64,000 bases of DNA from Gemmatimonadota bacterium. GTDB taxonomy: Bacteria; Gemmatimonadota; Gemmatimonadetes; Gemmatimonadales; GWC2-71-9. Below the pieces are notes generated by a model. It ran no database searches. It was not told the origin of the DNA and was given only the letters and a program-made list of their open reading frames with translations. This document shows positions 1-64,000 of this stretch, piece by piece (the stretch's first letter is position 1; each line of letters starts with the position of its first letter). The stretch is from contig QHUB01000009.1 of NCBI GenBank assembly GCA_003221035.1, positions 62,001 through 126,000 on the forward strand, read 5' to 3'. A program made the position numbers and the translations under genes.

Positions 1-900
1 ACGCCGCTCGTCCGGAAGATTGCGGCCGAGCACAGCGTCGATATCTCGCGCATCCCGGGCAGCGGATATGCCGGTCGCGTGACGAAGCAGGACATCCTCG
101 GATATATCGAGCGGGAGCCGACCCGGGTGCCCACGCGCGACGCACCACGCACGACGCACGTGGGTTCAGTCGAACATCCTGCAGTTGAACCGTGGCCCGG
201 CGACCGCGTCGAGCTGTGGTCCAAGATCCGCAAGATCACCGCCGATCACATGGTGATGTCGAAGCGCGTGTCGGCGCACGTGGCCAGCATGTTCGAGGTG
301 GATTTCACGCGCGTCGCGCAGCTGCGCGGGAAAGCCAAGCAAAGCTACACGGAACGGGGCGTCAATCTGACATTCCTCGCGTTCATCGTGAAGGCGTGCG
401 CCGAGAATCTCCGCAAGCACCCGATCGTCAATGCGGCCGTGTCGGGCGACAGCACGATCTATCGCGCCGACGTGAACATCGGGATCGCGGTTGCGCTCGA
501 CTGGGGTCTGATCGTGCCGGTGATCAAGCGCGCGGATGAGCTGTCCTTGATGGGCCTCGCGCGCGCGATCAACGACCTCGGCGAGCGCGCGCGGACCAAG
601 AAGTTGTCGCCCGACGACATTCAGCGCGGCACGTTCACGATCACGAATCCCGGGGGGTTCGGCCCCTATGCCGGCATTCCAGTCATCAATCAGCCGCAGG
701 TGGCGATCCTGGGCGTCGGCGCGATCGAAAAACGCCCCAAGGTCGTCACCGGGGCGGACGGCACCGATTCGATCGCGATCCGCACGATGGGCATGCTGAC
801 GATGTCGTACGATCACCGCGTCGTGGACGGCGCGGACGCAGACAAATTCCTGGCCGACGTGAAGAAGCTGCTGCAAGAGTTTCCCGAGGGGGCGGTGTGA
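1..900 (+). CDS. 2-oxo acid dehydrogenase E2 acyltransferase (5' truncated by window edge)
   Basis: C-terminal 299 residues of a dihydrolipoamide acyltransferase, the core E2 of a pyruvate, branched-chain or 2-oxoglutarate dehydrogenase complex. The lipoyl domain lies before the window. Visible first is a peripheral-subunit-binding domain (TPLVRKIAAEH, GYAGRVTKQDIL, about residues 1-37), which docks E1 or E3. A linker with the odd PRTTH stretch follows, then the catalytic CAT domain from about residue 65. It ends with the active-site motif SYDHRVVDG, where His is the catalytic base. Substrate class cannot be told from this part. The stop overlaps the next gene. The linker carries a 16-bp repeat shared with 4928-4943. 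Confidence 0.93.
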   Translation, partial: TPLVRKIAAEHSVDISRIPGSGYAGRVTKQDILGYIEREPTRVPTRDAPRTTHVGSVEHPAVEPWPGDRVELWSKIRKITADHMVMSKRVSAHVASMFEVDFTRVAQLRGKAKQSYTERGVNLTFLAFIVKACAENLRKHPIVNAAVSGDSTIYRADVNIGIAVALDWGLIVPVIKRADELSLMGLARAINDLGERARTKKLSPDDIQRGTFTITNPGGFGPYAGIPVINQPQVAILGVGAIEKRPKVVTGADGTDSIAIRTMGMLTMSYDHRVVDGADADKFLADVKKLLQEFPEGAV

Positions 901-1217
901 GCATGGCAAAAGTCCTGACCGCGGCGCGCGTGCGCGTGGCTGCTCAGAACGAGACCGAGTACGTCAACACGCTGCGCGAGTTGAGTCAGTTCGCGGAGGC
1001 GCGCGGCCAGAAGATCTGGCTGTTCCGCAACGCCAAGGACCCGCGGCTCTTTATCGAGTTCTCCGAGAGCCGCTCGGAGATGTCGCATCGCGCGCAGGCG
1101 TCACGGTTGCCCGAAGAGATCAAGCTCGAGCGCCGGCTCCAGACTCTGGCGACCTACGCACCCGACGCGTGGGAGCTGTGGAGCGAAGTCCCCGTCGCCG
1201 CGACCTCGGAGGCCTGA
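897..1217 (+). CDS. Small hypothetical protein, possibly ferredoxin-like alpha/beta fold
   Basis: Unrecognised soluble protein of 106 residues from GTG 897, or 104 from ATG 903; the GTG overlaps the E2 stop (GTGA). The visible sequence has a beta-like start (AKVLTAARVRVA), a helical middle rich in Glu/Arg, and a KIWLFRNAKDPRLFIEFSE segment. This resembles the strand order of small dimeric alpha/beta-barrel (ABM or NIPSNAP-like) proteins, but that is a guess. There is no signal peptide, membrane segment or cysteine. It is tightly packed between E2 and another small gene, so co-transcription with the dehydrogenase complex is likely. Confidence 0.7.
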   Translation: MSMAKVLTAARVRVAAQNETEYVNTLRELSQFAEARGQKIWLFRNAKDPRLFIEFSESRSEMSHRAQASRLPEEIKLERRLQTLATYAPDAWELWSEVPVAATSEA

Positions 1218-1221
1218 AGCG

Positions 1222-1491
1222 ATGGCCCGACGCGTTGTGACGATCGATGGGGAGCGCTGGGAGGTCTATCCGGCCGGCCGCGTGACGGTATACGGGCGTG
1301 ATCAGTTCGGCCTCATCTTCGAACAAGGGGCCGGACCGCAGCGCCGCCGCCGCGTGACGCATTACTCACCGGTCGGCCCGCGCTCGACCGATCGCGCCTT
1401 TCGCGACCTCTCCGAGCGCGAGCTGCTCGAGCTGTTCCGCCAATCGCAACCGGCCTGGACCGCGCCCGAGGTCGATTACGCCGCACATTGA
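1222..1491 (+). CDS. Small conserved-looking hypothetical protein
   Basis: 89-residue basic protein of unknown function. It begins [15 protein letters not shown] and has a central basic run (RRRR near residue 39). The C-terminal half contains a helix-like [14 protein letters not shown]. It lies 4 bases after the upstream stop, and its own stop (1489-1491) overlaps the first codon of the PHP gene. It may be a small regulatory or nucleic-acid-associated protein given its charge, but nothing specific supports this. Coding potential is judged from operon packing and typical third-position GC. Confidence 0.65.
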
Positions 1492-2356
1492 TCTGCATTG
1501 TCACTCGACCGCCTCGGACGGGGAGTGCGAGCCGCCGGAGGTCGCGCGGCGCGCGCGGGCCGTCGGTTTGGCCGCGATCGCGTTGACCGATCACGATACC
1601 ACCGACGGCGTCGCGGATGCGGCCTCGGAAGGGGCGAAGCTCGGGGTCCGCGTGATTCCCGGATGCGAGTTCAGCGTCCGCGCCCCCTGGGGCGAACTGC
1701 ATGTGCTCGCGCTGTTCCTGCCGATCGATACTGAGCGGCTGCAGACATTCCTGCGCGATACGCGAGCGGCGCGCCGCCGCCGCGGCGAGCAGATCGTGTC
1801 CAAGCTCCAGGACCTCGGGGTGGCGATCGAGCTCGAGGATGTGCAGGCGCAGCTGCTGGGAGGCGATGGCGGAGCGCTCGGCCGCCCGCACGTCGCGCGC
1901 GCGCTCGTCGATTGCGGCGCGTGTGACAACATCAGCGATGCCTTCCGGCGCTATCTGGGCCGCGGCCGCGCCGCCTACGTCGAAAAGCCGCTCCCGAAAC
2001 TCAGCGAAGTCACGGCGCTCGCCCATGAAGTGGGAGGCCTGACCGTCGCGGCGCATTTGGGCGATCACGGCACCGAGGCGCAGCTGCGGATCTTTCAGGA
2101 CCAGGGGCTCGACTGCGTCGAGGTCCGGCATCCGAGTCACGCGCCCGCCGTCGAGCAGCGCCTCACCAAGATTGCCGAGCGCCTCGGACTGGGGATCACC
2201 GGCGGCTCCGACTGGCACGGCGAAAGCGAATACGGCGATACGCATGCGCCGTTGGGCGGCATGCGCGTGCCCGACACCTGGCTCGAACCGCTCGAGCGTC
2301 GTCTCGAGCTTACGAAAAGGAAACGCGATGAGCGAGCCGCTTCCGGTCGGCAGTAA
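1487..2356 (+). CDS. PHP-domain phosphoesterase (YciV/TrpH-like), apparent ATT start
   Basis: Metal-dependent phosphoesterase of the PHP family. Relatives hydrolyse 3',5'-nucleoside bisphosphates or trim RNA 5' ends. With the first codon at 1487 the 289-residue protein has all PHP metal ligands: HCH at 4-6, D11, TDHD at 34-37, E61, the HVLALF histidine and the closing D242-W-H244. The frame has no ATG, GTG or TTG before codon 28 (TTG 1568), which would remove the essential first motif. The start is therefore taken as ATT 1487, overlapping the previous stop as ATTGA. A GAGG at 1468-1471 is a distant ribosome-site candidate. The 3' end overlaps the peroxiredoxin gene by 29 bases. Confidence 0.85.
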
Positions 2357-2765
2357 GGCACCGACCTTCAGTGCACCGGCTTCGGATGGTCGGACGTACG
2401 CCCTCGCCGACCTCTTGCAGAGCGGGCCGGTCGCGCTGGTCTTCTACCCGGGCAACAACACCCCCGGCTGAAACCGCCAACTCTCCGCCGTGCGCGATGA
2501 GATCGCCAAATTCAACGGAGCCGAGATGCGGCCGTTCGGGGTGAACCCCGCGAGCATCGACAGCCATAAGAGCTACGCCGACAAGTTGCGGTTCAACTTT
2601 CCGCTGCTCTCCGACCCCGATCGCAAGATCGCGGAGGCCTATCACGCGTTGAAGGACGACGGCAAGGGGATCCAGCGCACCGTGTACGTCATCGGGCGCG
2701 ACGGCACCGTCCGCTTCGCGCAGCGCGGCGCCCCGCCGGTGGATGACATCGTCCGTGCCGCCTGA
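2328..2765 (+). CDS. Selenocysteine-type peroxiredoxin (PrxQ/BCP-like) read through UGA at codon 48
   Basis: Thiol/selenol peroxidase of the AhpC/TSA fold that reduces hydrogen peroxide and alkyl hydroperoxides. The frame starts at ATG 2328 (RBS AAAAGG 2315-2320) and is interrupted only by TGA 2469-2471, then continues in the same frame to 2765 (145 residues). The UGA sits exactly where PrxQ/BCP proteins have the peroxidatic Cys: [22 protein letters not shown], a TxxU motif with Sec48. The conserved Prx Arg follows in [10 protein letters not shown]. There is no cysteine anywhere, so it would be a one-Sec enzyme. A hairpin with a G near the loop start lies just after the UGA. A nonsense mutation or sequencing error is the alternative, but the position argues for selenocysteine. 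trxB downstream could supply reducing power through thioredoxin. Confidence 0.85.
2472..2510 (+). promoter_or_regulatory. Candidate bacterial SECIS hairpin after the UGA of the peroxiredoxin
   Basis: RNA just 3' of the UGA can fold with C2481-C2483 pairing G2499-G2501 and C2486-C2488 pairing G2494-G2496. The apical loop is CGUGC (2489-2493), and U2484 can pair with A2497. The loop has G at its second position, 18 bases after the UGA. This matches the loose consensus for bacterial SECIS elements: a short stem-loop inside the coding region with a G among the first two loop bases, bound by SelB. The stem is short and imperfect; I folded it by hand only. Confidence 0.5.
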
Positions 2766-3477
2766 CTTTCATGGCAAAGTCGTCCTGGTCACCGGCGTCG
2801 GAAGGGTGGGGCAGATCGGCCACGCGGTGGCCCGGGGCTTCGGCCGCGCCGGGGCGAAGCTGCTGCTCGCGGACGTCAATGCCGTAGGTCTGGCGGATCG
2901 GGTCAAGGAATTCAGCAGTGAAAGCATCGCGGCCAAAGCCTCGGCCGGCGACCTGACGGAGCCCGACGCCGCCCGCGCGGCGACCGCGCTGGCGCAGGCG
3001 CAGTTCGGCGGCCTCGACATCGTCGTCAACGTGGCCGGTGGGTTCTTCAGCTACGGCCCGTTCACCGAAGTGAAGCCTGAGATTCTCGACCGCGAGCTCG
3101 CGGTCAATTTCAAGACGGCGTTCTACATGTGCCAGGCGGCGGTGCCGCTGTTGCTCGCGCGCGGCGGCGGCGCCATCGTCAATTTCGCGTCCATCGCGGT
3201 CGTTCGGCCGCTCATGCACATGTCGGCGTACAGCGCGGCGAAGTCGGCGGTCGCCGGTTTCACCCGCGAGCTGGCCCGCGAGTATCGCGATGCCGACATC
3301 CGCGTGAATGCCGTCGCCCCCGCCACGGTTCGCACCGCCGACAACGTCGCGCAAATGGGCGGCACGCAGCCGCTGGTCGAGCTCGACGAAGTCGTGAATA
3401 CGGTGCTGTTTCTGGCCAGTGCTGAAGCGAGTGCGATCACCGGTCAGATCGTGCCCATCGCCGGCAAGGCGTACTAG
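2743..3477 (+). CDS. Short-chain dehydrogenase/reductase
   Basis: NAD(P)-dependent oxidoreductase of the classical SDR family, 244 residues from ATG 2743. GTG 2755 (MPPDFHGKV) is an equally plausible start overlapping the peroxiredoxin stop. A Rossmann motif (TGVGRVGQIGHAVARGF), the NVAGG stabilising motif and the active-site Ser (NFASIA) with YSAAK (Tyr/Lys) are all present, so it should be catalytically competent. The substrate is unknown; the overall pattern is like 3-oxoacyl-ACP reductase-type SDRs. The stop shares one base with the next SDR's GTG, suggesting the two are translated together and work in one pathway or as a pair. Confidence 0.9.
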   Translation: MTSSVPPDFHGKVVLVTGVGRVGQIGHAVARGFGRAGAKLLLADVNAVGLADRVKEFSSESIAAKASAGDLTEPDAARAATALAQAQFGGLDIVVNVAGGFFSYGPFTEVKPEILDRELAVNFKTAFYMCQAAVPLLLARGGGAIVNFASIAVVRPLMHMSAYSAAKSAVAGFTRELAREYRDADIRVNAVAPATVRTADNVAQMGGTQPLVELDEVVNTVLFLASAEASAITGQIVPIAGKAY

Positions 3478-4208
3478 TGCGGCTCGACGGCGCCGGCGCG
3501 CTGGTCACGGGGGCCGGCACGCGAATCGGTCAGGCCATCGCGATCGGCCTCGCGCAATCCGGCTGCGACGTCGCGATCCACTACCATGGCTCAGCCGACG
3601 GTGCCGAAGACACCGCGCGGGCGGTGAGGGCCGCCGGCCGCCGCGCGGAGCTGTTTCAGGTCGATCTCACCGATGCGCGCGCGGCCCGGGGCTTGGCCGC
3701 CGATGCCGCGCGCCGGCTCGAGCGTCTCGATGTGCTCGTCAACTCCGCCGCCATCATGGTCCAGGAGCGCGTGGAGGACGTCACGCCCGAGAGCTGGAAC
3801 GCGACGTTCGATCTCAACCTGCGCGCGATGTTTTTCGTTTCGCAGGGCGCGATACCGCCTCTGCGTCGCTCCAAGGGCAAAATCGTGAACATGGCCGACA
3901 TCGCCGGGCTCGAGCCGTGGCCCGGGTACGTGCCGCACTGCATCAGCAAGGCGGGCGTCATCATGTTGACGAAGGGCCTGGCGCGCGCGCTCGCGCCCGA
4001 CATCGCGGTCAATGCCATCGCCCCGGGCGCGGTGCTCCTGCCCGACGGGTGGGACCGACAGGCGAGCGATCACATCCGCGAGACGACGCCGCTCAAGCGG
4101 CTCGGCGCTCCTGCTGACGTCGTCGCGGCCGTGCGATTCCTGCTGGAGAGCACGGACTATGTGACCGGCACCATTCTCGTGATCGACGGCGGGAGGCTGA
4201 TCCGCTGA
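3477..4208 (+). CDS. SDR family oxidoreductase, pteridine-reductase-like, His at the Tyr position
   Basis: Second SDR of 243 residues from GTG 3477. The cofactor motif TGAGTRIGQAIAIGL and NSAAI are clear, and IHYHGSADGAEDTA resembles pteridine reductase/FolM-like SDRs. The catalytic YxxxK reads HCISK (in YVPHCISKAG), with His where Tyr is usual; the nearest Tyr is three residues earlier. I recall similar His variants in related SDRs, so this may be a natural subfamily, but reductase activity is not assured. The C-terminal TGTILVIDGGRLIR is typical. It overlaps the upstream SDR by one base. Confidence 0.88.
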   Translation: MRLDGAGALVTGAGTRIGQAIAIGLAQSGCDVAIHYHGSADGAEDTARAVRAAGRRAELFQVDLTDARAARGLAADAARRLERLDVLVNSAAIMVQERVEDVTPESWNATFDLNLRAMFFVSQGAIPPLRRSKGKIVNMADIAGLEPWPGYVPHCISKAGVIMLTKGLARALAPDIAVNAIAPGAVLLPDGWDRQASDHIRETTPLKRLGAPADVVAAVRFLLESTDYVTGTILVIDGGRLIR

Positions 4209-4213
4209 GAGAC

Positions 4214-4960
4214 GTGGTAGTCGTCGGCGGCGGGTGCTACGGCACCTTCTACGCGTCCCAGCTGGCCAAGGCCAAGGCCCGCGGCAAGACCGACTATCGC
4301 GCGGTGATCGTGGTCGATCGCGAACCCGATTGCCAGGCGCGACGCGAGTTGAGTGCGGCGCCAGACCGGCAGTTTGTCGTCGCGGATTGGACTTCGTTTT
4401 TCGATGAGTGGCTTTCCGACGCACGACGCACGACGCACGACGCACGCGACGACCAGATCGTTCCCTCACCCCACATGCCGCACCTCATGTTCGACTGGGT
4501 GCTCCGCCGCGCCCGCGCGCGCTGGCCCGAACGCTCGGTGAGTGTGGAGCCGGTGCCGGGCACACTCGCCACGCCGTATGACCGGCCGGGAGCCGACCAG
4601 ACGCGGTACGTCTCGTGGGCGGATTGGATCTGCCCGACGCACTGCATCGAGCCGGCGCTCTGCCCGGCGATCGGCGCTCCCCGCACGTGGGAGATGAGCG
4701 ACACGGTGCGTGGTCTCGCCGAGCAGCTCCGTTCCGGCGGTCGCCCGGTGCACGGACCGGCGCTGTTCGTCTGCAAGCACCAGGTGTTCGGCGTGGGAAT
4801 GTTTTCGGCGGATTCGGTGCGCGCAGGCGATCGGCTCGTCGAGGAGGCCGGCGCACGCGGCCCGGCCGAGGTGCTCATTGGGACGATCTCGAGCTGTCAT
4901 GGGGCGCTCAATCTGGTCAGCGTAGGCCCACGCACGACGCACGCCGCACGCCGCGCGTGA
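4214..4960 (+). CDS. Unknown cysteine-rich Rossmann-like protein
   Basis: 248 residues from GTG 4214. An in-frame CTG at 4205 overlapping the previous stop would restore a fuller first strand, RDVVVVGGG. The N-terminus VVVGGGCYGTFYASQL looks like a dinucleotide-binding loop. A C140-x3-C144-x5-C150 cluster (CPTHCIEPALC) and later FVCKHQ and ISSCHG suggest metal or Fe-S binding. I do not recognise the family. Two low-complexity stretches, ARRTTHDAR near residue 72 and the C-terminal PRTTHAARRA, come from a dispersed DNA repeat and may be recent insertions. Its stop overlaps the DUF309 gene as GTGA. Confidence 0.72.
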   Translation: MVVVGGGCYGTFYASQLAKAKARGKTDYRAVIVVDREPDCQARRELSAAPDRQFVVADWTSFFDEWLSDARRTTHDARDDQIVPSPHMPHLMFDWVLRRARARWPERSVSVEPVPGTLATPYDRPGADQTRYVSWADWICPTHCIEPALCPAIGAPRTWEMSDTVRGLAEQLRSGGRPVHGPALFVCKHQVFGVGMFSADSVRAGDRLVEEAGARGPAEVLIGTISSCHGALNLVSVGPRTTHAARRA

Positions 4961-5301
4961 ATCCCGAAGATCGCCGCCGCTACTTGGACCACGCCCGCGA
5001 GCTATTTAATTCCGGTGAGTTTTGGCTGGCGCACGAAGCGCTGGAAACAGTGTGGCGTTCTATTATTAACGCAGACGAGGCGCGCGTCTGGCAGGGCTTC
5101 ATCCAGGCCGCCGCCGCGCTGCTCCACCGGGCGCGCGGGAACCGGCACGGTACGGTCGTCGTTGGAGCGGCGGCGCTCGCGAAGCTGGCCGGACCGCAGC
5201 CTCCCGGGGTCGAGTTCGACGTGGTGAGTTTTCGCGCGCAGCTGGCGCGCGCCCTGGCGGGGGAGGGCGATCCCCCGCGACTGGAATTCACGAGCTCATG
5301 A
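4957..5301 (+). CDS. DUF309 family protein
   Basis: 114-residue protein from GTG 4957, overlapping the previous stop. It matches the DUF309 pattern: a helical FNSGEFWLAHEALETVW segment (residues 17-33) and QGFIQAAAALLHRARGN (about 48-64), forming a small all-alpha domain with a conserved His-Glu pair. The family is widespread in bacteria and uncharacterised; metal binding has been suggested from the HE residues only by inference. The open frame extends far upstream, but that part is out-of-frame shadow of the preceding gene. The stop overlaps trxB as ATGA. Confidence 0.85.
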   Translation: MNPEDRRRYLDHARELFNSGEFWLAHEALETVWRSIINADEARVWQGFIQAAAALLHRARGNRHGTVVVGAAALAKLAGPQPPGVEFDVVSFRAQLARALAGEGDPPRLEFTSS

Positions 5302-6263
5302 CGAAGCGCGAGGCACTCACCTACGACGTCATCATTGTCGGCGCCGGTCCCGCGGGACTGTGCGCCGCGATGTATGCCGGGCGCGGAATGCTCAAGGCGC
5401 TGACCATCGAGCGTGGGGCGCCGGGCGGCGAGCTGCTCAACACGGATCTCATCGAGGACTACATCGGCTTCGAGAGCATCAAGGGGTGGGAGCTGGCGCA
5501 GAAGATGGCCGACCACGCCAAGAAGTTCGGCGCGGACATCGTGACCGATACGGTAGATCGCATCCACAAGCGAGCCGATGGGTGGTTCGATGTCGAAACA
5601 GCGCGCGGCAATAGCTACCGCAGTCAGGCCGTGATTCTCACCGCCGGCGGCACGCCGACCAAGCTGGACATCCCTGGCGAAAAGGAATACGCGGGCAAGG
5701 GCGTGTCGTACTGCGCGGTCTGCGACGGCGCGTTCTTCAAGGGCGAGCGGCTCGCCGTGGTCGGCGGCGGCGACGCGGCCGTTGAAGAAGCCGATTATCT
5801 GACGCGGTACGCGAGCAAAGTGCATCTCGTGCACCGCCGCGACGACTTCCGAGCCTCGCAGATCATCCAGGACCGCGCGTTCGCCAATCCCAAAATCGAA
5901 GTCATCCGCAATACCGTCGTCCCCGAGATCGTCGGGAATGAGCGGGGCGTGACGCACGCCGTGCTCGAGAACAAAACGACCGGTGAGCGCTCCAATCTCG
6001 ACGTGGGCGGCGTGTTCATCTTCGTGGGATTCAGGCCGAATACCCAGCTCGTCGACGCGCATGTGGACCATGATGCCGGCGGCTACCTCATCACCGACAA
6101 TCGGATGATGACGTCCGTCGCCGGACTGTTCGCGGCCGGCGACGTCCGCAGCCAGCTGACGCGCCAGATCACGACGGCGGTGGGCGACGCGACGACCGCG
6201 GCCATCGCGGTCGAAAAGTATCTGAAGTCGCTGCGCGAGGGCGACGGCAAGAGTCACAAATGA
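5298..6263 (+). CDS. trxB: Thioredoxin reductase
   Basis: Low-molecular-weight FAD/NADPH thioredoxin reductase, 321 residues. An N-terminal FAD site (IIVGAGPAGLCAAMYAGRG, residues 11-29) is followed by the redox pair C139-A-V-C142-D and an NADPH site (VVGGGDAAVEEADYL). The closing FAD motif GLFAAGDVRSQ is followed by QITTAVGDATTAA. Length and order are normal. It would regenerate thioredoxin and, through it, peroxiredoxins such as the UGA-containing one 2.5 kb upstream. ATGA overlaps on both sides place it within one transcription unit. Confidence 0.96.
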   Translation: MTKREALTYDVIIVGAGPAGLCAAMYAGRGMLKALTIERGAPGGELLNTDLIEDYIGFESIKGWELAQKMADHAKKFGADIVTDTVDRIHKRADGWFDVETARGNSYRSQAVILTAGGTPTKLDIPGEKEYAGKGVSYCAVCDGAFFKGERLAVVGGGDAAVEEADYLTRYASKVHLVHRRDDFRASQIIQDRAFANPKIEVIRNTVVPEIVGNERGVTHAVLENKTTGERSNLDVGGVFIFVGFRPNTQLVDAHVDHDAGGYLITDNRMMTSVAGLFAAGDVRSQLTRQITTAVGDATTAAIAVEKYLKSLREGDGKSHK

Positions 6264-6901
6264 GAATCGTTCAGATCCCCAACGGCATGTTCGCCGAGAA
6301 CTGCTACCTCGTCATCGACGAGCAGTCGGCGGAGTGCGCCATCGTGGATCCCGGCGAGGAAGCGGGCCTGATTCTGCACACGCTGCAGGAGTGGGGTGCC
6401 ACGCCGGTCGGGATCTGGCTGACGCACGCGCATCTCGATCACGTGCTGGGTGTGGACCGGGTGGCGGCGGAAACGGGTGCGCCCGTGTGGCTGCATCCCG
6501 CAGACCGCCCGCTGTACGAGGCCGTGCCGGACCAGGCCGCGTGGTTCGGTTTGGCGCCGCCAGGCAGACTCCCGGCTCCCGATCGCGATTTCGCGCACGG
6601 CCAGCGTCTGCGCTTGGGCGGCCTCGAGTTCGAGGTCAGGCATGCGCCGGGACATTCTCCGGGGAGTGTGTGTCTGGCTGGGCCGGGAGTCGTGCTCAGC
6701 GGGGACGTGCTCTTTGCCGGATCGGTTGGCCGCACCGATTTGCCCGGGGGCGACTTCGACACCCTGATCGCCAGCATCGAACGTGAGTTGCTGCCTCTCT
6801 CCGACGACACCATCGTGTACAGCGGACATGGACCCGAAACAACCATTGGACGGGAGCGCCGCACGAATCCCTTCCTCACCGGCGTCTACCGGCTCTCCTA
6901 A
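6260..6901 (+). CDS. MBL-fold metallo-hydrolase (glyoxalase II-like)
   Basis: 213-residue metallo-beta-lactamase-fold hydrolase. The dinuclear metal motif T55-H-A-H-L-D-H61 is followed by HAPGHSPGS, the Asp in GDVLFAGSVGR and a terminal His in VYSGHGPET, so the metal site is complete. The short form and GRTDLPGGD pattern are typical of YcbL/GloB-like enzymes that cleave thioesters such as S-lactoylglutathione analogues. The exact substrate is unknown. The start overlaps the trxB stop. Its last 74 bases overlap the small zinc-ribbon gene in another frame. Confidence 0.92.
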   Translation: MRIVQIPNGMFAENCYLVIDEQSAECAIVDPGEEAGLILHTLQEWGATPVGIWLTHAHLDHVLGVDRVAAETGAPVWLHPADRPLYEAVPDQAAWFGLAPPGRLPAPDRDFAHGQRLRLGGLEFEVRHAPGHSPGSVCLAGPGVVLSGDVLFAGSVGRTDLPGGDFDTLIASIERELLPLSDDTIVYSGHGPETTIGRERRTNPFLTGVYRLS

Positions 6902-7016
6902 ACCTCGGCCGCGCTGCTTGCGGTGCGGGGCCGAGGTGCAGCCCAAACCGTGGGGCTGCAAGAATCCGTGCCCCAATTGCGGTTTCCTCTATCCCCTCGG
7001 CGACTGCTCCGATTGA
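6828..7016 (+). CDS. Tiny zinc-ribbon protein nested over the MBL gene end
   Basis: 62 residues from ATG 6828. The N-terminal 27 residues, read over the MBL gene, look unstructured. The rest is a compact Cys cluster: CLRCG, then CKNPCPNCGF, ending YPLGDCSD, consistent with a zinc ribbon. From memory the NPCPNCGFxYPLGDCSD tail recurs in small bacterial proteins, which supports it being a real gene; function unknown. The actual start could be later. The stop overlaps the TTG of the next gene (TTGA), indicating translational coupling. Confidence 0.72.
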   Translation: MDPKQPLDGSAARIPSSPASTGSPKPRPRCLRCGAEVQPKPWGCKNPCPNCGFLYPLGDCSD

Positions 7017-7879
7017 ATCACGCGCTCGCCCTGCTGTTGCTGGTCCTCGACTGCACCACACGCGCATGGCGCATTCAGCTCGCGACCTGGGCGTCGGGCG
7101 GCCGTCTCGGATTTGTCGAGGCATTGCGCCTGAACCTGTACGGTGAGGCGGCCTCCACGCTGACGCCCAATCGTCTCGGTGGTGAGCCTGCGAGGTTTCT
7201 CGGCATGACGTGGTCTGGACTGCGGGTGGTCCAGGCGCTCGTTGCACTGGGCGTCGAAGTGGCGGCGGAGTGGCCGGTCTTTGGAATCGGCGCGCTGGCT
7301 TTGGCCGGCTATTACCTCCCGGACTGGAGCACGGCCGCGGACCGATTTCTGACGCACAGTCTGGCGCGCGATCTCCTGGGCATCGAGCTGATCGCGCTGG
7401 TGGTCCTGCTCGTCATCTGGACGCTGCAACGCCTGGTGCGGGCGGGCGCGATTCGTCATCGCGTGCGGCGGCAGTGGCGCGTTGCGCTGGCGCACGTGCG
7501 ACGGGCGCGCTGGTGGGTCCTGTTCGCCGGCGCATTACTCACCGTCATCAGTTTGGCAGCGCGCGCGCTGATCCTGCCGGCACTCCTGTGGGGGCATCCC
7601 AACGCGCCGCCGCTCGCCGTCATGTTCTTTGGATCATTGGCCCTGATCCACGCGCCGCTGGTCGTCCCGCTGCCGTCGGGCGGCGGCGGCATCGAAGTCG
7701 CGTTTCTGTCCGGCTTCGCCGGCGACTTCGGACCCGGTCATCAGGTGATCACGCTGTTACTCTGGCGCTTCTACACGACGATTCTGCTGACGGTGCTCGG
7801 GATGTACTTGCTGGTTCGGACGCATGGCGCCGCCGCCGCCAAGCAACTCTTCACGGTCGGGTGGTTCCGGCGGCGCTAG
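7013..7879 (+). CDS. Lysylphosphatidylglycerol synthase/flippase-like integral membrane protein
   Basis: 288-residue polytopic membrane protein of the UPF0104/flippase-like (AglD-MprF N-domain) type. The start is TTG 7013, overlapping the previous stop. About seven hydrophobic segments are visible. The family-typical GEAASTLTPNRLGGEPARF after the first segment and PSGGGGIEVAF near the C-terminus are both present. Relatives translocate lipid-linked molecules or aminoacylated lipids. Here the soluble synthase domain is missing, so a flippase-like role is the most one can say. Confidence 0.82.
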   Translation: MNHALALLLLVLDCTTRAWRIQLATWASGGRLGFVEALRLNLYGEAASTLTPNRLGGEPARFLGMTWSGLRVVQALVALGVEVAAEWPVFGIGALALAGYYLPDWSTAADRFLTHSLARDLLGIELIALVVLLVIWTLQRLVRAGAIRHRVRRQWRVALAHVRRARWWVLFAGALLTVISLAARALILPALLWGHPNAPPLAVMFFGSLALIHAPLVVPLPSGGGGIEVAFLSGFAGDFGPGHQVITLLLWRFYTTILLTVLGMYLLVRTHGAAAAKQLFTVGWFRRR

Positions 7880-7941
7880 CGAGGATGCACGCAATGGGCG
7901 ATTCTTGGCTCGAGACCAACGGAGCGGTGAGAGGAGAAGGA

Positions 7942-9348
7942 GTGAATCAGACACGAGTCGAACGGGATCCCCTGGGCGAGCTTCCCGTGCCTGCCGATGC
8001 GCTCTGGGGCATTCAGACCGAGCGCGCACGCCAGAACTTTCCGATTTCGAATCTTCGCCCGCTTCCCGCCTTCGTTGACGCCGCCGTCCGCATCAAGAAA
8101 GCCGCCGCCCTCACGCACCGAGAGACCGGACGTCTCGACCGCAAGCTGGCCGATGCGATCATCCAGGCCGCCGACGAGGTCCTGGCGGGCGAGCATCGCG
8201 AGCATTTTGTGGTCGATCCGTATCAGGCGGGTGCCGGGACGTCGCACAACATGAACTGCAACGAGGTGCTCGCGAACCGCGCCAACGAGATCCTCGGCGC
8301 AAAACGCGGTGAGTACAAACCGGTCCATCCCAACGATCACGTCAACATGGCACAATCCACCAATGACGTGATTCCGACGGCGATCCGGCTTGGCGCCCTG
8401 GCGGAGCTCCCCGCGCTCACCGAAGCGCTGACGCGCCTGGCGCGCGCGTTCCTCGCCAAGGGCAAGGCTTTCGACGGGATCGTGAAATCAGGTCGCACCC
8501 ATTTGCAGGATGCGACGCCGATTCGGCTCGGCCAGGAGTTTACGGCGTTTGGGCACACGGTCGAGCGCAACCGCGACCGGATCGCGCGCGCTGCGGACGA
8601 CTTGCGCGATCTGGGCATCGGCGGCACGGCTGTCGGGACCGGCCTCAACGCCGAGCCCGAGTATCCCACGCTCATGGTCAAGCATCTGCGCATCATTTGC
8701 GGCGTCGATGTGCGCGAGGGCAAGGATCGCGTGCAACTGATGCAGTCGCTGGGCGACCCTGCCGCGCTCTCGGGCGCGCTGCGCACGTACGCCGTCGATC
8801 TCGGCAAGATCGCGAGTGATCTGCGGCTCCTCGCCTCCGGCCCGCGCACCGGCCTCGCCGAGATCCTGCTGCCTGCCGTGCAGCCGGGCTCGAGCATCAT
8901 GCCCGGCAAGGTGAACCCCTCGATCGCCGAGATGGTGAACCAGGTCTGTTTCCAGGTGCTCGGCAACGATCTGACGGTGACGGCGGCAGCCGAGGCGGGA
9001 CAGCTCGAGCTGAACGTGATGATGCCGGTGGTCGCGCACAATCTGTTGTTCGCGATGATGATTCTCGCGAACGGGTCGCGCGTGTTGGCGGAGCGCTGCG
9101 TCGACGGGATCGAGGCGGACGAGCAGCAGGCGGCGCATTGGCTCGAGCGCAGTCCGGCGCTGGTCACGGCGCTGGCGCCCAGGATTGGCTACGCGGAGGC
9201 GGCCAAGCTGGCGAAGGAGGCGGTGGCGAAGAACGTAACGGTGCGGCAGCTCGTGATCGAAAAAGGGCTGCTGAAAGGGAAGGAGCTCGACGAAGTCCTG
9301 GACTTACGGGCGATGACCGCGCTGGGCGTGCCGGGCGAGCGGAAATGA
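7942..9348 (+). CDS. aspA: Aspartate ammonia-lyase / fumarase-type lyase
   Basis: Aspartase/fumarase superfamily enzyme of 468 residues from GTG 7942, chosen because a strong purine-rich RBS (GAGGAGAAGGA) precedes it. ATG 7885 upstream is unlikely. Superfamily regions are all present: TSHNMNCNEVLANRA, VNMAQSTNDVIPTAIR, SGRTHLQDATP and the catalytic flexible loop G316-S-S-I-M-P-G-K-V-N325, where the loop Ser acts as base. It releases fumarate from L-aspartate or malate. The NMAQSTND form favours aspartase over FumC, but the two are not cleanly separable by eye. Confidence 0.88.
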   Translation: MNQTRVERDPLGELPVPADALWGIQTERARQNFPISNLRPLPAFVDAAVRIKKAAALTHRETGRLDRKLADAIIQAADEVLAGEHREHFVVDPYQAGAGTSHNMNCNEVLANRANEILGAKRGEYKPVHPNDHVNMAQSTNDVIPTAIRLGALAELPALTEALTRLARAFLAKGKAFDGIVKSGRTHLQDATPIRLGQEFTAFGHTVERNRDRIARAADDLRDLGIGGTAVGTGLNAEPEYPTLMVKHLRIICGVDVREGKDRVQLMQSLGDPAALSGALRTYAVDLGKIASDLRLLASGPRTGLAEILLPAVQPGSSIMPGKVNPSIAEMVNQVCFQVLGNDLTVTAAAEAGQLELNVMMPVVAHNLLFAMMILANGSRVLAERCVDGIEADEQQAAHWLERSPALVTALAPRIGYAEAAKLAKEAVAKNVTVRQLVIEKGLLKGKELDEVLDLRAMTALGVPGERK

Positions 9349-9370
9349 CTCTCACATTGGAGACGCGCAC

Positions 9371-9787
9371 ATGAGCAGCATCTGGGTTGCCGGGCTGATC
9401 GCCGGCGTCCTCGTGTATCTCGCCGATTGGCTCCTGTGGAGTAAAGTGTTCACGACCGGCATGGACGTGTATGTCACGCAAATGTCGCCCGAGGAGATGA
9501 AGAAGTTCATGGGTCCGGCGATGGCGAAATCGGCCGTGCTTTCCCTGGTGTTCGGCGTGTTGTTCGCATGGTTCTATGGTCGCTTCCGTGGCGCGCTCTG
9601 GGTAGAAAGCGGCGGCCCGCTCGCGGGAATGGAGTTCGCGACAGTGCTCTGGATCCCGATTCTCCTCGCGATGGTCGGCAGCAGTGTGTGGTACCTGAAA
9701 GCGAGGTCGCTGAACATGGCCACGTGCTGGGCGTGGCTGATTCGCATGAACGCCGCCGGAATCGTGGTGGGATTCCTGATGCGGTGA
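9371..9787 (+). CDS. Small integral membrane protein (DUF1761-like)
   Basis: 138 residues with four hydrophobic segments: about 4-24, 54-72, 83-105 and 120-137. A short soluble loop with MSPEEMKKFMG lies between the first two. The pattern resembles DUF1761-type proteins, function unknown. GGAG at 9357-9360 is the likely RBS. A nine-codon reading frame (9345-9374) starts over the aspartase stop and ends over this ATG, so the genes may be translationally linked. The gene ends before the Rrf2 regulator, which probably begins a new unit. Confidence 0.75.
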   Translation: MSSIWVAGLIAGVLVYLADWLLWSKVFTTGMDVYVTQMSPEEMKKFMGPAMAKSAVLSLVFGVLFAWFYGRFRGALWVESGGPLAGMEFATVLWIPILLAMVGSSVWYLKARSLNMATCWAWLIRMNAAGIVVGFLMR

Positions 9788-9834
9788 CCCGCCCCGCCAT
9801 TGAATCCCGATAAGCGCTCTCGCATATTCTTCCC

Positions 9835-10287
9835 ATGCGTGTAACCACCTGGGCGGAATACGGCTTAATCGTCTCGATTCATCTCGCGCGGCAAGCAGGG
9901 AAGGGACCCGTCGCCGCGCGTGAGCTGTCCGAGCAGGAACGCCTCCCCCATGACTACGTCGAGCAGATCATGCTGCGGCTGCGCCGCGCCGGTCTCGTCG
10001 AGTCGGTGCGCGGGGCGCGAGGCGGCTATCTGCTGGCGCGCACGCCCCAGTCGGTCAGCGTCAAGGACGTCATCGAGGCATCCGAGCACGTGACGTTCGA
10101 GGTGAATTGCGACCTGCATCGCGTGGACGATGAGCGCTGCGATCCGGCGACCGCCTGCAGCATTCGTCCCGTCTGGCGCCTCCTCGAGCGCCGCATCAAC
10201 GAAGTGCTGGCCGGCGTCTCACTCGCCGACCTGCTGCATGCCGAGCCGCATGTGTACCAGATCGCCGGAGTGGCGTCCGGAAATTGA
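9835..10287 (+). CDS. Rrf2-family transcriptional regulator with three cysteines
   Basis: 150-residue winged-helix regulator. The N-terminal helix-turn-helix is recognisable from AEYGLIVSIHLAR through LPHDYVEQIMLRLRRAGLVESVRGARGGYLLAR. C92, C102 and C108 form an IscR-like cluster region, so it probably senses Fe-S status or redox state. In IscR the Cys spacing is tighter (92/98/104), so this is a variant. The stop overlaps the start of the MoeB-rhodanese gene, which handles sulfur transfer. This suggests it controls sulfur-carrier or Fe-S functions, by inference from context. Confidence 0.9.
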   Translation: MRVTTWAEYGLIVSIHLARQAGKGPVAARELSEQERLPHDYVEQIMLRLRRAGLVESVRGARGGYLLARTPQSVSVKDVIEASEHVTFEVNCDLHRVDDERCDPATACSIRPVWRLLERRINEVLAGVSLADLLHAEPHVYQIAGVASGN

Positions 10288-11420
10288 CCTCGCTGTCGCA
10301 TGAGGAGCTGCTGCGGTACTCGCGGCACCTCACGCTTCCCGATGTCGGTCTCGCAGGCCAATCGAAACTGAAGCGCGCGCGTGTCCTGCTGGTCGGAGCG
10401 GGCGGGCTGGGTTCGCCCGCGGGACTCTACCTGGCAGCCGCGGGCGTCGGCACGATCGGCATCGTCGATTTCGACCTGGTCGATCGCAGCAACCTGCAGC
10501 GCCAGATCCTGCACGGGACATCGGCGATCGGCACGCCGAAGACCGAATCGGCGCGCGCGCGTCTGCGCGACATCAATCCGCACGTCACGGTCGAAACGTT
10601 TGCCGAACGTCTCACGTCGGCCAACGCGCTCGATATCCTGCGTGGATTCGACCTCATCATCGACGGCTCCGACAACTTTCCCACCCGGTATCTCATCAAC
10701 GATGCGTGCGTGCTGCTCCGCAGGCCGAACGTGTACGGCGCCGTGTTCCGGTTCGACGGGCAGGTCTCTGTGTTCGATGCGACGCGCGGACCGTGCTATC
10801 GCTGTCTCTACGCGGAGCCGCCGCCGCCCGATCTCGTCCCCTCCTGCGCCGAGGGCGGCGTCCTCGGCGTGGTGCCGGGAATCATCGGATCACTCCAGGC
10901 GCTCGAAGCAATCAAGCTGATCGTGGGTCTTGGCGAGCCGCTGATCGGCCGCCTGGTGTTGTTCGAGGGCCGCCGCATGCAGTTCCGCGAGCTCGCGCTC
11001 GAGAAAGATCCCGAGTGCCCCGTGTGCGGAGCGCACCCGAGCGTCACGGAACTCATCGCTTACGAGGCATTTTGTGGAGTCGGGAACCAGGAATCAGGAA
11101 ACGGGGTCGAAATCTCGGCGCGGGATCTTCAGCGTGAACGCGCGCACAAACCGAATCTCTTGCTGCTCGACGTTCGCGAGCCACGCGAAGCCGAGATCGC
11201 ACACATCGACGGGGCGCGGTTGATTCCGTTGCGCGAGCTCCCCGAACGGCTGGCCGAGTTGCCAGGTCACGCCGAAATCGTAACGCATTGCCATCACGGT
11301 CAGCGTTCGCTCCGAGCTCGGGAGATTCTGGTAGGGGCGGGGTTTCACAATGTTCGCAGCCTGGCAGGGGGCATCGACGCCTGGTCGAGAGAAGTCGATC
11401 AGGACGTCCCGCGCTACTGA
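10284..11420 (+). CDS. moeZ: MoeB/ThiF-like adenylyltransferase fused to rhodanese domain
   Basis: 378 residues from TTG 10284. The N-terminal E1-like domain has the ATP loop VGAGGLGSP, the RQILHG region and two zinc-type CxxC pairs (CYRCL and CPVCG). It should adenylate the C-terminal Gly-Gly of a sulfur carrier such as MoaD, ThiS or CysO. The rhodanese domain (from about residue 270) has catalytic C336 in HCHHGQRS and can deliver sulfane sulfur. Such MoeZ-type fusions serve molybdopterin, thiamine or thiolation pathways; the carrier is not encoded here. Convergent with tRNA-Leu. Confidence 0.92.
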   Translation: MTSLSHEELLRYSRHLTLPDVGLAGQSKLKRARVLLVGAGGLGSPAGLYLAAAGVGTIGIVDFDLVDRSNLQRQILHGTSAIGTPKTESARARLRDINPHVTVETFAERLTSANALDILRGFDLIIDGSDNFPTRYLINDACVLLRRPNVYGAVFRFDGQVSVFDATRGPCYRCLYAEPPPPDLVPSCAEGGVLGVVPGIIGSLQALEAIKLIVGLGEPLIGRLVLFEGRRMQFRELALEKDPECPVCGAHPSVTELIAYEAFCGVGNQESGNGVEISARDLQRERAHKPNLLLLDVREPREAEIAHIDGARLIPLRELPERLAELPGHAEIVTHCHHGQRSLRAREILVGAGFHNVRSLAGGIDAWSREVDQDVPRY

Positions 11421-11441
11421 CGACGCTCATTCGACGTCGTC
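11419..11441. terminator. Possible hairpin between moeZ and tRNA-Leu
   Basis: Seven base pairs (11419-11425 with 11435-11441) around a nine-base loop, starting at the moeZ stop and lying between two convergent genes. It has no T-tract on either strand, so it is at best a weak bidirectional terminator or RNA 3'-end stabiliser. Confidence 0.3.
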
Positions 11442-11450
11442 GATCGGGGG

Positions 11451-11535
<85 letters not shown>

Positions 11536-11558
11536 GAAGCGTTTTTTTGAGGAACGGC

Positions 11559-11588
11559 AATCTAGATTGTTGTATAACCCTAAGTCAA
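11559..11588 (-). promoter_or_regulatory. Putative sigma-70 promoter for tRNA-Leu
   Basis: On the minus strand, TTGACT (11588-11583) is followed by 18 bases and TAGATT (11564-11559), about 24 bases upstream of the tRNA 5' end. The same AT-rich gap, unusual for this genome, also holds TATAAC at 11573-11578 on the plus strand, a possible -10 for smpB. If so, that transcript would be nearly leaderless. Confidence 0.45.
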
Positions 11589-12064
11589 TGCGTATCTTGC
11601 CGACGTCCGTGGAAAAAATCTCGATCGCCCGAAACCCGCGGGCCCGGCACGACTACCACCTCCTCGAAACCTGGGAGGCCGGTCTCGTCCTCACCGGCAC
11701 CGAAGTCAAGTCGCTGCGCGATCGCAAGGCGAGCCTGAATGAGGCGTACGCGCATGTCCGCAATGGCGAGGTCTGGTTGGAAGGCATGACGATCTCGCAT
11801 TACGGACCGGGGAGCTACAACAATCCGCCGCCGGCGCGCTCCCGCAAGCTCCTGCTGCACAAGCGCGAAATCCGCAAACTGCTCGGCGCGACGACCCAAA
11901 AAGGGCTCACCGTTGTCCCCTTGGAGATCTATTTCAAGGACGGTCGCGCCAAGGTCGCCATCGCGCTCGCCAAGGCGAAAAAAGCCCATGACAAGCGCGA
12001 GGATCTGAAGCGCCGCGTGGCCGAGCGCGAGATGGCACGGGTTGTGAAGGGCAGACGGTCATGA
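11588..12064 (+). CDS. smpB: SsrA-binding protein SmpB
   Basis: 158-residue partner of tmRNA in trans-translation, which frees stalled ribosomes and tags incomplete proteins. The family core is clear: ARHDYHLLETWEAGLVLTGTEVKSLR (about residues 18-43), NEAYAHVRNGEVWLEGM and the basic tail KKAHDKREDLKRR, whose C-terminal helix enters the mRNA channel. ATG 11588 gives the normal length. The open frame reaches back through the tRNA gene but that part is not coding. Its stop overlaps the amidase ATG. No ssrA gene is visible in the window. Confidence 0.96.
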   Translation: MRILPTSVEKISIARNPRARHDYHLLETWEAGLVLTGTEVKSLRDRKASLNEAYAHVRNGEVWLEGMTISHYGPGSYNNPPPARSRKLLLHKREIRKLLGATTQKGLTVVPLEIYFKDGRAKVAIALAKAKKAHDKREDLKRRVAEREMARVVKGRRS

Positions 12065-13269
12065 TGGTCATCCTGTTTCTGGCCGCGCTGATTCCACAGC
12101 AAATCTTGATCGCGACCTCGCGCGGGCAGGCCAGCGTGCCCGTGGCGAGTGAGGCAGGGAATGCCGCCGTCGCGGCCGTTTTGCTCGCACAGCCACTGGG
12201 ACTCACCGTCACGCTCGACGGGTCCGCCGCGCGCGTGACTCTCAGTGGGCACGTCTTCGATTTTGATGTCGGGTCGCCGTTCTTCCGCTGCGACAGCTCG
12301 GCGTATCCGCTGGTGGGCGCGCCGTACATCGCGCGCGACACGCTGTTTCTCCCTCTGCACTGGCTCACCGATTACGTGCCGCGCCTGCTCGCCGGCCGCT
12401 ACCGGTGGGATCCGTGGCTGGCACGACTCGATGAGCGCGCGGCGTCTTCCTCCGCTGCATCGGCCGTGGCGACCGCCAGTCCGATTGTCACCGCGCCTCC
12501 GACGCCGGCGCCCAATCCGATCACCGGACTCCGGTTCCCGCATACCGTTGTCGTGGATCCAGGGCACGGGGGTGTCGATCCTGGTAATCCCGGCCTGGCG
12601 CTCCCTCGCGGCACTTCGGAAAAAGACATCACGCTCGGCATCGGCAAACTGCTGCGCGCCGAGCTCGTGCGGCGTGGACTGAACGTCGTACTCACGCGCT
12701 CGACCGATACGCTGATCGAGTTGGCGAGCCGTCCGCTCTTTTGCCGCGCCGACTGTGATCTGTTCGTGAGCATCCACGTCAACGCCATGCCTGCGGGACG
12801 TCGTCAGACCAGCGTGAATGGTATCGAGACGTACTTCGTCTCGGACGCGAAGACCGAGGATCAGAAACGCGTGGCGCAAATGGAAAACGACGCCTTGCGG
12901 TTCGAGACCGCGCCCGCGGGGACCGGCGGACCGCTGGGGTTCATCATGAACGACCTCCAGCTGAACGAGTATCTTCGAGAGTCGGCGCGGCTGGCCGAGC
13001 TCGTGCAAAGCAAGGTCGCGGCGATCCACCCCGGCGAAGATCGCGGCGTCCAGCAGGCGCCGTTCCTGGTGCTGGCCGCGGCGCGGCGGCCGTCGATTCT
13101 CGTGGAAACAGGTTTTGCCACCAATCACGCTGACGGCGCGTTTCTCGCCTCCCAGCAGGGACAGCGCCAGATCGCGAACGCGATCGCCGATGGGGTCGTC
13201 GCGTATCTGCTCGAGTTCGAGCGCAAGCTCGCGGGCGCGGGTGGAGGAAGCGGGGGACAAGCGCGATGA
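12061..13269 (+). CDS. N-acetylmuramoyl-L-alanine amidase (Amidase_3)
   Basis: 402-residue zinc amidase that cleaves the stem peptide from peptidoglycan MurNAc, used in cell separation. The N-terminus MMVILFLAALIPQQILIATS is a signal peptide or anchor. A middle domain of about 120 residues before an Ala/Pro/Thr linker may be a targeting module. The catalytic domain (from about 160) holds ligands H169 (DPGHGG), E187 (TSEKD) and H239 (SIHVN), plus catalytic E349 (VETGFATN), so it is complete. The start overlaps the smpB stop and the end overlaps the next lipoprotein. Confidence 0.93.
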   Translation: MMVILFLAALIPQQILIATSRGQASVPVASEAGNAAVAAVLLAQPLGLTVTLDGSAARVTLSGHVFDFDVGSPFFRCDSSAYPLVGAPYIARDTLFLPLHWLTDYVPRLLAGRYRWDPWLARLDERAASSSAASAVATASPIVTAPPTPAPNPITGLRFPHTVVVDPGHGGVDPGNPGLALPRGTSEKDITLGIGKLLRAELVRRGLNVVLTRSTDTLIELASRPLFCRADCDLFVSIHVNAMPAGRRQTSVNGIETYFVSDAKTEDQKRVAQMENDALRFETAPAGTGGPLGFIMNDLQLNEYLRESARLAELVQSKVAAIHPGEDRGVQQAPFLVLAAARRPSILVETGFATNHADGAFLASQQGQRQIANAIADGVVAYLLEFERKLAGAGGGSGGQAR

Positions 13270-14303
13270 GGATGCTCCTCGTGTTGGGCCTCGCCGGCTG
13301 CGCGTCCTCCAACACCATGTGGAATGCGGAGCAGCGCGCGCAGGATGCACGGCGTCTCGAGCAACAGGGACAGGCCAGTGACGCTCGCGCGCAGTGGGCG
13401 CTGGCCGCATCCAAGGCCGCCAAGGTCGGGGGCGAAAAAGCGCTGGTCTTGCGAGTCGAAGCGCTGGCGCGCTCGGGCGCATGCCAGGACATCGCTGAGC
13501 CGCTCGCGGCGGCGCGCGCGAGCGGCCCTACGGATCGCGGGATGCGCGAGCGTCTGGATCTGGCTGACGCCGAGTGCGCCCTCGCAATCGGCGATGCCGG
13601 GGGCGCCCAGGCTGCCTTGGAGAGTCCGCTCGAGTCCGCCAACGCCGATCGCCGTGCCCGCGCGGAATACGTCGCGGGCCGCGCCGCGATGGTGCGGCAG
13701 GAATACGAGGCAGCGGTGGGGCACTTCAAGCGCGCGCGTGAGCCGGACGCCGCGGGCCGCGCGATCATCGCCGGGCAACGCGCGCTGATCGCCCGTGCGA
13801 CCGAACGCGGCGATCTCACCCCCATTGCGACCGAGCTCAGTCGCGCGCTCCGCACGCGGACTGGCACCGATGAGGCCGGGCCGCTGGTCGACCTGATTAC
13901 CGCAGTCCAAACGGTGCCCACAACCCCGTCCGCGGGGGCACGTCTTCACGTGGCAGAGCTCGCGCGTGATTCCCTGTATGCGCCGCTGCTCGCCGGAACG
14001 CTCTTTCTCGAAGCCGCGGCGAGTGACACCGCCTCGCTCTTTGCTCCGAAGGCGCTGATCGCCGCCATGGCGCTGCTGCCGGATCAGCGCGACTCGATTG
14101 TTGCGCTGCTCGACACCCGGTACGCATCGTCCCCCTACGCCCGCGCGTTGCACGGCGAGGTAAGTGTCGCCTATACCGCTGCCGAGGATTCGCTCGCGCG
14201 CGAGCTCGGCATGCAGGGTCTCAGCCAGCACGCAGCTCCGGCCGGCACGCGGACCGATAGTCCGCCTCGAGTCACCGGGCCGCGGGGCCCAAAGCTCCCG
14301 TGA
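13266..14303 (+). CDS. Helical-repeat lipoprotein of unknown function
   Basis: 345 residues. MRMLLVLGLAGCASS is a short lipoprotein signal with lipobox LAGC and Cys12 as the lipidation site. The rest is Ala/Arg-rich and helical with TPR-like periodicity (for example RAEYVAGRAAMVRQEYEAAVGHFKRA), ending in a Pro/Gly-rich tail. It is probably a periplasm-facing scaffold. Being coupled to the amidase by ATGA, it may help localise or regulate peptidoglycan cleavage. That is inference from position only. Confidence 0.75.
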   Translation: MRMLLVLGLAGCASSNTMWNAEQRAQDARRLEQQGQASDARAQWALAASKAAKVGGEKALVLRVEALARSGACQDIAEPLAAARASGPTDRGMRERLDLADAECALAIGDAGGAQAALESPLESANADRRARAEYVAGRAAMVRQEYEAAVGHFKRAREPDAAGRAIIAGQRALIARATERGDLTPIATELSRALRTRTGTDEAGPLVDLITAVQTVPTTPSAGARLHVAELARDSLYAPLLAGTLFLEAAASDTASLFAPKALIAAMALLPDQRDSIVALLDTRYASSPYARALHGEVSVAYTAAEDSLARELGMQGLSQHAAPAGTRTDSPPRVTGPRGPKLP

Positions 14304-15139
14304 GTGCGGTGCAGGTGTTCGGCACCACCTTCCAAAATCCGATCCTCCTTGCCGCCGGCACCGCCGGCTTCGGTCGCGAGCTCGATCACGTCATCGACCT
14401 CGACCTGCTCGGCGGGATCGTGACCAAGGCCGTCACTCCCGAACCGCGGCAGGGACACCCGGCGCTGCGCGTCGCGGAGTTTCGGGGCGGCATGCTCAAC
14501 GCGGTCGGCTTGGCGAATCCGGGACTCGAAGCCGTCGTCGAGCACGAGCTGCCCTGGTTGGCGCAGCGGCTTCGGCGCGCCCGGATCATCGTCAACGTCG
14601 CGGGCGCGACCGTGGCGGACTACGTCGGTGTCGTCGAACGGCTCACCCCGTTCGACGCTATTACGGCGTTCGAAATCAACGCGTCGTGTCCAAACACCTC
14701 GGCCGGCGGCCTGGAGTTCGGCGCCGAGCCTGGATGTCTGGCCGAGCTGGTGGGGGCGTGCCGGCGCGTGTCGACCCGGCCGCTCACCGTTAAATTGTCG
14801 CCCGTGCTTCCCGACATCCCGGCCATGGCGCGCGTCGCCCGCGATGCAGGTGCGGAGGCGGTGACGCTCGTCAACACGATGCCCGGTCTTCTCGACAAGC
14901 GACTCGGCAATGGCAGCGGCGGCTTGAGTGGTCCCGCCCTCTTACCCATCGGCGTACTCGCCACGCGCCGCGTGCGGGAGCAGGTCGGCATGCCGGTCAT
15001 CGGCGTAGGCGGCGTGCGCAGTGTGAGCGATGCGCGTGAGTATCTCGGCGCCGGGGCGTCGCTCGTCGCGATCGGGACCGCGGCGCTCGCCGATCCGCGT
15101 CTCCCTGTCCGCATCGCGCGTGAGCTGAGCCGTGGCTGA
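14300..15139 (+). CDS. pyrD: Dihydroorotate dehydrogenase, class 1
   Basis: 279-residue FMN enzyme oxidising dihydroorotate to orotate in pyrimidine synthesis. Visible features are the N-terminal NPILLAAGTAGFG, the NAVGLANPGL substrate loop, FEINASCPNT with catalytic C130 (class 1 uses Cys; class 2 uses Ser), the TLVNTM region and the FMN-phosphate site IGVGGVRSVSDAREYLGAGA. The short length and missing N-terminal extension fit the soluble class 1B type, which needs PyrK; no pyrK is seen here. GTG 14300 overlaps the upstream stop. It overlaps pyrF by 8 bases. Confidence 0.94.
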   Translation: MSAVQVFGTTFQNPILLAAGTAGFGRELDHVIDLDLLGGIVTKAVTPEPRQGHPALRVAEFRGGMLNAVGLANPGLEAVVEHELPWLAQRLRRARIIVNVAGATVADYVGVVERLTPFDAITAFEINASCPNTSAGGLEFGAEPGCLAELVGACRRVSTRPLTVKLSPVLPDIPAMARVARDAGAEAVTLVNTMPGLLDKRLGNGSGGLSGPALLPIGVLATRRVREQVGMPVIGVGGVRSVSDAREYLGAGASLVAIGTAALADPRLPVRIARELSRG

Positions 15140-15821
15140 GCTGATCGTCGCGTTCGACTTGCCAAGCGGACGAGAGGCGCTGGCGTTGGCGGGTCGCTTG
15201 CCCGGACTGCGGTGGGCCAAGATCGGACCGGTCCTGTTCGGTCGCGAGGGTCCACCGCTGATCAAGGAATTCACGCAGCGCGGCATCCGCGTCTTCCTCG
15301 ATCTCAAGTGGCACGACATTCCCAACATCGTCGCGGGCGCGGTGACCGCTGCGCGCGAGCTCGGCGTCGCGATGACGACCATCCATTGCCTGGGAGGACG
15401 CGCGATGCTCACAGCGGCGGCGCAGGCAGCGGGGGGCGCCGGCAGTGATCTCGCCCTGGTCGGTGTCACCGTCCTGACATCGCACGACGCGGGCGAGCTC
15501 GAAGGGATTCTGGGACGCGGCGTGCCGGATGTCGGATTCGAAGCGGAGCGGCTCGCGCGGACCGCGCTGCATGCGGGCCTGCGGGGCGTCGTCACGTCGG
15601 GGCAGGAACTCGGTCTCCTGCGCGAGGCGCTCGGCGCCGATCCGTGGATTGTGGTCCCCGGCATTCGAGGGCCGGGCGAGACTCCCGGTGATCAGGTGCG
15701 TACGATCGAGCCGGGTGAAGCGGTGCGGCGCGGGGCGACCCATCTCGTGGTCGGCCGTCCCATCACCGCGGCACGCGATCCGCTGGCCGCCTATCAGCGG
15801 CTGGTGGAAGCCCTCGATTGA
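15132..15821 (+). CDS. pyrF: Orotidine-5'-phosphate decarboxylase
   Basis: 229-residue enzyme making UMP from OMP, the step after PyrD. The catalytic D57-L-K59-W-H-D62 array is intact, as is the phosphate-binding end, GATHLVVGRPITAARDP. VAFDLPSG at the N-terminus matches the group usually seen next to pyrD. GTG 15132 lies inside the pyrD end, giving tight coupling of two consecutive pathway steps; carB lies 6 kb further on. Family and length are normal. Confidence 0.96.
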   Translation: MAELIVAFDLPSGREALALAGRLPGLRWAKIGPVLFGREGPPLIKEFTQRGIRVFLDLKWHDIPNIVAGAVTAARELGVAMTTIHCLGGRAMLTAAAQAAGGAGSDLALVGVTVLTSHDAGELEGILGRGVPDVGFEAERLARTALHAGLRGVVTSGQELGLLREALGADPWIVVPGIRGPGETPGDQVRTIEPGEAVRRGATHLVVGRPITAARDPLAAYQRLVEALD

Positions 15822-15835
15822 GGGTATTAAGCGTG

Positions 15836-16252
15836 ATGCGAGTGATTTGGCTGTGCGTCGCGGTGCTCCTCGGAACGGCAGCAGTCGCGCAGGGACAGGC
15901 GACCCTGTCGGATGCCGCCGCCAAGGCCAAGAACGCCTGGGGTGCGCACGACCCCGAAGCGTTGGTGGGGAAGAGCTCCAACATCGTGCTGCAGATTCCG
16001 GGTGCCGATCCGTCATCCCCGCTCGCGCGACCCCAGGCGATCGAACTGTTGCGCCGCTATTTCCGGCCCTCGGAGGAGCGGGGTCTTGATGTCACGGCGA
16101 TCCGCGAGGTCGAGGCCGGGAAGGGGTTCGTGGAGCTAACCCGGCGCTACGTGGTCACCGGAACGTCCGAAGAACGACGCGAAACGTTGTTTCTGGGATA
16201 TCGGTTAGTCGCGCGCGAGTGGCGATTGGTGGAACTGCGGAGTACTCCGTAA
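15836..16252 (+). CDS. Secreted NTF2-like protein (DUF4783-like)
   Basis: 138 residues from ATG 15836; TTG 15818, overlapping the pyrF stop, is an alternative. A signal peptide MRVIWLCVAVLLGTAAVAQG is followed by a small alpha/beta domain with the layout of NTF2-like/DUF4783 proteins: an initial helix (AAAKAKNAWGAHDPEALVG), central strands and a C-terminal LFLGYRLVAREWRLVELRS. It is likely periplasmic; ligand or role unknown. It is the last gene before the ribosomal-protein promoter. Confidence 0.75.
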   Translation: MRVIWLCVAVLLGTAAVAQGQATLSDAAAKAKNAWGAHDPEALVGKSSNIVLQIPGADPSSPLARPQAIELLRRYFRPSEERGLDVTAIREVEAGKGFVELTRRYVVTGTSEERRETLFLGYRLVAREWRLVELRSTP

Positions 16253-16271
16253 TTGATTGTCGCATAGCCCC

Positions 16272-16300
16272 TTGCGTGAAGTTGAGACCCCATCTATAGT
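16272..16300 (+). promoter_or_regulatory. Sigma-70 promoter of the rpmJ-rpoA operon
   Basis: TTGCGT (16272-16277), a 17-base spacer and TATAGT (16295-16300) lie in the 91-base gap before rpmJ. Transcription would begin near 16307, leaving a leader of about 37 bases with GGAG at 16333-16336 before the TTG start. Confidence 0.7.
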
Positions 16301-16343
16301 TCAAGACTCAGCCAGAAAATTTACTTTTTGCCGGAGCAGCCTG

Positions 16344-16460
16344 TTGAAGGTACGGTCGAGCGTGCGCCCTATCTGCGAGCACTGTAAAGTCGTGACGCGC
16401 CGGGGCGTGATTCGTGTGATCTGCAAGCGCAACCCCAAGCATAAACAGCGGCAGGGTTAG
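16344..16460 (+). CDS. rpmJ: 50S ribosomal protein L36 (bL36), zinc form
   Basis: 38-residue ribosomal protein from TTG 16344, placed by homology ([16 protein letters not shown] at the start) and the GGAG at 16333-16336. The longer open frame upstream is not used. The Zn site C-x2-C ... C ... H ([12 protein letters not shown]) marks the C+ paralogue, which is used under zinc sufficiency. The C-terminus HKQRQG is canonical. First gene of the alpha operon segment. Confidence 0.96.
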
Positions 16461-16468
16461 GGAGAGGC

Positions 16469-16852
16469 ATGGCTCGTATCGCAGGCGTGGATTTGCCGCG
16501 CGACAAGAAAATTCAGTACGCACTGCCTTACATCTTCGGCATCGGTCCCAGCAATTCGGTGCGCATCCTCGCGGAGACGGGTATCAGCCCGGACGCGCGC
16601 GTGCGCGACCTGCGCGACGCCGAGGTGGCCCGGCTGCGTCAGGTGATCGAGCGGGATTACAAAGTTGAAGGTGCGCTCCGGACGGAAACGGCGATGAACA
16701 TCAAACGCCTGATGGACATCGGAGCCTACCGCGGCACGCGTCATCGCAAGAATCTGCCGGTGCGCGGCCAGCGCACGCACACCAATGCGCGCACCAAGAA
16801 AGGACCGCGGCGCGCCATCGCGGGCAAGAAGAAGCCCGTCCTGAAAAAATAG
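16469..16852 (+). CDS. rpsM: 30S ribosomal protein S13 (uS13)
   Basis: 127-residue head protein of the small subunit contacting tRNA and L5 across the subunit bridge. [26 protein letters not shown] at the start and the basic tail with [16 protein letters not shown] are diagnostic. Length is normal. A purine-rich GGGAGAGG just upstream serves as RBS. It follows rpmJ and precedes rpsK in the standard bacterial order. Confidence 0.98.
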
Positions 16853-16858
16853 AGGCAC

Positions 16859-17299
16859 ATGGCCGAAGAAAAGCAGCAGGAAAAGCCGCAAGAAAAACCG
16901 AAGCCGGCGTCGGCGCGCCCCGGGGGGGCGGCCAAGCGCACCAAGAAGGTCGTCGAGGCCGAGGGCGTCGCACATATCACGGCGACGTTCAACAACACCC
17001 TCATTACGATCAGCGACCTGCAGGGCAACGCGATCACGTGGGGCTCATCCGGCAAGGCCGGGTTCAAGGGCTCCAAGAAGTCGACGCCCTTCGCCGCGAC
17101 CGTGGCCGCCGAGCAGGCCGCACGCGAGGCGCTGAACCTCGGGGTGAAGCGCGTGCATGTGCGCGTCCAGGGTCCCGGTTCCGGCCGCGAGTCCGCCATT
17201 CAGGCGCTCGCGAGCGCTGGGCTGCAGATCCGGTCGATCCGCGACGTCACGCCGATTCCGCACAACGGGTGCCGGCCGCCCAAGAAACGGCGGGTCTAA
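16859..17299 (+). CDS. rpsK: 30S ribosomal protein S11 (uS11)
   Basis: 146 residues, slightly long because of a Lys/Glu/Pro/Ala-rich N-terminal extension of about 30 residues ([17 protein letters not shown]...). The core [19 protein letters not shown] through [17 protein letters not shown] and the end [15 protein letters not shown] are canonical. It lines the mRNA exit region of the platform. Six bases separate it from rpsM and three from rpsD. Confidence 0.98.
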
Positions 17300-17302
17300 G
17301 CG

Positions 17303-17938
17303 ATGGCACGCTATACCGGACCCGTTTGCCGGCTGTGCCGCCGCGAGGGCACCAAGCTGTTCCTGAAGGGGACGCGCTGTCTCACCGAGAAGTGCGCCGT
17401 GGAGCGCCGCGCGTACGCGCCGGGGCAGCATGGGCAGTCCACAGGTCGGCGCCGCAAGGCGTCGGAGTACGCGAAGCAGTTGCGTGAGAAGCAGAAGGTC
17501 AAGCGGATTTACGGGCTGTCCGAACGCCAGTTCCGCAATTTGTTCGAGCGCGCGATCAAGGAGCCGGGTGTGACGGGCGAAGCGCTGCTCGTGGCCCTGG
17601 AGAGCCGCCTGGACAATCTGGTCTATCGCATGGGCTTCGCGACCTCGCGCAAGCAGGCGCGCCAGCTCGTGCGCCATCGCCATATCCTCGTGAACGGACG
17701 CGTGCTGGACATCCCATCCTACCGCGTGCGTCTGGGCGAAGAAGTGCGTGTGGCTGACGCGAGCCGCGAGCTCGTGCAGGTGAAGATCGCGCTCGAGCAG
17801 TTCGGGCGCGGACAACCGGTTTCGTGGATTCAGGTAGACACTGACAAAGTGCTGGGCAAGATGACGGAGCGGCCGACCCGCGATGCCATTCCGCTTGCCG
17901 CACAAGAACAGTTAATCGTCGAGCTCTATTCCAAGTGA
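17303..17938 (+). CDS. rpsD: 30S ribosomal protein S4 (uS4), zinc form
   Basis: 211-residue primary 16S rRNA-binding protein. The N-terminus has four cysteines (CRLC, then CLTEKC) giving a zinc-binding C+ version. The S4 RNA-binding domain (about 95-160) reads [27 protein letters not shown]. In many bacteria S4 represses this operon translationally; whether it does so here is unknown. The stop overlaps the rpoA GTG. Confidence 0.98.
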
Positions 17939-19002
17939 TTACCACTCTTGATTTGACGGGGTTGGTCCGGCCGCATCTGGTCGAAATGACCAAGCGCGAG
18001 GACAACCCGAATTCGGCCGAATTCCGCCTCCAGCCGCTGGAGCGGGGCTACGGCTATACGCTGGGCAATTCGCTGCGCCGGCTGCTGCTCTCCTCGCTGC
18101 GCGGCGCCGCGGTCTGGGCATTCCGGATCGATGGCGTCGTTCACGAGCATCAGACGATTCCGGGCGTGGTCGAAGATGTGCATCAGATCATTCAGCGCCT
18201 CAAGCAGCTGACGCTGGTGCTCGCGCCTGACGTCGACGAGGCCGTGCTCCGCTTCAAGGTGGAGAAGGCCGGTCCGGTCTACGCGCGCGATCTCGAGGCG
18301 CACGGCGCGGTCACGATCCAAAACCCCGAGCAGCTGCTGTTCACGGTGCAGGACGACCGCGACATCGCCGGCGAGCTGTATGTGAACAAGGGCCGCGGGT
18401 ACGTCGAAGCCGAGCAGCATCCTGTCGATCGCACCCTCGCGGTGGACGTCGTCCGCGTGGACTCGATCTACAATCCGGTGCGGCGGGCGAACTTCACCGT
18501 GGCGGAAACGCGCGTCGGCCAGCGCACCGACTACGATCGCCTCACGTTGACCGTCGAGACCAACGGCACGATTTCACCCGAGGATGCAGTCGCCTACGCC
18601 GCCGCGCTCGCGCAGGAGCACTTCCGCTTCTTCGTCGACTTCGGCAAGGTGCCGATCGTCGCGGGTGAGCCGGGGCCGGGCAACGGCGGGGGTTCCGAGG
18701 GCGGGCGGCTGCGCGATGTGCTGGGCCGCGCCATCGACGACGCCGGACTCTCGGTGCGGTCGGTGAACTCGCTCAAGAACTCGAATATCCGGACGCTGGG
18801 CGATCTCGTCCGCTACAAGGAAGACGATCTGCTCAAGGTCAAGAACGTCGGCGAGAAGGCGCTGGGCGAGATTGCCGAGCTGCTCCGTCGCGAAGGGCTG
18901 AACTTCGGCATGCAGCTCGAGGAGAGTCCCGGCGGTGACATCCGCGTGATCGATCCGGGTATCGCGCCCCAGGCGCAGTTGACGGGGATCGAGGAAGAGT
19001 AA
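17935..19002 (+). CDS. rpoA: RNA polymerase subunit alpha
   Basis: 355 residues from GTG 17935 overlapping the rpsD stop. The N-terminal dimerisation/assembly domain contains [22 protein letters not shown] Gly-rich linker ([11 protein letters not shown], about residue 245) leads to the C-terminal domain with [19 protein letters not shown] and [12 protein letters not shown], the part that contacts UP elements and activators. The tail after residue 325 is somewhat longer than in E. coli (329 residues total). It shares one base with rplQ. Confidence 0.98.
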
Positions 19003-19358
19003 TGCGTCACCGCGCCAAAGGCCGCCAGCTGTCGCGCACGTCGAGCCACAAGAAGGCGACGTTGAACAACATGGCGACGAGTCTCTTCCTGCACGGCGGG
19101 ATCCAGACGACCGAGGCGAAGGCCAAGGAGCTGCGTCCGTTCGCGGAGCGGCTCATCACGCTCGCGCGCCGCGGCGACCTGCACGCCCGCCGGCTCGTCG
19201 AGCGCCGGATCAAGGATAAAGGCGTCACGACCAAGCTCTTCGCCGAGATCGGCAAGCGCTTCGCGGCGCGGCCGGGCGGCTACACCAGGATCGTGAAACT
19301 GGGCCACCGCGTCGGCGATGGTGCCGACGTCGCTCGCATCGAGCTGCTCGCTGAGTGA
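19002..19358 (+). CDS. rplQ: 50S ribosomal protein L17 (bL17)
   Basis: 118-residue protein near the peptide exit tunnel. [25 protein letters not shown] and LITLARRGDLHARR are family hallmarks. The ATG shares a base with the rpoA TAA. Last gene of the operon; a strong terminator begins 19 bases after its stop. Confidence 0.98.
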   Translation: MRHRAKGRQLSRTSSHKKATLNNMATSLFLHGGIQTTEAKAKELRPFAERLITLARRGDLHARRLVERRIKDKGVTTKLFAEIGKRFAARPGGYTRIVKLGHRVGDGADVARIELLAE

Positions 19359-19377
19359 CCGGGCAAGGCGTCGAAAT

Positions 19378-19409
19378 AAAAAAGGGACCCCGGAAAGGGT
19401 CCCTTTTTT
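19378..19409. terminator. Strong bidirectional intrinsic terminator between rplQ and rpmB
   Basis: A 13-bp perfect stem (19378-19390 with 19397-19409) around loop CGGAAA, with six A's on one side and six T's on the other. It terminates the ribosomal operon on the plus strand and can equally terminate rpmB arriving on the minus strand. Confidence 0.95.
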
Positions 19410-19442
19410 CTTCGGGGGAGCGCAGCATGCTGCGCCCCTACA

Positions 19443-19634
19443 TTACGACGCCTTCGCGACCCGGTTCGACTTGATGCACTGCGTGCAGACGCGGATCCGC
19501 TTGACGACCCCGTTCACGACGACCCGGACGCGCTGTAGGTTGGGGTACCAGCGCCGCGGGGTCTTGTTGTTTGCGTGGCTGACGTTGTGTCCCGTGATGG
19601 GACCTTTGCCACAAATCTCACACACTCGAGCCAT
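19443..19634 (-). CDS. rpmB: 50S ribosomal protein L28 (bL28), zinc form
   Basis: 63-residue minus-strand protein from ATG at 19634. It reads [25 protein letters not shown] at the N-terminus and [16 protein letters not shown] at the C-terminus; the two CxxC pairs form a zinc site. TTG 19652 would add six non-homologous residues and is not preferred. Only 17 bases separate it from the divergent gmd ATG, so its promoter must lie inside the gmd 5' region. No rpmG follows. Confidence 0.96.
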
Positions 19635-19636
19635 AG

Positions 19637-21583
<1,947 letters not shown>

Positions 21584-21600
<17 letters not shown>

Positions 21601-24600
21601 TCTCGAGCGCATTCTGTTGCTCGGGTCCGGCCCCATCGTCATCGGCCAGGGCGCGGAATTCGACTACTCGGGGACGCAGGCGGTGAAAGCCCTCAAGGAA
21701 GAGGGCTACAAGGTCATCCTCGTGAATTCGAACCCCGCGACCATCATGACCGACCCGGAGCTGGCCGACCGGACGTACATCGAGCCGGTCACGCCCGAGT
21801 GGGTACGCAAGGTCATCGAGCGGGAGCGGCCCGACGCGCTGCTGCCGACCATGGGCGGCCAGACCGCGCTCAACGTCGCCATGGCGCTCGCGAATGACGG
21901 CACCCTCGAGCAGTACGGTGTCGAGCTGATCGGCGCGAACGCGCGGGCCATTCGCATGGCCGAAGATCGCGCGGAGTTCAGCGCGGCCATGCAGCGAATC
22001 GGCCTCGCGACGCCGGCGGGTCACACCGTGACGACGGTCGCCGGGGCGCTGGATGCCGTGCAGCAGCTCGGCTATCCGGCCGTCATCCGGCCGTCGTTCA
22101 CGCTGGGCGGCACGGGCGGCGGCATCGCCTACAACCGCGCCGAGTTCGAGGAAATGGTCGAGCGGGCGCTGGAGCTGTCGCCGGTGCACTCGACCCTGAT
22201 CGAGCGCAGCGTGCTCGGCTGGAAGGAGTTCGAGCTCGAGGTGATGCGCGACCGCCGCGACAACGTCGTCATCGTGTGCTCGATCGAGAACCTCGACCCG
22301 ATGGGCGTGCACACGGGCGACTCGATCACGGTGGCGCCCGCGATGACGCTCACGGACCGCGAGTACCAGCGCATGCGCGACGGGGCGATCGCGATCATCC
22401 GCGAGATCGGGGTCGAGGCGGGTGGCTGCAATATCCAGTTCGCGGTGAATCCCGTGGACGGCGAGATGCTGGTCATCGAGATGAACCCCCGCGTGTCACG
22501 TTCCTCCGCGCTCGCATCGAAGGCGACCGGGTTCCCGATTGCGCGCATCGGCACGAAGCTCGCCGTCGGCTATACGCTGGACGAGCTCCCGAATGACATC
22601 ACCCGCACGACACCCGCGTCGTTCGAGCCGGTGCTCGATTACGTCGTCGTCAAAGTGCCGCGCTTCGCGTTCGAGAAATTCCCGAGTGCCGATTTTCGCC
22701 TGACCACGCAGATGAAATCGGTCGGCGAAGCGATGGCGATCGGGCGCACGTTCAAGGAAGCATTCCAGAAGGGGCTGCGCGCACTCGAGATCGGCCGTCC
22801 GGGCTGGGTGCTGGGCGCCGCGCTCGACGATGACCGGCTCACGAGCGAGTCGCCGGAGGACCTGCGCGTGGCGCTTCGAACGGCGACGCCCGAACGCATC
22901 TTCCAGATCAAGCGCGCCTTCCTGGCCGGGCTCACGGTCGACGAGATTTCGCAGGCGTCGGGAATCGATCCGTGGTTCTTGTATCAGCTCCAGGAGCTGG
23001 TCGACGCCGAGCGCTGGTTCGCGGGAGTGAGCGGTGTGGGCGCTGCGGAGCTCAAGCGGATGAAACGGCTCGGGTTCTCCGATCGCCAGCTCGCCGCCCT
23101 GCGCAACAGCACGGAAACGGCGATTCGCGAACAGCGCTGGAAGCTCGGCATCCACCCCGCGTACAAGACGATCGACACGTGCGCGGGAGAGTTTCCGTCG
23201 GCCACGCCGTATCTCTACTCGTCGTACGACGAAGAGAACGAGTCTGAGCCGCTGGGCGAGCAGGCGATCGTCATCCTCGGCAGCGGTCCGAACCGGATCG
23301 GCCAGGGCGTGGAGTTCGACTACTGCTGCGTGCGCACCGGTCTGGCATTCCGCGAGCTCGGTTACAAGACGATCATGATCAACTCGAACCCCGAGACCGT
23401 GTCGACCGATTTCGACATCTCCGACAAACTGTACTTCGAGCCGCTCACGCTCGAAGACGTCCTCGAAATCACGCGCTGGGAGAAACCGAAGGGTGTCGTG
23501 GTCCAGTTGGGGGGGCAGACGCCGCTGCAGCTGACCAAGCCGCTCGAGGCGGCAGGGGTTCGCATCCTCGGGACCTCGCCCGACGCGATCGACATCGCCG
23601 AGGATCGCGAGCGTTTCGAGGAGCTGGCGGACAAACTCGGCGTGACGCAGCCGCCGAACGGCATCGCCCGCTCCATGGACGAAGCCGTCGCGGTCGCGCA
23701 GCGGATCGGCTATCCCGTGCTCGTGCGCCCGTCCTACGTGCTCGGCGGCCGGGCGATGGAAATCGTGTACGACGACGGCTCGCTGCGCGACTACTTCGTC
23801 AAGGCGGCGCGCGTCGCTCCGGAGCATCCCGTGCTGATCGACCGCTTCCTGGAGGACGCGTTCGAAGCGGACGTCGATGCCATCGCCGACGGCACGCGAT
23901 GCGTGATCGGCGGGGTGATGCAGCACATCGAGGATGCGGGCGTGCACTCCGGGGACTCGGCCTGCGTGCTGCCGCCCTACCTGATCGGGGACCGCCAGGT
24001 GGAGGAGATGCGGCGGCATACCCAGGCCTTCGCCAAGGCGCTGAACGTCATCGGGCTGATCAACGTGCAGTATGCCATCAAAAACGGCGTCGTGTACGTG
24101 CTCGAGGTGAACCCCCGGGCCTCCCGGACCATCCCATTTGTGAGCAAGGCCACAGGCGTTCCGCTGGCCAAGCTGGCCGCCGCCGTGATTGTCGGAAGGA
24201 CACTGGACGATTTGGGCCTTCCCGACGAGCTTCCCGTCGCCGGAGTAGCCGTAAAGGAGGCGGTCTTCCCCTTCACGAAGCTGCCCGGTGTGGATACCGT
24301 GTTGGGGCCGGAAATGCGGTCCACCGGCGAAGCGATGGGTTTGGCCGACAGCTTCGGCATGGCGTTCGCGAAGGCGCAGATCGCCGCGGAAGGCAGCTTG
24401 CCCCTCGAGGGCACGGTCTTCGTGACGGTGAACGACCACGACAAGCCGACGGTGCTGCCCATCGCGCGGCGGTTCCATGAGCTCGGATTCCGGATCCTGG
24501 CGACGGAGGGCACGGAGCGGTATCTCCGCGGGCGCGGCGTTCCCGCGGAGCGCGTGTTGAAGGTGCATGAGGGCCGGCCCAACGCGATCGACCTGATCGT

Positions 24601-24877
24601 GTCGGGCGAGGTGCAGCTGTTGATCAACACGCCGCTGGGGAAGTTCACGCAGGTGGACGACTACGCCATCCGGCGCGCCGCGCTGGTGCATCGGGTGCCG
24701 TACACGACGACCATGTCCGCGGCCAGTGCCGCGTGTGACGCGATCATTGCGCTCCGCAGCCGCACAGGGAGCGTCAGGAGCTTACAGGAATGGCACGAAA
24801 AAACGAACGGCGAAAAGTCGCCGACCGTCGGGGGAGCAGGGGGTCGGGGGGGACGAGTAGCGGCGGCAAGCGCGTAA
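21584..24877 (+). CDS. carB: Carbamoyl-phosphate synthase large subunit
   Basis: 1097 residues from ATG 21584, inside the end of the preceding gene. Two homologous ATP-grasp halves are visible: [20 protein letters not shown] opens the first, [19 protein letters not shown] opens the second (about residue 560), and glycine-rich [12 protein letters not shown] and [11 protein letters not shown] loops follow. A C-terminal MGS-like allosteric region starts near residue 950. It makes carbamoyl phosphate for pyrimidines and arginine; carA is not in the window. The last about 29 residues are low-complexity Gly/Ala/Arg, read across the murB start. Confidence 0.97.
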
Positions 24878-25812
24878 GCAAGCCGGTCGCCAAGCCCAAG
24901 GCCAAGGCGGAGCCGCCGACGCCATCCCCCGCTCCGAAAATCAAATTCCGCGGCAAGCTGCTCGAGAACGAGCCGCTGGCGCGCCACAACACGTGGCGCA
25001 TCGGCGGTCCGGCGCGCTATCTCGCGATGCCGGCCGACACCGACGACGTCGTCCGCGCGCTGGAGCTGGCGCAGGACCGCGGGCTGCCGTGGGTCGTGCT
25101 GGGTCTGGGTTCGAACGTCCTGATCAAGGATGGCGGCTTCCCCGGCGTCGTGATCCGGATGGGGAAGGGACTCGACCGCTTCGAGATGAAAGGCGCGACC
25201 GCCATCGTGGGTGCCGGCATGCCGACGCCGATTCTGGCGCGGCGCACGGCCGAAGCGGGATTCGTCGGCGTGGAACGGTTCGTGGGGATTCCCGGCACTG
25301 TGGGCGGCGGGATCTTCATGAATGCCGGCTGCCACGGCGCCGAATTCGCGGAGATCGTGACCGAAGTGACGGTGATGGATCCGCGCGGCAAGGTGAAGCA
25401 GCTCTCCCGCAAGCAGATCTCGTTCAAGTATCGGTCGAGCAACATCGAGGGGATCGTTCTGGAGGCGAAGCTCGGACTCGGCGAGGAATCACCCGCCAAG
25501 CTCAAGGAGCTGCAGGGCAAGCTGTTCCGGTGGCGCAAGGCGGGTACGCCGTTCGACCAGCCGTGCTGCGGCTCGACCTTTCGGAATCCCACCGGGAGTA
25601 CGAAGACCGCCGGAATGGTCATCGATGAGGCCGGGCTGAAGGGCTTCACGATCGGCGGCGCGCAGGTGTCCACCATGCACGCCAACTACATCATCAATAA
25701 GGGCACCGCGACGGCGAGCGACGTCCTGAAAGTGATCGAGCACATCCGCAAGACCGTCGCCAAAAAGGCCGGCATCACGCTGGAGCTCGAGTGCAAGATC
25801 ATCGGAGTGTGA
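24790..25812 (+). CDS. murB: UDP-N-acetylenolpyruvoylglucosamine reductase MurB
   Basis: 340-residue FAD enzyme reducing UDP-GlcNAc-enolpyruvate to UDP-MurNAc. The start ATG 24790 is backed by CAGGAG at 24776-24781, although it lies 88 bases inside carB. The first about 50 residues are a basic, low-complexity extension absent from typical MurB. The FAD core [43 protein letters not shown] and the catalytic Ser region CGSTFRNP follow, ending [15 protein letters not shown]. Its stop overlaps the acetyltransferase GTG. Confidence 0.95.
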
Positions 25813-26405
25813 GCTACTTCGCACATGAGTCCAGTTATGTGGATGACGGCGCGCACATCGGCAACGGCACCAAGATCTGGCACTTTTCGCACGTGATGCC
25901 CGGCGCCGTCATCGGCGAGCGCTGCAACCTCGGCCAGAACGTCGTCGTCATGCCGGGGACGAGAATCGGCGACAACGTGAAGATCCAGAACAACGTCTCG
26001 ATCTACGAAGGCGTGGAGCTCGAGGACGATGTGTTCTGCGGGCCTTCCTGCGTGTTCACGAACGTCAACAATCCCCGCAGTCACGTGTCGCGCAAAAACG
26101 AATACCAGCGCACCCTCGTGAAACGCGGCGGCACGATCGGCGCCAATGCGACGATCGTCTGCGGCGTCACGCTCGGCGAGTATGCCTTCGTCGGGGCCGG
26201 CGCCGTCGTCACCTCCGATGTTCCCGCCTTTGGCCTGATGGTCGGTGTGCCGGCGCGGCGCGTGGGGTGGATGTGTCAATGCGGTGAGCGGCTCCATCCG
26301 CACGTGGGGCATGCGGCCTGCGGCGCGTGCGGGGCGACCTACGAAGAGTCGGCCGGACTCCTGCGACAGACCCAGCCGTCGCGGGCGAAGGCGGCGGCGT
26401 CATGA
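25809..26405 (+). CDS. wbpD: UDP-2-acetamido-3-amino-dideoxyglucuronate N-acetyltransferase (WbpD-like)
   Basis: 198 residues from GTG 25809. A left-handed beta-helix of hexapeptide repeats runs from [15 protein letters not shown] through [21 protein letters not shown] and [15 protein letters not shown] to [11 protein letters not shown]. The beginning [10 protein letters not shown] and FTNVNNPRS match the WbpD/WlbB group that acetylates the 3-amino sugar on the path to UDP-ManNAc3NAcA. A C-terminal CQCGERL...CGACG zinc ribbon is appended, as in some relatives. Flanked by the matching aminotransferase, dehydrogenases and GTGA/ATGA overlaps. Confidence 0.92.
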
Positions 26406-27517
26406 ACGTCCCGATGCTCGATCTGGTCGCGCAGTATCAGGCGATCAAGGATGAAGTGGTGCCCGCCATGATGAGGGTCATCGAGACGCAGCAGTTCATC
26501 ATGGGTCCGTCCATCCCGCAGCTCGAAGCCGAGGTCGCCAGGCTCTCGCACGCAAAGCATGGCATCGGCTGTGCGAGCGGCACCGACGCGCTGCTGCTGC
26601 CACTCAAGGCCTTGAACCTGAAGCCGGGCGATGAAGTCATCACCACGCCGTTCACATTCTTCGCCACGGCGGGCACGATTCACAACGCCGGCGGGACACC
26701 GGTGTTCGTCGATATTCAGCCGGAGACGTTCAACATCGATCCCGCTGCGGTCAAAGGCGCGATCACCTCGCGCACGCGCGCGATCATGCCGGTGCATCTG
26801 TACGGCCAGATGGCCGACATGCTCGAGCTGATGGCCGTCGCCAAGTCGCGCGGACTCAAGCTCATCGAAGACGCGGCGCAGGCGATCGGGGCGCGTCGCA
26901 AGATCGACGGCGAGTGGCGCGTCGCGGGCGAGCTCGGCTGGGTGACCGGCTACTCCTTCTTCCCCAGCAAGAATCTCGGCGCGTGGGGCGACGGCGGCAT
27001 GATGGTCACGTCCGACGACGCCGCCGCCGATCGGCTCAAGAAGCTGCGGCTGCACGGCGGCGCCAAGCAGTACCATCACGACGAAGTCGGCACGAACTCA
27101 CGTTTGGACTCGCTGCAGGCGGCGGTGTTGCTGGCCAAGCTGCCGCACCTCGTCCGGTGGTCGGCCAAGCGTCGCGAGCATGCCGCCTACTATACGAAGG
27201 CGTTGGCGGAGATCCCGCAGGTCAAGCCGCCGGCCACGGATCCCGCCAATGAGCACATCTTCCATCAGTACACGCTGCGCGCTGAGCGGCGCGACGAGCT
27301 CCAGGGCCATCTCAAGAAGGAAGGGATCGGTCACGCGGTCTACTATCCGGTCCCGCTGCATCGCCAACCCTGCTTTGCGCACCTCGGATACAAGGACGGT
27401 AGCCTGCCGCGGGCGGAGCAGGCGTCGCGCGAGGTGATCTCTCTTCCGATCTACCCGGAGCTCACCCGCGCGCAGCTCGAGCGGGTGATTAATGCGATCC
27501 GCGGATTCTATCGGTGA
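26402..27517 (+). CDS. wbpE: DegT/DnrJ/EryC1 aminotransferase (WbpE-like)
   Basis: 371-residue PLP sugar aminotransferase. It begins [18 protein letters not shown] and has the PLP pocket [11 protein letters not shown] and EDAAQAIGA. The Schiff-base lysine lies in [15 protein letters not shown] (about residue 195-210), and [12 protein letters not shown] and SLPIYPEL are typical of the family. In the WbpBDE pathway it aminates the 3-keto sugar nucleotide. The ATG overlaps the wbpD stop and the end overlaps wbpB by GTGA. Confidence 0.94.
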
Positions 27518-28518
27518 AGCGGCTCAAGATCGGGGTCGTGGGCGCCGGCACGTGGGGCAAGAATCACGTCCGGACGGTCGCCGGCCTGGCCGACGCCGAG
27601 CTGACAGCAGTTTGCGACACAGATGCCAAGGTTCGCGAACGCGTGGCGCGGCAGTATCCGAGCACGCTCGTGACACCCGATGTCTCAGCCCTGCTGGAGG
27701 CCGTCGAGGCGGTGATCGTGGCGTCGCCGGCCGCCACCCATGCGGCGCTCGCCCGCCAAGCGATCGAGGCGGGCAAGCCGGTGCTGGTAGAGAAACCCTT
27801 CGCTTTGAACGGCCGGGATGCCGAGGCGTTGGCCAAGCTGGCGGAACAGCGCGGGTTGCCGGTACTGGCGGGGCATCTCCTGGTATACCATCCGGCCGTC
27901 GAGAAGCTGCGGGACATGGTACAACAGGGCGAATTGGGCAAGCTATTCTATCTGTATGGACTCCGCGTCAACCTGGGTCAGGTCCGCAAGGACGAGAACG
28001 CCCTCTGGAGCTTCGGGCCCCATGACGTGTCAGTGGCACTTTACTTGCTTGGTGAGGAGCCGGTCCGAGTCGCCGCACACGGCAAGAGTTACCTGCAGCC
28101 CGCGATCGAGGACGTCGTGTTTCTTACGATGGAGTTCGCGAGCGGGGTGCTGGCGCACGTCCAGATGTCGTGGCTCGATCCCCATAAAGAACGGAAGCTC
28201 ACGGTGGTAGGCGCCAGGAAAATGGTGGTGTTCGACGACATGGAGCCGCGCGAAAAGCTGCGCATTTACGACAAGGGCGTGGACCGTCCGCCCGAGTACG
28301 GCTCCTTTGGTGAAAGCCTCGCCGTCCGTGAAGGCGATATCTTCATTCCTCGTATTCCGGCCGTGGAACCGCTCGCGGCCGAGTTGGCGCATTTCGTTCG
28401 CGCGGCGCAGGGTCGGGAAGCGCCGCGGGCGAGTGCCGCGGACGGCGTGCGCGTCGTCCGCGTGCTCGAAGCCGCGTCGCGCTCGCTCGCGCGCGGCGGC
28501 GCTCCGGAGACTCCATGA
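27514..28518 (+). CDS. wbpB: Gfo/Idh/MocA oxidoreductase (WbpB-like)
   Basis: 334 residues from GTG 27514. The N-terminal NAD site IGVVGAGTWGKNHVRT is followed by VASPAATHAALARQA, the family motif VEKPFAL and GHLLVYHPAVEKL, then a C-terminal alpha/beta domain with WSFGPHDVSVALYLLG carrying the catalytic His. In context it should oxidise the 3-OH of UDP-GlcNAcA, coupling with WbpE. The order here, D-E-B-A, differs from the Pseudomonas O-antigen order but contains the same set. Confidence 0.92.
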   Translation: MKRLKIGVVGAGTWGKNHVRTVAGLADAELTAVCDTDAKVRERVARQYPSTLVTPDVSALLEAVEAVIVASPAATHAALARQAIEAGKPVLVEKPFALNGRDAEALAKLAEQRGLPVLAGHLLVYHPAVEKLRDMVQQGELGKLFYLYGLRVNLGQVRKDENALWSFGPHDVSVALYLLGEEPVRVAAHGKSYLQPAIEDVVFLTMEFASGVLAHVQMSWLDPHKERKLTVVGARKMVVFDDMEPREKLRIYDKGVDRPPEYGSFGESLAVREGDIFIPRIPAVEPLAAELAHFVRAAQGREAPRASAADGVRVVRVLEAASRSLARGGAPETP

Positions 28519-29843
28519 CCGCGACTGTTGCTGTCCCCACGACTGTCGAGACGCTCCTCGCGAAGGCCAAGGACCGCACGGCGGTATTCGGCGTCGTCGG
28601 CCTCGGCTACGTCGGGTTGCCGCTCGCGATGGAAATCGTCCGCGCCGGCTACCGCGTCATCGGGTTCGACGTCAATTCGCGCGTCGTCGATCAGCTGAAT
28701 GGCGGACGCTCACACATCCAGGACGTGCCGGCTTCGACTGTGGCCGATGCGGTGAACGGCAAGAAGTTCTCGGCGACCGCTGACCTGGCTCGCCTGAAAG
28801 AGCCCGACATCATCTCCATCAGCGTCCCGACGCCGCTGTCGAAGACGAAGGACCCGGACGTGAGCTATGTGCTCGCGGCGACCGAGTCGGTGAAGCGCGC
28901 GCTGCGCAAAGGCCAGCTCGTCGTGCTCGAGTCGACGACGTATCCCGGCACCACGCGCGAGCTGATGCTTCCGGCGCTCGAGTCCACCGGCCTCAAGGTC
29001 GGCGAGGACTTCTTCCTCGCCTTCTCGCCCGAGCGCGTCGATCCGGGCAACGAGCGCTTCAATACGCGCAACACGCCGAAGGTGATTGGTGGAATCACCC
29101 CGGCCTGCCTGAAGGTCGCCATGGCGCTGTATCAGGGCGCCATCGACACACTCGTCCCGGTCTCGTCGCCCGAGGCTGCGGAGCTCGTGAAGATTCTCGA
29201 GAACACCTTCCGCAGCGTGAACATCGGGCTCGTCAATGAAATGGCGATCGTGTGCGACAAGCTCGGCGTGGACGTCTGGGAAGTGATCGAGGCGGCGTCC
29301 ACCAAACCGTTCGGCTTCATGAAATTCACGCCCGGCCCCGGCGTGGGCGGTCACTGCATTCCGCTCGACCCGCATTATCTCGCGTGGAAGATGCGGACCC
29401 TCAATTACAAGACGCGCTTCATCGAGCTCGCCGGCGAGCTGAACGCGGAGATGCCGGAGTTCTGGGTCGCGAAGGTCGTGGACGCGCTCAACGAGCAGGG
29501 CAAAGCGGTGCGCGGCAGCCGCGTGCTGCTGCTGGGCGTTGCCTACAAGAAGAACATCGACGACATCCGTGAGAGCCCGGCGCTCGACGTGATCAGGCTG
29601 CTGCACCGCCGCGGCGCGCAGATCTCGTATCACGATCCGCACGTGCCGACGCTCAACGAAGACGGCATCACCATGAACTCGGTGCCGCTGACCGCCGAGA
29701 CCCTGCGCGGGGCGGACTGCGTCATGATCATCACCGATCACACGGCCGTCGACTATCAGCTGGTCAAGCGGCACGCGCGCGCGACCGTAGACACGCGTCA
29801 TGTGCTGCAGCGTGAGCCCAAGGGAGATCGGGGGGGCGCGTGA
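28515..29843 (+). CDS. wbpA: UDP-N-acetylglucosamine 6-dehydrogenase (WbpA-like)
   Basis: 442-residue nucleotide-sugar dehydrogenase. An N-terminal extension precedes VVGLGYVGLPLAMEI. The middle domain has NTFRSVNIGLVNEMA and the catalytic Cys lies in GPGVGGHCIPLDPHYL, with LLGVAYKKNIDDIRESPA in the C-terminal domain. The GHCIPLDP form and GLPLA start belong to the UDP-GlcNAc/ManNAc dehydrogenase branch, not Ugd. It would make UDP-GlcNAcA, feeding WbpB-E-D. Confidence 0.94.
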   Translation: MTATVAVPTTVETLLAKAKDRTAVFGVVGLGYVGLPLAMEIVRAGYRVIGFDVNSRVVDQLNGGRSHIQDVPASTVADAVNGKKFSATADLARLKEPDIISISVPTPLSKTKDPDVSYVLAATESVKRALRKGQLVVLESTTYPGTTRELMLPALESTGLKVGEDFFLAFSPERVDPGNERFNTRNTPKVIGGITPACLKVAMALYQGAIDTLVPVSSPEAAELVKILENTFRSVNIGLVNEMAIVCDKLGVDVWEVIEAASTKPFGFMKFTPGPGVGGHCIPLDPHYLAWKMRTLNYKTRFIELAGELNAEMPEFWVAKVVDALNEQGKAVRGSRVLLLGVAYKKNIDDIRESPALDVIRLLHRRGAQISYHDPHVPTLNEDGITMNSVPLTAETLRGADCVMIITDHTAVDYQLVKRHARATVDTRHVLQREPKGDRGGA

Positions 29844-31156
29844 GGGTTGCCGTGGTCGGAACGGGGTACGTCGGCCTCGTCGTCGGGGCGTGCCTTGCCG
29901 AGACGGGCAATGACGTGATCTGCGCCGACGTCGATGCGGCGAAGATCGGCTCGCTCAAACAGAACAAGCTCCCGATCTATGAGCCGGGCCTCGAGCCGAT
30001 GGTGCTCAAGAACCAGCGCGACGGCCGGCTCGCCTTCACGACCGACGTGGCGCAGGCGGTGGAGCGCTCCGAGGTCATCTTCATCGCCGTCGGCACGCCC
30101 CCCGACGAGGACGGATCGGCCGATCTGCAGCACGTGCTGGCCGTCGCGCGCACGATCGGCGATCACATGAACGAGCGCAAGCTCGTGGTGACCAAGAGCA
30201 CCGTCCCCGTTGGCACGGCCGAGAAGGTTCGGGCCGAGATCGCCAAACGCACCACGACGCCGTTCCACGTCTGCTCGAACCCCGAGTTCCTGAAGGAAGG
30301 GGCGGCGGTCGAGGACTTCATGAAGCCCGATCGCGTCGTCGTGGGCGTGGATTCGGACGAGGCGGCCCGCGTGATCGAAGAGCTGTACGCGCCCTTCGTG
30401 CGCACCGGCAATCCCTTGATCGTGATGGACATCCCGTCGGCCGAGATGACGAAATACGCGGCCAACGCCATGTTGGCCACGCGGATCTCCTTCATGAATC
30501 AGATCGCGCGGCTGTGCGAGGCCGTCGGCGCCAATGTGGGACAGGTGCGGCGCGGCATCGGCACCGACCGGCGTATCGGACAAGCGTTCCTGTTCCCGGG
30601 CCCGGGGTACGGCGGCTCCTGCTTCCCCAAGGACGTCAAGGCGCTGATGCGCACCGGCACCGAGAACAAAGTGCCGCTCGGCATTCTGGATGCGGTGGAG
30701 CAGGCGAACGAGGCGCAAAAGCACGTGCTGTTCGAAAAGCTGCAACGCCACGTCGGCGACCTCAATCAGCGCACCATCGCCGTCTGGGGCCTCGCGTTCA
30801 AGGCCGAGACGGACGACGTGCGCGAGAGTCCCGCGCTCGTGCTGATCGAAGCGCTGCTCTGCGCCGGCGCCAAAGTGCAGGTCCACGACCCGGCCGCGAT
30901 GAAATCGGCCGCGCGCCAGCTCGGCAGCCGCGTGAAATACGCGGCCCATGCCTACGACGCGCTGGGCGGCGCCGATGCGCTGTCCATCGTCACCGAATGG
31001 CTGGAATACCGCACCCCGGACTTCGCAAAGATGAAGAGCCTCCTGAACCGGCCGCTGATCGTGGATGGACGGAACCTCTACGACCCGGTGAAGCTCGGCC
31101 GGCTCGGGTTCACCTACGACAGCATCGGCCGCCGGCTGGGATGCGCGTCCTCGTAA
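29840..31156 (+). CDS. ugd: UDP-glucose 6-dehydrogenase
   Basis: 438 residues from GTG 29840. [22 protein letters not shown] is the Rossmann start; [29 protein letters not shown] and the catalytic Cys in [16 protein letters not shown] identify Ugd. The product, UDP-glucuronate, is the substrate of both following enzymes (decarboxylase and 4-epimerase), a neat local pathway branch. It overlaps wbpA by GTGA and the decarboxylase by 16 bases. Confidence 0.96.
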
Positions 31157-32094
31157 CGGGCGCCGCCGGATTCCTCGGTTCACATCTCGTCGACAAATTC
31201 CTGGCGCTCGACTACGACGTGCTGGGGATAGACAACCACATCACCGGCACTCCGGCGAATCTCGGGCATCTCGACAGCCACCCCCGGTTTCGTTTCGTCA
31301 ATCAGGACGTCACCCGCTACATCGAAATCGAAGGCCCGCTCGACGGCGTGCTGCACTTCGCGAGCCCGGCGAGCCCGGTGGACTATCTCGAGCTGCCGAT
31401 CCAGACCCTCAAGGTCGGCGCACTCGGTACACACAAGGCCCTGGGCCTCGCGATGGCGAAGCGCGCCAAGTTCCTGCTTGCGTCCACGTCCGAGGTGTAC
31501 GGCGATCCGCTCGTCCATCCGCAGCCGGAGTCGTACTGGGGCAACGTGAATCCCGTCGGCCCGCGGGGTGTGTATGACGAAGCAAAGCGTTTTGCCGAAG
31601 CCCTGACGATGGCCTACCACCGCTTCCATCATTTGGACACCCGCATCGTCCGCATCTTCAATACCTACGGCCCGCGGATGCGTCCCAACGACGGCCGCGT
31701 CGTGTCGAACTTCATCGTCCAGGCGCTTCGCGGAGAGCCGCTGACGGTCTACGGCGAGGGCACACAGACGCGTTCGTTCTGCTATGTGGACGACTTGATC
31801 GAAGGTATCGTACGACTGTTCGAGCGCGGCTCGTCTGAGCCCACGAATATCGGCAACCCGAAAGAGTTCACCGTTCAGCAGCTGGCCGAGCGGGTGCTGG
31901 CGCTCACCGGCAGCAAGAGCACGATCGTGCGCCGCCCGTTGCCCATCGATGATCCGCAGGTGCGTCAGCCGGACATCACGCATGCGCGGCGGATGCTGGG
32001 GTGGGAGCCGCAGGTGAGTCTCGACGATGGGTTGCGCCGCACGATCGAGTATTTCCGCGCGGTGGTCGCGCGCGAGGTTGCGGAGCAAGCGTGA
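31141..32094 (+). CDS. UDP-glucuronate decarboxylase (UDP-xylose synthase)
   Basis: 317-residue extended SDR from ATG 31141. [37 protein letters not shown] and the Ser/Tyr/Lys set ([20 protein letters not shown]) are the hallmark of the UXS family. [18 protein letters not shown] and the C-terminal [16 protein letters not shown] complete it. It converts UDP-GlcA to UDP-xylose. The open frame that runs 600 bases upstream is shadow of ugd. Confidence 0.94.
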
Positions 32095-33077
32095 CCGACC
32101 ACTATCTCGTCACCGGAGCCGCCGGCTTCATCGGGTCGCACCTGTGCGAGGCTCTCCTCGCGCGCGGCGACGAGGTCACGGGCATCGACAACTTCGATCC
32201 GTTCTACGCGCGGAACGTGAAAGAGCGCAACCTCGAGGGGCTGCGCCGCCAGGGCGGCTTTCGGTTCGTCGAAGCGGATGTGGCGCGTGACTCGCTGCCG
32301 CTCGATGGAATCGAGGCGATCATCCACCTGGCGGCGAAACCCGGTGTGCGGCCCTCACTCGAAGATCCGGGCGCGTACATGGAGGCGAACGTCACGGCGA
32401 CGGCGCGGTTGATCGATGCGGCGCGCCGCGTCGGGCTGAGCCGCATTGTCTTCGGCTCATCGTCATCGGTCTACGGGAATGCGACTCCGGCGCCGTTTGC
32501 CGAGGATCAGCCGGCGGTTCTGCCGATCTCCCCGTATGCCGCGAGCAAGCGAGCGGGGGAGCTCCTGGCGCACGCCTTCGCGCACCTCTACCCGGTCAAG
32601 ATCATCTGCCTGCGGTTCTTCACCGTCTACGGCCCACGGCAGCGCCCCGATCTTGCGATCCACAAGTTCATCGACCTGATCGCCCGGGGTCGTCCCGTTC
32701 GGATGCACGGGGATGGGTCGAGCGAGCGCGACTATACCTATATTACCGACTGCCTGGACGGCGTCCTTGCCGCCCTCGCGTGGACCGGCAGAGCCGCGCC
32801 CGGGACCGTGGAGACGGTGAATCTTGGCGGCGGCGAGCGAGTCCGCCTGGATCGCCTGATCGCGTTGATCGGCGCCGCACTGGGCCAGGAACCGCGCATC
32901 GAGCGCCATCCGGACCAGCCCGGAGACGTCCGGTTGACCGATGCCGATCTGGTGCACGCCGGCCGCGTGCTCGGGTTCAAGCCGAAGGTCGGTATCGAGG
33001 AAGGCATCCGCAAGTTCGTCGCCTGGTACGAGGAGATTCATGGACGTCAGTCCCGAACATCTGGTCGAGCAGGCTAA
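32091..33077 (+). CDS. NAD-dependent epimerase, probable UDP-glucuronate 4-epimerase
   Basis: 328 residues from GTG 32091. [33 protein letters not shown] (typical of UDP-GlcA 4-epimerases), [23 protein letters not shown] and SPYAASK are visible, then [19 protein letters not shown]. Product would be UDP-galacturonate. It sits right after ugd and the decarboxylase, using the same substrate. The last 38 bases overlap the TPR gene. Confidence 0.92.
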
Positions 33078-33825
33078 CGAACGATTTCAACTGCAGGATT
33101 ACTACGGCGCGATTCATCTCCTCGAGGAGGTCATCGCGACGGGCCGTGCCTTTGCCGATGCGCATCATCTCCTCGGCTTGTCGTACTCCCTGGCCGGACA
33201 AGCGGAAAAGGCGCTCGAGCAGCTCGACCGCGCGCTCGCGCTCAATCCCAATTACATCGAGGCGTTGATCCATCGCGCGCTCGTGTTGAACGAGCTCGGT
33301 CGCGAGGAAGAAGCCAACGCAATGCTGCGCCGCGCGCGACAGGTGACGACCGAGCGCCGCGGCGGATTCCACGGCCATGTGGCCGCGAAACTGGCGAACC
33401 AGCACGCCGCCATCGGCCAGGCGTACTACGAAGCGGGCGGACTCAACGAAGCGATCGCCCAATATGAGTCGGCCCTCAAGCTCGGTCCGGCCTTTCACGA
33501 CCTGCGCTACAAGCTGGGCCGGATGCTCCTCGAGGCCGGGCGCGCCCTCGAGGCGCACGAGCACTTTCAGACCATCGTCCGGCAGCGGCCGTCGTTCCTC
33601 GATGCTGCCGCGATGCTTGGACTCGCGTGTTACCTGGCCGGTGACGGTCTCGCCGCACGTGCGGTGTGGGAAGAGCTGCGCGTCCGGCGACCGGAGGATC
33701 CGCGCGTCGAGGCCTATCTTGCGTTGTTGTCGCGTTCGGACGTCGAGCCCGCCGCCGTCGCCGCGGAGTCCCCGGCTCGTCCCGAGACCGACGAGCCGGC
33801 TCCGAAAAAGAAGAAAAAGAAGTGA
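33040..33825 (+). CDS. TPR-repeat protein
   Basis: 261 residues from ATG 33040, with AGGAG at 33031-33035 only four bases before it. Tandem tetratricopeptide repeats cover residues 8-210 (for example ADAHHLLGLSYSLAGQAEKALEQLDRALALNPN and LRYKLGRMLLEAGRALEAHEHFQ). There is no signal peptide; the C-terminus is Ala/Pro-rich and ends in six lysines. It is a cytoplasmic protein-protein scaffold, partner unknown. Coupled downstream to another TPR-like lipoprotein. Confidence 0.85.
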   Translation: MDVSPEHLVEQANERFQLQDYYGAIHLLEEVIATGRAFADAHHLLGLSYSLAGQAEKALEQLDRALALNPNYIEALIHRALVLNELGREEEANAMLRRARQVTTERRGGFHGHVAAKLANQHAAIGQAYYEAGGLNEAIAQYESALKLGPAFHDLRYKLGRMLLEAGRALEAHEHFQTIVRQRPSFLDAAAMLGLACYLAGDGLAARAVWEELRVRRPEDPRVEAYLALLSRSDVEPAAVAAESPARPETDEPAPKKKKKK

Positions 33826-34727
33826 ATCGCCTCACCGCCGCTGCCGCTTCGCTGCTGTTGGTTGTCGCGCAGGCCTGCACGCGTTCCGCTGCCAATCATG
33901 AGGAGCTCGGCGACCGGTCGTATGCCGCCGGATCCTATGAGGACGCGCTGGCCGAGTATCAGCTCGGGCGCCGCGGCAACGAGGGGAACGCGGCGCTGCT
34001 GGCCAAGGTCGCCGCGGCCGCGATGCACACCGAGGACTATGCGCTCGCCGCCGAGTCCTACCGCGCGCTGGCAAAGCGCGATCGCTCGCGCGCGGAGGAG
34101 GCAGCGGACGGGCTCGACCGCGCGGCTCGGGCGGCGCTCGCAGCCAACGACCGCACCGCGCTCGCCAGCGCGCTGACCGGACTGCGGGAGGTCGCGCCGC
34201 GGCGGCCCATGGGACGGTATGTGGTGCTGGCCGCGCTCGACGCCGTGGACCGGGGCGATACGGCCGAAGCCCGTGCATTGCTGCCGGTGGCGGCGGTCTC
34301 GGCAGTCGACGCCGCGCGGGCCGACTCGCTACTGTTCGTCTACGGCATGACGCTCGTGCGCGTCCGCGACTGCAGCACCGCGGTGCGCGTCTTTGAAGGC
34401 GTCGTGCGGCGCGACCGCGCTCCCGCCGTGGTCGAATCCGCTCGGGAAGGTCTGGGGCTGTGCACGCTGGTCCAGGGACAGATCGCGCTCGAGCAGGGTC
34501 ACCCGGCGGACGCCGAAACCTGGTTTCGGCGCGCAACGGCCCCGGGATCGTCTCCGGACGTCGTGCGGGGCGCATTCCTCGGTCTTGGTGACGTGCGCCT
34601 GGCGCAAGGTGATATTGCGGGTGCCATGGAGAGCTATCAGCAGGCGCTGGCTGGCGGGACGCCGGGAGACACGATCTCGCAGCGGGCCCAGGAAAAGCTC
34701 AATTCGTTGGGAAAGGCTCAGCCGTAA
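33822..34727 (+). CDS. TPR-like lipoprotein
   Basis: 301 residues from GTG 33822 (GTGA overlap). The signal MNRLTAAAASLLLVVAQAC ends in a lipobox-like AQAC with Cys19. The mature part is helical TPR-like: HEELGDRSYAAGSYEDALAEYQLG and later FLGLGDVRLAQGDIAGAMESYQQAL. It is probably anchored in the outer or inner membrane facing the periplasm. Adjacent to bamD and sharing a base with it (TAATG), it may assist envelope assembly; this is inference. Confidence 0.82.
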   Translation: MNRLTAAAASLLLVVAQACTRSAANHEELGDRSYAAGSYEDALAEYQLGRRGNEGNAALLAKVAAAAMHTEDYALAAESYRALAKRDRSRAEEAADGLDRAARAALAANDRTALASALTGLREVAPRRPMGRYVVLAALDAVDRGDTAEARALLPVAAVSAVDAARADSLLFVYGMTLVRVRDCSTAVRVFEGVVRRDRAPAVVESAREGLGLCTLVQGQIALEQGHPADAETWFRRATAPGSSPDVVRGAFLGLGDVRLAQGDIAGAMESYQQALAGGTPGDTISQRAQEKLNSLGKAQP

Positions 34728-35527
34728 TGAAGAGGTACCGCCGGATCGGAACGTTGCTCCTGGTGCTCGCAGTCGGCATTGCAGCATGTCGTCCGCGGGG
34801 GCGCGCCCCGCGCTCCGAACCGATGTCCCAGCCGGATGTCGACATCCCGCGCGCGCTCGAGCTGTTCCACCGCGGCGATTTTCGGAAGGCGCAAACGATT
34901 CTCCAGCGCGTGAGCTACCAGCTGGCGCCGGGCGCGCCCGAAATGGCGCAGGTCCGCTATTATCTCGCGGAGTCGTGGTTCCAGCTGGGTGACTACGTCC
35001 AGGCGGCGAGCGATTTCCGCAAGGTCGCCGACGAATTCTCGCTGACGGAATACGCGCCGATCGCGCTGCTGCGAGCCGGCGACTCCAACCTCCGGCTATG
35101 GCATCGTCCCGAGCTCGATCCCTCCTACGGCGAAACGGCGCTGGCGATCTACCAGGAATTGGCCGGCCGCTTTCCCGACAGCGACGCGGCCGCGCGCGCG
35201 CGCCCGCACGTCCGACGCCTGGAGAATGAGTTTGCCGAGAAGACCTACAAGACCGGAATCTTCTATATGCGCCGGAAGGCGTGGGACTCGGCGATCATTT
35301 ATTTCAAGGATGTGATCGCGAACTATCCCACCTCGGGGCGCGCCTCCGACGCCTTGCTGCGCCTGGTCGAAAGCTACCACGCAATCGGGTACAAGCAGGA
35401 GCTCGAAGAGGCCTGCGAGAATCTGCGGCGCTTCTATCCCAACGTCGCCAAGGACGCGCGCTCGTGTCCGCCCGCGCCAGCCGATTCGAGCGCGACGTCG
35501 TCGACGCCGTCGACTCCGACCCCCTGA
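34727..35527 (+). CDS. bamD: Outer-membrane assembly lipoprotein BamD
   Basis: 266 residues. A lipoprotein signal with Cys21 (VGIAAC) is followed by TPR-type repeats typical of BamD/ComL: PRALELFHRGDFRKAQTILQRV, MAQVRYYLAESWFQLGDYVQAASDFRKVADEF, and the characteristic NEFAEKTYKTGIFYMRRKAWDSAIIYFKDVIANYP. It would be part of the Bam complex folding outer-membrane proteins, confirming a diderm envelope. The C-terminal tail is Ser/Thr/Pro low complexity (TSSTPSTPTP), running into a CTGACC tandem repeat in the DNA. Confidence 0.92.
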   Translation: MKRYRRIGTLLLVLAVGIAACRPRGRAPRSEPMSQPDVDIPRALELFHRGDFRKAQTILQRVSYQLAPGAPEMAQVRYYLAESWFQLGDYVQAASDFRKVADEFSLTEYAPIALLRAGDSNLRLWHRPELDPSYGETALAIYQELAGRFPDSDAAARARPHVRRLENEFAEKTYKTGIFYMRRKAWDSAIIYFKDVIANYPTSGRASDALLRLVESYHAIGYKQELEEACENLRRFYPNVAKDARSCPPAPADSSATSSTPSTPTP

Positions 35528-35554
35528 CCCCCCTGACCTCCCTGACCTCCTGAC
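35524..35554. repeat. CTGACC tandem repeat between bamD and nadD
   Basis: CTGAC recurs at 35524, 35533, 35542 and 35550 (periods 9, 9, 8) in a C/T-rich stretch that begins at the bamD stop and ends just before the nadD start. It is likely to be slippage-prone. Nothing else is seen in this gap. Confidence 0.8.
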
Positions 35555-35558
35555 CCAG

Positions 35559-36134
35559 GTGACGGGCAAAGCCCTCTTCGGGGGCTCTTTTGACCCCGTG
35601 CATGTGGCACATCTGATCGTGGCCGAGGCGGCAGCGGATGCCCTCGGGAGCACGGTGGGCTTCCTTCCCGCGCGCGAGCAGCCGCTGAAGCGCGACGCGC
35701 GCGCGGGCCATCACGCCGCGCCGGAGCAGCGCGGCGAAATGCTCGACCTGGCAGTCGCCGGCAATCCCCGGTTTTGTGTGGAGCGGATCGAGTTAACCCT
35801 TCCCACGCCGTCGTATACCGTCCGGACTTTGCGAGCGCTGGCGGAGCGGCAGCCAGGGAACCGATTCACGTTATTGTTGGGGGCGGACGCCGCGAGGGAC
35901 CTTGCGGAGTGGTGGGAAGTCGAAGCGCTCCCGGAACTTGCCGATATCGTCGTGTTTGCCCGTCCGGGCGCCGGTGTACTGCCGCATCCCTTGATCAAAC
36001 GGGTCATTCCGGTGCCCTCGATCGACCTCTCGGCGACGCAGGTGCGCGAGCGCGTCAAGCAGGGCCGTTCCATTCGATATTTAGTGCCCGATCCCGTGCG
36101 CGAGTACATCGCCGCTCGCGGGCTGTACCGTTAG
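35559..36134 (+). CDS. nadD: Nicotinate-nucleotide adenylyltransferase
   Basis: 191 residues from GTG 35559. It transfers AMP to nicotinate mononucleotide in NAD synthesis. The nucleotidyltransferase motifs are present: [14 protein letters not shown] with the first His pair (normally GxFDPxHxGH; here A replaces the G) and SATQVRERV near the C-terminus. [19 protein letters not shown] is also typical. rsfS, a frequent neighbour, is absent. secA follows after seven bases. Confidence 0.93.
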
Positions 36135-36141
36135 GAGACCG

Positions 36142-39100
36142 ATGCCGAACCGTCTATTCACCAGAATCTTTGGCACGCGATTCGACCGCGAGCTCAAGCG
36201 CATCCAGCCGATCGTGGATGCGATCAAGCAGCACGAGGTGCGCCTCAAGGATTTGTCGGATCCTGACCTGCAGGCGCAGACCGCCAGGTTCCGGGCGACC
36301 ATCGCCGAGCGTACCGGTGAGCTGCACGCCGAGGTGGAGCGTCTCAAGCAGGCGAAGCACGACTGCCCCGATCCGGCCGAGCGCGCGAACCTCAGCGATC
36401 AGTTGCGCAAGGCCGAACAGGAATTTGTCGCCGCGTTGCAGCAGACACTCGACGATCTGCTCCCGGAAGCTTTCGCGACGGTCCGCGAGGCGTCGCGCCG
36501 TCTGGTGGGAAGCGAAGTCGTCGTGACGGGACACCCGCTGAAGTGGGACATGGTGCCCTACGATGTGCAGCTCATCGGCGGCGTCGTGCTCCATCAAGGG
36601 AAGATCGCCGAGATGGCGACCGGCGAAGGCAAAACTCTCGTCGCCACGCTGCCCCTGTATCTCAATGCGCTGGCCGGTCGCGGGGCACATCTCGTGACGG
36701 TCAATAACTACCTCGCACGGCGCGACTCGCAGTGGATGGGCCATCTCTTCACGTGGCTCGGCCTCACGGTCGGCTGCATCGACGACACCCAGCCGGGCAC
36801 ACCGGAGCGGCGCGCGGGCTACCTGGCCGACATCACGTACGGGACGAACAACGAGTTCGGGTTCGACTACCTGCGCGACAACATGGTCGGCAACCTCGAG
36901 CAGCGGGTGCAGCGCGGGCACACCTACGCGATCATCGACGAGGTCGACTCGATTCTCATCGATGAGGCGCGCACGCCGCTCATTATTTCCGGCGCGGTCG
37001 GCACCGAATCGGATGAGAAATACGCGCAGTTCAACGCGCAGGTCGTGCAGCTCGTGCGGCGGCAGACGGCGGTCGTCAATGACTTGATCGCCAAAGCCGA
37101 GCCGCTGATCACGAATGGCGATTCGAATTACGAAGGCGCTAAACTGCTCTACCAGGCGCAGCTCGGCACGCCGAAGAACAAGAAGCTGCTCAAGCTTTTG
37201 AACGAGCAGGGGGTCAAGCAGCAAGTCCAGCGCGTCGAGCTGGACCGCCTGGCCGACCGCAAGCTGCCGGCGCGCGACCAGAAGATGCGCGACATCGAGG
37301 ACGATCTTTTTTTCGTCATGGACGAGCGCGGCCGCTCCGTCCATCTGACGGACAAGGGCGTCGAGACGATGTCGCCGCAGGATCCCACGTTATTCGTCGT
37401 GCCCGACATCTCGCATGCCGTCCACGAGATCGAGCACGACCCCGACCTCTCGCCGAACGACAAGATCGAGCGCCGGCGCACCGTGGAAGCGGAGTACGCT
37501 GCCAAGAGTGAGACGCTGCACATCATCCACAAGCTGTTGCAGGCGCACGCGCTGTACGAAAAAGACGTCGAGTATGTCGTCCAGGACGGCCAGGTCTTCA
37601 TCGTGGACGAATTCACGGGCCGGCTGATGCCGGGCCGGCGCTGGTCGGACGGCCTGCACCAGGCCGTCGAGGCAAAGGAGGGCGTGGCGGTGCGCGAAGA
37701 GTCGCAGACACTCGCGACCATCACGATCCAGAACTATTTCCGCATGTACGAAAAGCTCGCCGGCATGACGGGGACCGCGGAGACGGAAGAGCGTGAGTTC
37801 CACGAGATTTACAAGCTGGACGTCTCGGTGATCCCGACGAACCGGCCGGTGCGCCGTGTGGACAAGCACGATCTCGTTTACAAGACGCGGAAAGAGAAGT
37901 ACGACGCGATCATGGAAGAGGTCGAGCGCCAGCACAAGCGCGGCCTGCCGATCCTCGTCGGTACCACCAACGTCGAAGTCTCGGAAACACTGTCGCGTCT
38001 GCTCAAGCGGCGCGGCTTGAAGCACGAAGTGCTGAATGCCAAGTACCACCAGCGCGAAGCCGAGATCGTCGCCCAGGCGGGTCAGCCCGGCGCGATCACG
38101 ATCGCGACCAACATGGCGGGCCGCGGCACCGACATCAAACTCGGCCCCGGCGTCAAGAAATGTCAGATCTGCGGCATCAAGTCGCGCGACGCGCCGTTCG
38201 GCCAGACGATCGAGAAGCCCGACTTCACCGATGCGCAGCTCAAGGAGCACAAGTGCAATGAAGATCCGCCCTGCGGGCTGGTCATCATCGGCACCGAGCG
38301 CCATGAGGCGCGCCGCATCGATCGCCAGCTGCGCGGCCGCTCCGGGCGCCAGGGCGATCCGGGGCAGAGCATTTTCTTTCTCTCGCTCGAAGACGACCTG
38401 ATGCGCTTGTTCGGCTCGGACCGCATCGCGCGAATCATGGACCGCACCGGCGCCGAAGAAAACGAAGTGATCACCCATCCCTGGGTGACCGCGGCGATCG
38501 GGCAGGCGCAAAAGCGCGTGGAGCTCCAGAACTTTCAGGCGCGCAAGAAGCTGCTCCAGTTCGACGACGTCATGAACCAGCAGCGCGAGGTCATCTACTC
38601 GCAGCGGCTCTACGCGCTCGAGGGCGGCGAAGAGCTAAAAGCGGAGGCGCAGCGGATGATCGACAGCGCCACCGAACATCTCGCCGACAGCCTGATCGCG
38701 AATTACGACGATCCGGCGCAATGGGATCGCGCGCTGATCGACACGGAGTTCCTCCAGAAATTCCTGATGTCGATTCCGGATGTCACCGACCCGGCGAAGG
38801 TGAGGAATCGCGAGGAGCTCGTGCGGACGGCCCAGCAAGCGGGGCGAGATGCCTTCCAGAAGAAAATTGACTACCTCAAGGACGTCGAGACGCGCGTGGG
38901 CGCGGCCAATCTCAGCGAGCAGGCGCTGTCGCACGTGACCCTGGGCGTCATCGACGAGAAGTGGAAAGACCACCTGTACGATCTCGACCAGCTGCGCGAA
39001 GGCATCTACTACCGCGCCTGGGGGCAGAAGGACCCGCTCGTCGAGTACAAGCAGGACGCGTACGAGATGTTCGTCGGGTTGATGCACGATCTGCAGACGA

Positions 39101-39432
39101 CGTTCGCCGAACGCTGGTTCAAGCTGCAGATCGAAATTGGACCGCCGCCGGGGCAGGGACCGCCGCGAGGGCCGAGCAGGAGCACCACGAGCCCGGCAGG
39201 CGGCTTACCTGGAGCCGCCCCGCGCCGTCAAGCGCCCATGGTCGCCTCCAAACCGGCGGCCGATGGTCTCGTGACAGCGGCCGAGCCGCCGCCGCCCTCG
39301 GTGCAGCGCAGCCATCCAGGAATGGCGGAGCCCGCCTTCGCGACGAATCCGTATGCAGGCGTCGGCAGGAACGATCCCTGCCCGTGCGGCAGCGGCAAGA
39401 AGTTCAAGAAGTGCCACGGCGCAGCGGCGTAG
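36142..39432 (+). CDS. secA: Preprotein translocase ATPase SecA
   Basis: 1096 residues, about 200 longer than E. coli SecA. It has the Walker [36 protein letters not shown], the [19 protein letters not shown] Walker B region, the cross-linking domain and [12 protein letters not shown], then [27 protein letters not shown] Cys4 insertion (C674-x2-C677, C705-x5-C711) lies between GRGTDIKLG and IGTERHE. After a Pro-rich linker the C-terminal SEC-C zinc motif [13 protein letters not shown] ends the protein. It drives Sec-dependent export with SecYEG. A GGAGACC RBS precedes ATG 36142. Confidence 0.97.
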
Positions 39433-39455
39433 CTGAACCGACGTAGCAAGACAAT

Positions 39456-39479
39456 CGGGGCACGGCGACCCGTGCCCCG
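39456..39479 (+). terminator. Intrinsic terminator after secA
   Basis: A 10-bp GC-rich stem (39456-39465 with 39470-39479) with tetraloop CGAC, 24 bases after the secA stop and followed by the moderately T-rich ATTTGTTATT. It also faces the end of the convergent minus-strand lipoprotein gene at 39500. Confidence 0.85.
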
Positions 39480-39499
39480 GATTTGTTATTCCCCCGCGA

Positions 39500-40039
39500 T
39501 TATTGCGTGACCACGAACTGGTAACAGCCGCTCTCCAACACGACCGCTCCGCCGGCGTCGATCACCCGAAAATGAATGTCGAAGGTCGCCCCAATGGCGG
39601 TTGTGCCGAGGTTGCGGAACAGGTCGGCCCGACCGGCTCCGCGCTCATCGGTAACGATGGTCTGCGGTACCGAACCTCTTCCCAGCGTCAGCCAGTTCGT
39701 CCCGGTACAATCGTCGTTGATGGCAGTGTCCGTCGCACGTTGTAACCGATACTCGGCGTTTGGCGCCAGGTCTCGGACCCAGGTATCCAGATTCACGATC
39801 CGGTCGGCATCGTTGGGTTGGCGGAACTTCACGTGGCCGAAGCCGCCGTTCCCGGTGACGTCGCGGAGGATGATCTCGTTGTTAAAGGGTGGCGTTTCCG
39901 GCCCCCAGCTGCTCGCGCTGATGGTGGCGCTGGATGGCGAAGCCACTGCCAGTCCCGGGGCAACCGGATCCTGATCGGCGGCGCAGCCGAGCGCGGCAAT
40001 TACGGTGATCAGGGCAATAGCGGTGCGCGTAATCGACAT
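39500..40039 (-). CDS. Secreted lipoprotein of unknown function
   Basis: 179 residues on the minus strand from ATG at 40039, preceded by a strong GGAGGG. Upstream codons in the same frame are ignored. The signal MSITRTAIALITVIAALGC ends in lipobox ALGC (Cys19). The mature domain is beta-rich: GFGHVKFRQPNDADRIVNLDTWVRDLAPN and a C-terminal IHFRVIDAGGAVVLESGCYQFVV. Two Cys (DDC and SGC) may form a disulfide. Not recognised. It is the downstream member of a probable two-gene minus-strand unit. Confidence 0.8.
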   Translation of the reverse strand: MSITRTAIALITVIAALGCAADQDPVAPGLAVASPSSATISASSWGPETPPFNNEIILRDVTGNGGFGHVKFRQPNDADRIVNLDTWVRDLAPNAEYRLQRATDTAINDDCTGTNWLTLGRGSVPQTIVTDERGAGRADLFRNLGTTAIGATFDIHFRVIDAGGAVVLESGCYQFVVTQ

Positions 40040-40169
40040 GATTCCCTCCACGGGATTGGTGGAACGGCAAAGGACGTTCGTCGCCTCGTGGATGGGTTTG
40101 GCAGACACGGGGTGGCGGGCCACAATCGCACCAAAACGACGTCAACGGAAGACGCGAGACTGCGCAGAG

Positions 40170-40700
40170 CTAGAACGGGCAGTTCCCTGGTGCGTCCGCA
40201 TCAAGACGCGTTGGACTGCCCGCGGGCACGAAGAAGGTCGCCACCACGGTTGCGTTGGCGCTTCCTTCGTTGCGCGCGATACCCACCATCCCGCCGTTCT
40301 CAAAGAAGGTGGTACCAGCAGGGTGCACATGCGGGGAACAGCTGGGATCGTCACCCATGTAAAACGTGATCGTCCCTGTTTTCACGACGACCAGCACGGG
40401 ACCAGGATGGAAGTGCCAGCCGGAATGCCCGCCGGGTGCCACGTCGATGCTCACGACAACGATATCGGTGTTGTCGTGCGACTTGAGCTCGGCGTCATAA
40501 TCACCGGCCTTGGACTGAATATGGAACGTGCCGAGATTGCCGCGCGCAACGACGGTGGGGGTAAAGCCGGCGGCGAGCGTGAAGTTCGGCTCACCGACTC
40601 CCGGGTTTGACGCTCTCGGTGTCGTCGTGTCTCGGCATCCGACTGCTCCGGTCGCGATGGCCAATACTGCCAGTGCGGAAATGCGCTGAATTCTGAACAT
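40170..40700 (-). CDS. Cupin-domain lipoprotein
   Basis: 176 residues on the minus strand from ATG at 40700, with GGAGG just upstream. The signal ends in VGC (Cys22). The mature part has a single cupin barrel: GGHSGWHFHPGPVLVVVKTGTITFY is motif 1 (two His and further ligands) and SCSPHVHPAGTTFFEN is motif 2. It therefore probably binds a metal and a small ligand in the periplasm or at the outer membrane. Its promoter region is shared with the SARP-like regulator and contains phased GTGACC repeats. Confidence 0.85.
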   Translation of the reverse strand: MFRIQRISALAVLAIATGAVGCRDTTTPRASNPGVGEPNFTLAAGFTPTVVARGNLGTFHIQSKAGDYDAELKSHDNTDIVVVSIDVAPGGHSGWHFHPGPVLVVVKTGTITFYMGDDPSCSPHVHPAGTTFFENGGMVGIARNEGSANATVVATFFVPAGSPTRLDADAPGNCPF

Positions 40701-40778
40701 GCAAACCTCCGTGGGGCACGGCAGTTACCGAACTCCGCGGGCGAGCCGGCCCCAGCCGGACGCGGAAACGCGCTGGCG

Positions 40779-40849
40779 GTGACCCCTACCAGGCGTACAT
40801 TGACCAGACTAGCGCCGGCCAGTGACCCAGCCGTGACCGAGGTGTGACT
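40779..40849. promoter_or_regulatory. Phased GTGACC direct repeats in the divergent promoter region
   Basis: GTGACC/T occurs at 40822, 40833 and 40844, exactly 11 bp apart. TTGACC lies at 40800 (two turns before 40822) and GTGACC at 40779. Direct repeats at 11-bp steps are the classic operator form for SARP/OmpR-type winged-helix regulators. The neighbouring gene at 40889 encodes one, so autoregulation and control of the cupin lipoprotein are likely. The spacing is seen; binding is inferred. The rest of the 40701-40888 gap shows no clear -10 box. Confidence 0.55.
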
Positions 40850-40888
40850 TGGCCGCCTCCGGCGCCTCTGCGGCGGGCGGTTCAACGT

Positions 40889-43075
40889 ATGATCGAGTTG
40901 CGGACGCTGGGAGCGCTGGACCTGAAGGCGGCCGACGGACATCCGGTCCACTCGATCCTCGCCCAGCCGAAGCGACTCGCCCTGCTCGCGTATCTCGCCG
41001 CTCAGAATGATCACGCTGCCCGTCGTGATTCTGTCGTGGCGTTGTTCTGGCCCGAGCTCGATACCGCACACGCCCGCGGGGCGCTCCGCCAATCGCTGCG
41101 CTTTCTCCGTCGCGAGTTGGGCGCCGGCATCCTCAATGGTCACGGTGACGAGGCGGTCGGCTTCGAGCCGGCGACGGTGTGGTGTGACGCACTCGCGTTC
41201 CAGCAAGCGTGTGCAGCCGGGGAGCCGGCGCGAGCGTTACAACTCTACTGCGGCGATTTCCTCGCCGACTTCTTCGTTACCGGTATATCCGCCGAGCTCG
41301 AGCGGTGGATCGAGAGCGAGCGCGTGCGCCTGCGCCGGCTGGCGGCTCGGGCGGCGGCGGAAGTGGCGCAGCGCGCCGAACGGGACGGTGATCTCGCGGC
41401 GGCGACGAACGCCGCGCGCCAGGCTGTCGCGTTCGATCTCGACGACGAGCCCGCCCTGGCGCGGCTTATCGAGTTGCTGGACCGATCCGGAGACCGGGCC
41501 GGTGCGCTGAACGCCTTCGAGACCTTCCGGTGCGGGTTGCTGAAGCAGTATGACGCGACGCCGTCGCCCGAGACTGACGCGCGTATGCAGGCGATTCGTG
41601 CGCGCCAGACGCCATTTGCCGAGGCCGCGCCGCGGCCCGTCACGACGCCCCTCGCTCCGGCCCGACGTCTGCCGTGGCGACGCGCGTTGTCGCTCGTCGC
41701 CGGTGGCGCTGTGCCGGCGGTGATCGTCTGGTGGTTGGTCGGCTCCGGGACAGGCGCGAGCTCGGTCATGATTCTGCGCCTCAGCAACGCCACACGGGAC
41801 ACCACGCTCACGTATTTGACCGTCGGGATGGCAGAGGGGGTGACCGCTGCACTGTCACATGTCCCCGGGCTTCGCGTGGCTGATCACGCGAACGACGTTC
41901 TCGCCTGGACGCTCCGAAGTCAGGGCGAGTCTCTGAGCCTTGCAGTCGAATTGCGGCATGGTCCCGCCGGCGCGCGGCGCTGGAGCCGAGAATTCCCCCT
42001 GTCGGCGTCGGGCGCCCTCGCGGTCGAGGGGCGCGTTGTCGGTGACGTCGTGCGGCAGCTTCGACCTCGCGCGGCCGACTCGATCGAGCTGCACCTGCAT
42101 CGCACGACCACGAGCGCTGACGCGTACCTGCTCTACCTCCAAGGCAGGTACTTCCTGGACAGGCGCAGTTCAGAGTCCATTGCGCGCGCGCGCGGCCTGT
42201 TCGCCCAGGCCATCGAGCGGGACCCTGTCTATGCGGCCGCATACGCCGGGCTGGGGCACTCGTACGTCGGACTCGCGTACTACTGGGTCATGCCGTCGCG
42301 CGAGGCATTCCCCCTGGCGGAGGCTGCGGCCCGCCGCGCGCTGCAGATCGACTCGACGCTTGGCCTCGCGTGGGCGGTCGTTGCCGAAGCGACGGCGCGC
42401 TACCATTGGCGCTGGGCTGCCGCCGAGCCGCTGTATCGCCGCGCGATCGCGCTCGATCCGAGCGACGCGGAGTCGCACCACCTCTTCGGCGTCTATCTGC
42501 GGACGCTCGGACGCTTCGAGGAGGCCGAGGCGGAGATGCGCGTTGCCATGGAGCTGGACCCGTTGACGCGCCATTTCGGGTACCAGCTGGCCCGGATCTT
42601 CGCGTGCGCGGGTCGTCCGGCGGACGCGGCCGCGGAGTTCGAGAAGCAATTGGCGATCGACTCGGTCTATCCACCGGCCCACTACGAGCTCGCAAAAGTC
42701 CTCGCCCGGCAGGGAGCATACGACGCGGCCATTAACGAGCTGGCGACGGGCGCGCGCCAGTGGGGCGACACCGCATACCCGCGTCTCGTCCAGGGGGACC
42801 GGGGCAATGACGGCTACACTGCCGCGCGCCGGCTCGGAGCCGCCCGGTCGCTCGAGCGCCTGCGCGTCCGCGCCCAACGCGGATACGTTCCGCCGGTCGC
42901 CTTCGCCCGCGAGTACATCCAGCTCGGCCGGCGCGAAGCGTCCTTGGCCTCGCTGCGACATGCATTCGACGTGCGGGATGTCACGCTGGCGACGACCAAC
43001 TGCGACCCCGAGTACGCTTCCTTTCGGGCTGACCCGCGCTACCTGGATCTCCGACGCCGCATGGGATTGCAGTAA
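40889..43075 (+). CDS. Membrane-anchored SARP/CadC-like regulator with BTAD and TPR domains
   Basis: 728 residues from ATG 40889; GTG 40844 is an alternative start but lies in the repeat array. Residues 1-95 look like the OmpR/SARP winged helix (MIELRTLGALDL, QPKRLALLAYLAAQ, VALFWPELDTAHARGALRQSLRFLRREL). Residues 95-245 match the bacterial transcriptional activator (BTAD) helical domain. A transmembrane helix at about 267-286 (ALSLVAGGAVPAVIVWWLVG) divides it from a C-terminal half with an adenylate-cyclase-associated-like segment and TPRs from about 410. The architecture implies a one-component sensor with DNA binding inside and TPRs outside. The signal is unknown. Confidence 0.85.
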   Translation: MIELRTLGALDLKAADGHPVHSILAQPKRLALLAYLAAQNDHAARRDSVVALFWPELDTAHARGALRQSLRFLRRELGAGILNGHGDEAVGFEPATVWCDALAFQQACAAGEPARALQLYCGDFLADFFVTGISAELERWIESERVRLRRLAARAAAEVAQRAERDGDLAAATNAARQAVAFDLDDEPALARLIELLDRSGDRAGALNAFETFRCGLLKQYDATPSPETDARMQAIRARQTPFAEAAPRPVTTPLAPARRLPWRRALSLVAGGAVPAVIVWWLVGSGTGASSVMILRLSNATRDTTLTYLTVGMAEGVTAALSHVPGLRVADHANDVLAWTLRSQGESLSLAVELRHGPAGARRWSREFPLSASGALAVEGRVVGDVVRQLRPRAADSIELHLHRTTTSADAYLLYLQGRYFLDRRSSESIARARGLFAQAIERDPVYAAAYAGLGHSYVGLAYYWVMPSREAFPLAEAAARRALQIDSTLGLAWAVVAEATARYHWRWAAAEPLYRRAIALDPSDAESHHLFGVYLRTLGRFEEAEAEMRVAMELDPLTRHFGYQLARIFACAGRPADAAAEFEKQLAIDSVYPPAHYELAKVLARQGAYDAAINELATGARQWGDTAYPRLVQGDRGNDGYTAARRLGAARSLERLRVRAQRGYVPPVAFAREYIQLGRREASLASLRHAFDVRDVTLATTNCDPEYASFRADPRYLDLRRRMGLQ

Positions 43076-43132
43076 AGGGATCTTCGCCGCGTGGTCGAGG
43101 TACTTGAAGCCGCTGCGGCACTGGCCCGCATT

Positions 43133-43169
43133 CCGTGCGGGAGCTGCAGAAGTCCAAGAAGTGTCACGG
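43133..43169 (+). pseudogene. Decayed SEC-C zinc-motif remnant
   Basis: 37 bases that align by hand to the SEC-C codons at the secA 3' end (39382-39419) with 33 of 38 positions identical and one single-base gap. In one frame it reads ARIPCGSC, in the next KSKKCHGA, so a frameshift splits the motif. It lies between the regulator stop and a secreted-protein gene in a 110-base gap. It may be a scar of a lost SEC-C protein or of a duplicated secA tail. Confidence 0.5.
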
Positions 43170-43185
43170 GGCTACGGGAGGCAGC

Positions 43186-43746
43186 ATGCGAGTGCGCGCG
43201 ATACTCACCGGTCTCACTCTGTTCAGCGGCGCTGCCGCTCCGCTCCCGGCGCAGGCGTCGAAGCCGGATACACCCGAAGCAGTGGTCGAGCGCTACGTGT
43301 CGGCGATGCGTAAGCGCGACTGGAATGGCATGGCGGCCCTCATGGATCCGCAGGCCCTTGCCAAGTTTCGCGGGTTGATGGCAATGGCGGCGAAATCGGA
43401 CAAGGCAGCGCCGCTTCGCGACCAGCTCTTCGGCGGGGCGACAGCGAACCAGCTCGACAGCCTGAGTGATCGGGAATTCTTCGCCCGGTTTCTCGCCGCC
43501 GCCATGTCGCAGGATCCCGCCGTGCAGTCCATGATGGACAGCACGAGCGTCAAGGTGATCGGCCACGTGGAAGAGGCACCCAATCTCGTCCACGTTGTCT
43601 ACACCATGCAGCTCAGTCTTGGGCAAGTGCGGGTCAGCAAGCCGGACGTCCTGACTCTGCGGCGGACGGGGAATACCTGGTTAGCCCTGCTCCGGGCCGA
43701 TCTGGAAGTCATGGCCGCCGCGCTTCGGCAGCAATTCGGCTCCTAG
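43186..43746 (+). CDS. Secreted protein of unknown function
   Basis: 186 residues from ATG 43186, with GGGAGG at 43176-43181 as RBS. MRVRAILTGLTLFSGAAAPLPAQA is a signal peptide with AQA cleavage. The mature part starts TPEAVVERYVSAMRKRDWNGMAALMDPQALAKFR, an NTF2/SnoaL-like opening, and continues with a strand-rich end (VHVVYTMQLSLGQVRVS, TWLALLRADLE). It is probably a periplasmic NTF2-fold protein, role unknown. The open frame extends upstream into the SEC-C remnant, but the signal peptide fixes the start. Confidence 0.75.
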   Translation: MRVRAILTGLTLFSGAAAPLPAQASKPDTPEAVVERYVSAMRKRDWNGMAALMDPQALAKFRGLMAMAAKSDKAAPLRDQLFGGATANQLDSLSDREFFARFLAAAMSQDPAVQSMMDSTSVKVIGHVEEAPNLVHVVYTMQLSLGQVRVSKPDVLTLRRTGNTWLALLRADLEVMAAALRQQFGS

Positions 43747-43796
43747 CCGCGCGACTTTCGGTACCACCGTCCGGGGCGGCATGGCTACTGTAAGCC

Positions 43797-44486
43797 ATGC
43801 CGCTTCGCCTTTCCGAGCACCTCGAACACGACCGGCCCCGCGAGCGCTTCTGGGCCGTCGGCCCCGGCGCGTTGACGGGGCAGGAGCTCCTGGCCATTCT
43901 CTTAGGAACAGGCACTCGTGGGCAGGACGCCCTCGCGGTTGCAGCGGAAATCCTCGCCCGCGGGGATGGCTCGCTGCGACGCCTCGTTACGAGACCCTGG
44001 GCAGAACTGGCGCGTATCCCAGGGGTAGGTCGAACCAAGGCGGCCCGTCTCGCGGCGGCGATCGAGTTGGGGCGCCGCGTGGGGCTGGAGCTCGACCCGC
44101 CGCCCGAACGGATCCGGGGTCCCGCGGATGTGCAGCGGTATTATGCGTTGCGGCTGCGCGACTTAGCTGTCGAGGAGTTCCATGTCCTCGCCCTGGGGAG
44201 TCAGAGTCAGATCCTGGCGGACTTGCTCATTACCCGGGGCATTCTGAATAGCTCACTGGTGCACCCGCGCGAGGTGTTTCGCGCGGCCATTGCGGAAGCC
44301 GCCGCAGGCATCATTGTCGTACATAATCATCCGAGCGGAGACCCTACACCCTCGGCGGACGATCGGGCGGTGACGCGGCAGCTGGTCGATGCGGGACGAT
44401 TGCTCGATATCCCGGTGTACGACCATGTCATCCTTGGCGGTGGAGGCGAGCGGTTCGTGAGTTTCGCGGAGGCTGGACTGTTGTGA
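43797..44486 (+). CDS. radC: RadC/JAMM domain DNA-repair-associated protein
   Basis: 229 residues. An N-terminal helix-hairpin-helix (about 20-85, IPGVGRTKAARLAAAIELGRR) precedes the JAMM/MPN metal site: HNHPSGDPTPSADD with the upstream Glu in the EVFRAAI segment. RadC was linked to repair historically, but its biochemical role is unsettled. ATG 43797 gives the usual start MPLRLSEHLEHDRPRERF. The stop overlaps rel by GTGA. Confidence 0.94.
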   Translation: MPLRLSEHLEHDRPRERFWAVGPGALTGQELLAILLGTGTRGQDALAVAAEILARGDGSLRRLVTRPWAELARIPGVGRTKAARLAAAIELGRRVGLELDPPPERIRGPADVQRYYALRLRDLAVEEFHVLALGSQSQILADLLITRGILNSSLVHPREVFRAAIAEAAAGIIVVHNHPSGDPTPSADDRAVTRQLVDAGRLLDIPVYDHVILGGGGERFVSFAEAGLL

Positions 44487-46675
44487 CGAGCACGGCAGGC
44501 GCGCCGATTCTGGCCCCGGAGTTGGCGAAGGCGGTCGCGGCGCAGCACGACCGGCTCGACCTCGCCGTGCTGTCGCGCGCCTATCAGATGAGCGCGCAGG
44601 CGCACCATGGGCAGAAGCGCCTCTCCGGCGACGACTACGTATCGCATAGCGTCGCGGTCGCCACCATCCTGGCCGAGCAACAGATGGACACCACGACGAT
44701 CGCGGCGGCGTTGCTGCACGACGTCGTCGAAGACTCCGACGTCACGCTTGACCGCCTGCGCAAGGACTTCGGGAACGAGGTCGCCGATCTCGTCGATGGC
44801 CTGACCAAGATCAAGGCGCTGACCTTCCGTTCGACCGCCGAGGAGCAGGCCGAGAACTATCGCAAGCTGCTGATGTCGGTGGCGCGCGATGCGCGCGTCA
44901 TCATCATCAAGCTCGCCGACCGGCTCCACAACATGCGCACGCTCGATCCGCTGCCCGCGGAGAAGCGGCGGCGGATCGCCCAGGAGACGCGCGAGTTGTA
45001 CGCCCCGCTCGCCCACCGCTTCGGGATGGCCGGTGTGAAGGCCGAGCTCGAGGATCTCGCGTTCAAGTATCTGGAGCCCGACGACTACAAGCAGCTGGCG
45101 CGGCAGGTGAAGGCGCGGCGCGTCGAGCGCGATCGCACGATCGAGCGGATGCGCGCGCCGCTCGCCGACGAGCTGCGCCGTGCTGGAATCGTGGGTTGGG
45201 ACATCGTCGGGCGGCCCAAGAACGTGTGGTCGATCTTCAAGAAGATGAAGAAGCGCGGCAAGCCGTTCGAGGAGATTTACGATCTCCTGGCGGTCCGTGT
45301 GCTCGTCAATAGCATCACCGACTGCTACCACGTGCTGGGCATCATTCACCACACGTGGACGCCGCTGCAGGAGCGGATCAAGGACTATATCGCGAGCCCC
45401 AAGTCGAACGGCTATCAGTCGCTGCACACCACCGTCTTTGGGCCTGGCGGACAGCTCTATGAGATCCAGATCCGCACGCGCGACATGCACCGCACGGCCG
45501 AATACGGTATCGCCGCCCACTGGCTGTACAAGGAAAACGGCAAGGGCGCCGACGAGCTGGATCACCACCTCTCGTGGTTCCGGCAATTGATCGAGCTTCA
45601 GCAGGACGCGCACACTCCCGAGGAATTCCTCGAGTTCCTCAAGATCGACCTCTATCAGGACGAGATCTTCGTTTTCACGCCGCGGGGCGATGTGAAGCGG
45701 CTCCCCAAGGGCGCGACGCCCATCGACTTCGCGTTCATGGTGCACACCGAAGTCGGCCAGCACTGCAACGGCGCGCGCGTGAACGGCCGGATTTCACCGC
45801 TGCACCGGCCGCTGCGCAACGGCGACACGATCGAGGTGCTCACCAGCGCGCAGGCGAAGCCGTCGCGCGACTGGCTGGCGCATGTCCAGACGGGCCGGGC
45901 CCGCCAGAAAATCCGTCAATGGATCAAGCAGGAGGAGCACGAGCGCAGCGTCACGCTCGGGCGCGAGATTCTCGCGCGCGAAGTGCGGCGCCGCCGGCTC
46001 GATGCGCCCGCGCCGGAGCAGCTCGCGCGGGCCGCGGACACGCTATCGCTGGGCGAGGCGGAGCAGGTGGAAGCCTCGATCGGCCGGGGCGACGTCCAGC
46101 TCGGCCAGGTGATGAAAGCGCTGTACCCGGACCTGCCGGCCGAGGAAACGCAGGCGCCGCCCAAAACGACGGGCTTCGGCCGCGTCATCGAACGGCTGCG
46201 ACTCGGTCGCGGCGTCAAGATTCACGGCGTCGAAGGGCTGATGGTCCGGTACGCGCAGTGTTGTCAGCCCGTGCCCGGTGATCCCGTGGTGGGGTACGTG
46301 ACGCAGGGCCGCGGCATCTCGATCCACCGCAACGACTGCCCCAACCTCCTGACACTGTCCGGCGACGAGGAGCGGCGCGTCGAGATCGACTGGCGCGAGG
46401 TCGAAGGGCAGACGGTCGAGGTCCGGCTGGGCGTCAGCGGCGAGGATCGGCGCGGGCTGTACGCGGACATCTGCGAAGCGATCAGCGGCACCGGCACGAA
46501 CATCAAGAGTGCGGAGCTGGCGTCGAAGGACGGTGTGGTGTTCGGCTCGATCCGGGTCGAGGTCGAGAACCAGACCCATTTGAACAAGGTCCTGAAGGCG
46601 GTCCGCAAGGTGAAGGGTGTGACCGAAATTGCGCGACGGGATTCGAGCGGCCCGGCAGAAGTCGTCGTCGGTTAG
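44483..46675 (+). CDS. rel: Bifunctional (p)ppGpp synthetase/hydrolase (RelA/SpoT)
   Basis: 730 residues from GTG 44483. The HD hydrolase domain is intact ([37 protein letters not shown]). The synthetase domain has [31 protein letters not shown] and [18 protein letters not shown] ([23 protein letters not shown]), a Cys-containing CC/ZFD region ([22 protein letters not shown]) and ACT domains follow. It is the only long Rel in this window and has both active sites, so it probably balances ppGpp alone. The stop is 11 bases before uvrB. Confidence 0.97.
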
Positions 46676-46686
46676 GTTTCGCTCCT

Positions 46687-48696
<2,010 letters not shown>

Positions 48697-49068
48697 GGAC
48701 GTCGGCGCCCAGCTCCGTGCTCCAGTCGTAATCGGGCTGTCCGGAGAGCTGGGGACCGGCAAGACCACGCTGGTCCAGGCCATCTGCCGCGGCCTGGGCG
48801 CGAAGGCCCGCGCCACCAGTCCCACCTATGCGCTCGTCCATCATTACAACACGGGCGCCACGCCGGTCTATCACGTCGACTGCTACCGCCTGCGCCATCC
48901 CGACGAAGCGCGCGACTTGGGCTTGGAAGATATGGTTCGCGAACGCGCGATCATTCTGATCGAATGGCCCGAGCGCGCGGGGGCCTGGGTACCGCCGCTG
49001 GATCGACATTTCCGGCTCTTCTACGACGGTGATCCGGCGCGCCGCATCGTGGAGGAAATGGCGATCGC

Positions 49069-49779
49069 GTGACCACGCATTGGCTCGCAATCGACACGGC
49101 AACGGATCTGGCGAGTGTGGCGGTTTCCACTCCCGACCGCATTGTCACGCAGTCAATCGGGGGCGCGCGACAGCATGCGGCGCAGATCGTGCCGCTCATT
49201 CATGAAGTGCTCTCGACCGCGCATCTTTCACTCGAGCAGATCCGCGGGATCGTAGTCGGCGACGGGCCTGGAAGCTTTACCGGTTTGCGGATCGGGTGGG
49301 CAGCGGCCAAGGGCCTCATCCAGCAGCGGCGCGTGCCCATGCTGGCGATTCCTTCGCTCGTCGGCGCAGCGCACGCCGCACGCGTGAACGTGGTCGCGGC
49401 CTGTTATGATGCGTTACGCGGCCAGGTGTTCGGTGCGATCTACGCTTTTGCCACAGACAGCTTGGAGACCCTGGTCGCGCCGGAATTGTTTACGATCGCG
49501 CAGCTCGCGGCCGCATTCGCACGCCCACCCGATCTCGCGGTTGGAGACGGCGCGGAACGGTATCGCGCTGAAGTCTTGGCGTGGACGGGGAAGGAACCGC
49601 TGGGGCTCGACGCCCTGCCGCCCGTTGCCGCGTCACTGCTCACGCTCGCCCGCTACGACGGTGCGGGCCGCGCGCTGGACGATGCGGGCGTCGCCGAGCC
49701 CGTCTACGGGCGGCCCGCCGAGGCGCAGGTGAAATGGGAGATCCGTCACGGCCGCCCTCTTCCCAATTCGTCCCGCTAA
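49069..49779 (+). CDS. tsaB: tRNA t6A biosynthesis protein TsaB
   Basis: 236 residues from GTG 49069. ASKHA-fold scaffold protein that pairs with TsaD. LAIDTATDLASVAV, QHAAQIVPLIHEVL and the signature VGDGPGSFTGLRIGWAAAKGL are clear. tsaD is not in the window. It is followed by a RimI-type acetyltransferase, a very common bacterial neighbour, which overlaps its end. Confidence 0.95.
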   Translation: MTTHWLAIDTATDLASVAVSTPDRIVTQSIGGARQHAAQIVPLIHEVLSTAHLSLEQIRGIVVGDGPGSFTGLRIGWAAAKGLIQQRRVPMLAIPSLVGAAHAARVNVVAACYDALRGQVFGAIYAFATDSLETLVAPELFTIAQLAAAFARPPDLAVGDGAERYRAEVLAWTGKEPLGLDALPPVAASLLTLARYDGAGRALDDAGVAEPVYGRPAEAQVKWEIRHGRPLPNSSR

Positions 49780-50191
49780 GCTCAGCGACGTACCCGCGGT
49801 GCACGCGATCGAGCAGGAGGTGTTCAGCGATCCGTGGTCCACGCAGGACTTCCGCGACTGCGTCACGTTTGCGCTCTTTCTCGTCGCCGAAGCAGAGGGC
49901 GAGCGGATCGCCGGGTATATCGTCGCGCTCGACGCCGCAGACGAAGGAGAGATCCTTAACCTCGCCGTCGCCGCCGCAGGCCGCCGTCGCGGCTTGGGAC
50001 GGGCGCTCGTGGAGCAGACGCTGGAGGCGTTGCGGGCGCGCGGTGTGCGGCACGTCTACCTCGAGGTTCGCGAGTCGAACGCCTCAGCCCGCGCGCTTTA
50101 TGCGTCCCTTGGGTTCTCGGAGGTGGGTCGACGCAAGGGGTATTACCGCCGACCCGTGGAGGACGCCATCGTCTTGAGACTTGATGCATAA
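49766..50191 (+). CDS. rimI: Ribosomal-protein-alanine N-acetyltransferase RimI (GNAT), start unclear
   Basis: GNAT acetyltransferase; RimI acetylates the N-terminus of ribosomal S18. Homology begins at IRPAKLSDVPAVHAIEQEVFSDPWS, whose first codon is ATT 49766. This frame has no ATG, GTG or TTG between the stop at 49730 and GTG 49799. Starting at 49799 would delete the first beta-strand and half of helix 1. I therefore use ATT 49766 (141 residues) with low certainty. The acetyl-CoA loop AAAGRRRGLGRALVE and EVRESNASARALYASLGF are intact. Confidence 0.85.
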   Translation: MRPAKLSDVPAVHAIEQEVFSDPWSTQDFRDCVTFALFLVAEAEGERIAGYIVALDAADEGEILNLAVAAAGRRRGLGRALVEQTLEALRARGVRHVYLEVRESNASARALYASLGFSEVGRRKGYYRRPVEDAIVLRLDA

Positions 50192-50217
50192 CTTTGATAC
50201 GAGTGGCGTATCTTTGA

Positions 50218-50246
50218 TTGACAGAACGACTTGCGAATTATATAGT
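50218..50246 (+). promoter_or_regulatory. Near-consensus sigma-70 promoter of ssb
   Basis: TTGACA (50218-50223), 17-base spacer, TATAGT (50241-50246). It is the best promoter match in the window, within the AT-richer 99-base gap after rimI. The start site would be near 50253, giving a leader of about 38 bases with GGAGG at 50281-50285. Confidence 0.85.
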
Positions 50247-50290
50247 GTTGGGCACCCTTGGACCACACCCGCTGATCGCCGGAGGTTGTT

Positions 50291-50779
50291 GTGAGCCGCA
50301 GTCTCAATAAGGTCATTCTGATCGGGAACTTGGGTGCCGATCCCGAGGTGCGTAGCACGAATAACGGCTCCCGCGTGGCCACGTTGTCGGTCGCAACGAG
50401 CAGGCAGTGGAAAGGCAACGGGGGGGAGAAGCAGGAAAAGACGGAGTGGCATAGGGTTATCTGCTGGAATAACAAGGGTGCCGGTGGGGGCCTGGCGGAT
50501 GTCGCCGAGAAGTACCTGAAGAAGGGCGACAAGGTCTACGTCGAGGGCCGGATCGAGTACCGGACCTGGGAAGATCGGGAGAAGCAGACGCGCTATGTCA
50601 CGGAGATCATCGCGCGCGAGTTGATCATGTTGGGTTCGAAAGGCGGAGCCCCCGCCGCGACGGTGGGAGCGGGAGCCGCAAAGGGTGCCGCGGAAGTCGG
50701 CGGCAAGACAGGAGCCCCAGAGTCGCTCGACGCGTTCCCGGAGGCGCTGGATGAGGAGGACGACGATCTGCCGTTCTAG
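50291..50779 (+). CDS. ssb: Single-stranded DNA-binding protein
   Basis: 162 residues from GTG 50291 with GGAGG upstream. The OB-fold domain (1-110) reads SLNKVILIGNLGADPEVRS and WHRVICWNNK. It has a short Gly-rich inserted loop (NKGAGGGLADVAEKYLKKGDKVYVEGRIEYRTW), an Ala/Gly linker, and the acidic tip EEDDDLPF that binds repair and replication partners. It has its own strong promoter. The LysM gene starts inside its last 29 bases. Confidence 0.96.
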   Translation: MSRSLNKVILIGNLGADPEVRSTNNGSRVATLSVATSRQWKGNGGEKQEKTEWHRVICWNNKGAGGGLADVAEKYLKKGDKVYVEGRIEYRTWEDREKQTRYVTEIIARELIMLGSKGGAPAATVGAGAAKGAAEVGGKTGAPESLDAFPEALDEEDDDLPF

Positions 50780-52070
50780 TCGCGCCGCAGTACTAGCCCT
50801 GGCGGCGTTGCCGCTGCTGTGGCGCGTCCTGCCGGCCCAGGATACCACCAAGACACGGGACACCACGCAGGCGGTCCAACCTCAGGACACGACACAAGCG
50901 GCCGCCGCTTTCCAGGGGCAGGTTCCCAGCAGTCATACCGTTTCTCGCGGTGAGACCCTCTGGTCCATCGCACAGATGTATTTCAACGATCCGCTCCTCT
51001 GGCCGGAGATCTACCGGCTCAACACCGCCGTCATCGAAGACCCGCACTGGATCTATCCGGGTGAGATCCTGAACCTGTCGGAGATGGCAACGCTGGCGCA
51101 GGGCGGTGATACCCTCACGGCGGTGCCGCAGGACACGACGTCCGCTGCCGCCGACACCGCGGTGCGCGCGGCGCCGGGTGACACGATCGCCGCGCTGGTG
51201 CCAGTCGATACCGCGGCCCCTGCGCCCGTCGACACAATTCCGGCCGACACGACGCAGTTGGTGGTCGAGGCTCCGCCCCCGAACCTCACCGAAAGCAATG
51301 AGACGATCTTCGACCGGCGACGCACGAACCAGCAGGTGGTGCAGGACGTGCTGCGCTCGTACATCCATCAGCCTTATCGTCCCGTCCGTGCCGGCGAGTT
51401 CTACGCCGCCGGATTCCTCAGTGAGGCCGAACGACTGCCCTGGGGCCAAGTGCTGGGTGCAACCGAGAAGCCGGCGATCCACCGGCTGTCGGAAAGCACC
51501 TCCGCTCACACGTTCGCGGAACTCGCGATCAAGCCGCCCCACAACGCGTCGTACCATGTCGGTGACTCCCTGCTGCTCGCGCGGCTCGATCCGGGACTCG
51601 AGACCGGAAACTGGGGCGACGTCGTGGTGCCGATCGGAATCGCGCGTGTGACCGCGATTGAGCAACAGGAGGTGCTGACGGAGGTCGTCGCGCAGTACGG
51701 GCGGATCCACGAGGGTCACGTCGCGATGCCGCTCGAACCGTTCCGCGACCCCGGACAGGTTCGTCCGACGCCGGTATCGGAGGGGCTCAAGGGCAAGCTG
51801 CTCCGGGCCCGCGACCCGCATCCGATCGCCGGCGCGCAACAGTTCTTCTTCATCGATAAAGGCCGTCGCGACGGAGTCACCGTCGGCGACGTTTTCGAAG
51901 TGTACAAGCCGAGAGAAGATTACCCGGGCGGCGCATCGGAAGAGGTTCGGGGCGTGCTGATGATCGTGCATACGCGCGATCGCTCCGCCACAGGACTCTT
52001 GCTGAGAATCAACAACCCCGCGCTGGATGATGGTCTGCCGGTACGACTGATCAAAAAGATGCCGTCCTGA
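50751..52070 (+). CDS. Secreted LysM-domain protein
   Basis: 439 residues from ATG 50751, with GGAGG at 50740-50744. A signal peptide with LALAALPLLWRVLPAQ is followed by a Thr/Asp-rich stretch (DTT repeated). A LysM domain of a long, tryptophan-rich subtype follows (HTVSRGETLWSIAQMYFNDPLLWPEIYRLN ... WIYPGEIL, about 62-110). A Pro/Asp/Thr linker leads to a C-terminal domain of about 220 residues with IDKGRRDGVTVGDVFEVYKP, a strand-rich segment seen in envelope LysM proteins. It probably binds peptidoglycan in the periplasm. Confidence 0.87.
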   Translation: MRRTTICRSSRAAVLALAALPLLWRVLPAQDTTKTRDTTQAVQPQDTTQAAAAFQGQVPSSHTVSRGETLWSIAQMYFNDPLLWPEIYRLNTAVIEDPHWIYPGEILNLSEMATLAQGGDTLTAVPQDTTSAAADTAVRAAPGDTIAALVPVDTAAPAPVDTIPADTTQLVVEAPPPNLTESNETIFDRRRTNQQVVQDVLRSYIHQPYRPVRAGEFYAAGFLSEAERLPWGQVLGATEKPAIHRLSESTSAHTFAELAIKPPHNASYHVGDSLLLARLDPGLETGNWGDVVVPIGIARVTAIEQQEVLTEVVAQYGRIHEGHVAMPLEPFRDPGQVRPTPVSEGLKGKLLRARDPHPIAGAQQFFFIDKGRRDGVTVGDVFEVYKPREDYPGGASEEVRGVLMIVHTRDRSATGLLLRINNPALDDGLPVRLIKKMPS

Positions 52071-52074
52071 TCGG

Positions 52075-52113
52075 CGGCCAGGCCCACCCCGCCCACGCTG
52101 GTGGGCCTGGCCG
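52075..52113. terminator. Perfect 14-bp hairpin between the LysM gene and hemX
   Basis: Bases 52075-52088 pair without mismatch with 52100-52113 around an 11-base loop. There is no T-tract. It may be a factor-assisted terminator or mRNA-stability hairpin. Its 3' arm abuts GGAA (52113-52116), the likely hemX ribosome site, so it could also limit hemX translation. Confidence 0.6.
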
Positions 52114-52122
52114 GAATCTGCG

Positions 52123-52923
52123 GTGATCGTCACTCTCCACCTCATTGCGCTAGCGCTCTACGGATTGGCGACGGCACTCGTGCTGGCGCCGTTTCTCGGC
52201 GGCCGCCCGGCCCCGCGCGCGTTGACGATCGCGCTGCCGTGCGCGGGCGCCGCCTTCCACGTCATCGCGATTGCGCAGCTCACGCCGATCGGCCTCGGGC
52301 CGGCGTTGTCGATGCTCGCGTTCTGCCTGGTCTTGCTCCAGCTCGTGAGCGAGCGGCTGTTGCGCGGGTCCGCGGTGTCGTTTTTTGCCGGGCCGCTTGC
52401 CACGGGACTTGTGGGGCTTGCCATCCTGAGTGGACTCACGCCCGGCAACCAAGTCGGCGGGAGCGGGACGCAAAGCGCTTGGTTCATCCTGCACGTGGTG
52501 CTCAGCGCGCTGGGACTCGCGCTCATGGCGCTGGCGTTCATCGCCGCCGCGCTCTACTTGCTGCAATTCCGCGAGCTCAAATCCCGCCGGTTCGGGCAGG
52601 TCTTTCAGTTGTTCCCTCCGCTCGAGCGGCTCGATCAGCTCAATCGATTCGCTCTGGTCGCCGGCTTCCCGGCGCTGACGATCGGCGTCTTGCTCGCCCT
52701 CGGCTACGGCGCGCAGTTCTCGGGTGGTCTGCATGCGGCCAAAGCGCAAATCGTGTGGGGGCTTTTCACCTGGGTGGTGCTGGGCTGGGCGGTCTGGGTT
52801 CGCGTGGTCCGGCGCTGGGCGGGGCGCCGGGCCGCACTCGCGAGCATCGCGGGCTTCGGCGCCGTGCTGTTGGTATACGTCGCGCTGAAACTCGTCCAGC
52901 CGGGCGCCGGACGCTTCCTGTGA
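52123..52923 (+). CDS. hemX: HemX/CcsA-like cytochrome c assembly family membrane protein
   Basis: 266 residues from GTG 52123 with about eight hydrophobic segments. The pattern is that of the CcsA/HemX family, including HVVLSALGLALMALAFIAAALYLLQFRELKSRRFG and FPPLERLDQLNRFALVAGFPALTIGVLLALGYGA. Located directly before hemA it fits HemX, which in other bacteria modulates glutamyl-tRNA reductase levels; a heme-handling role for c-type cytochromes is the alternative. The end overlaps or abuts hemA. Confidence 0.88.
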   Translation: MIVTLHLIALALYGLATALVLAPFLGGRPAPRALTIALPCAGAAFHVIAIAQLTPIGLGPALSMLAFCLVLLQLVSERLLRGSAVSFFAGPLATGLVGLAILSGLTPGNQVGGSGTQSAWFILHVVLSALGLALMALAFIAAALYLLQFRELKSRRFGQVFQLFPPLERLDQLNRFALVAGFPALTIGVLLALGYGAQFSGGLHAAKAQIVWGLFTWVVLGWAVWVRVVRRWAGRRAALASIAGFGAVLLVYVALKLVQPGAGRFL

Positions 52924-52937
52924 CGGGTCATACCGAC

Positions 52938-54200
52938 ATGGGAATCAAAGTGCTCGGCGTCAATCACCGGACCGCGCCGCTCGACGTGCGGGAGCGCTTC
53001 ACGCATGGCGCCCACGAAGTCCCGGGCGCGCTCGCTCGCGTGATGGCGGCGGGCGCGACCGGTGGTGTGCTGTTGTCCACCTGCAATCGCACGGAGTTCT
53101 ACCTGGTGGCCGACGATGAGCCGGTGCTCGATGCCGTGTGGTCGCTGCTGGGCGAGCGGCTCGAGACCAAGCCGCCCGGTGGTGCGCGCGAGTACGGATA
53201 CATCGCGCGCGATCGCGAGGCCGTTCGCCACCTCTATCGCGTGTCCTCCGGACTCGACTCCATGATCCTCGGTGAATCACAGATCCAGGGGCAGGTGCGG
53301 GAGGCATGGGAGGCGTCGCGCGCGCAAGCCGGACCGGTTCTGCATCGGCTGTTTCAGACCGCGCTGCACGTGGGCTCGCGGGTGCGGACCGAAACGGGGC
53401 TCGGCATGGGCACGGCGTCTGCCGCCTCTGCCGGCGTGGCCGTGGCGGGAAAGATCTTCGGCGATCTCGACGGGCGCAGCGCGCTCATTCTTGGCGCGGG
53501 CGACATGGCGGAGCTCGCCGCGCAGTGCCTCAGCGATCAAGGCGTGCAAGTCACGCTGGTCGCCAACCGCACGCAGGAGCGCGCCCGGGCGATTGCCGAA
53601 CGGCTCGGCGGCACAGCGGTTTCTCTGGAGGAGGCCTGGCCCCACTTTGCGACCACGGATATCGCGCTCTGTTCGACGGCGGCGCCACATGCGGTCGTCA
53701 CATGGGAGCGCGTCGGCGCCGTGATCAGCGCGCGCCGGGGCAGGCCGCTTTGCATTCTCGATCTCGCCGTTCCGCGCGACGTGGACCCGGCCATTGCGCA
53801 GCTCGAGAACGTGTTTCTGTACGACGTCGATGATCTGCAGACGGTCGCGGCGCAGGCCACGGCGCGGCGCCGCGATGAGGTCCCCGCGGCCGAGCAGATT
53901 GTAGAGCAGGAGACCGATCTGTTCTGGGCCTGGTACGGCGGTCTCGGTGTGGTCCCGACGATCAAGGAATGGCGGCAGCAGATGGAGACCCTGCGGGCCG
54001 CCGAGCTCGAGCGAGCGTTGCGCCAGCTTCCGCACCTGAGTCCTGACGACCGCGCGCGCCTCGAGCAATTCAGTCAGGCACTGCTCAACAAGTTCCTGCA
54101 TCAGCCTACCGTTGCGCTGAAACAGGCGGCCGAACAGGGTCACGGATACGGCTTGCTCGAGGCGCTGCGCCGGCTGTTCGGGCTGGAGCCGCCCGCGTGA
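52938..54200 (+). CDS. hemA: Glutamyl-tRNA reductase
   Basis: 420 residues from ATG 52938 (MGIKVLGVNHRTAPLDVRERF). GTG 52920, overlapping the hemX stop, would add six residues. The catalytic nucleophile C49 lies in LLSTCNRTEFY. SSGLDSMILGESQIQGQV, the NADPH loop ILGAGDMAELAAQCL and the dimerisation helices near the C-terminus are present. First committed step of tetrapyrrole synthesis via the C5 pathway; hemC and hemB are not in the window. galE overlaps its end. Confidence 0.96.
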   Translation: MGIKVLGVNHRTAPLDVRERFTHGAHEVPGALARVMAAGATGGVLLSTCNRTEFYLVADDEPVLDAVWSLLGERLETKPPGGAREYGYIARDREAVRHLYRVSSGLDSMILGESQIQGQVREAWEASRAQAGPVLHRLFQTALHVGSRVRTETGLGMGTASAASAGVAVAGKIFGDLDGRSALILGAGDMAELAAQCLSDQGVQVTLVANRTQERARAIAERLGGTAVSLEEAWPHFATTDIALCSTAAPHAVVTWERVGAVISARRGRPLCILDLAVPRDVDPAIAQLENVFLYDVDDLQTVAAQATARRRDEVPAAEQIVEQETDLFWAWYGGLGVVPTIKEWRQQMETLRAAELERALRQLPHLSPDDRARLEQFSQALLNKFLHQPTVALKQAAEQGHGYGLLEALRRLFGLEPPA

Positions 54201-55186
54201 CCCGAATTCTTGTGACGGGAGGCGCGGGGTACATCGGGAGTGTCGTCGTAGATCAATTGCTGGACCGGGGCTTCACGGTCACCGTGCTCGATGACCTCAG
54301 CACGGGGCATCGCCCCGCTGTCGCCCGCGGAGCGGCGTTCGTGCAGGGCGGGGTGGGGAACAGGGAACTGGTCACCGCCCTGCTCGAGCGCGAGCGGATC
54401 GAGGCGATCGTCCACCTGGCCGCCTTCGCCCTCGTCGCCGAGTCGGTGGCTCAGCCGCAGAAGTACGTGACCAATAATGTCACCGCTGCGCGTGTACTGT
54501 TGGAGGCGGCGGTTCGGGCCAGAGTGCGCCGATTCGTCTTCTCGTCGTCCTGTGCGACGTACGGGCACCCGGCGCGAATCCCGATTACCGAGGACACGCC
54601 GTTGGCGCCCGTGAATCCGTACGGGGAGACCAAGCGCGACTTCGAGCGCCTGCTCGCTGAGCTCGGTCCGGCGCACGGCATGGGTGTCGTGAGCCTGCGC
54701 TACTTCAACGCGTCGGGCGCGACCGATGAGCGCGGCGAGGACCACGATCCGGAAACGCACCTGATTCCCAACGTGCTGTCCGCGGCCATGGGCAAGCGTG
54801 AGGCCGTTGAAGTCTATGGGACGGATTATCCGACGGCCGACGGCACCGCGATTCGTGACTACGTTCATGTCACGGACATCGCCGACGCGCATCTCCGCGC
54901 GCTCGAGGTCGACATCGAGAACGGTGCTCCGGTGGCGGTCAATCTTGGAACCGGGACAGGTCGGTCGGTGCGTGAAGTTGTGGAGGCAGCGCGCCGAGTC
55001 ACGGGGCGTGCGGTCCCCGTCGCGGAGCAACCGCGCCGGCCTGGTGATCCGCCGGAGCTGGTCGCGGCGGTCGCGCGTGCGCGAACGGTGCTCGGCTGGC
55101 AGGCCGCGCATTCGAGTCTCGAGGAGATTCTGGACAGCGCCTGGCGGTGGCATCAGGCACACCCGCATGGATACCGAGGAGGCTAG
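54197..55186 (+). CDS. galE: UDP-glucose 4-epimerase
   Basis: 329 residues from GTG 54197. VTGGAGYIGSVVVDQLLDRGFTVTVLDDLSTGH, HLAAFALVAESV, SSSCATYG and NPYGETKRDFE (Tyr/Lys), then RYFNASGAT and DGTAIRDYVHVTDIADAH mark GalE. It interconverts UDP-glucose and UDP-galactose for surface sugars. Although next to the tol genes, the role is unrelated; its stop is directly followed by the tolQ GTG. Confidence 0.95.
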   Translation: MTRILVTGGAGYIGSVVVDQLLDRGFTVTVLDDLSTGHRPAVARGAAFVQGGVGNRELVTALLERERIEAIVHLAAFALVAESVAQPQKYVTNNVTAARVLLEAAVRARVRRFVFSSSCATYGHPARIPITEDTPLAPVNPYGETKRDFERLLAELGPAHGMGVVSLRYFNASGATDERGEDHDPETHLIPNVLSAAMGKREAVEVYGTDYPTADGTAIRDYVHVTDIADAHLRALEVDIENGAPVAVNLGTGTGRSVREVVEAARRVTGRAVPVAEQPRRPGDPPELVAAVARARTVLGWQAAHSSLEEILDSAWRWHQAHPHGYRGG

Positions 55187-55927
55187 GTGTTCTTCTTTCA
55201 GGTCCGCGGAGCGATCCCCACGACGCCGTGGGAGCTGGTCCTCACGTCGAGTCGCGAGACGCAGTTCGTGCTCGGCATCCTCGCGGTCTTCTCGCTCGTG
55301 TCTTGGTATCTGATCGTGCTGAAGTGGTGGCAATTCCGACGCATGCGCCAGCTTGGCGACCGGTTCCTCGCGGAGGTGGAGAAAGCGCCGCGGCTCGAGG
55401 ACGCCTATCACGCCGCGATGCGGTTGCCGCCGTCGCCCTACAATCGCTTACTGCGTGAGGCCGTGCACTTCTTCTCCGAGCTGAAACCGGGAAGTCTGAA
55501 AGGCACCGGCGTCGCGACCAGTCCCGCGGCTGCCGCCGCAGCCGCCACGACGTTGACGACAACCCAACTCGAAGCGTTGCGCATGGTGCTCGCGAAAGAA
55601 GTCGGCGCCGAGCGCGACACCGCCGCCCGCTTCATTCCATGGCTGGCGACCTTCGGTTCCGTCAGCCCGCTGCTCGGACTCCTTGGCACGGTGCTCGGCG
55701 TGATGGACGCCTTTATCGGCATCGCGGTCGGTGGCTCGGGCAATATCACGGCGGTCGCGCCCGGCGTCGCGGAGGCCTTGGTCACGACGGTCGGCGGCCT
55801 TGCGGTGGCCGTTCCCGCCGTCATGGCGTACAACCTGTACGTCAGCCGGCTGGGTCTGTTTGCCGGGGAGCTCGAGGGCTTCGCGCAGGAGATCGTGGGC
55901 ACGCTGGCCCGGGAAGGACGGATCTGA
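55187..55927 (+). CDS. tolQ: TolQ/ExbB proton-channel protein
   Basis: 246 residues from GTG 55187, with GAGGAGG four bases upstream. Three transmembrane segments: about 28-48, 155-180 and 200-222, the latter in GVAEALVTTVGGLAVAVPAVMAYN, the MotA/TolQ/ExbB signature. With TolR it forms the stator that uses the proton gradient to drive TolA. First of a complete Tol-Pal series. Confidence 0.94.
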   Translation: MFFFQVRGAIPTTPWELVLTSSRETQFVLGILAVFSLVSWYLIVLKWWQFRRMRQLGDRFLAEVEKAPRLEDAYHAAMRLPPSPYNRLLREAVHFFSELKPGSLKGTGVATSPAAAAAAATTLTTTQLEALRMVLAKEVGAERDTAARFIPWLATFGSVSPLLGLLGTVLGVMDAFIGIAVGGSGNITAVAPGVAEALVTTVGGLAVAVPAVMAYNLYVSRLGLFAGELEGFAQEIVGTLAREGRI

Positions 55928-56364
55928 TGGCGGGTGGACTGCTGGGCGGGGGAGGTCTTCGCGGGCATGGCGAATTGCCGCTCAACGCCGATATCAATGT
56001 CACGTCGCTGGTGGACGTCGCGTTCGTGCTGCTGATCATCTTCATGATCACCGCTCCGATCATGCAGGGCGGCGTCGATGTGCGCCTGCCGCGTGCGCAG
56101 GTGCGCGCGATCGAGCCCAAACAGGGACTCGTCGTCACCGTCGACGCGGATGGCAAGATCTACCTGGACCAGGCCGGGCTCTCGTACGAAGACTTCCAGG
56201 CGACGTTCCCGGCATTCGTGCGAACGAAACGCCCCACGGGGGTGTATCTGCGGGCCGATGGACGAGTCGCATATGCTCGCGTGGTTCAGGTCCTGGCCGT
56301 GATACGAGGCGCGGGCGTGCAGGACGTGGGACTCGTCGCGGAACCGGAGACGATCGACCGATGA
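55927..56364 (+). CDS. tolR: TolR/ExbD biopolymer transport protein
   Basis: 145 residues from ATG 55927, sharing a base with the tolQ stop. An N-terminal Gly-rich cytoplasmic stretch precedes one transmembrane helix with the essential Asp: DINVTSLVDVAFVLLIIFMIT. The periplasmic domain ends VQVLAVIRGAGVQDVGLVAEP. Normal length. Overlaps the next gene by ATGA. Confidence 0.94.
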   Translation: MAGGLLGGGGLRGHGELPLNADINVTSLVDVAFVLLIIFMITAPIMQGGVDVRLPRAQVRAIEPKQGLVVTVDADGKIYLDQAGLSYEDFQATFPAFVRTKRPTGVYLRADGRVAYARVVQVLAVIRGAGVQDVGLVAEPETIDR

Positions 56365-57041
56365 GACGACGCGGCGCGCCGGCTCCCATAGGAATGGCGA
56401 TGACCGGCACGCTCGTGCTGCACGGCGTGGCGGGCCTGCTGCTGTTCGGGACGCCGAGCGCGCACAAGCGCATTCCACCGACCTATCGCGTGCATCTGGT
56501 CGCCGCACCGGCCCCGGACCTGGAGGAGCGGAAAGCGCCCGAGGCCGTCGAGCGGCCGGCTGAAGAGAAACCGGCGCCGATTCCCGCGCCGAAGCACCCC
56601 CAGAGTACGGTGTCGCGCGCGACCCCGCCCCCGAACCGGGATCAGACCAAACGCGAAGCCGCGCCGCGGACGACATCGAGCAATCAGCCGCTCCCGGGCG
56701 AAAAGCCGTCAACCGGCAATGACGTTGCAACCGTCAGCACCGAGGGTGTGGCGTTCCCGTTCCCCGAGTATTTGCAGAACATCGTGTCTCAGGTGCTGCG
56801 CCGCTGGCAGCGTCCGGCGCAAAGCACGCCGCTCGAGGCTGAGGTGTCGTTCTTCGTGCATCGCGATGGCTCGGTGACCGACCTGAACTTCATCCGGCGC
56901 TCCGGCAATTTCGCGTTCGATCTCGAGGCACAAGGGGCCGTCGAAGAGGCGGGTCGCTTCCGCGCGTTCGGCTCGCTGCCGGATGGCTGGCTGTCCGACG
57001 TGCTGTTCGTGCGGTTCTATTTCTCGGGGCAGAGGCAATGA
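56361..57041 (+). CDS. TolA/TonB-like energy-transducing protein
   Basis: 226 residues. A membrane anchor near residues 12-30 (MAMTGTLVLHGVAGLLLFG) is followed by a Pro/Glu/Lys-rich spacer (residues 50-110), then a C-terminal TonB/TolA-type domain (VAFPFPEYLQNIVSQVLRRWQRP ... VSFFVHRDGSVTDLNFIRRSGNFAFD). Given its place between tolR and tolB it is the TolA equivalent, although the C-terminal domain is closer to TonB_C. The start overlaps tolR and the end overlaps tolB. Confidence 0.9.
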   Translation: MRRRGAPAPIGMAMTGTLVLHGVAGLLLFGTPSAHKRIPPTYRVHLVAAPAPDLEERKAPEAVERPAEEKPAPIPAPKHPQSTVSRATPPPNRDQTKREAAPRTTSSNQPLPGEKPSTGNDVATVSTEGVAFPFPEYLQNIVSQVLRRWQRPAQSTPLEAEVSFFVHRDGSVTDLNFIRRSGNFAFDLEAQGAVEEAGRFRAFGSLPDGWLSDVLFVRFYFSGQRQ

Positions 57042-58396
57042 CTCCGCTCTTGTTGGCCGCCTTGCTCGTCGTGCAGGACACCACCTCGATCGATCGTGGA
57101 GTGCGGATCGGCATCGTTTATCGTCCCGGCGTGCGGCCGGGGCTCGTGATGTTGCCCAGGGCCGGTATGGGTCTCGATTCGGTGCGTGCGATTGTGGGCC
57201 GAGACTTGGACTACAGCGATCGCTTCGAGATCATCACGCTGCCGGCCGGTGACTCGATCCGTCTGGCGGGCACGTCGTCATCCACGCGCAGCACAGCCAC
57301 TCGTCGCTCCACGGGCACCGGAACCGGCGGCGCGCAGTCGAGCAGCGCACTCAACTATCCCTTATATCAGGCGCTCGGCGCCGACTTCGCGTTGGACGTG
57401 ACGGCAGCCGGCGATACGACGGTCTTCACGCTCCACGATATCGCCGCCTCCGGCATTCGCCGCACCGTACGGGCTCGGCTCCCTCGTGCCGGTGATGCGA
57501 GTTTCCGGATGGCCGTGCATCGTCTCGCCGACCAGGCGCTGCAGGCGGCGCTCGGCGCGCCGGGGATCGCGGCCACGCGCGTGCTGTTCGTGCGCGATGG
57601 CAAAGTGTATCGGATCGATCAGGACGGTGCGGACCAGCAGCTCGTCTCGTCCACCGATCGCCAGGCGATGTCGCCGGCATGGGGCGCGGACGGACAGCAT
57701 TTCGCCTACATGGAGTTTCAAGCAGGCAAGGGCTGGCTCTACCTGCAGGAGATGGCCACGGGCAAGCGGACCGCAGTGCCGACCACGGGCACTGCGCTGG
57801 ACTTCACGCCGGCCTTTTCTCCCGACGGTCAGACGCTCGCGTTCAGTCGCGCGACGGAGGAAGGCACGGATCTGTATACGATTAACCTGAAGAACAGCTG
57901 TTGCTTACGGCGCTTGACCGTGGGGCGGTTTTCTGACAACTTGTCCCCGACGTTCAGCCCGGACGGGCAACGGATCGCGTTCGTCTCGACGCGACCGGGT
58001 CTGCCGCAGATTTATGTCATGGCGGCCGACGGCACCGACCAGCAGTTGTTCGCACCATTCGATTACGGCGTCACCGGGGCGTCCAACGCGCCGGAGTGGT
58101 CCCCCGACGGGCAATCGGTAGCGTTTCACCGGGACGTGGCCGGGACGCTGCAGGTGTTCGTGCTCGATGTCCGAACCCGCACCGTCCGCCAGCTGACCTC
58201 GGTGGGACGTAACGAGGATCCAACCTGGGCGCCCGACAGCCGCCACCTCGCCTTTGTTTCCGACCGGTCGGGTTACCGTCAGTTATGGATCATCGATCTC
58301 GAGACCGGCCGGATCCGGCCGTTGCTGCAGCAGAGCGGGGAACGTTTGCCGGCCTGGTCTCCACGGCTGTCGGAGGCCTCTTCTTCCACCCCCTGA
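57038..58396 (+). CDS. tolB: Tol-Pal system protein TolB
   Basis: 452 residues from ATG 57038. The very short hydrophobic N-terminus (TPLLLAALLVVQD) serves as signal. The N-terminal domain (to about 170) contains a Ser/Thr-rich insert (SSSTRSTATRRSTGTGTG). A six-bladed WD40-like propeller follows with repeated SPDG/APDS motifs, such as FTPAFSPDGQTLAFSR and LSPTFSPDGQRIAFVSTRPG. It interacts with Pal in the periplasm. Slightly longer than E. coli TolB (430). Confidence 0.93.
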   Translation: MTPLLLAALLVVQDTTSIDRGVRIGIVYRPGVRPGLVMLPRAGMGLDSVRAIVGRDLDYSDRFEIITLPAGDSIRLAGTSSSTRSTATRRSTGTGTGGAQSSSALNYPLYQALGADFALDVTAAGDTTVFTLHDIAASGIRRTVRARLPRAGDASFRMAVHRLADQALQAALGAPGIAATRVLFVRDGKVYRIDQDGADQQLVSSTDRQAMSPAWGADGQHFAYMEFQAGKGWLYLQEMATGKRTAVPTTGTALDFTPAFSPDGQTLAFSRATEEGTDLYTINLKNSCCLRRLTVGRFSDNLSPTFSPDGQRIAFVSTRPGLPQIYVMAADGTDQQLFAPFDYGVTGASNAPEWSPDGQSVAFHRDVAGTLQVFVLDVRTRTVRQLTSVGRNEDPTWAPDSRHLAFVSDRSGYRQLWIIDLETGRIRPLLQQSGERLPAWSPRLSEASSSTP

Positions 58397-58409
58397 TCGG
58401 AGAGACAGG

Positions 58410-59021
58410 ATGAAATCGGTATCGTTGTTCCTCGCGCTCGGTCTTGGCGCCGCCATCGTTGCGGCGTCGTCCTGCGGCGGCAAAAAGCCTGCGCAGACCG
58501 CGCCGACACCCAACGCGGACTCGGCCGCGGCCGCGGACCGGGCGCGTCAGGACTCGATCGACGCGGCGAACCGCGCGGCCCAGGACGAAGCGGAGCGGGT
58601 CCGGCGCCAGCGTGAAGCCGATTCGCTCGCGGCACTCTCGCGGGCATCGGAAGACGTCCGTAATACCCTGGCGGCCATGATTCACTTCGACCTCGACAAG
58701 TCGAACGTCCGGTCCGACGACATGGGGTCGCTCGATCAGAAGGTCGCCATCCTGCAGGCGAATCCCGATTTACGGATTCGGATCGGCGGACACTGCGACG
58801 AACGCGGCTCCGACGAGTACAACCTCGCGCTGGGCAATCGCCGCGCGCAGTCGGCGAAGCAGTACCTCGTGAGCCACGGGATCGATGCGGGCCGCATCGA
58901 GACGCAGTCGTTCGGCGAGGAGCGGCCGCTGGTCGACGGCCATGATGAATCGGCCTGGTCGCAGAACCGGCGTGCCGAATTCGAAGTCGTGAGCGGCGGT
59001 GACAATCTCCACCGTCCGTAG
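58410..59021 (+). CDS. pal: Peptidoglycan-associated lipoprotein Pal
   Basis: 203 residues from ATG 58410 (RBS CAGGA). Lipoprotein signal ends AASSC (Cys22). An Ala/Asp/Arg coiled linker (40-85) leads to the OmpA-like peptidoglycan-binding domain: MIHFDLDKSNVR, IGGHCDERGSDEYNLALGNRRAQSAKQYL and SFGEERPLVDG with the Asp/Arg that hold diaminopimelate. Outer-membrane anchor of the Tol-Pal system. Confidence 0.95.
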   Translation: MKSVSLFLALGLGAAIVAASSCGGKKPAQTAPTPNADSAAAADRARQDSIDAANRAAQDEAERVRRQREADSLAALSRASEDVRNTLAAMIHFDLDKSNVRSDDMGSLDQKVAILQANPDLRIRIGGHCDERGSDEYNLALGNRRAQSAKQYLVSHGIDAGRIETQSFGEERPLVDGHDESAWSQNRRAEFEVVSGGDNLHRP

Positions 59022-59787
59022 ACTCGCCGTCTTGTCTCTGCTGGGGCTCGCCTCCGGATGCGCGCTGAAAGGCGACGTCCGGAAGGTCGAGCTCCAGGTG
59101 CAGGCGTTGCAGGCAGATCTCGCCAAGAGTGATGCGGCCCGCGCGGCGGATCACGACACCGTGGTGGCCGCCATCAAGTCGCTGCAGCAGGCGCTCGACC
59201 GACAGCAGGCGTATCTCGTCCAGCTGCGAGGCGATTTGCGTACCGAATTGATCTCGGTCGAGCAGCAGCTCGTTTCGGTCCAGGAGCTGACCGGGCAAAG
59301 CCAGCAGCGGCTCAGCGAGCTCCGGTCGCGGCTGGACGCCCGGTCGCAGCAGCCGGATCCGAACGCCGCAGCGGGCGGCCCCCCGGTTGGTCCGTCCGGC
59401 AACCCCGCCGGGCCCGGACCCGACCAGATGTACGATCTCTCCTTGCAACAGTACCGTCGCGGCAGCCTCAGCACCGCGCGGCTTGGATTCCGGGAGTTCC
59501 TGCGCGTCTTCCCCACGCACGAGCATGCACCCGACGCCTTGTTCTACGTTGGGGAGAGTTTCGAGCAGTCTGCGCCCGATTCCGCGGCAGCGGTGTACGA
59601 TCAACTCGTGCGCACTTTCCCAAATTCGTCACGAGCGCCGTCAGCGCTGTACAAACTCGGTCTCCTCGCGGAGCAGCGGGGCGACAAGAGCACGGCGCGA
59701 ACCTTCTATAATCGGGTGGTCGCGGGTTACCCCCGTGCGCCCGAGGCCGATCTCGCGCGGCAGAATCTGCAGCGTCTTCGGCCGTAA
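58999..59787 (+). CDS. cpoB: CpoB/YbgF-like coiled-coil TPR lipoprotein
   Basis: 262 residues from GTG 58999, which lies inside pal. Lipobox ASGC (Cys21) would make it a lipoprotein, unlike E. coli CpoB, which is soluble. A coiled coil (residues 28-115, KVELQVQALQADLAKSD...) is followed by a Pro/Gly linker and TPRs (MYDLSLQQYRRGSLSTARLGFREFLRVFP, HAPDALFYVGESFEQ). CpoB couples Tol-Pal constriction to peptidoglycan synthesis. Position after pal is canonical. Confidence 0.92.
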   Translation: MTISTVRRLAVLSLLGLASGCALKGDVRKVELQVQALQADLAKSDAARAADHDTVVAAIKSLQQALDRQQAYLVQLRGDLRTELISVEQQLVSVQELTGQSQQRLSELRSRLDARSQQPDPNAAAGGPPVGPSGNPAGPGPDQMYDLSLQQYRRGSLSTARLGFREFLRVFPTHEHAPDALFYVGESFEQSAPDSAAAVYDQLVRTFPNSSRAPSALYKLGLLAEQRGDKSTARTFYNRVVAGYPRAPEADLARQNLQRLRP

Positions 59788-59814
59788 CATCCTCTGGCCG
59801 AGCCGGACCCCCTG

Positions 59815-62800
59815 ATGACTGCCCGCGGTGAGATGCCGTTTCTCGATCATCTCGAGGAGCTGCGCTGGCGCATCCTGTGGAGCCTCCTTGCGATTTTCGC
59901 CGGCACGATCATCGGCTGGTTCCTGCTCGACAAGATCGACATCATCGAGGTTCTGAAGCGACCGATCGCACCGTATCTCCCCGGTGGGCGGCTGATCTTC
60001 ACGAGCCCCGCCGAGCCGTTCATGCTCACGCTGAAGGTCGCGTTTGCGCTCGGCTGCCTGCTGGCGTCACCAATCATCATCTATCACATCTGGGCGTTCT
60101 TGGCGCCGGCGCTGTACGAGCGGGAGAAGCGGCTCATCATCCCGGCGCTGGCCGTCGGCGTCGTGCTGTTCCTGGCGGGTGGGATCGCGTGTTACCACTG
60201 GTTGCTTCCGGCTGCCCTGAAAGTGCTCATCGGATTCTCACGTTCCGATTTGACCCCGATGATCACGATCGACCGCTATTTCGGCATGGCAGTGCCGTTC
60301 GTGGCGGGCTGCGGCCTCGTCGCCGAGCTGCCGCTCGTCGTCACGATCCTCGCCTCGCTGGGGATCGTCACGCCGCAGTTTCTGGGACGGCAGCGTCGCT
60401 ACGCGGTCGTGATCGCCGCGTTCCTGGCCGCCATTCTCACGCCTCCCGATGCCGTCTCGATGATGTTGATGCTGATCCCGCTGCTGCTGCTCTATGAGAT
60501 CAGCATTTGGTGCGCGTACGTGGCCAGCCGGCGCCGTGCGCGGCGCGCGGCAGCTGCCACGCTCGTCCTGTTGCTGGTCAGCATGGGATCGCTCCGCGCG
60601 CAAAACCCGCCGCCGGCTCCTCCACCGCCACCGGCGCAGCGGGTTGTGCAGGACTCGGGCGCCGTGGTGAAGCCACCCGGCGTACCGGGCGACACCGGCC
60701 GTCGCGGCTCGATAGACACCGCGACGGCCCGCAAGCAGGGTCTGCCCACCGGACCGTCCCGCTCCTTCCCTCCTTCTGATGCCGTCATGGATTCACTGCT
60801 CAAGCTTCAAGGCTACCAAGTGACCCACTACATGGCGGACACCTTCGTCGTGGTCGGCGACAGCCAGACGATCTTTTTGCGGCGCGAAGCCTACGTTGAT
60901 CGGGAGGGCACCCAGCTCCAAGCCGACTCGATCCGCTACCACGAGGCGAGCTGCCGGCTGGATGCCACGGGGAATCCGCAGCTCTTCGATCAGGGCACGG
61001 TCCTGATCGGGGAAGGGATGCGCTACGACACCTGCCGGCACCGCGGCACGGTCCGGGATGCGCTCACCGACTTTCAGCAAGGCGGCGTCACCTGGTATGT
61101 GAGCGGCCAGGCGTTCGCCAACGACTCGAATTCCCGCCGTGTGTACGCGAGCAAAGCGCGCTTCACGTCGGATCCGCAGCCGGTCCCCGACTACCATTTT
61201 GCGGCCGGGCAGGTGAAGTGGATCAATAAGCGCACGATGATCGCGCGTCCCGCGGTGCTGTACGTGCGAGACGTTCCGATTATGTGGCTGCCGTTCATCT
61301 TTCAGGACATTCGCGGCGGCCGGCGCAGCGGCATTCTGTTTCCGCGGTTCGGCATCAACGATCTCGTTCGGCCGAGCCGGCACTACACTCGGCACATCTC
61401 CGACTTCGGGTACTATTTCGCGGTCAACGATTATCTCGACGTGCTGGTGGCCGGCGACTGGTTCTCGGGCCGGTATATCCAGGTTCACAGCCAGGCCCAG
61501 TATCACATCATCAGCCGGTTCATGAATGGACAGCTGAGCTACACGCGGATGCAGGAGCTCGATCATCCGGGCGTCAACACGACGATCGGCTGGAACCACT
61601 CGCAGCAGTTCAGCTCACGCAGCTCATTGAACGCCAATGTGCTCTACGCGACGGATGGAAGACTGGTGCAACGCAACTCCACGAACCCGTGGGAAGTCGT
61701 CGCGCGCATGAACTCGACCCTGAACTTCGAGCGCCGGTTTTCATGGGGGACGCTGAACGTCGGCGGCTCGCGGTCGCAGGATCTCTCGTCCAACAACGTT
61801 TCGCAGACATTCCCCACGATCAACCTCACACCCTCGAGCGTGAACATCACGCCATGGATGACGTGGTCTCCCGCGTTTTCGTTTACGAACGACATGCAGT
61901 TCCATCAGCCCGCCGCCGCGCTGCTGATTCCCGCGCCGGCGACGGACACGGTCCCGCTCGATACGCTGCATCTCTTCAACGACGTGCGTCGCACTCTGAT
62001 GACGTTTTCGACGCCGCTGCGGATCGGCCGCTGGAACTGGGCCAATAATCTTCAGATCACCGATGGCCGGACGCACGGACGGACGGAGTATCAGTTGCCC
62101 GACAGCACGGGCGCCGTGCACCGCGTGGTCTATGGCCAAACGTTCGAGACGCGCGTCGAATGGCAGACGGGCATCAATCTGCCGTCGTTCTTCTCCAGTT
62201 CGTGGAAACTGCAGCCCGGAGTGTCGATCGTGAACGCGACGAGTGCCGGGCCCTTCATGATTCGCAATCAATTCACGGGCGGAGAGTTTGTGCGGCAGGG
62301 CAAGCGCCTGCAATTCAGCGCCAGCGTCACGCCCACGTTCTTTGGATTTTTCCCGGGCTTCGGTCCGTTTTCGCGCATCCGGCACTCATTCTCGCCCCAG
62401 GTGAGCTGGCAATATGCGCCCGCGGTCGCCGTCCCCAAGGATTTTGCGCATGCGGTCGATCCCACCGGTCGCACGGTGAATTTGCACTCCGATCCGCAGC
62501 AGACGATCAGCGTTCAGCTGTCGCAGTCGTTCGAGGCCAAGGTGAAGTCGGCCGCGGGAGATACCGCGGCGGAGCGCGAGCCTCGCAAAGTCAAGTTGTT
62601 GAGTATCCAGACGAGCGGGATCGGGTACAACTTCGAGGCTGCCAAACTGCCGCACCGCACCGGCTGGCAGGATGCGCAGCTGCGAAACTCGTTCTTGTCG
62701 GATCTGCTGCCCAGTTTCCAGCTCAGTCTCACGCACGACCTGTGGAAGGGCGACGTCGGCACGGACTCGGCAAAATTCGATCCGTTCCTGTCGAGCGTGT

Positions 62801-63348
62801 CCGCCACATTTACCGTGACGCCCGCGACGATCCAGGGCATCGGCCGCATGTTCGGCCTGAAGCCGCATCAGGAGCAGGCGGCTCGTCCGGACACCGCGGC
62901 GGCCCTGGATACGGTCGCGCAGCAAGCCGGCAACTTCCGGCGGTATTCGGAGAACACACGAATCCCGTATTCCCCACGCGGCACGGGAGCGGGAATGCTG
63001 GGCGCCGGCGGACGCGGCTTCACGCTGGGGGTCTCGTTGTCGAGCTCGCGGAGCCGCTTTGACACAACGGCGCAACAGAAGAACCAGCCCGGCCGTCGGA
63101 CGGCCGCGATAAACATGTCGTTCACTCCGACGCGCAACTGGACGGCCAATTGGAGCACGCAGTTCGACATGGCCACGCGCCAGTTCTCCTTCCACCAACT
63201 CACGTTCCAGCGCGACCTGCGCCGCTGGCGCGCGAGCTTCGCGTTCAGCCGCACCGCCACCGGCAATTTCTCGTTCAGTTTCAACATCACGTTGAGCGAC
63301 CAGCCCGACATCAAGTTCGACTACGATCAGAGCACGTACGTCCGCTAG
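59815..63348 (+). CDS. tatC: TatC fused in frame to an LptD/OstA-like outer-membrane protein
   Basis: One uninterrupted frame of 1177 residues. Residues 1-235 are a full TatC: MPFLDHLEELRWRI, six membrane segments and LTPPDAVSMMLMLIPLLLLYEISIW. TatC is the core of the twin-arginine translocase. ATG 59833 is an alternative start. At residues 236-262 an Arg-rich then hydrophobic stretch with AQN after it looks exactly like a signal peptide, and in-frame GTG 60520 could start a separate protein there. The remaining about 915 residues begin with a Pro-rich linker, then an OstA-like domain (about 330-480) and a long beta-rich barrel typical of LptD, which inserts LPS. Whether it acts as fusion, cleaved polyprotein or two products is open. 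Confidence 0.85.
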   Translation: MTARGEMPFLDHLEELRWRILWSLLAIFAGTIIGWFLLDKIDIIEVLKRPIAPYLPGGRLIFTSPAEPFMLTLKVAFALGCLLASPIIIYHIWAFLAPALYEREKRLIIPALAVGVVLFLAGGIACYHWLLPAALKVLIGFSRSDLTPMITIDRYFGMAVPFVAGCGLVAELPLVVTILASLGIVTPQFLGRQRRYAVVIAAFLAAILTPPDAVSMMLMLIPLLLLYEISIWCAYVASRRRARRAAAATLVLLLVSMGSLRAQNPPPAPPPPPAQRVVQDSGAVVKPPGVPGDTGRRGSIDTATARKQGLPTGPSRSFPPSDAVMDSLLKLQGYQVTHYMADTFVVVGDSQTIFLRREAYVDREGTQLQADSIRYHEASCRLDATGNPQLFDQGTVLIGEGMRYDTCRHRGTVRDALTDFQQGGVTWYVSGQAFANDSNSRRVYASKARFTSDPQPVPDYHFAAGQVKWINKRTMIARPAVLYVRDVPIMWLPFIFQDIRGGRRSGILFPRFGINDLVRPSRHYTRHISDFGYYFAVNDYLDVLVAGDWFSGRYIQVHSQAQYHIISRFMNGQLSYTRMQELDHPGVNTTIGWNHSQQFSSRSSLNANVLYATDGRLVQRNSTNPWEVVARMNSTLNFERRFSWGTLNVGGSRSQDLSSNNVSQTFPTINLTPSSVNITPWMTWSPAFSFTNDMQFHQPAAALLIPAPATDTVPLDTLHLFNDVRRTLMTFSTPLRIGRWNWANNLQITDGRTHGRTEYQLPDSTGAVHRVVYGQTFETRVEWQTGINLPSFFSSSWKLQPGVSIVNATSAGPFMIRNQFTGGEFVRQGKRLQFSASVTPTFFGFFPGFGPFSRIRHSFSPQVSWQYAPAVAVPKDFAHAVDPTGRTVNLHSDPQQTISVQLSQSFEAKVKSAAGDTAAEREPRKVKLLSIQTSGIGYNFEAAKLPHRTGWQDAQLRNSFLSDLLPSFQLSLTHDLWKGDVGTDSAKFDPFLSSVSATFTVTPATIQGIGRMFGLKPHQEQAARPDTAAALDTVAQQAGNFRRYSENTRIPYSPRGTGAGMLGAGGRGFTLGVSLSSSRSRFDTTAQQKNQPGRRTAAINMSFTPTRNWTANWSTQFDMATRQFSFHQLTFQRDLRRWRASFAFSRTATGNFSFSFNITLSDQPDIKFDYDQSTYVR

Positions 63349-63483
63349 CGTTGCCTTCCTCTGTCCTCTAGAGGAGACACCGTCCGGCGGAACTTTGCGG
63401 TAACTCCAACAAATTCAGCAACTTCGCTTCAGGCACGGCATGTGCTTAAGGCAGGGGCGTTCCCCCCAAAGTCTGAGGCGTTT
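63349..63483 (+). other. Intergenic region before the fn3 lipoprotein gene
   Basis: 135 bases with two hand-found hairpins: 63430-63446 (AGGCAC pairing GTGCTT around GGCAT, one wobble) and GGGG/CCCC at 63454-63457 and 63462-63465, plus a CCTCTAGAGG palindrome near 63367. GAGG at 63475-63478 is the ribosome site of the next gene. No convincing promoter or known riboswitch pattern was recognised. Confidence 0.4.
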
Positions 63484-64000
63484 ATGCGAGTGCTCCTGTC
63501 CCTGGTCGTGTTGGCCACTGCGGCGTGCCAGATGTCCACCGTCGACAACGGCGGCGGCGGCGGTGGCAACGGGCCGTCCACTCCGGCGAACCTGACGTAC
63601 CAGCTCGAGCCAAGCGGCGATCCGAGCCGCCCCGCGGGCATCCTGCTCCTCTGGGATGATGTCCCCGACGCCGGGCTCGCGAGCTACCGCATCTATTCGC
63701 GCGCCTCGACGAGCGGCTCGTTCAATCTGCGGGGCGAAACCACGTCGAACACGTTCCACGACAACGGCGTCCCGCATCTCCAGTACCTCGTGACGGCCGT
63801 GGACGTAAACGGCGGCGAGAGCGGCAGCAGCAACGTGATCACGGTGGACGAGCGGCTCCAGCTGGAGTCGCCTACGTGGTTAACGTCGATTTCCCTGAAC
63901 GGCTCGATTCACCTCCAGTGGGACGACATCTCGTACCTCTCGGCGCCGACCCGCTTCAAATGGTATCGCATTTACAGCACCGACTACGACCTGGATGCTG
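63484..64000 (+). CDS. Fibronectin-type-III-like lipoprotein (3' truncated by window edge)
   Basis: First 172 residues of a gene running off the window. MRVLLSLVVLATAAC is a lipoprotein signal with Cys15, followed by a poly-Gly spacer. Fibronectin-type-III-like domains come next: GILLLWDDVPDAGLASYRIYSR ... YLVTAVDVNGGES (about 52-120), and a second starting ISLNGSIHLQWDD with KWYRIYST. Probably a cell-surface protein binding sugars or proteins; nothing more specific is visible. Confidence 0.82.
   Translation, partial: MRVLLSLVVLATAACQMSTVDNGGGGGGNGPSTPANLTYQLEPSGDPSRPAGILLLWDDVPDAGLASYRIYSRASTSGSFNLRGETTSNTFHDNGVPHLQYLVTAVDVNGGESGSSNVITVDERLQLESPTWLTSISLNGSIHLQWDDISYLSAPTRFKWYRIYSTDYDLDA

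Follow-up and report, generated by a model that had tools for sequence, protein, structure and literature searches.

A fused tatC-lptD gene conserved in a family of Gemmatimonadota and its probable role as a polyprotein with a shared internal signal peptide

The window analysed here is a stretch of 64,000 nucleotides from a Gemmatimonadota genome (G000), and the features located on it below are all on the forward strand. Positions 55834 to 59787 carry a series of tol-pal type genes, these being ExbD/TolR, a TonB_2/TolA-like gene, a TolB-like beta-propeller, Pal/OmpA and a CpoB-like TPR gene. The last of these ends 27 nt before an open reading frame that runs from an ATG at 59815 to a TAG at 63348, and because of this close spacing the tol-pal type envelope genes and the frame are likely to be co-transcribed. 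The frame has 1177 codons with no internal stop, and its 1177-residue product consists, in order, of a complete TatC, a short arginine-rich stretch, a signal-peptide core ending in Ala-Gln, a disordered linker and a full LptD. An earlier sequence-only reading had claimed an uninterrupted TatC/LptD frame of this length, and the ORF itself, the Pfam matches to both halves and the relatives described below all confirm it.

The TatC half comprises residues 1 to 238 (59815 to 60528), with the last TatC helix ending at about residue 237. Pfam TatC (PF00902) matches residues 11 to 222 over the whole of its profile (1 to 208 of 208), with an E value of 2.1e-63 and 214 bits against a cut-off of 25.1, and the NCBIfam tatC equivalog (TIGR00945) scores 194 bits against a cut-off of 132.7. 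Solved TatC relatives match this half at E 3e-49, and Foldseek recovers the six-helix TatC fold, with TM-scores (target) of 0.85 for 4b4a and 0.86 for 4hts (2.7 Å). Residues F95 and E104, which we take from their offset to be the equivalents of the signal-peptide-binding residues F94 and E103 of E. coli, are invariant in 68 fusions. A search of the genome shows that this is its sole tatC, and nearly all members of the family have one TatC match each; the TatA/TatB partners are represented in the source genome by three TatA_B_E matches. The fused TatC is thus like the rest of its family (PF00902, TIGR00945) in its complete domain, its fold, its conserved Glu, Phe and Pro positions and its being the only TatC of the genome, but it has no stop or free C-terminus of its own, and its shortened tail is shared with a signal peptide. 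Given that there is no stop between the halves and no other tatC, the firmest conclusion is that TatC can be made solely as the front of a long chain, whatever happens to LptD.

Mature LptD is placed at 60601 to 63345, on the basis of a Pfam match, a structural model and fold comparison. Pfam LptD_2 (PF19838) matches residues 476 to 944 (E 2.9e-39, 135.5 bits against a cut-off of 22.5), and the fused ORF gives the only such match in the genome. AlphaFold2 was used to build a model from 68 fused relatives, with a mean pLDDT of 74.7. It contains the TatC helices, disorder at residues 246 to 301, jellyroll strands at about residues 337 to 515 and a beta-barrel at about 525 to 1160, and so has the N-terminal jellyroll and C-terminal barrel of LptD. 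When Foldseek was run against the PDB, the top 15 matches were all LptD or LptDE (best E 1.6e-26), so that fold and sequence both identify the second half as LptD. What distinguishes it from other LptD proteins is that it needs no start codon of its own, its signal peptide apparently borrowing the tail of TatC. In E. coli, the disulfides of LptD join the jellyroll to the barrel, this being a feature of proteobacterial LptD and not of the whole family. That pattern is not found here: the only near-invariant cysteines in the LptD half of the 68 fusions are C380 and C407, a pair confined to the jellyroll. The LPS pathway and the Lpt exporter are represented in the source genome by LpxC and by LptF/LptG.

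The source is a metagenome-assembled genome, and one relative (G062, counted here as split but ambiguous) has a one-base difference within a G-run at the joint. Both observations might suggest an artefact of assembly, sequencing or gene calling, with a stop or frameshift missed near 60520. The family to which the source belongs, however, has 82 loci in which both halves are on one contig, and in 76 of them, from 32 genera and several projects, the joint is open and the frame identical. These include single-contig assemblies or assemblies of few contigs (one contig for G116, five for G080), and every congener with sufficient coverage has the unbroken frame. Such conservation across independent assemblies rules out both chance and assembly error, and the probability of an artefact of any kind is negligible. 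It had been proposed that relatives with a stop separating the two halves would refute the fusion; such stops are absent from nearly all of the family and are present mainly outside it. One contig scan, which covered close relatives only, found the fusion in Gemmatimonadetes MAGs that came from soil and groundwater projects.

The joint itself has a regular anatomy. From L226 to A247, that is, from the last TatC helix through the basic cluster, the alignment of 68 sequences has no gaps, so that R239 to R244 (RRRARR, 60529 to 60546) are continuous with TatC; they form its basic cytoplasmic tail and would double as the n-region of an internal signal peptide. The hydrophobic core and c-region follow at residues 245 to 262 (60547 to 60600), ending in S-L-R-A, and beyond the predicted cleavage site is a proline-rich, indel-rich, disordered linker at residues 264 to 301 (60604 to 60717). 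In all but one of the 77 fusions with a readable joint, 36 to 45 residues separate the YE motif of TatC (residue 227) from the cleavage motif, and a mean of 5.2 Lys/Arg and 0.4 Asp/Glu follow the last TatC helix. The basic, hydrophobic and small-residue-Gln parts are present in 77 of 77, the motif itself having been searched for. The free TatC proteins of split relatives carry this basic tail too (4.5 against 4.8 Lys/Arg over the ten corresponding positions), followed by a further tail that is absent from the fusions, and the hydropathy of the core of this seventh segment, 1.66, is close to the 1.61 of split-gene LptD signal peptides. Given that the tail matches free TatC and the core matches split LptD, a TatC tail has been joined to an LptD signal-peptide core, and the fusion event dropped the stop, the start and the n-region that belonged to LptD. 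These comparisons favour the topology suggested earlier, in which the C-terminus of TatC and RRRARR would stay inside and the next segment would export the barrel half. The AlphaFold2 model is silent on the seventh helix and on cleavage, because pLDDT is below 50 at residues 246 to 301. Export of LptD by Tat rather than Sec, by means of the arginine-rich stretch, was also considered and rejected: there is no Tat consensus, and the arginines are those of the TatC tail in split relatives.

The predicted signal peptidase I site lies between A262 and Q263 (60598 to 60603). All 68 fusions have Gln at residue 263, with zero entropy in an independent alignment, and 61 of 68 have Ala at residue 262; the nearby residues 259, 261 and 264 belong to the most variable positions. 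The source genome has three signal peptidase I genes. An invariant Gln at +1 is hard to explain otherwise, and we infer that the site is cut, which is one of the two options raised in the sequence-only reading, namely a polyprotein cleaved by signal peptidase.

An Ala-Gln pair at the cleavage site, the Q-rule, has been described for signal peptidase I substrates of Bacteroidetes (PMC5837995). The site described here is like those substrates in having Ala-Gln (PMC5837995, PMC10653852), but the host phylum is Gemmatimonadota, for which neither PMC5837995 nor PMC10653852 reports a Q-rule. It is worth adding that Gln directly after the signal peptidase I site is favoured in secreted proteins of the source genome (loci L172 to L191 and the window). 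Across 411 kb of this genome, 12 of 18 Ala-polar signal-peptide-like ends have Gln, compared with 12% in protein bodies (p = 1e-7), a preference with which Q263 of the fusion agrees.

A tree of 112 taxa, calculated from TatC plus LptD, places one gain of the fusion at the base of the family, with a node support of 1.00. There is a second, independent gain in a different family, in two genomes of 1.8 and 2.1 Mb (G127 and G238; loci L147 and L146) that have an identical joint anatomy, their sisters G299 and G331, like the other sampled members of the genus, being split. Within the fused family there are also nested re-splits (G064, G078/G079, G011 and G111). In the sister families tatC and lptD adjoin, commonly with a 4-nt GTGA/ATGA overlap. 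The ancestral state is therefore a separate but coupled gene pair. In a genome of another family (G142; locus L148, oriented positions 71 to 1672), two tandem TatC-like segments precede lptD, which is an apparent duplication of tatC.

One further genome of the fused clade (G013; loci L118 and L141) has lptD alone behind a CpoB-like gene. This lptD has an ATG and a signal peptide of its own, and the tatC of the genome is on another contig. The LptD of this genome groups within the fused clade (0.97) and its TatC within another Gemmatimonadota family (0.92). Contamination was rejected as the source of the tatC contig, since its GC content and tetranucleotide profile fit the genome. The simplest reading is that a foreign tatC came in by apparent horizontal replacement and that the TatC half was then lost. 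That the TatC half was lost once it had been replaced implies that this half does work while it is fused, and that LptD does not need the tie. The sequence-only reading had also proposed a link between the Tat translocase and LPS assembly: shared synthesis is upheld, but a necessary functional link is argued against by this genome.

These genomes also bear on the possibility that the chain is left uncut, giving a trans-envelope protein in which TatC is covalently tied to LptD and the linker at 264 to 301 crosses part of the periplasm. A disordered, proline-rich linker directly after the seventh segment would suit such a protein. However, the linker is short and rich in indels, the signal peptidase site is kept with its invariant +1 Gln just as in split LptD proteins, and the tie is dispensable both in the genome with the replaced TatC and in the re-split genomes, all of which make an uncut chain very improbable.

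A different possibility is that LptD comes mainly from separate initiation within the joint, with the fused chain as a by-product; TatC would even then be made only within the long chain. In the source genome the only start codon from which a separate LptD could be made that has a basic n-region is a GTG (V236, 60520 to 60522), which would give MASRRRARR..., and some start codon is present near the joint in 45 of 77 fusions. The ancestral split genes were coupled through GTGA/ATGA overlaps, and the predicted Shine-Dalgarno affinity at the candidates is somewhat greater than at random in-frame GTGs. Against this, the GTG at 60520 is not conserved among fusions, and 15 of 77 have, between YE and the hydrophobic core, no ATG, GTG or TTG from which LptD would keep even one basic residue; start codons are absent from the tighter joint region in 32 of 77. 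Of the 105 valine codons at the joint, 51 (48.6%) are GTG, compared with 52.2% elsewhere, so that there is no enrichment, and start codons at the joint are at background frequency. Shine-Dalgarno pairing at the candidates is -4.77, compared with -4.70 for synonymous shuffles (p = 0.99), a null result that carries little weight, because the positive control, in which the test was applied to the real starts of split genes, was only weakly positive (p = 0.15). Clearly re-split relatives, by comparison, do have an ATG or GTG near the tatC stop. Internal initiation as the main source of LptD is therefore unlikely, although some separate LptD may be made at the joint start codons of the 45 fusions, and in the source genome this could happen at the GTG at 60520.

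The reading that we prefer, with a probability of roughly 0.8, is that the fused gene encodes an obligate polyprotein, in which the basic tail of TatC doubles as the n-region of the LptD signal peptide and which is cut between A262 and Q263. Any ribosome that completes TatC has to go on into LptD, there being no stop and no other tatC. On this reading, the six helices of TatC would insert so as to leave the C-terminus on the cytoplasmic side, and RRRARR, homologous to free TatC tails, would stay inside as the n-region, with LptD contributing the hydrophobic core and the Ala-Gln site. The LptD half, of about 900 residues, would be exported by Sec, and signal peptidase I would release it for the outer membrane. 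TatC would stay in the inner membrane, with the remnant of the signal peptide as a seventh, C-terminal helix. Such a gene would have arisen when a coupled tatC/lptD pair lost its stop/start overlap together with the n-region of lptD, and it would fix the synthesis of TatC and LptD at 1:1. The fifth and sixth helices of TatC are its docking side for TatA and TatB. A more speculative extension, to which we give a low probability, is that the seventh helix is kept permanently beside these two helices, and that this helix, the 1:1 synthesis or both have a function, either in coupling Tat capacity to LPS-insertion capacity or as a built-in TatA/B-like helix.

The nearest known precedent is FbcH of Bradyrhizobium japonicum, a cytochrome b/cytochrome c1 polyprotein that is separated by signal peptidase. 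In both cases one reading frame leads from a polytopic inner-membrane protein through an internal signal peptide to an exported protein, the parts derive from neighbouring genes of one operon, and signal peptidase separates them, as predicted for the protein described here. The two share no sequence, and the products of FbcH are subunits of one complex, whereas here an inner-membrane Tat subunit is joined to an outer-membrane beta-barrel with an unrelated job. A literature search of incomplete coverage found no described TatC-LptD fusion, in agreement with the sequence-only reading. The working principle is thus known from FbcH; what is new is the pairing of TatC with LptD, the separate destinations of the two products, the basic tail that is shared, the conservation across a family and the second origin.

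The fused gene would be a conserved natural polyprotein whose products belong to different membranes and to unrelated machines, one for the export of folded proteins and the other for outer-membrane biogenesis. It implies that TatC can work when it lacks a stop and tail of its own and carries additional C-terminal sequence, and that the n-region of an internal signal peptide can be supplied by the membrane protein next to it. With two origins, several re-splits and one replacement of TatC, the family offers a natural experiment in the passage from operon coupling to protein fusion and back.
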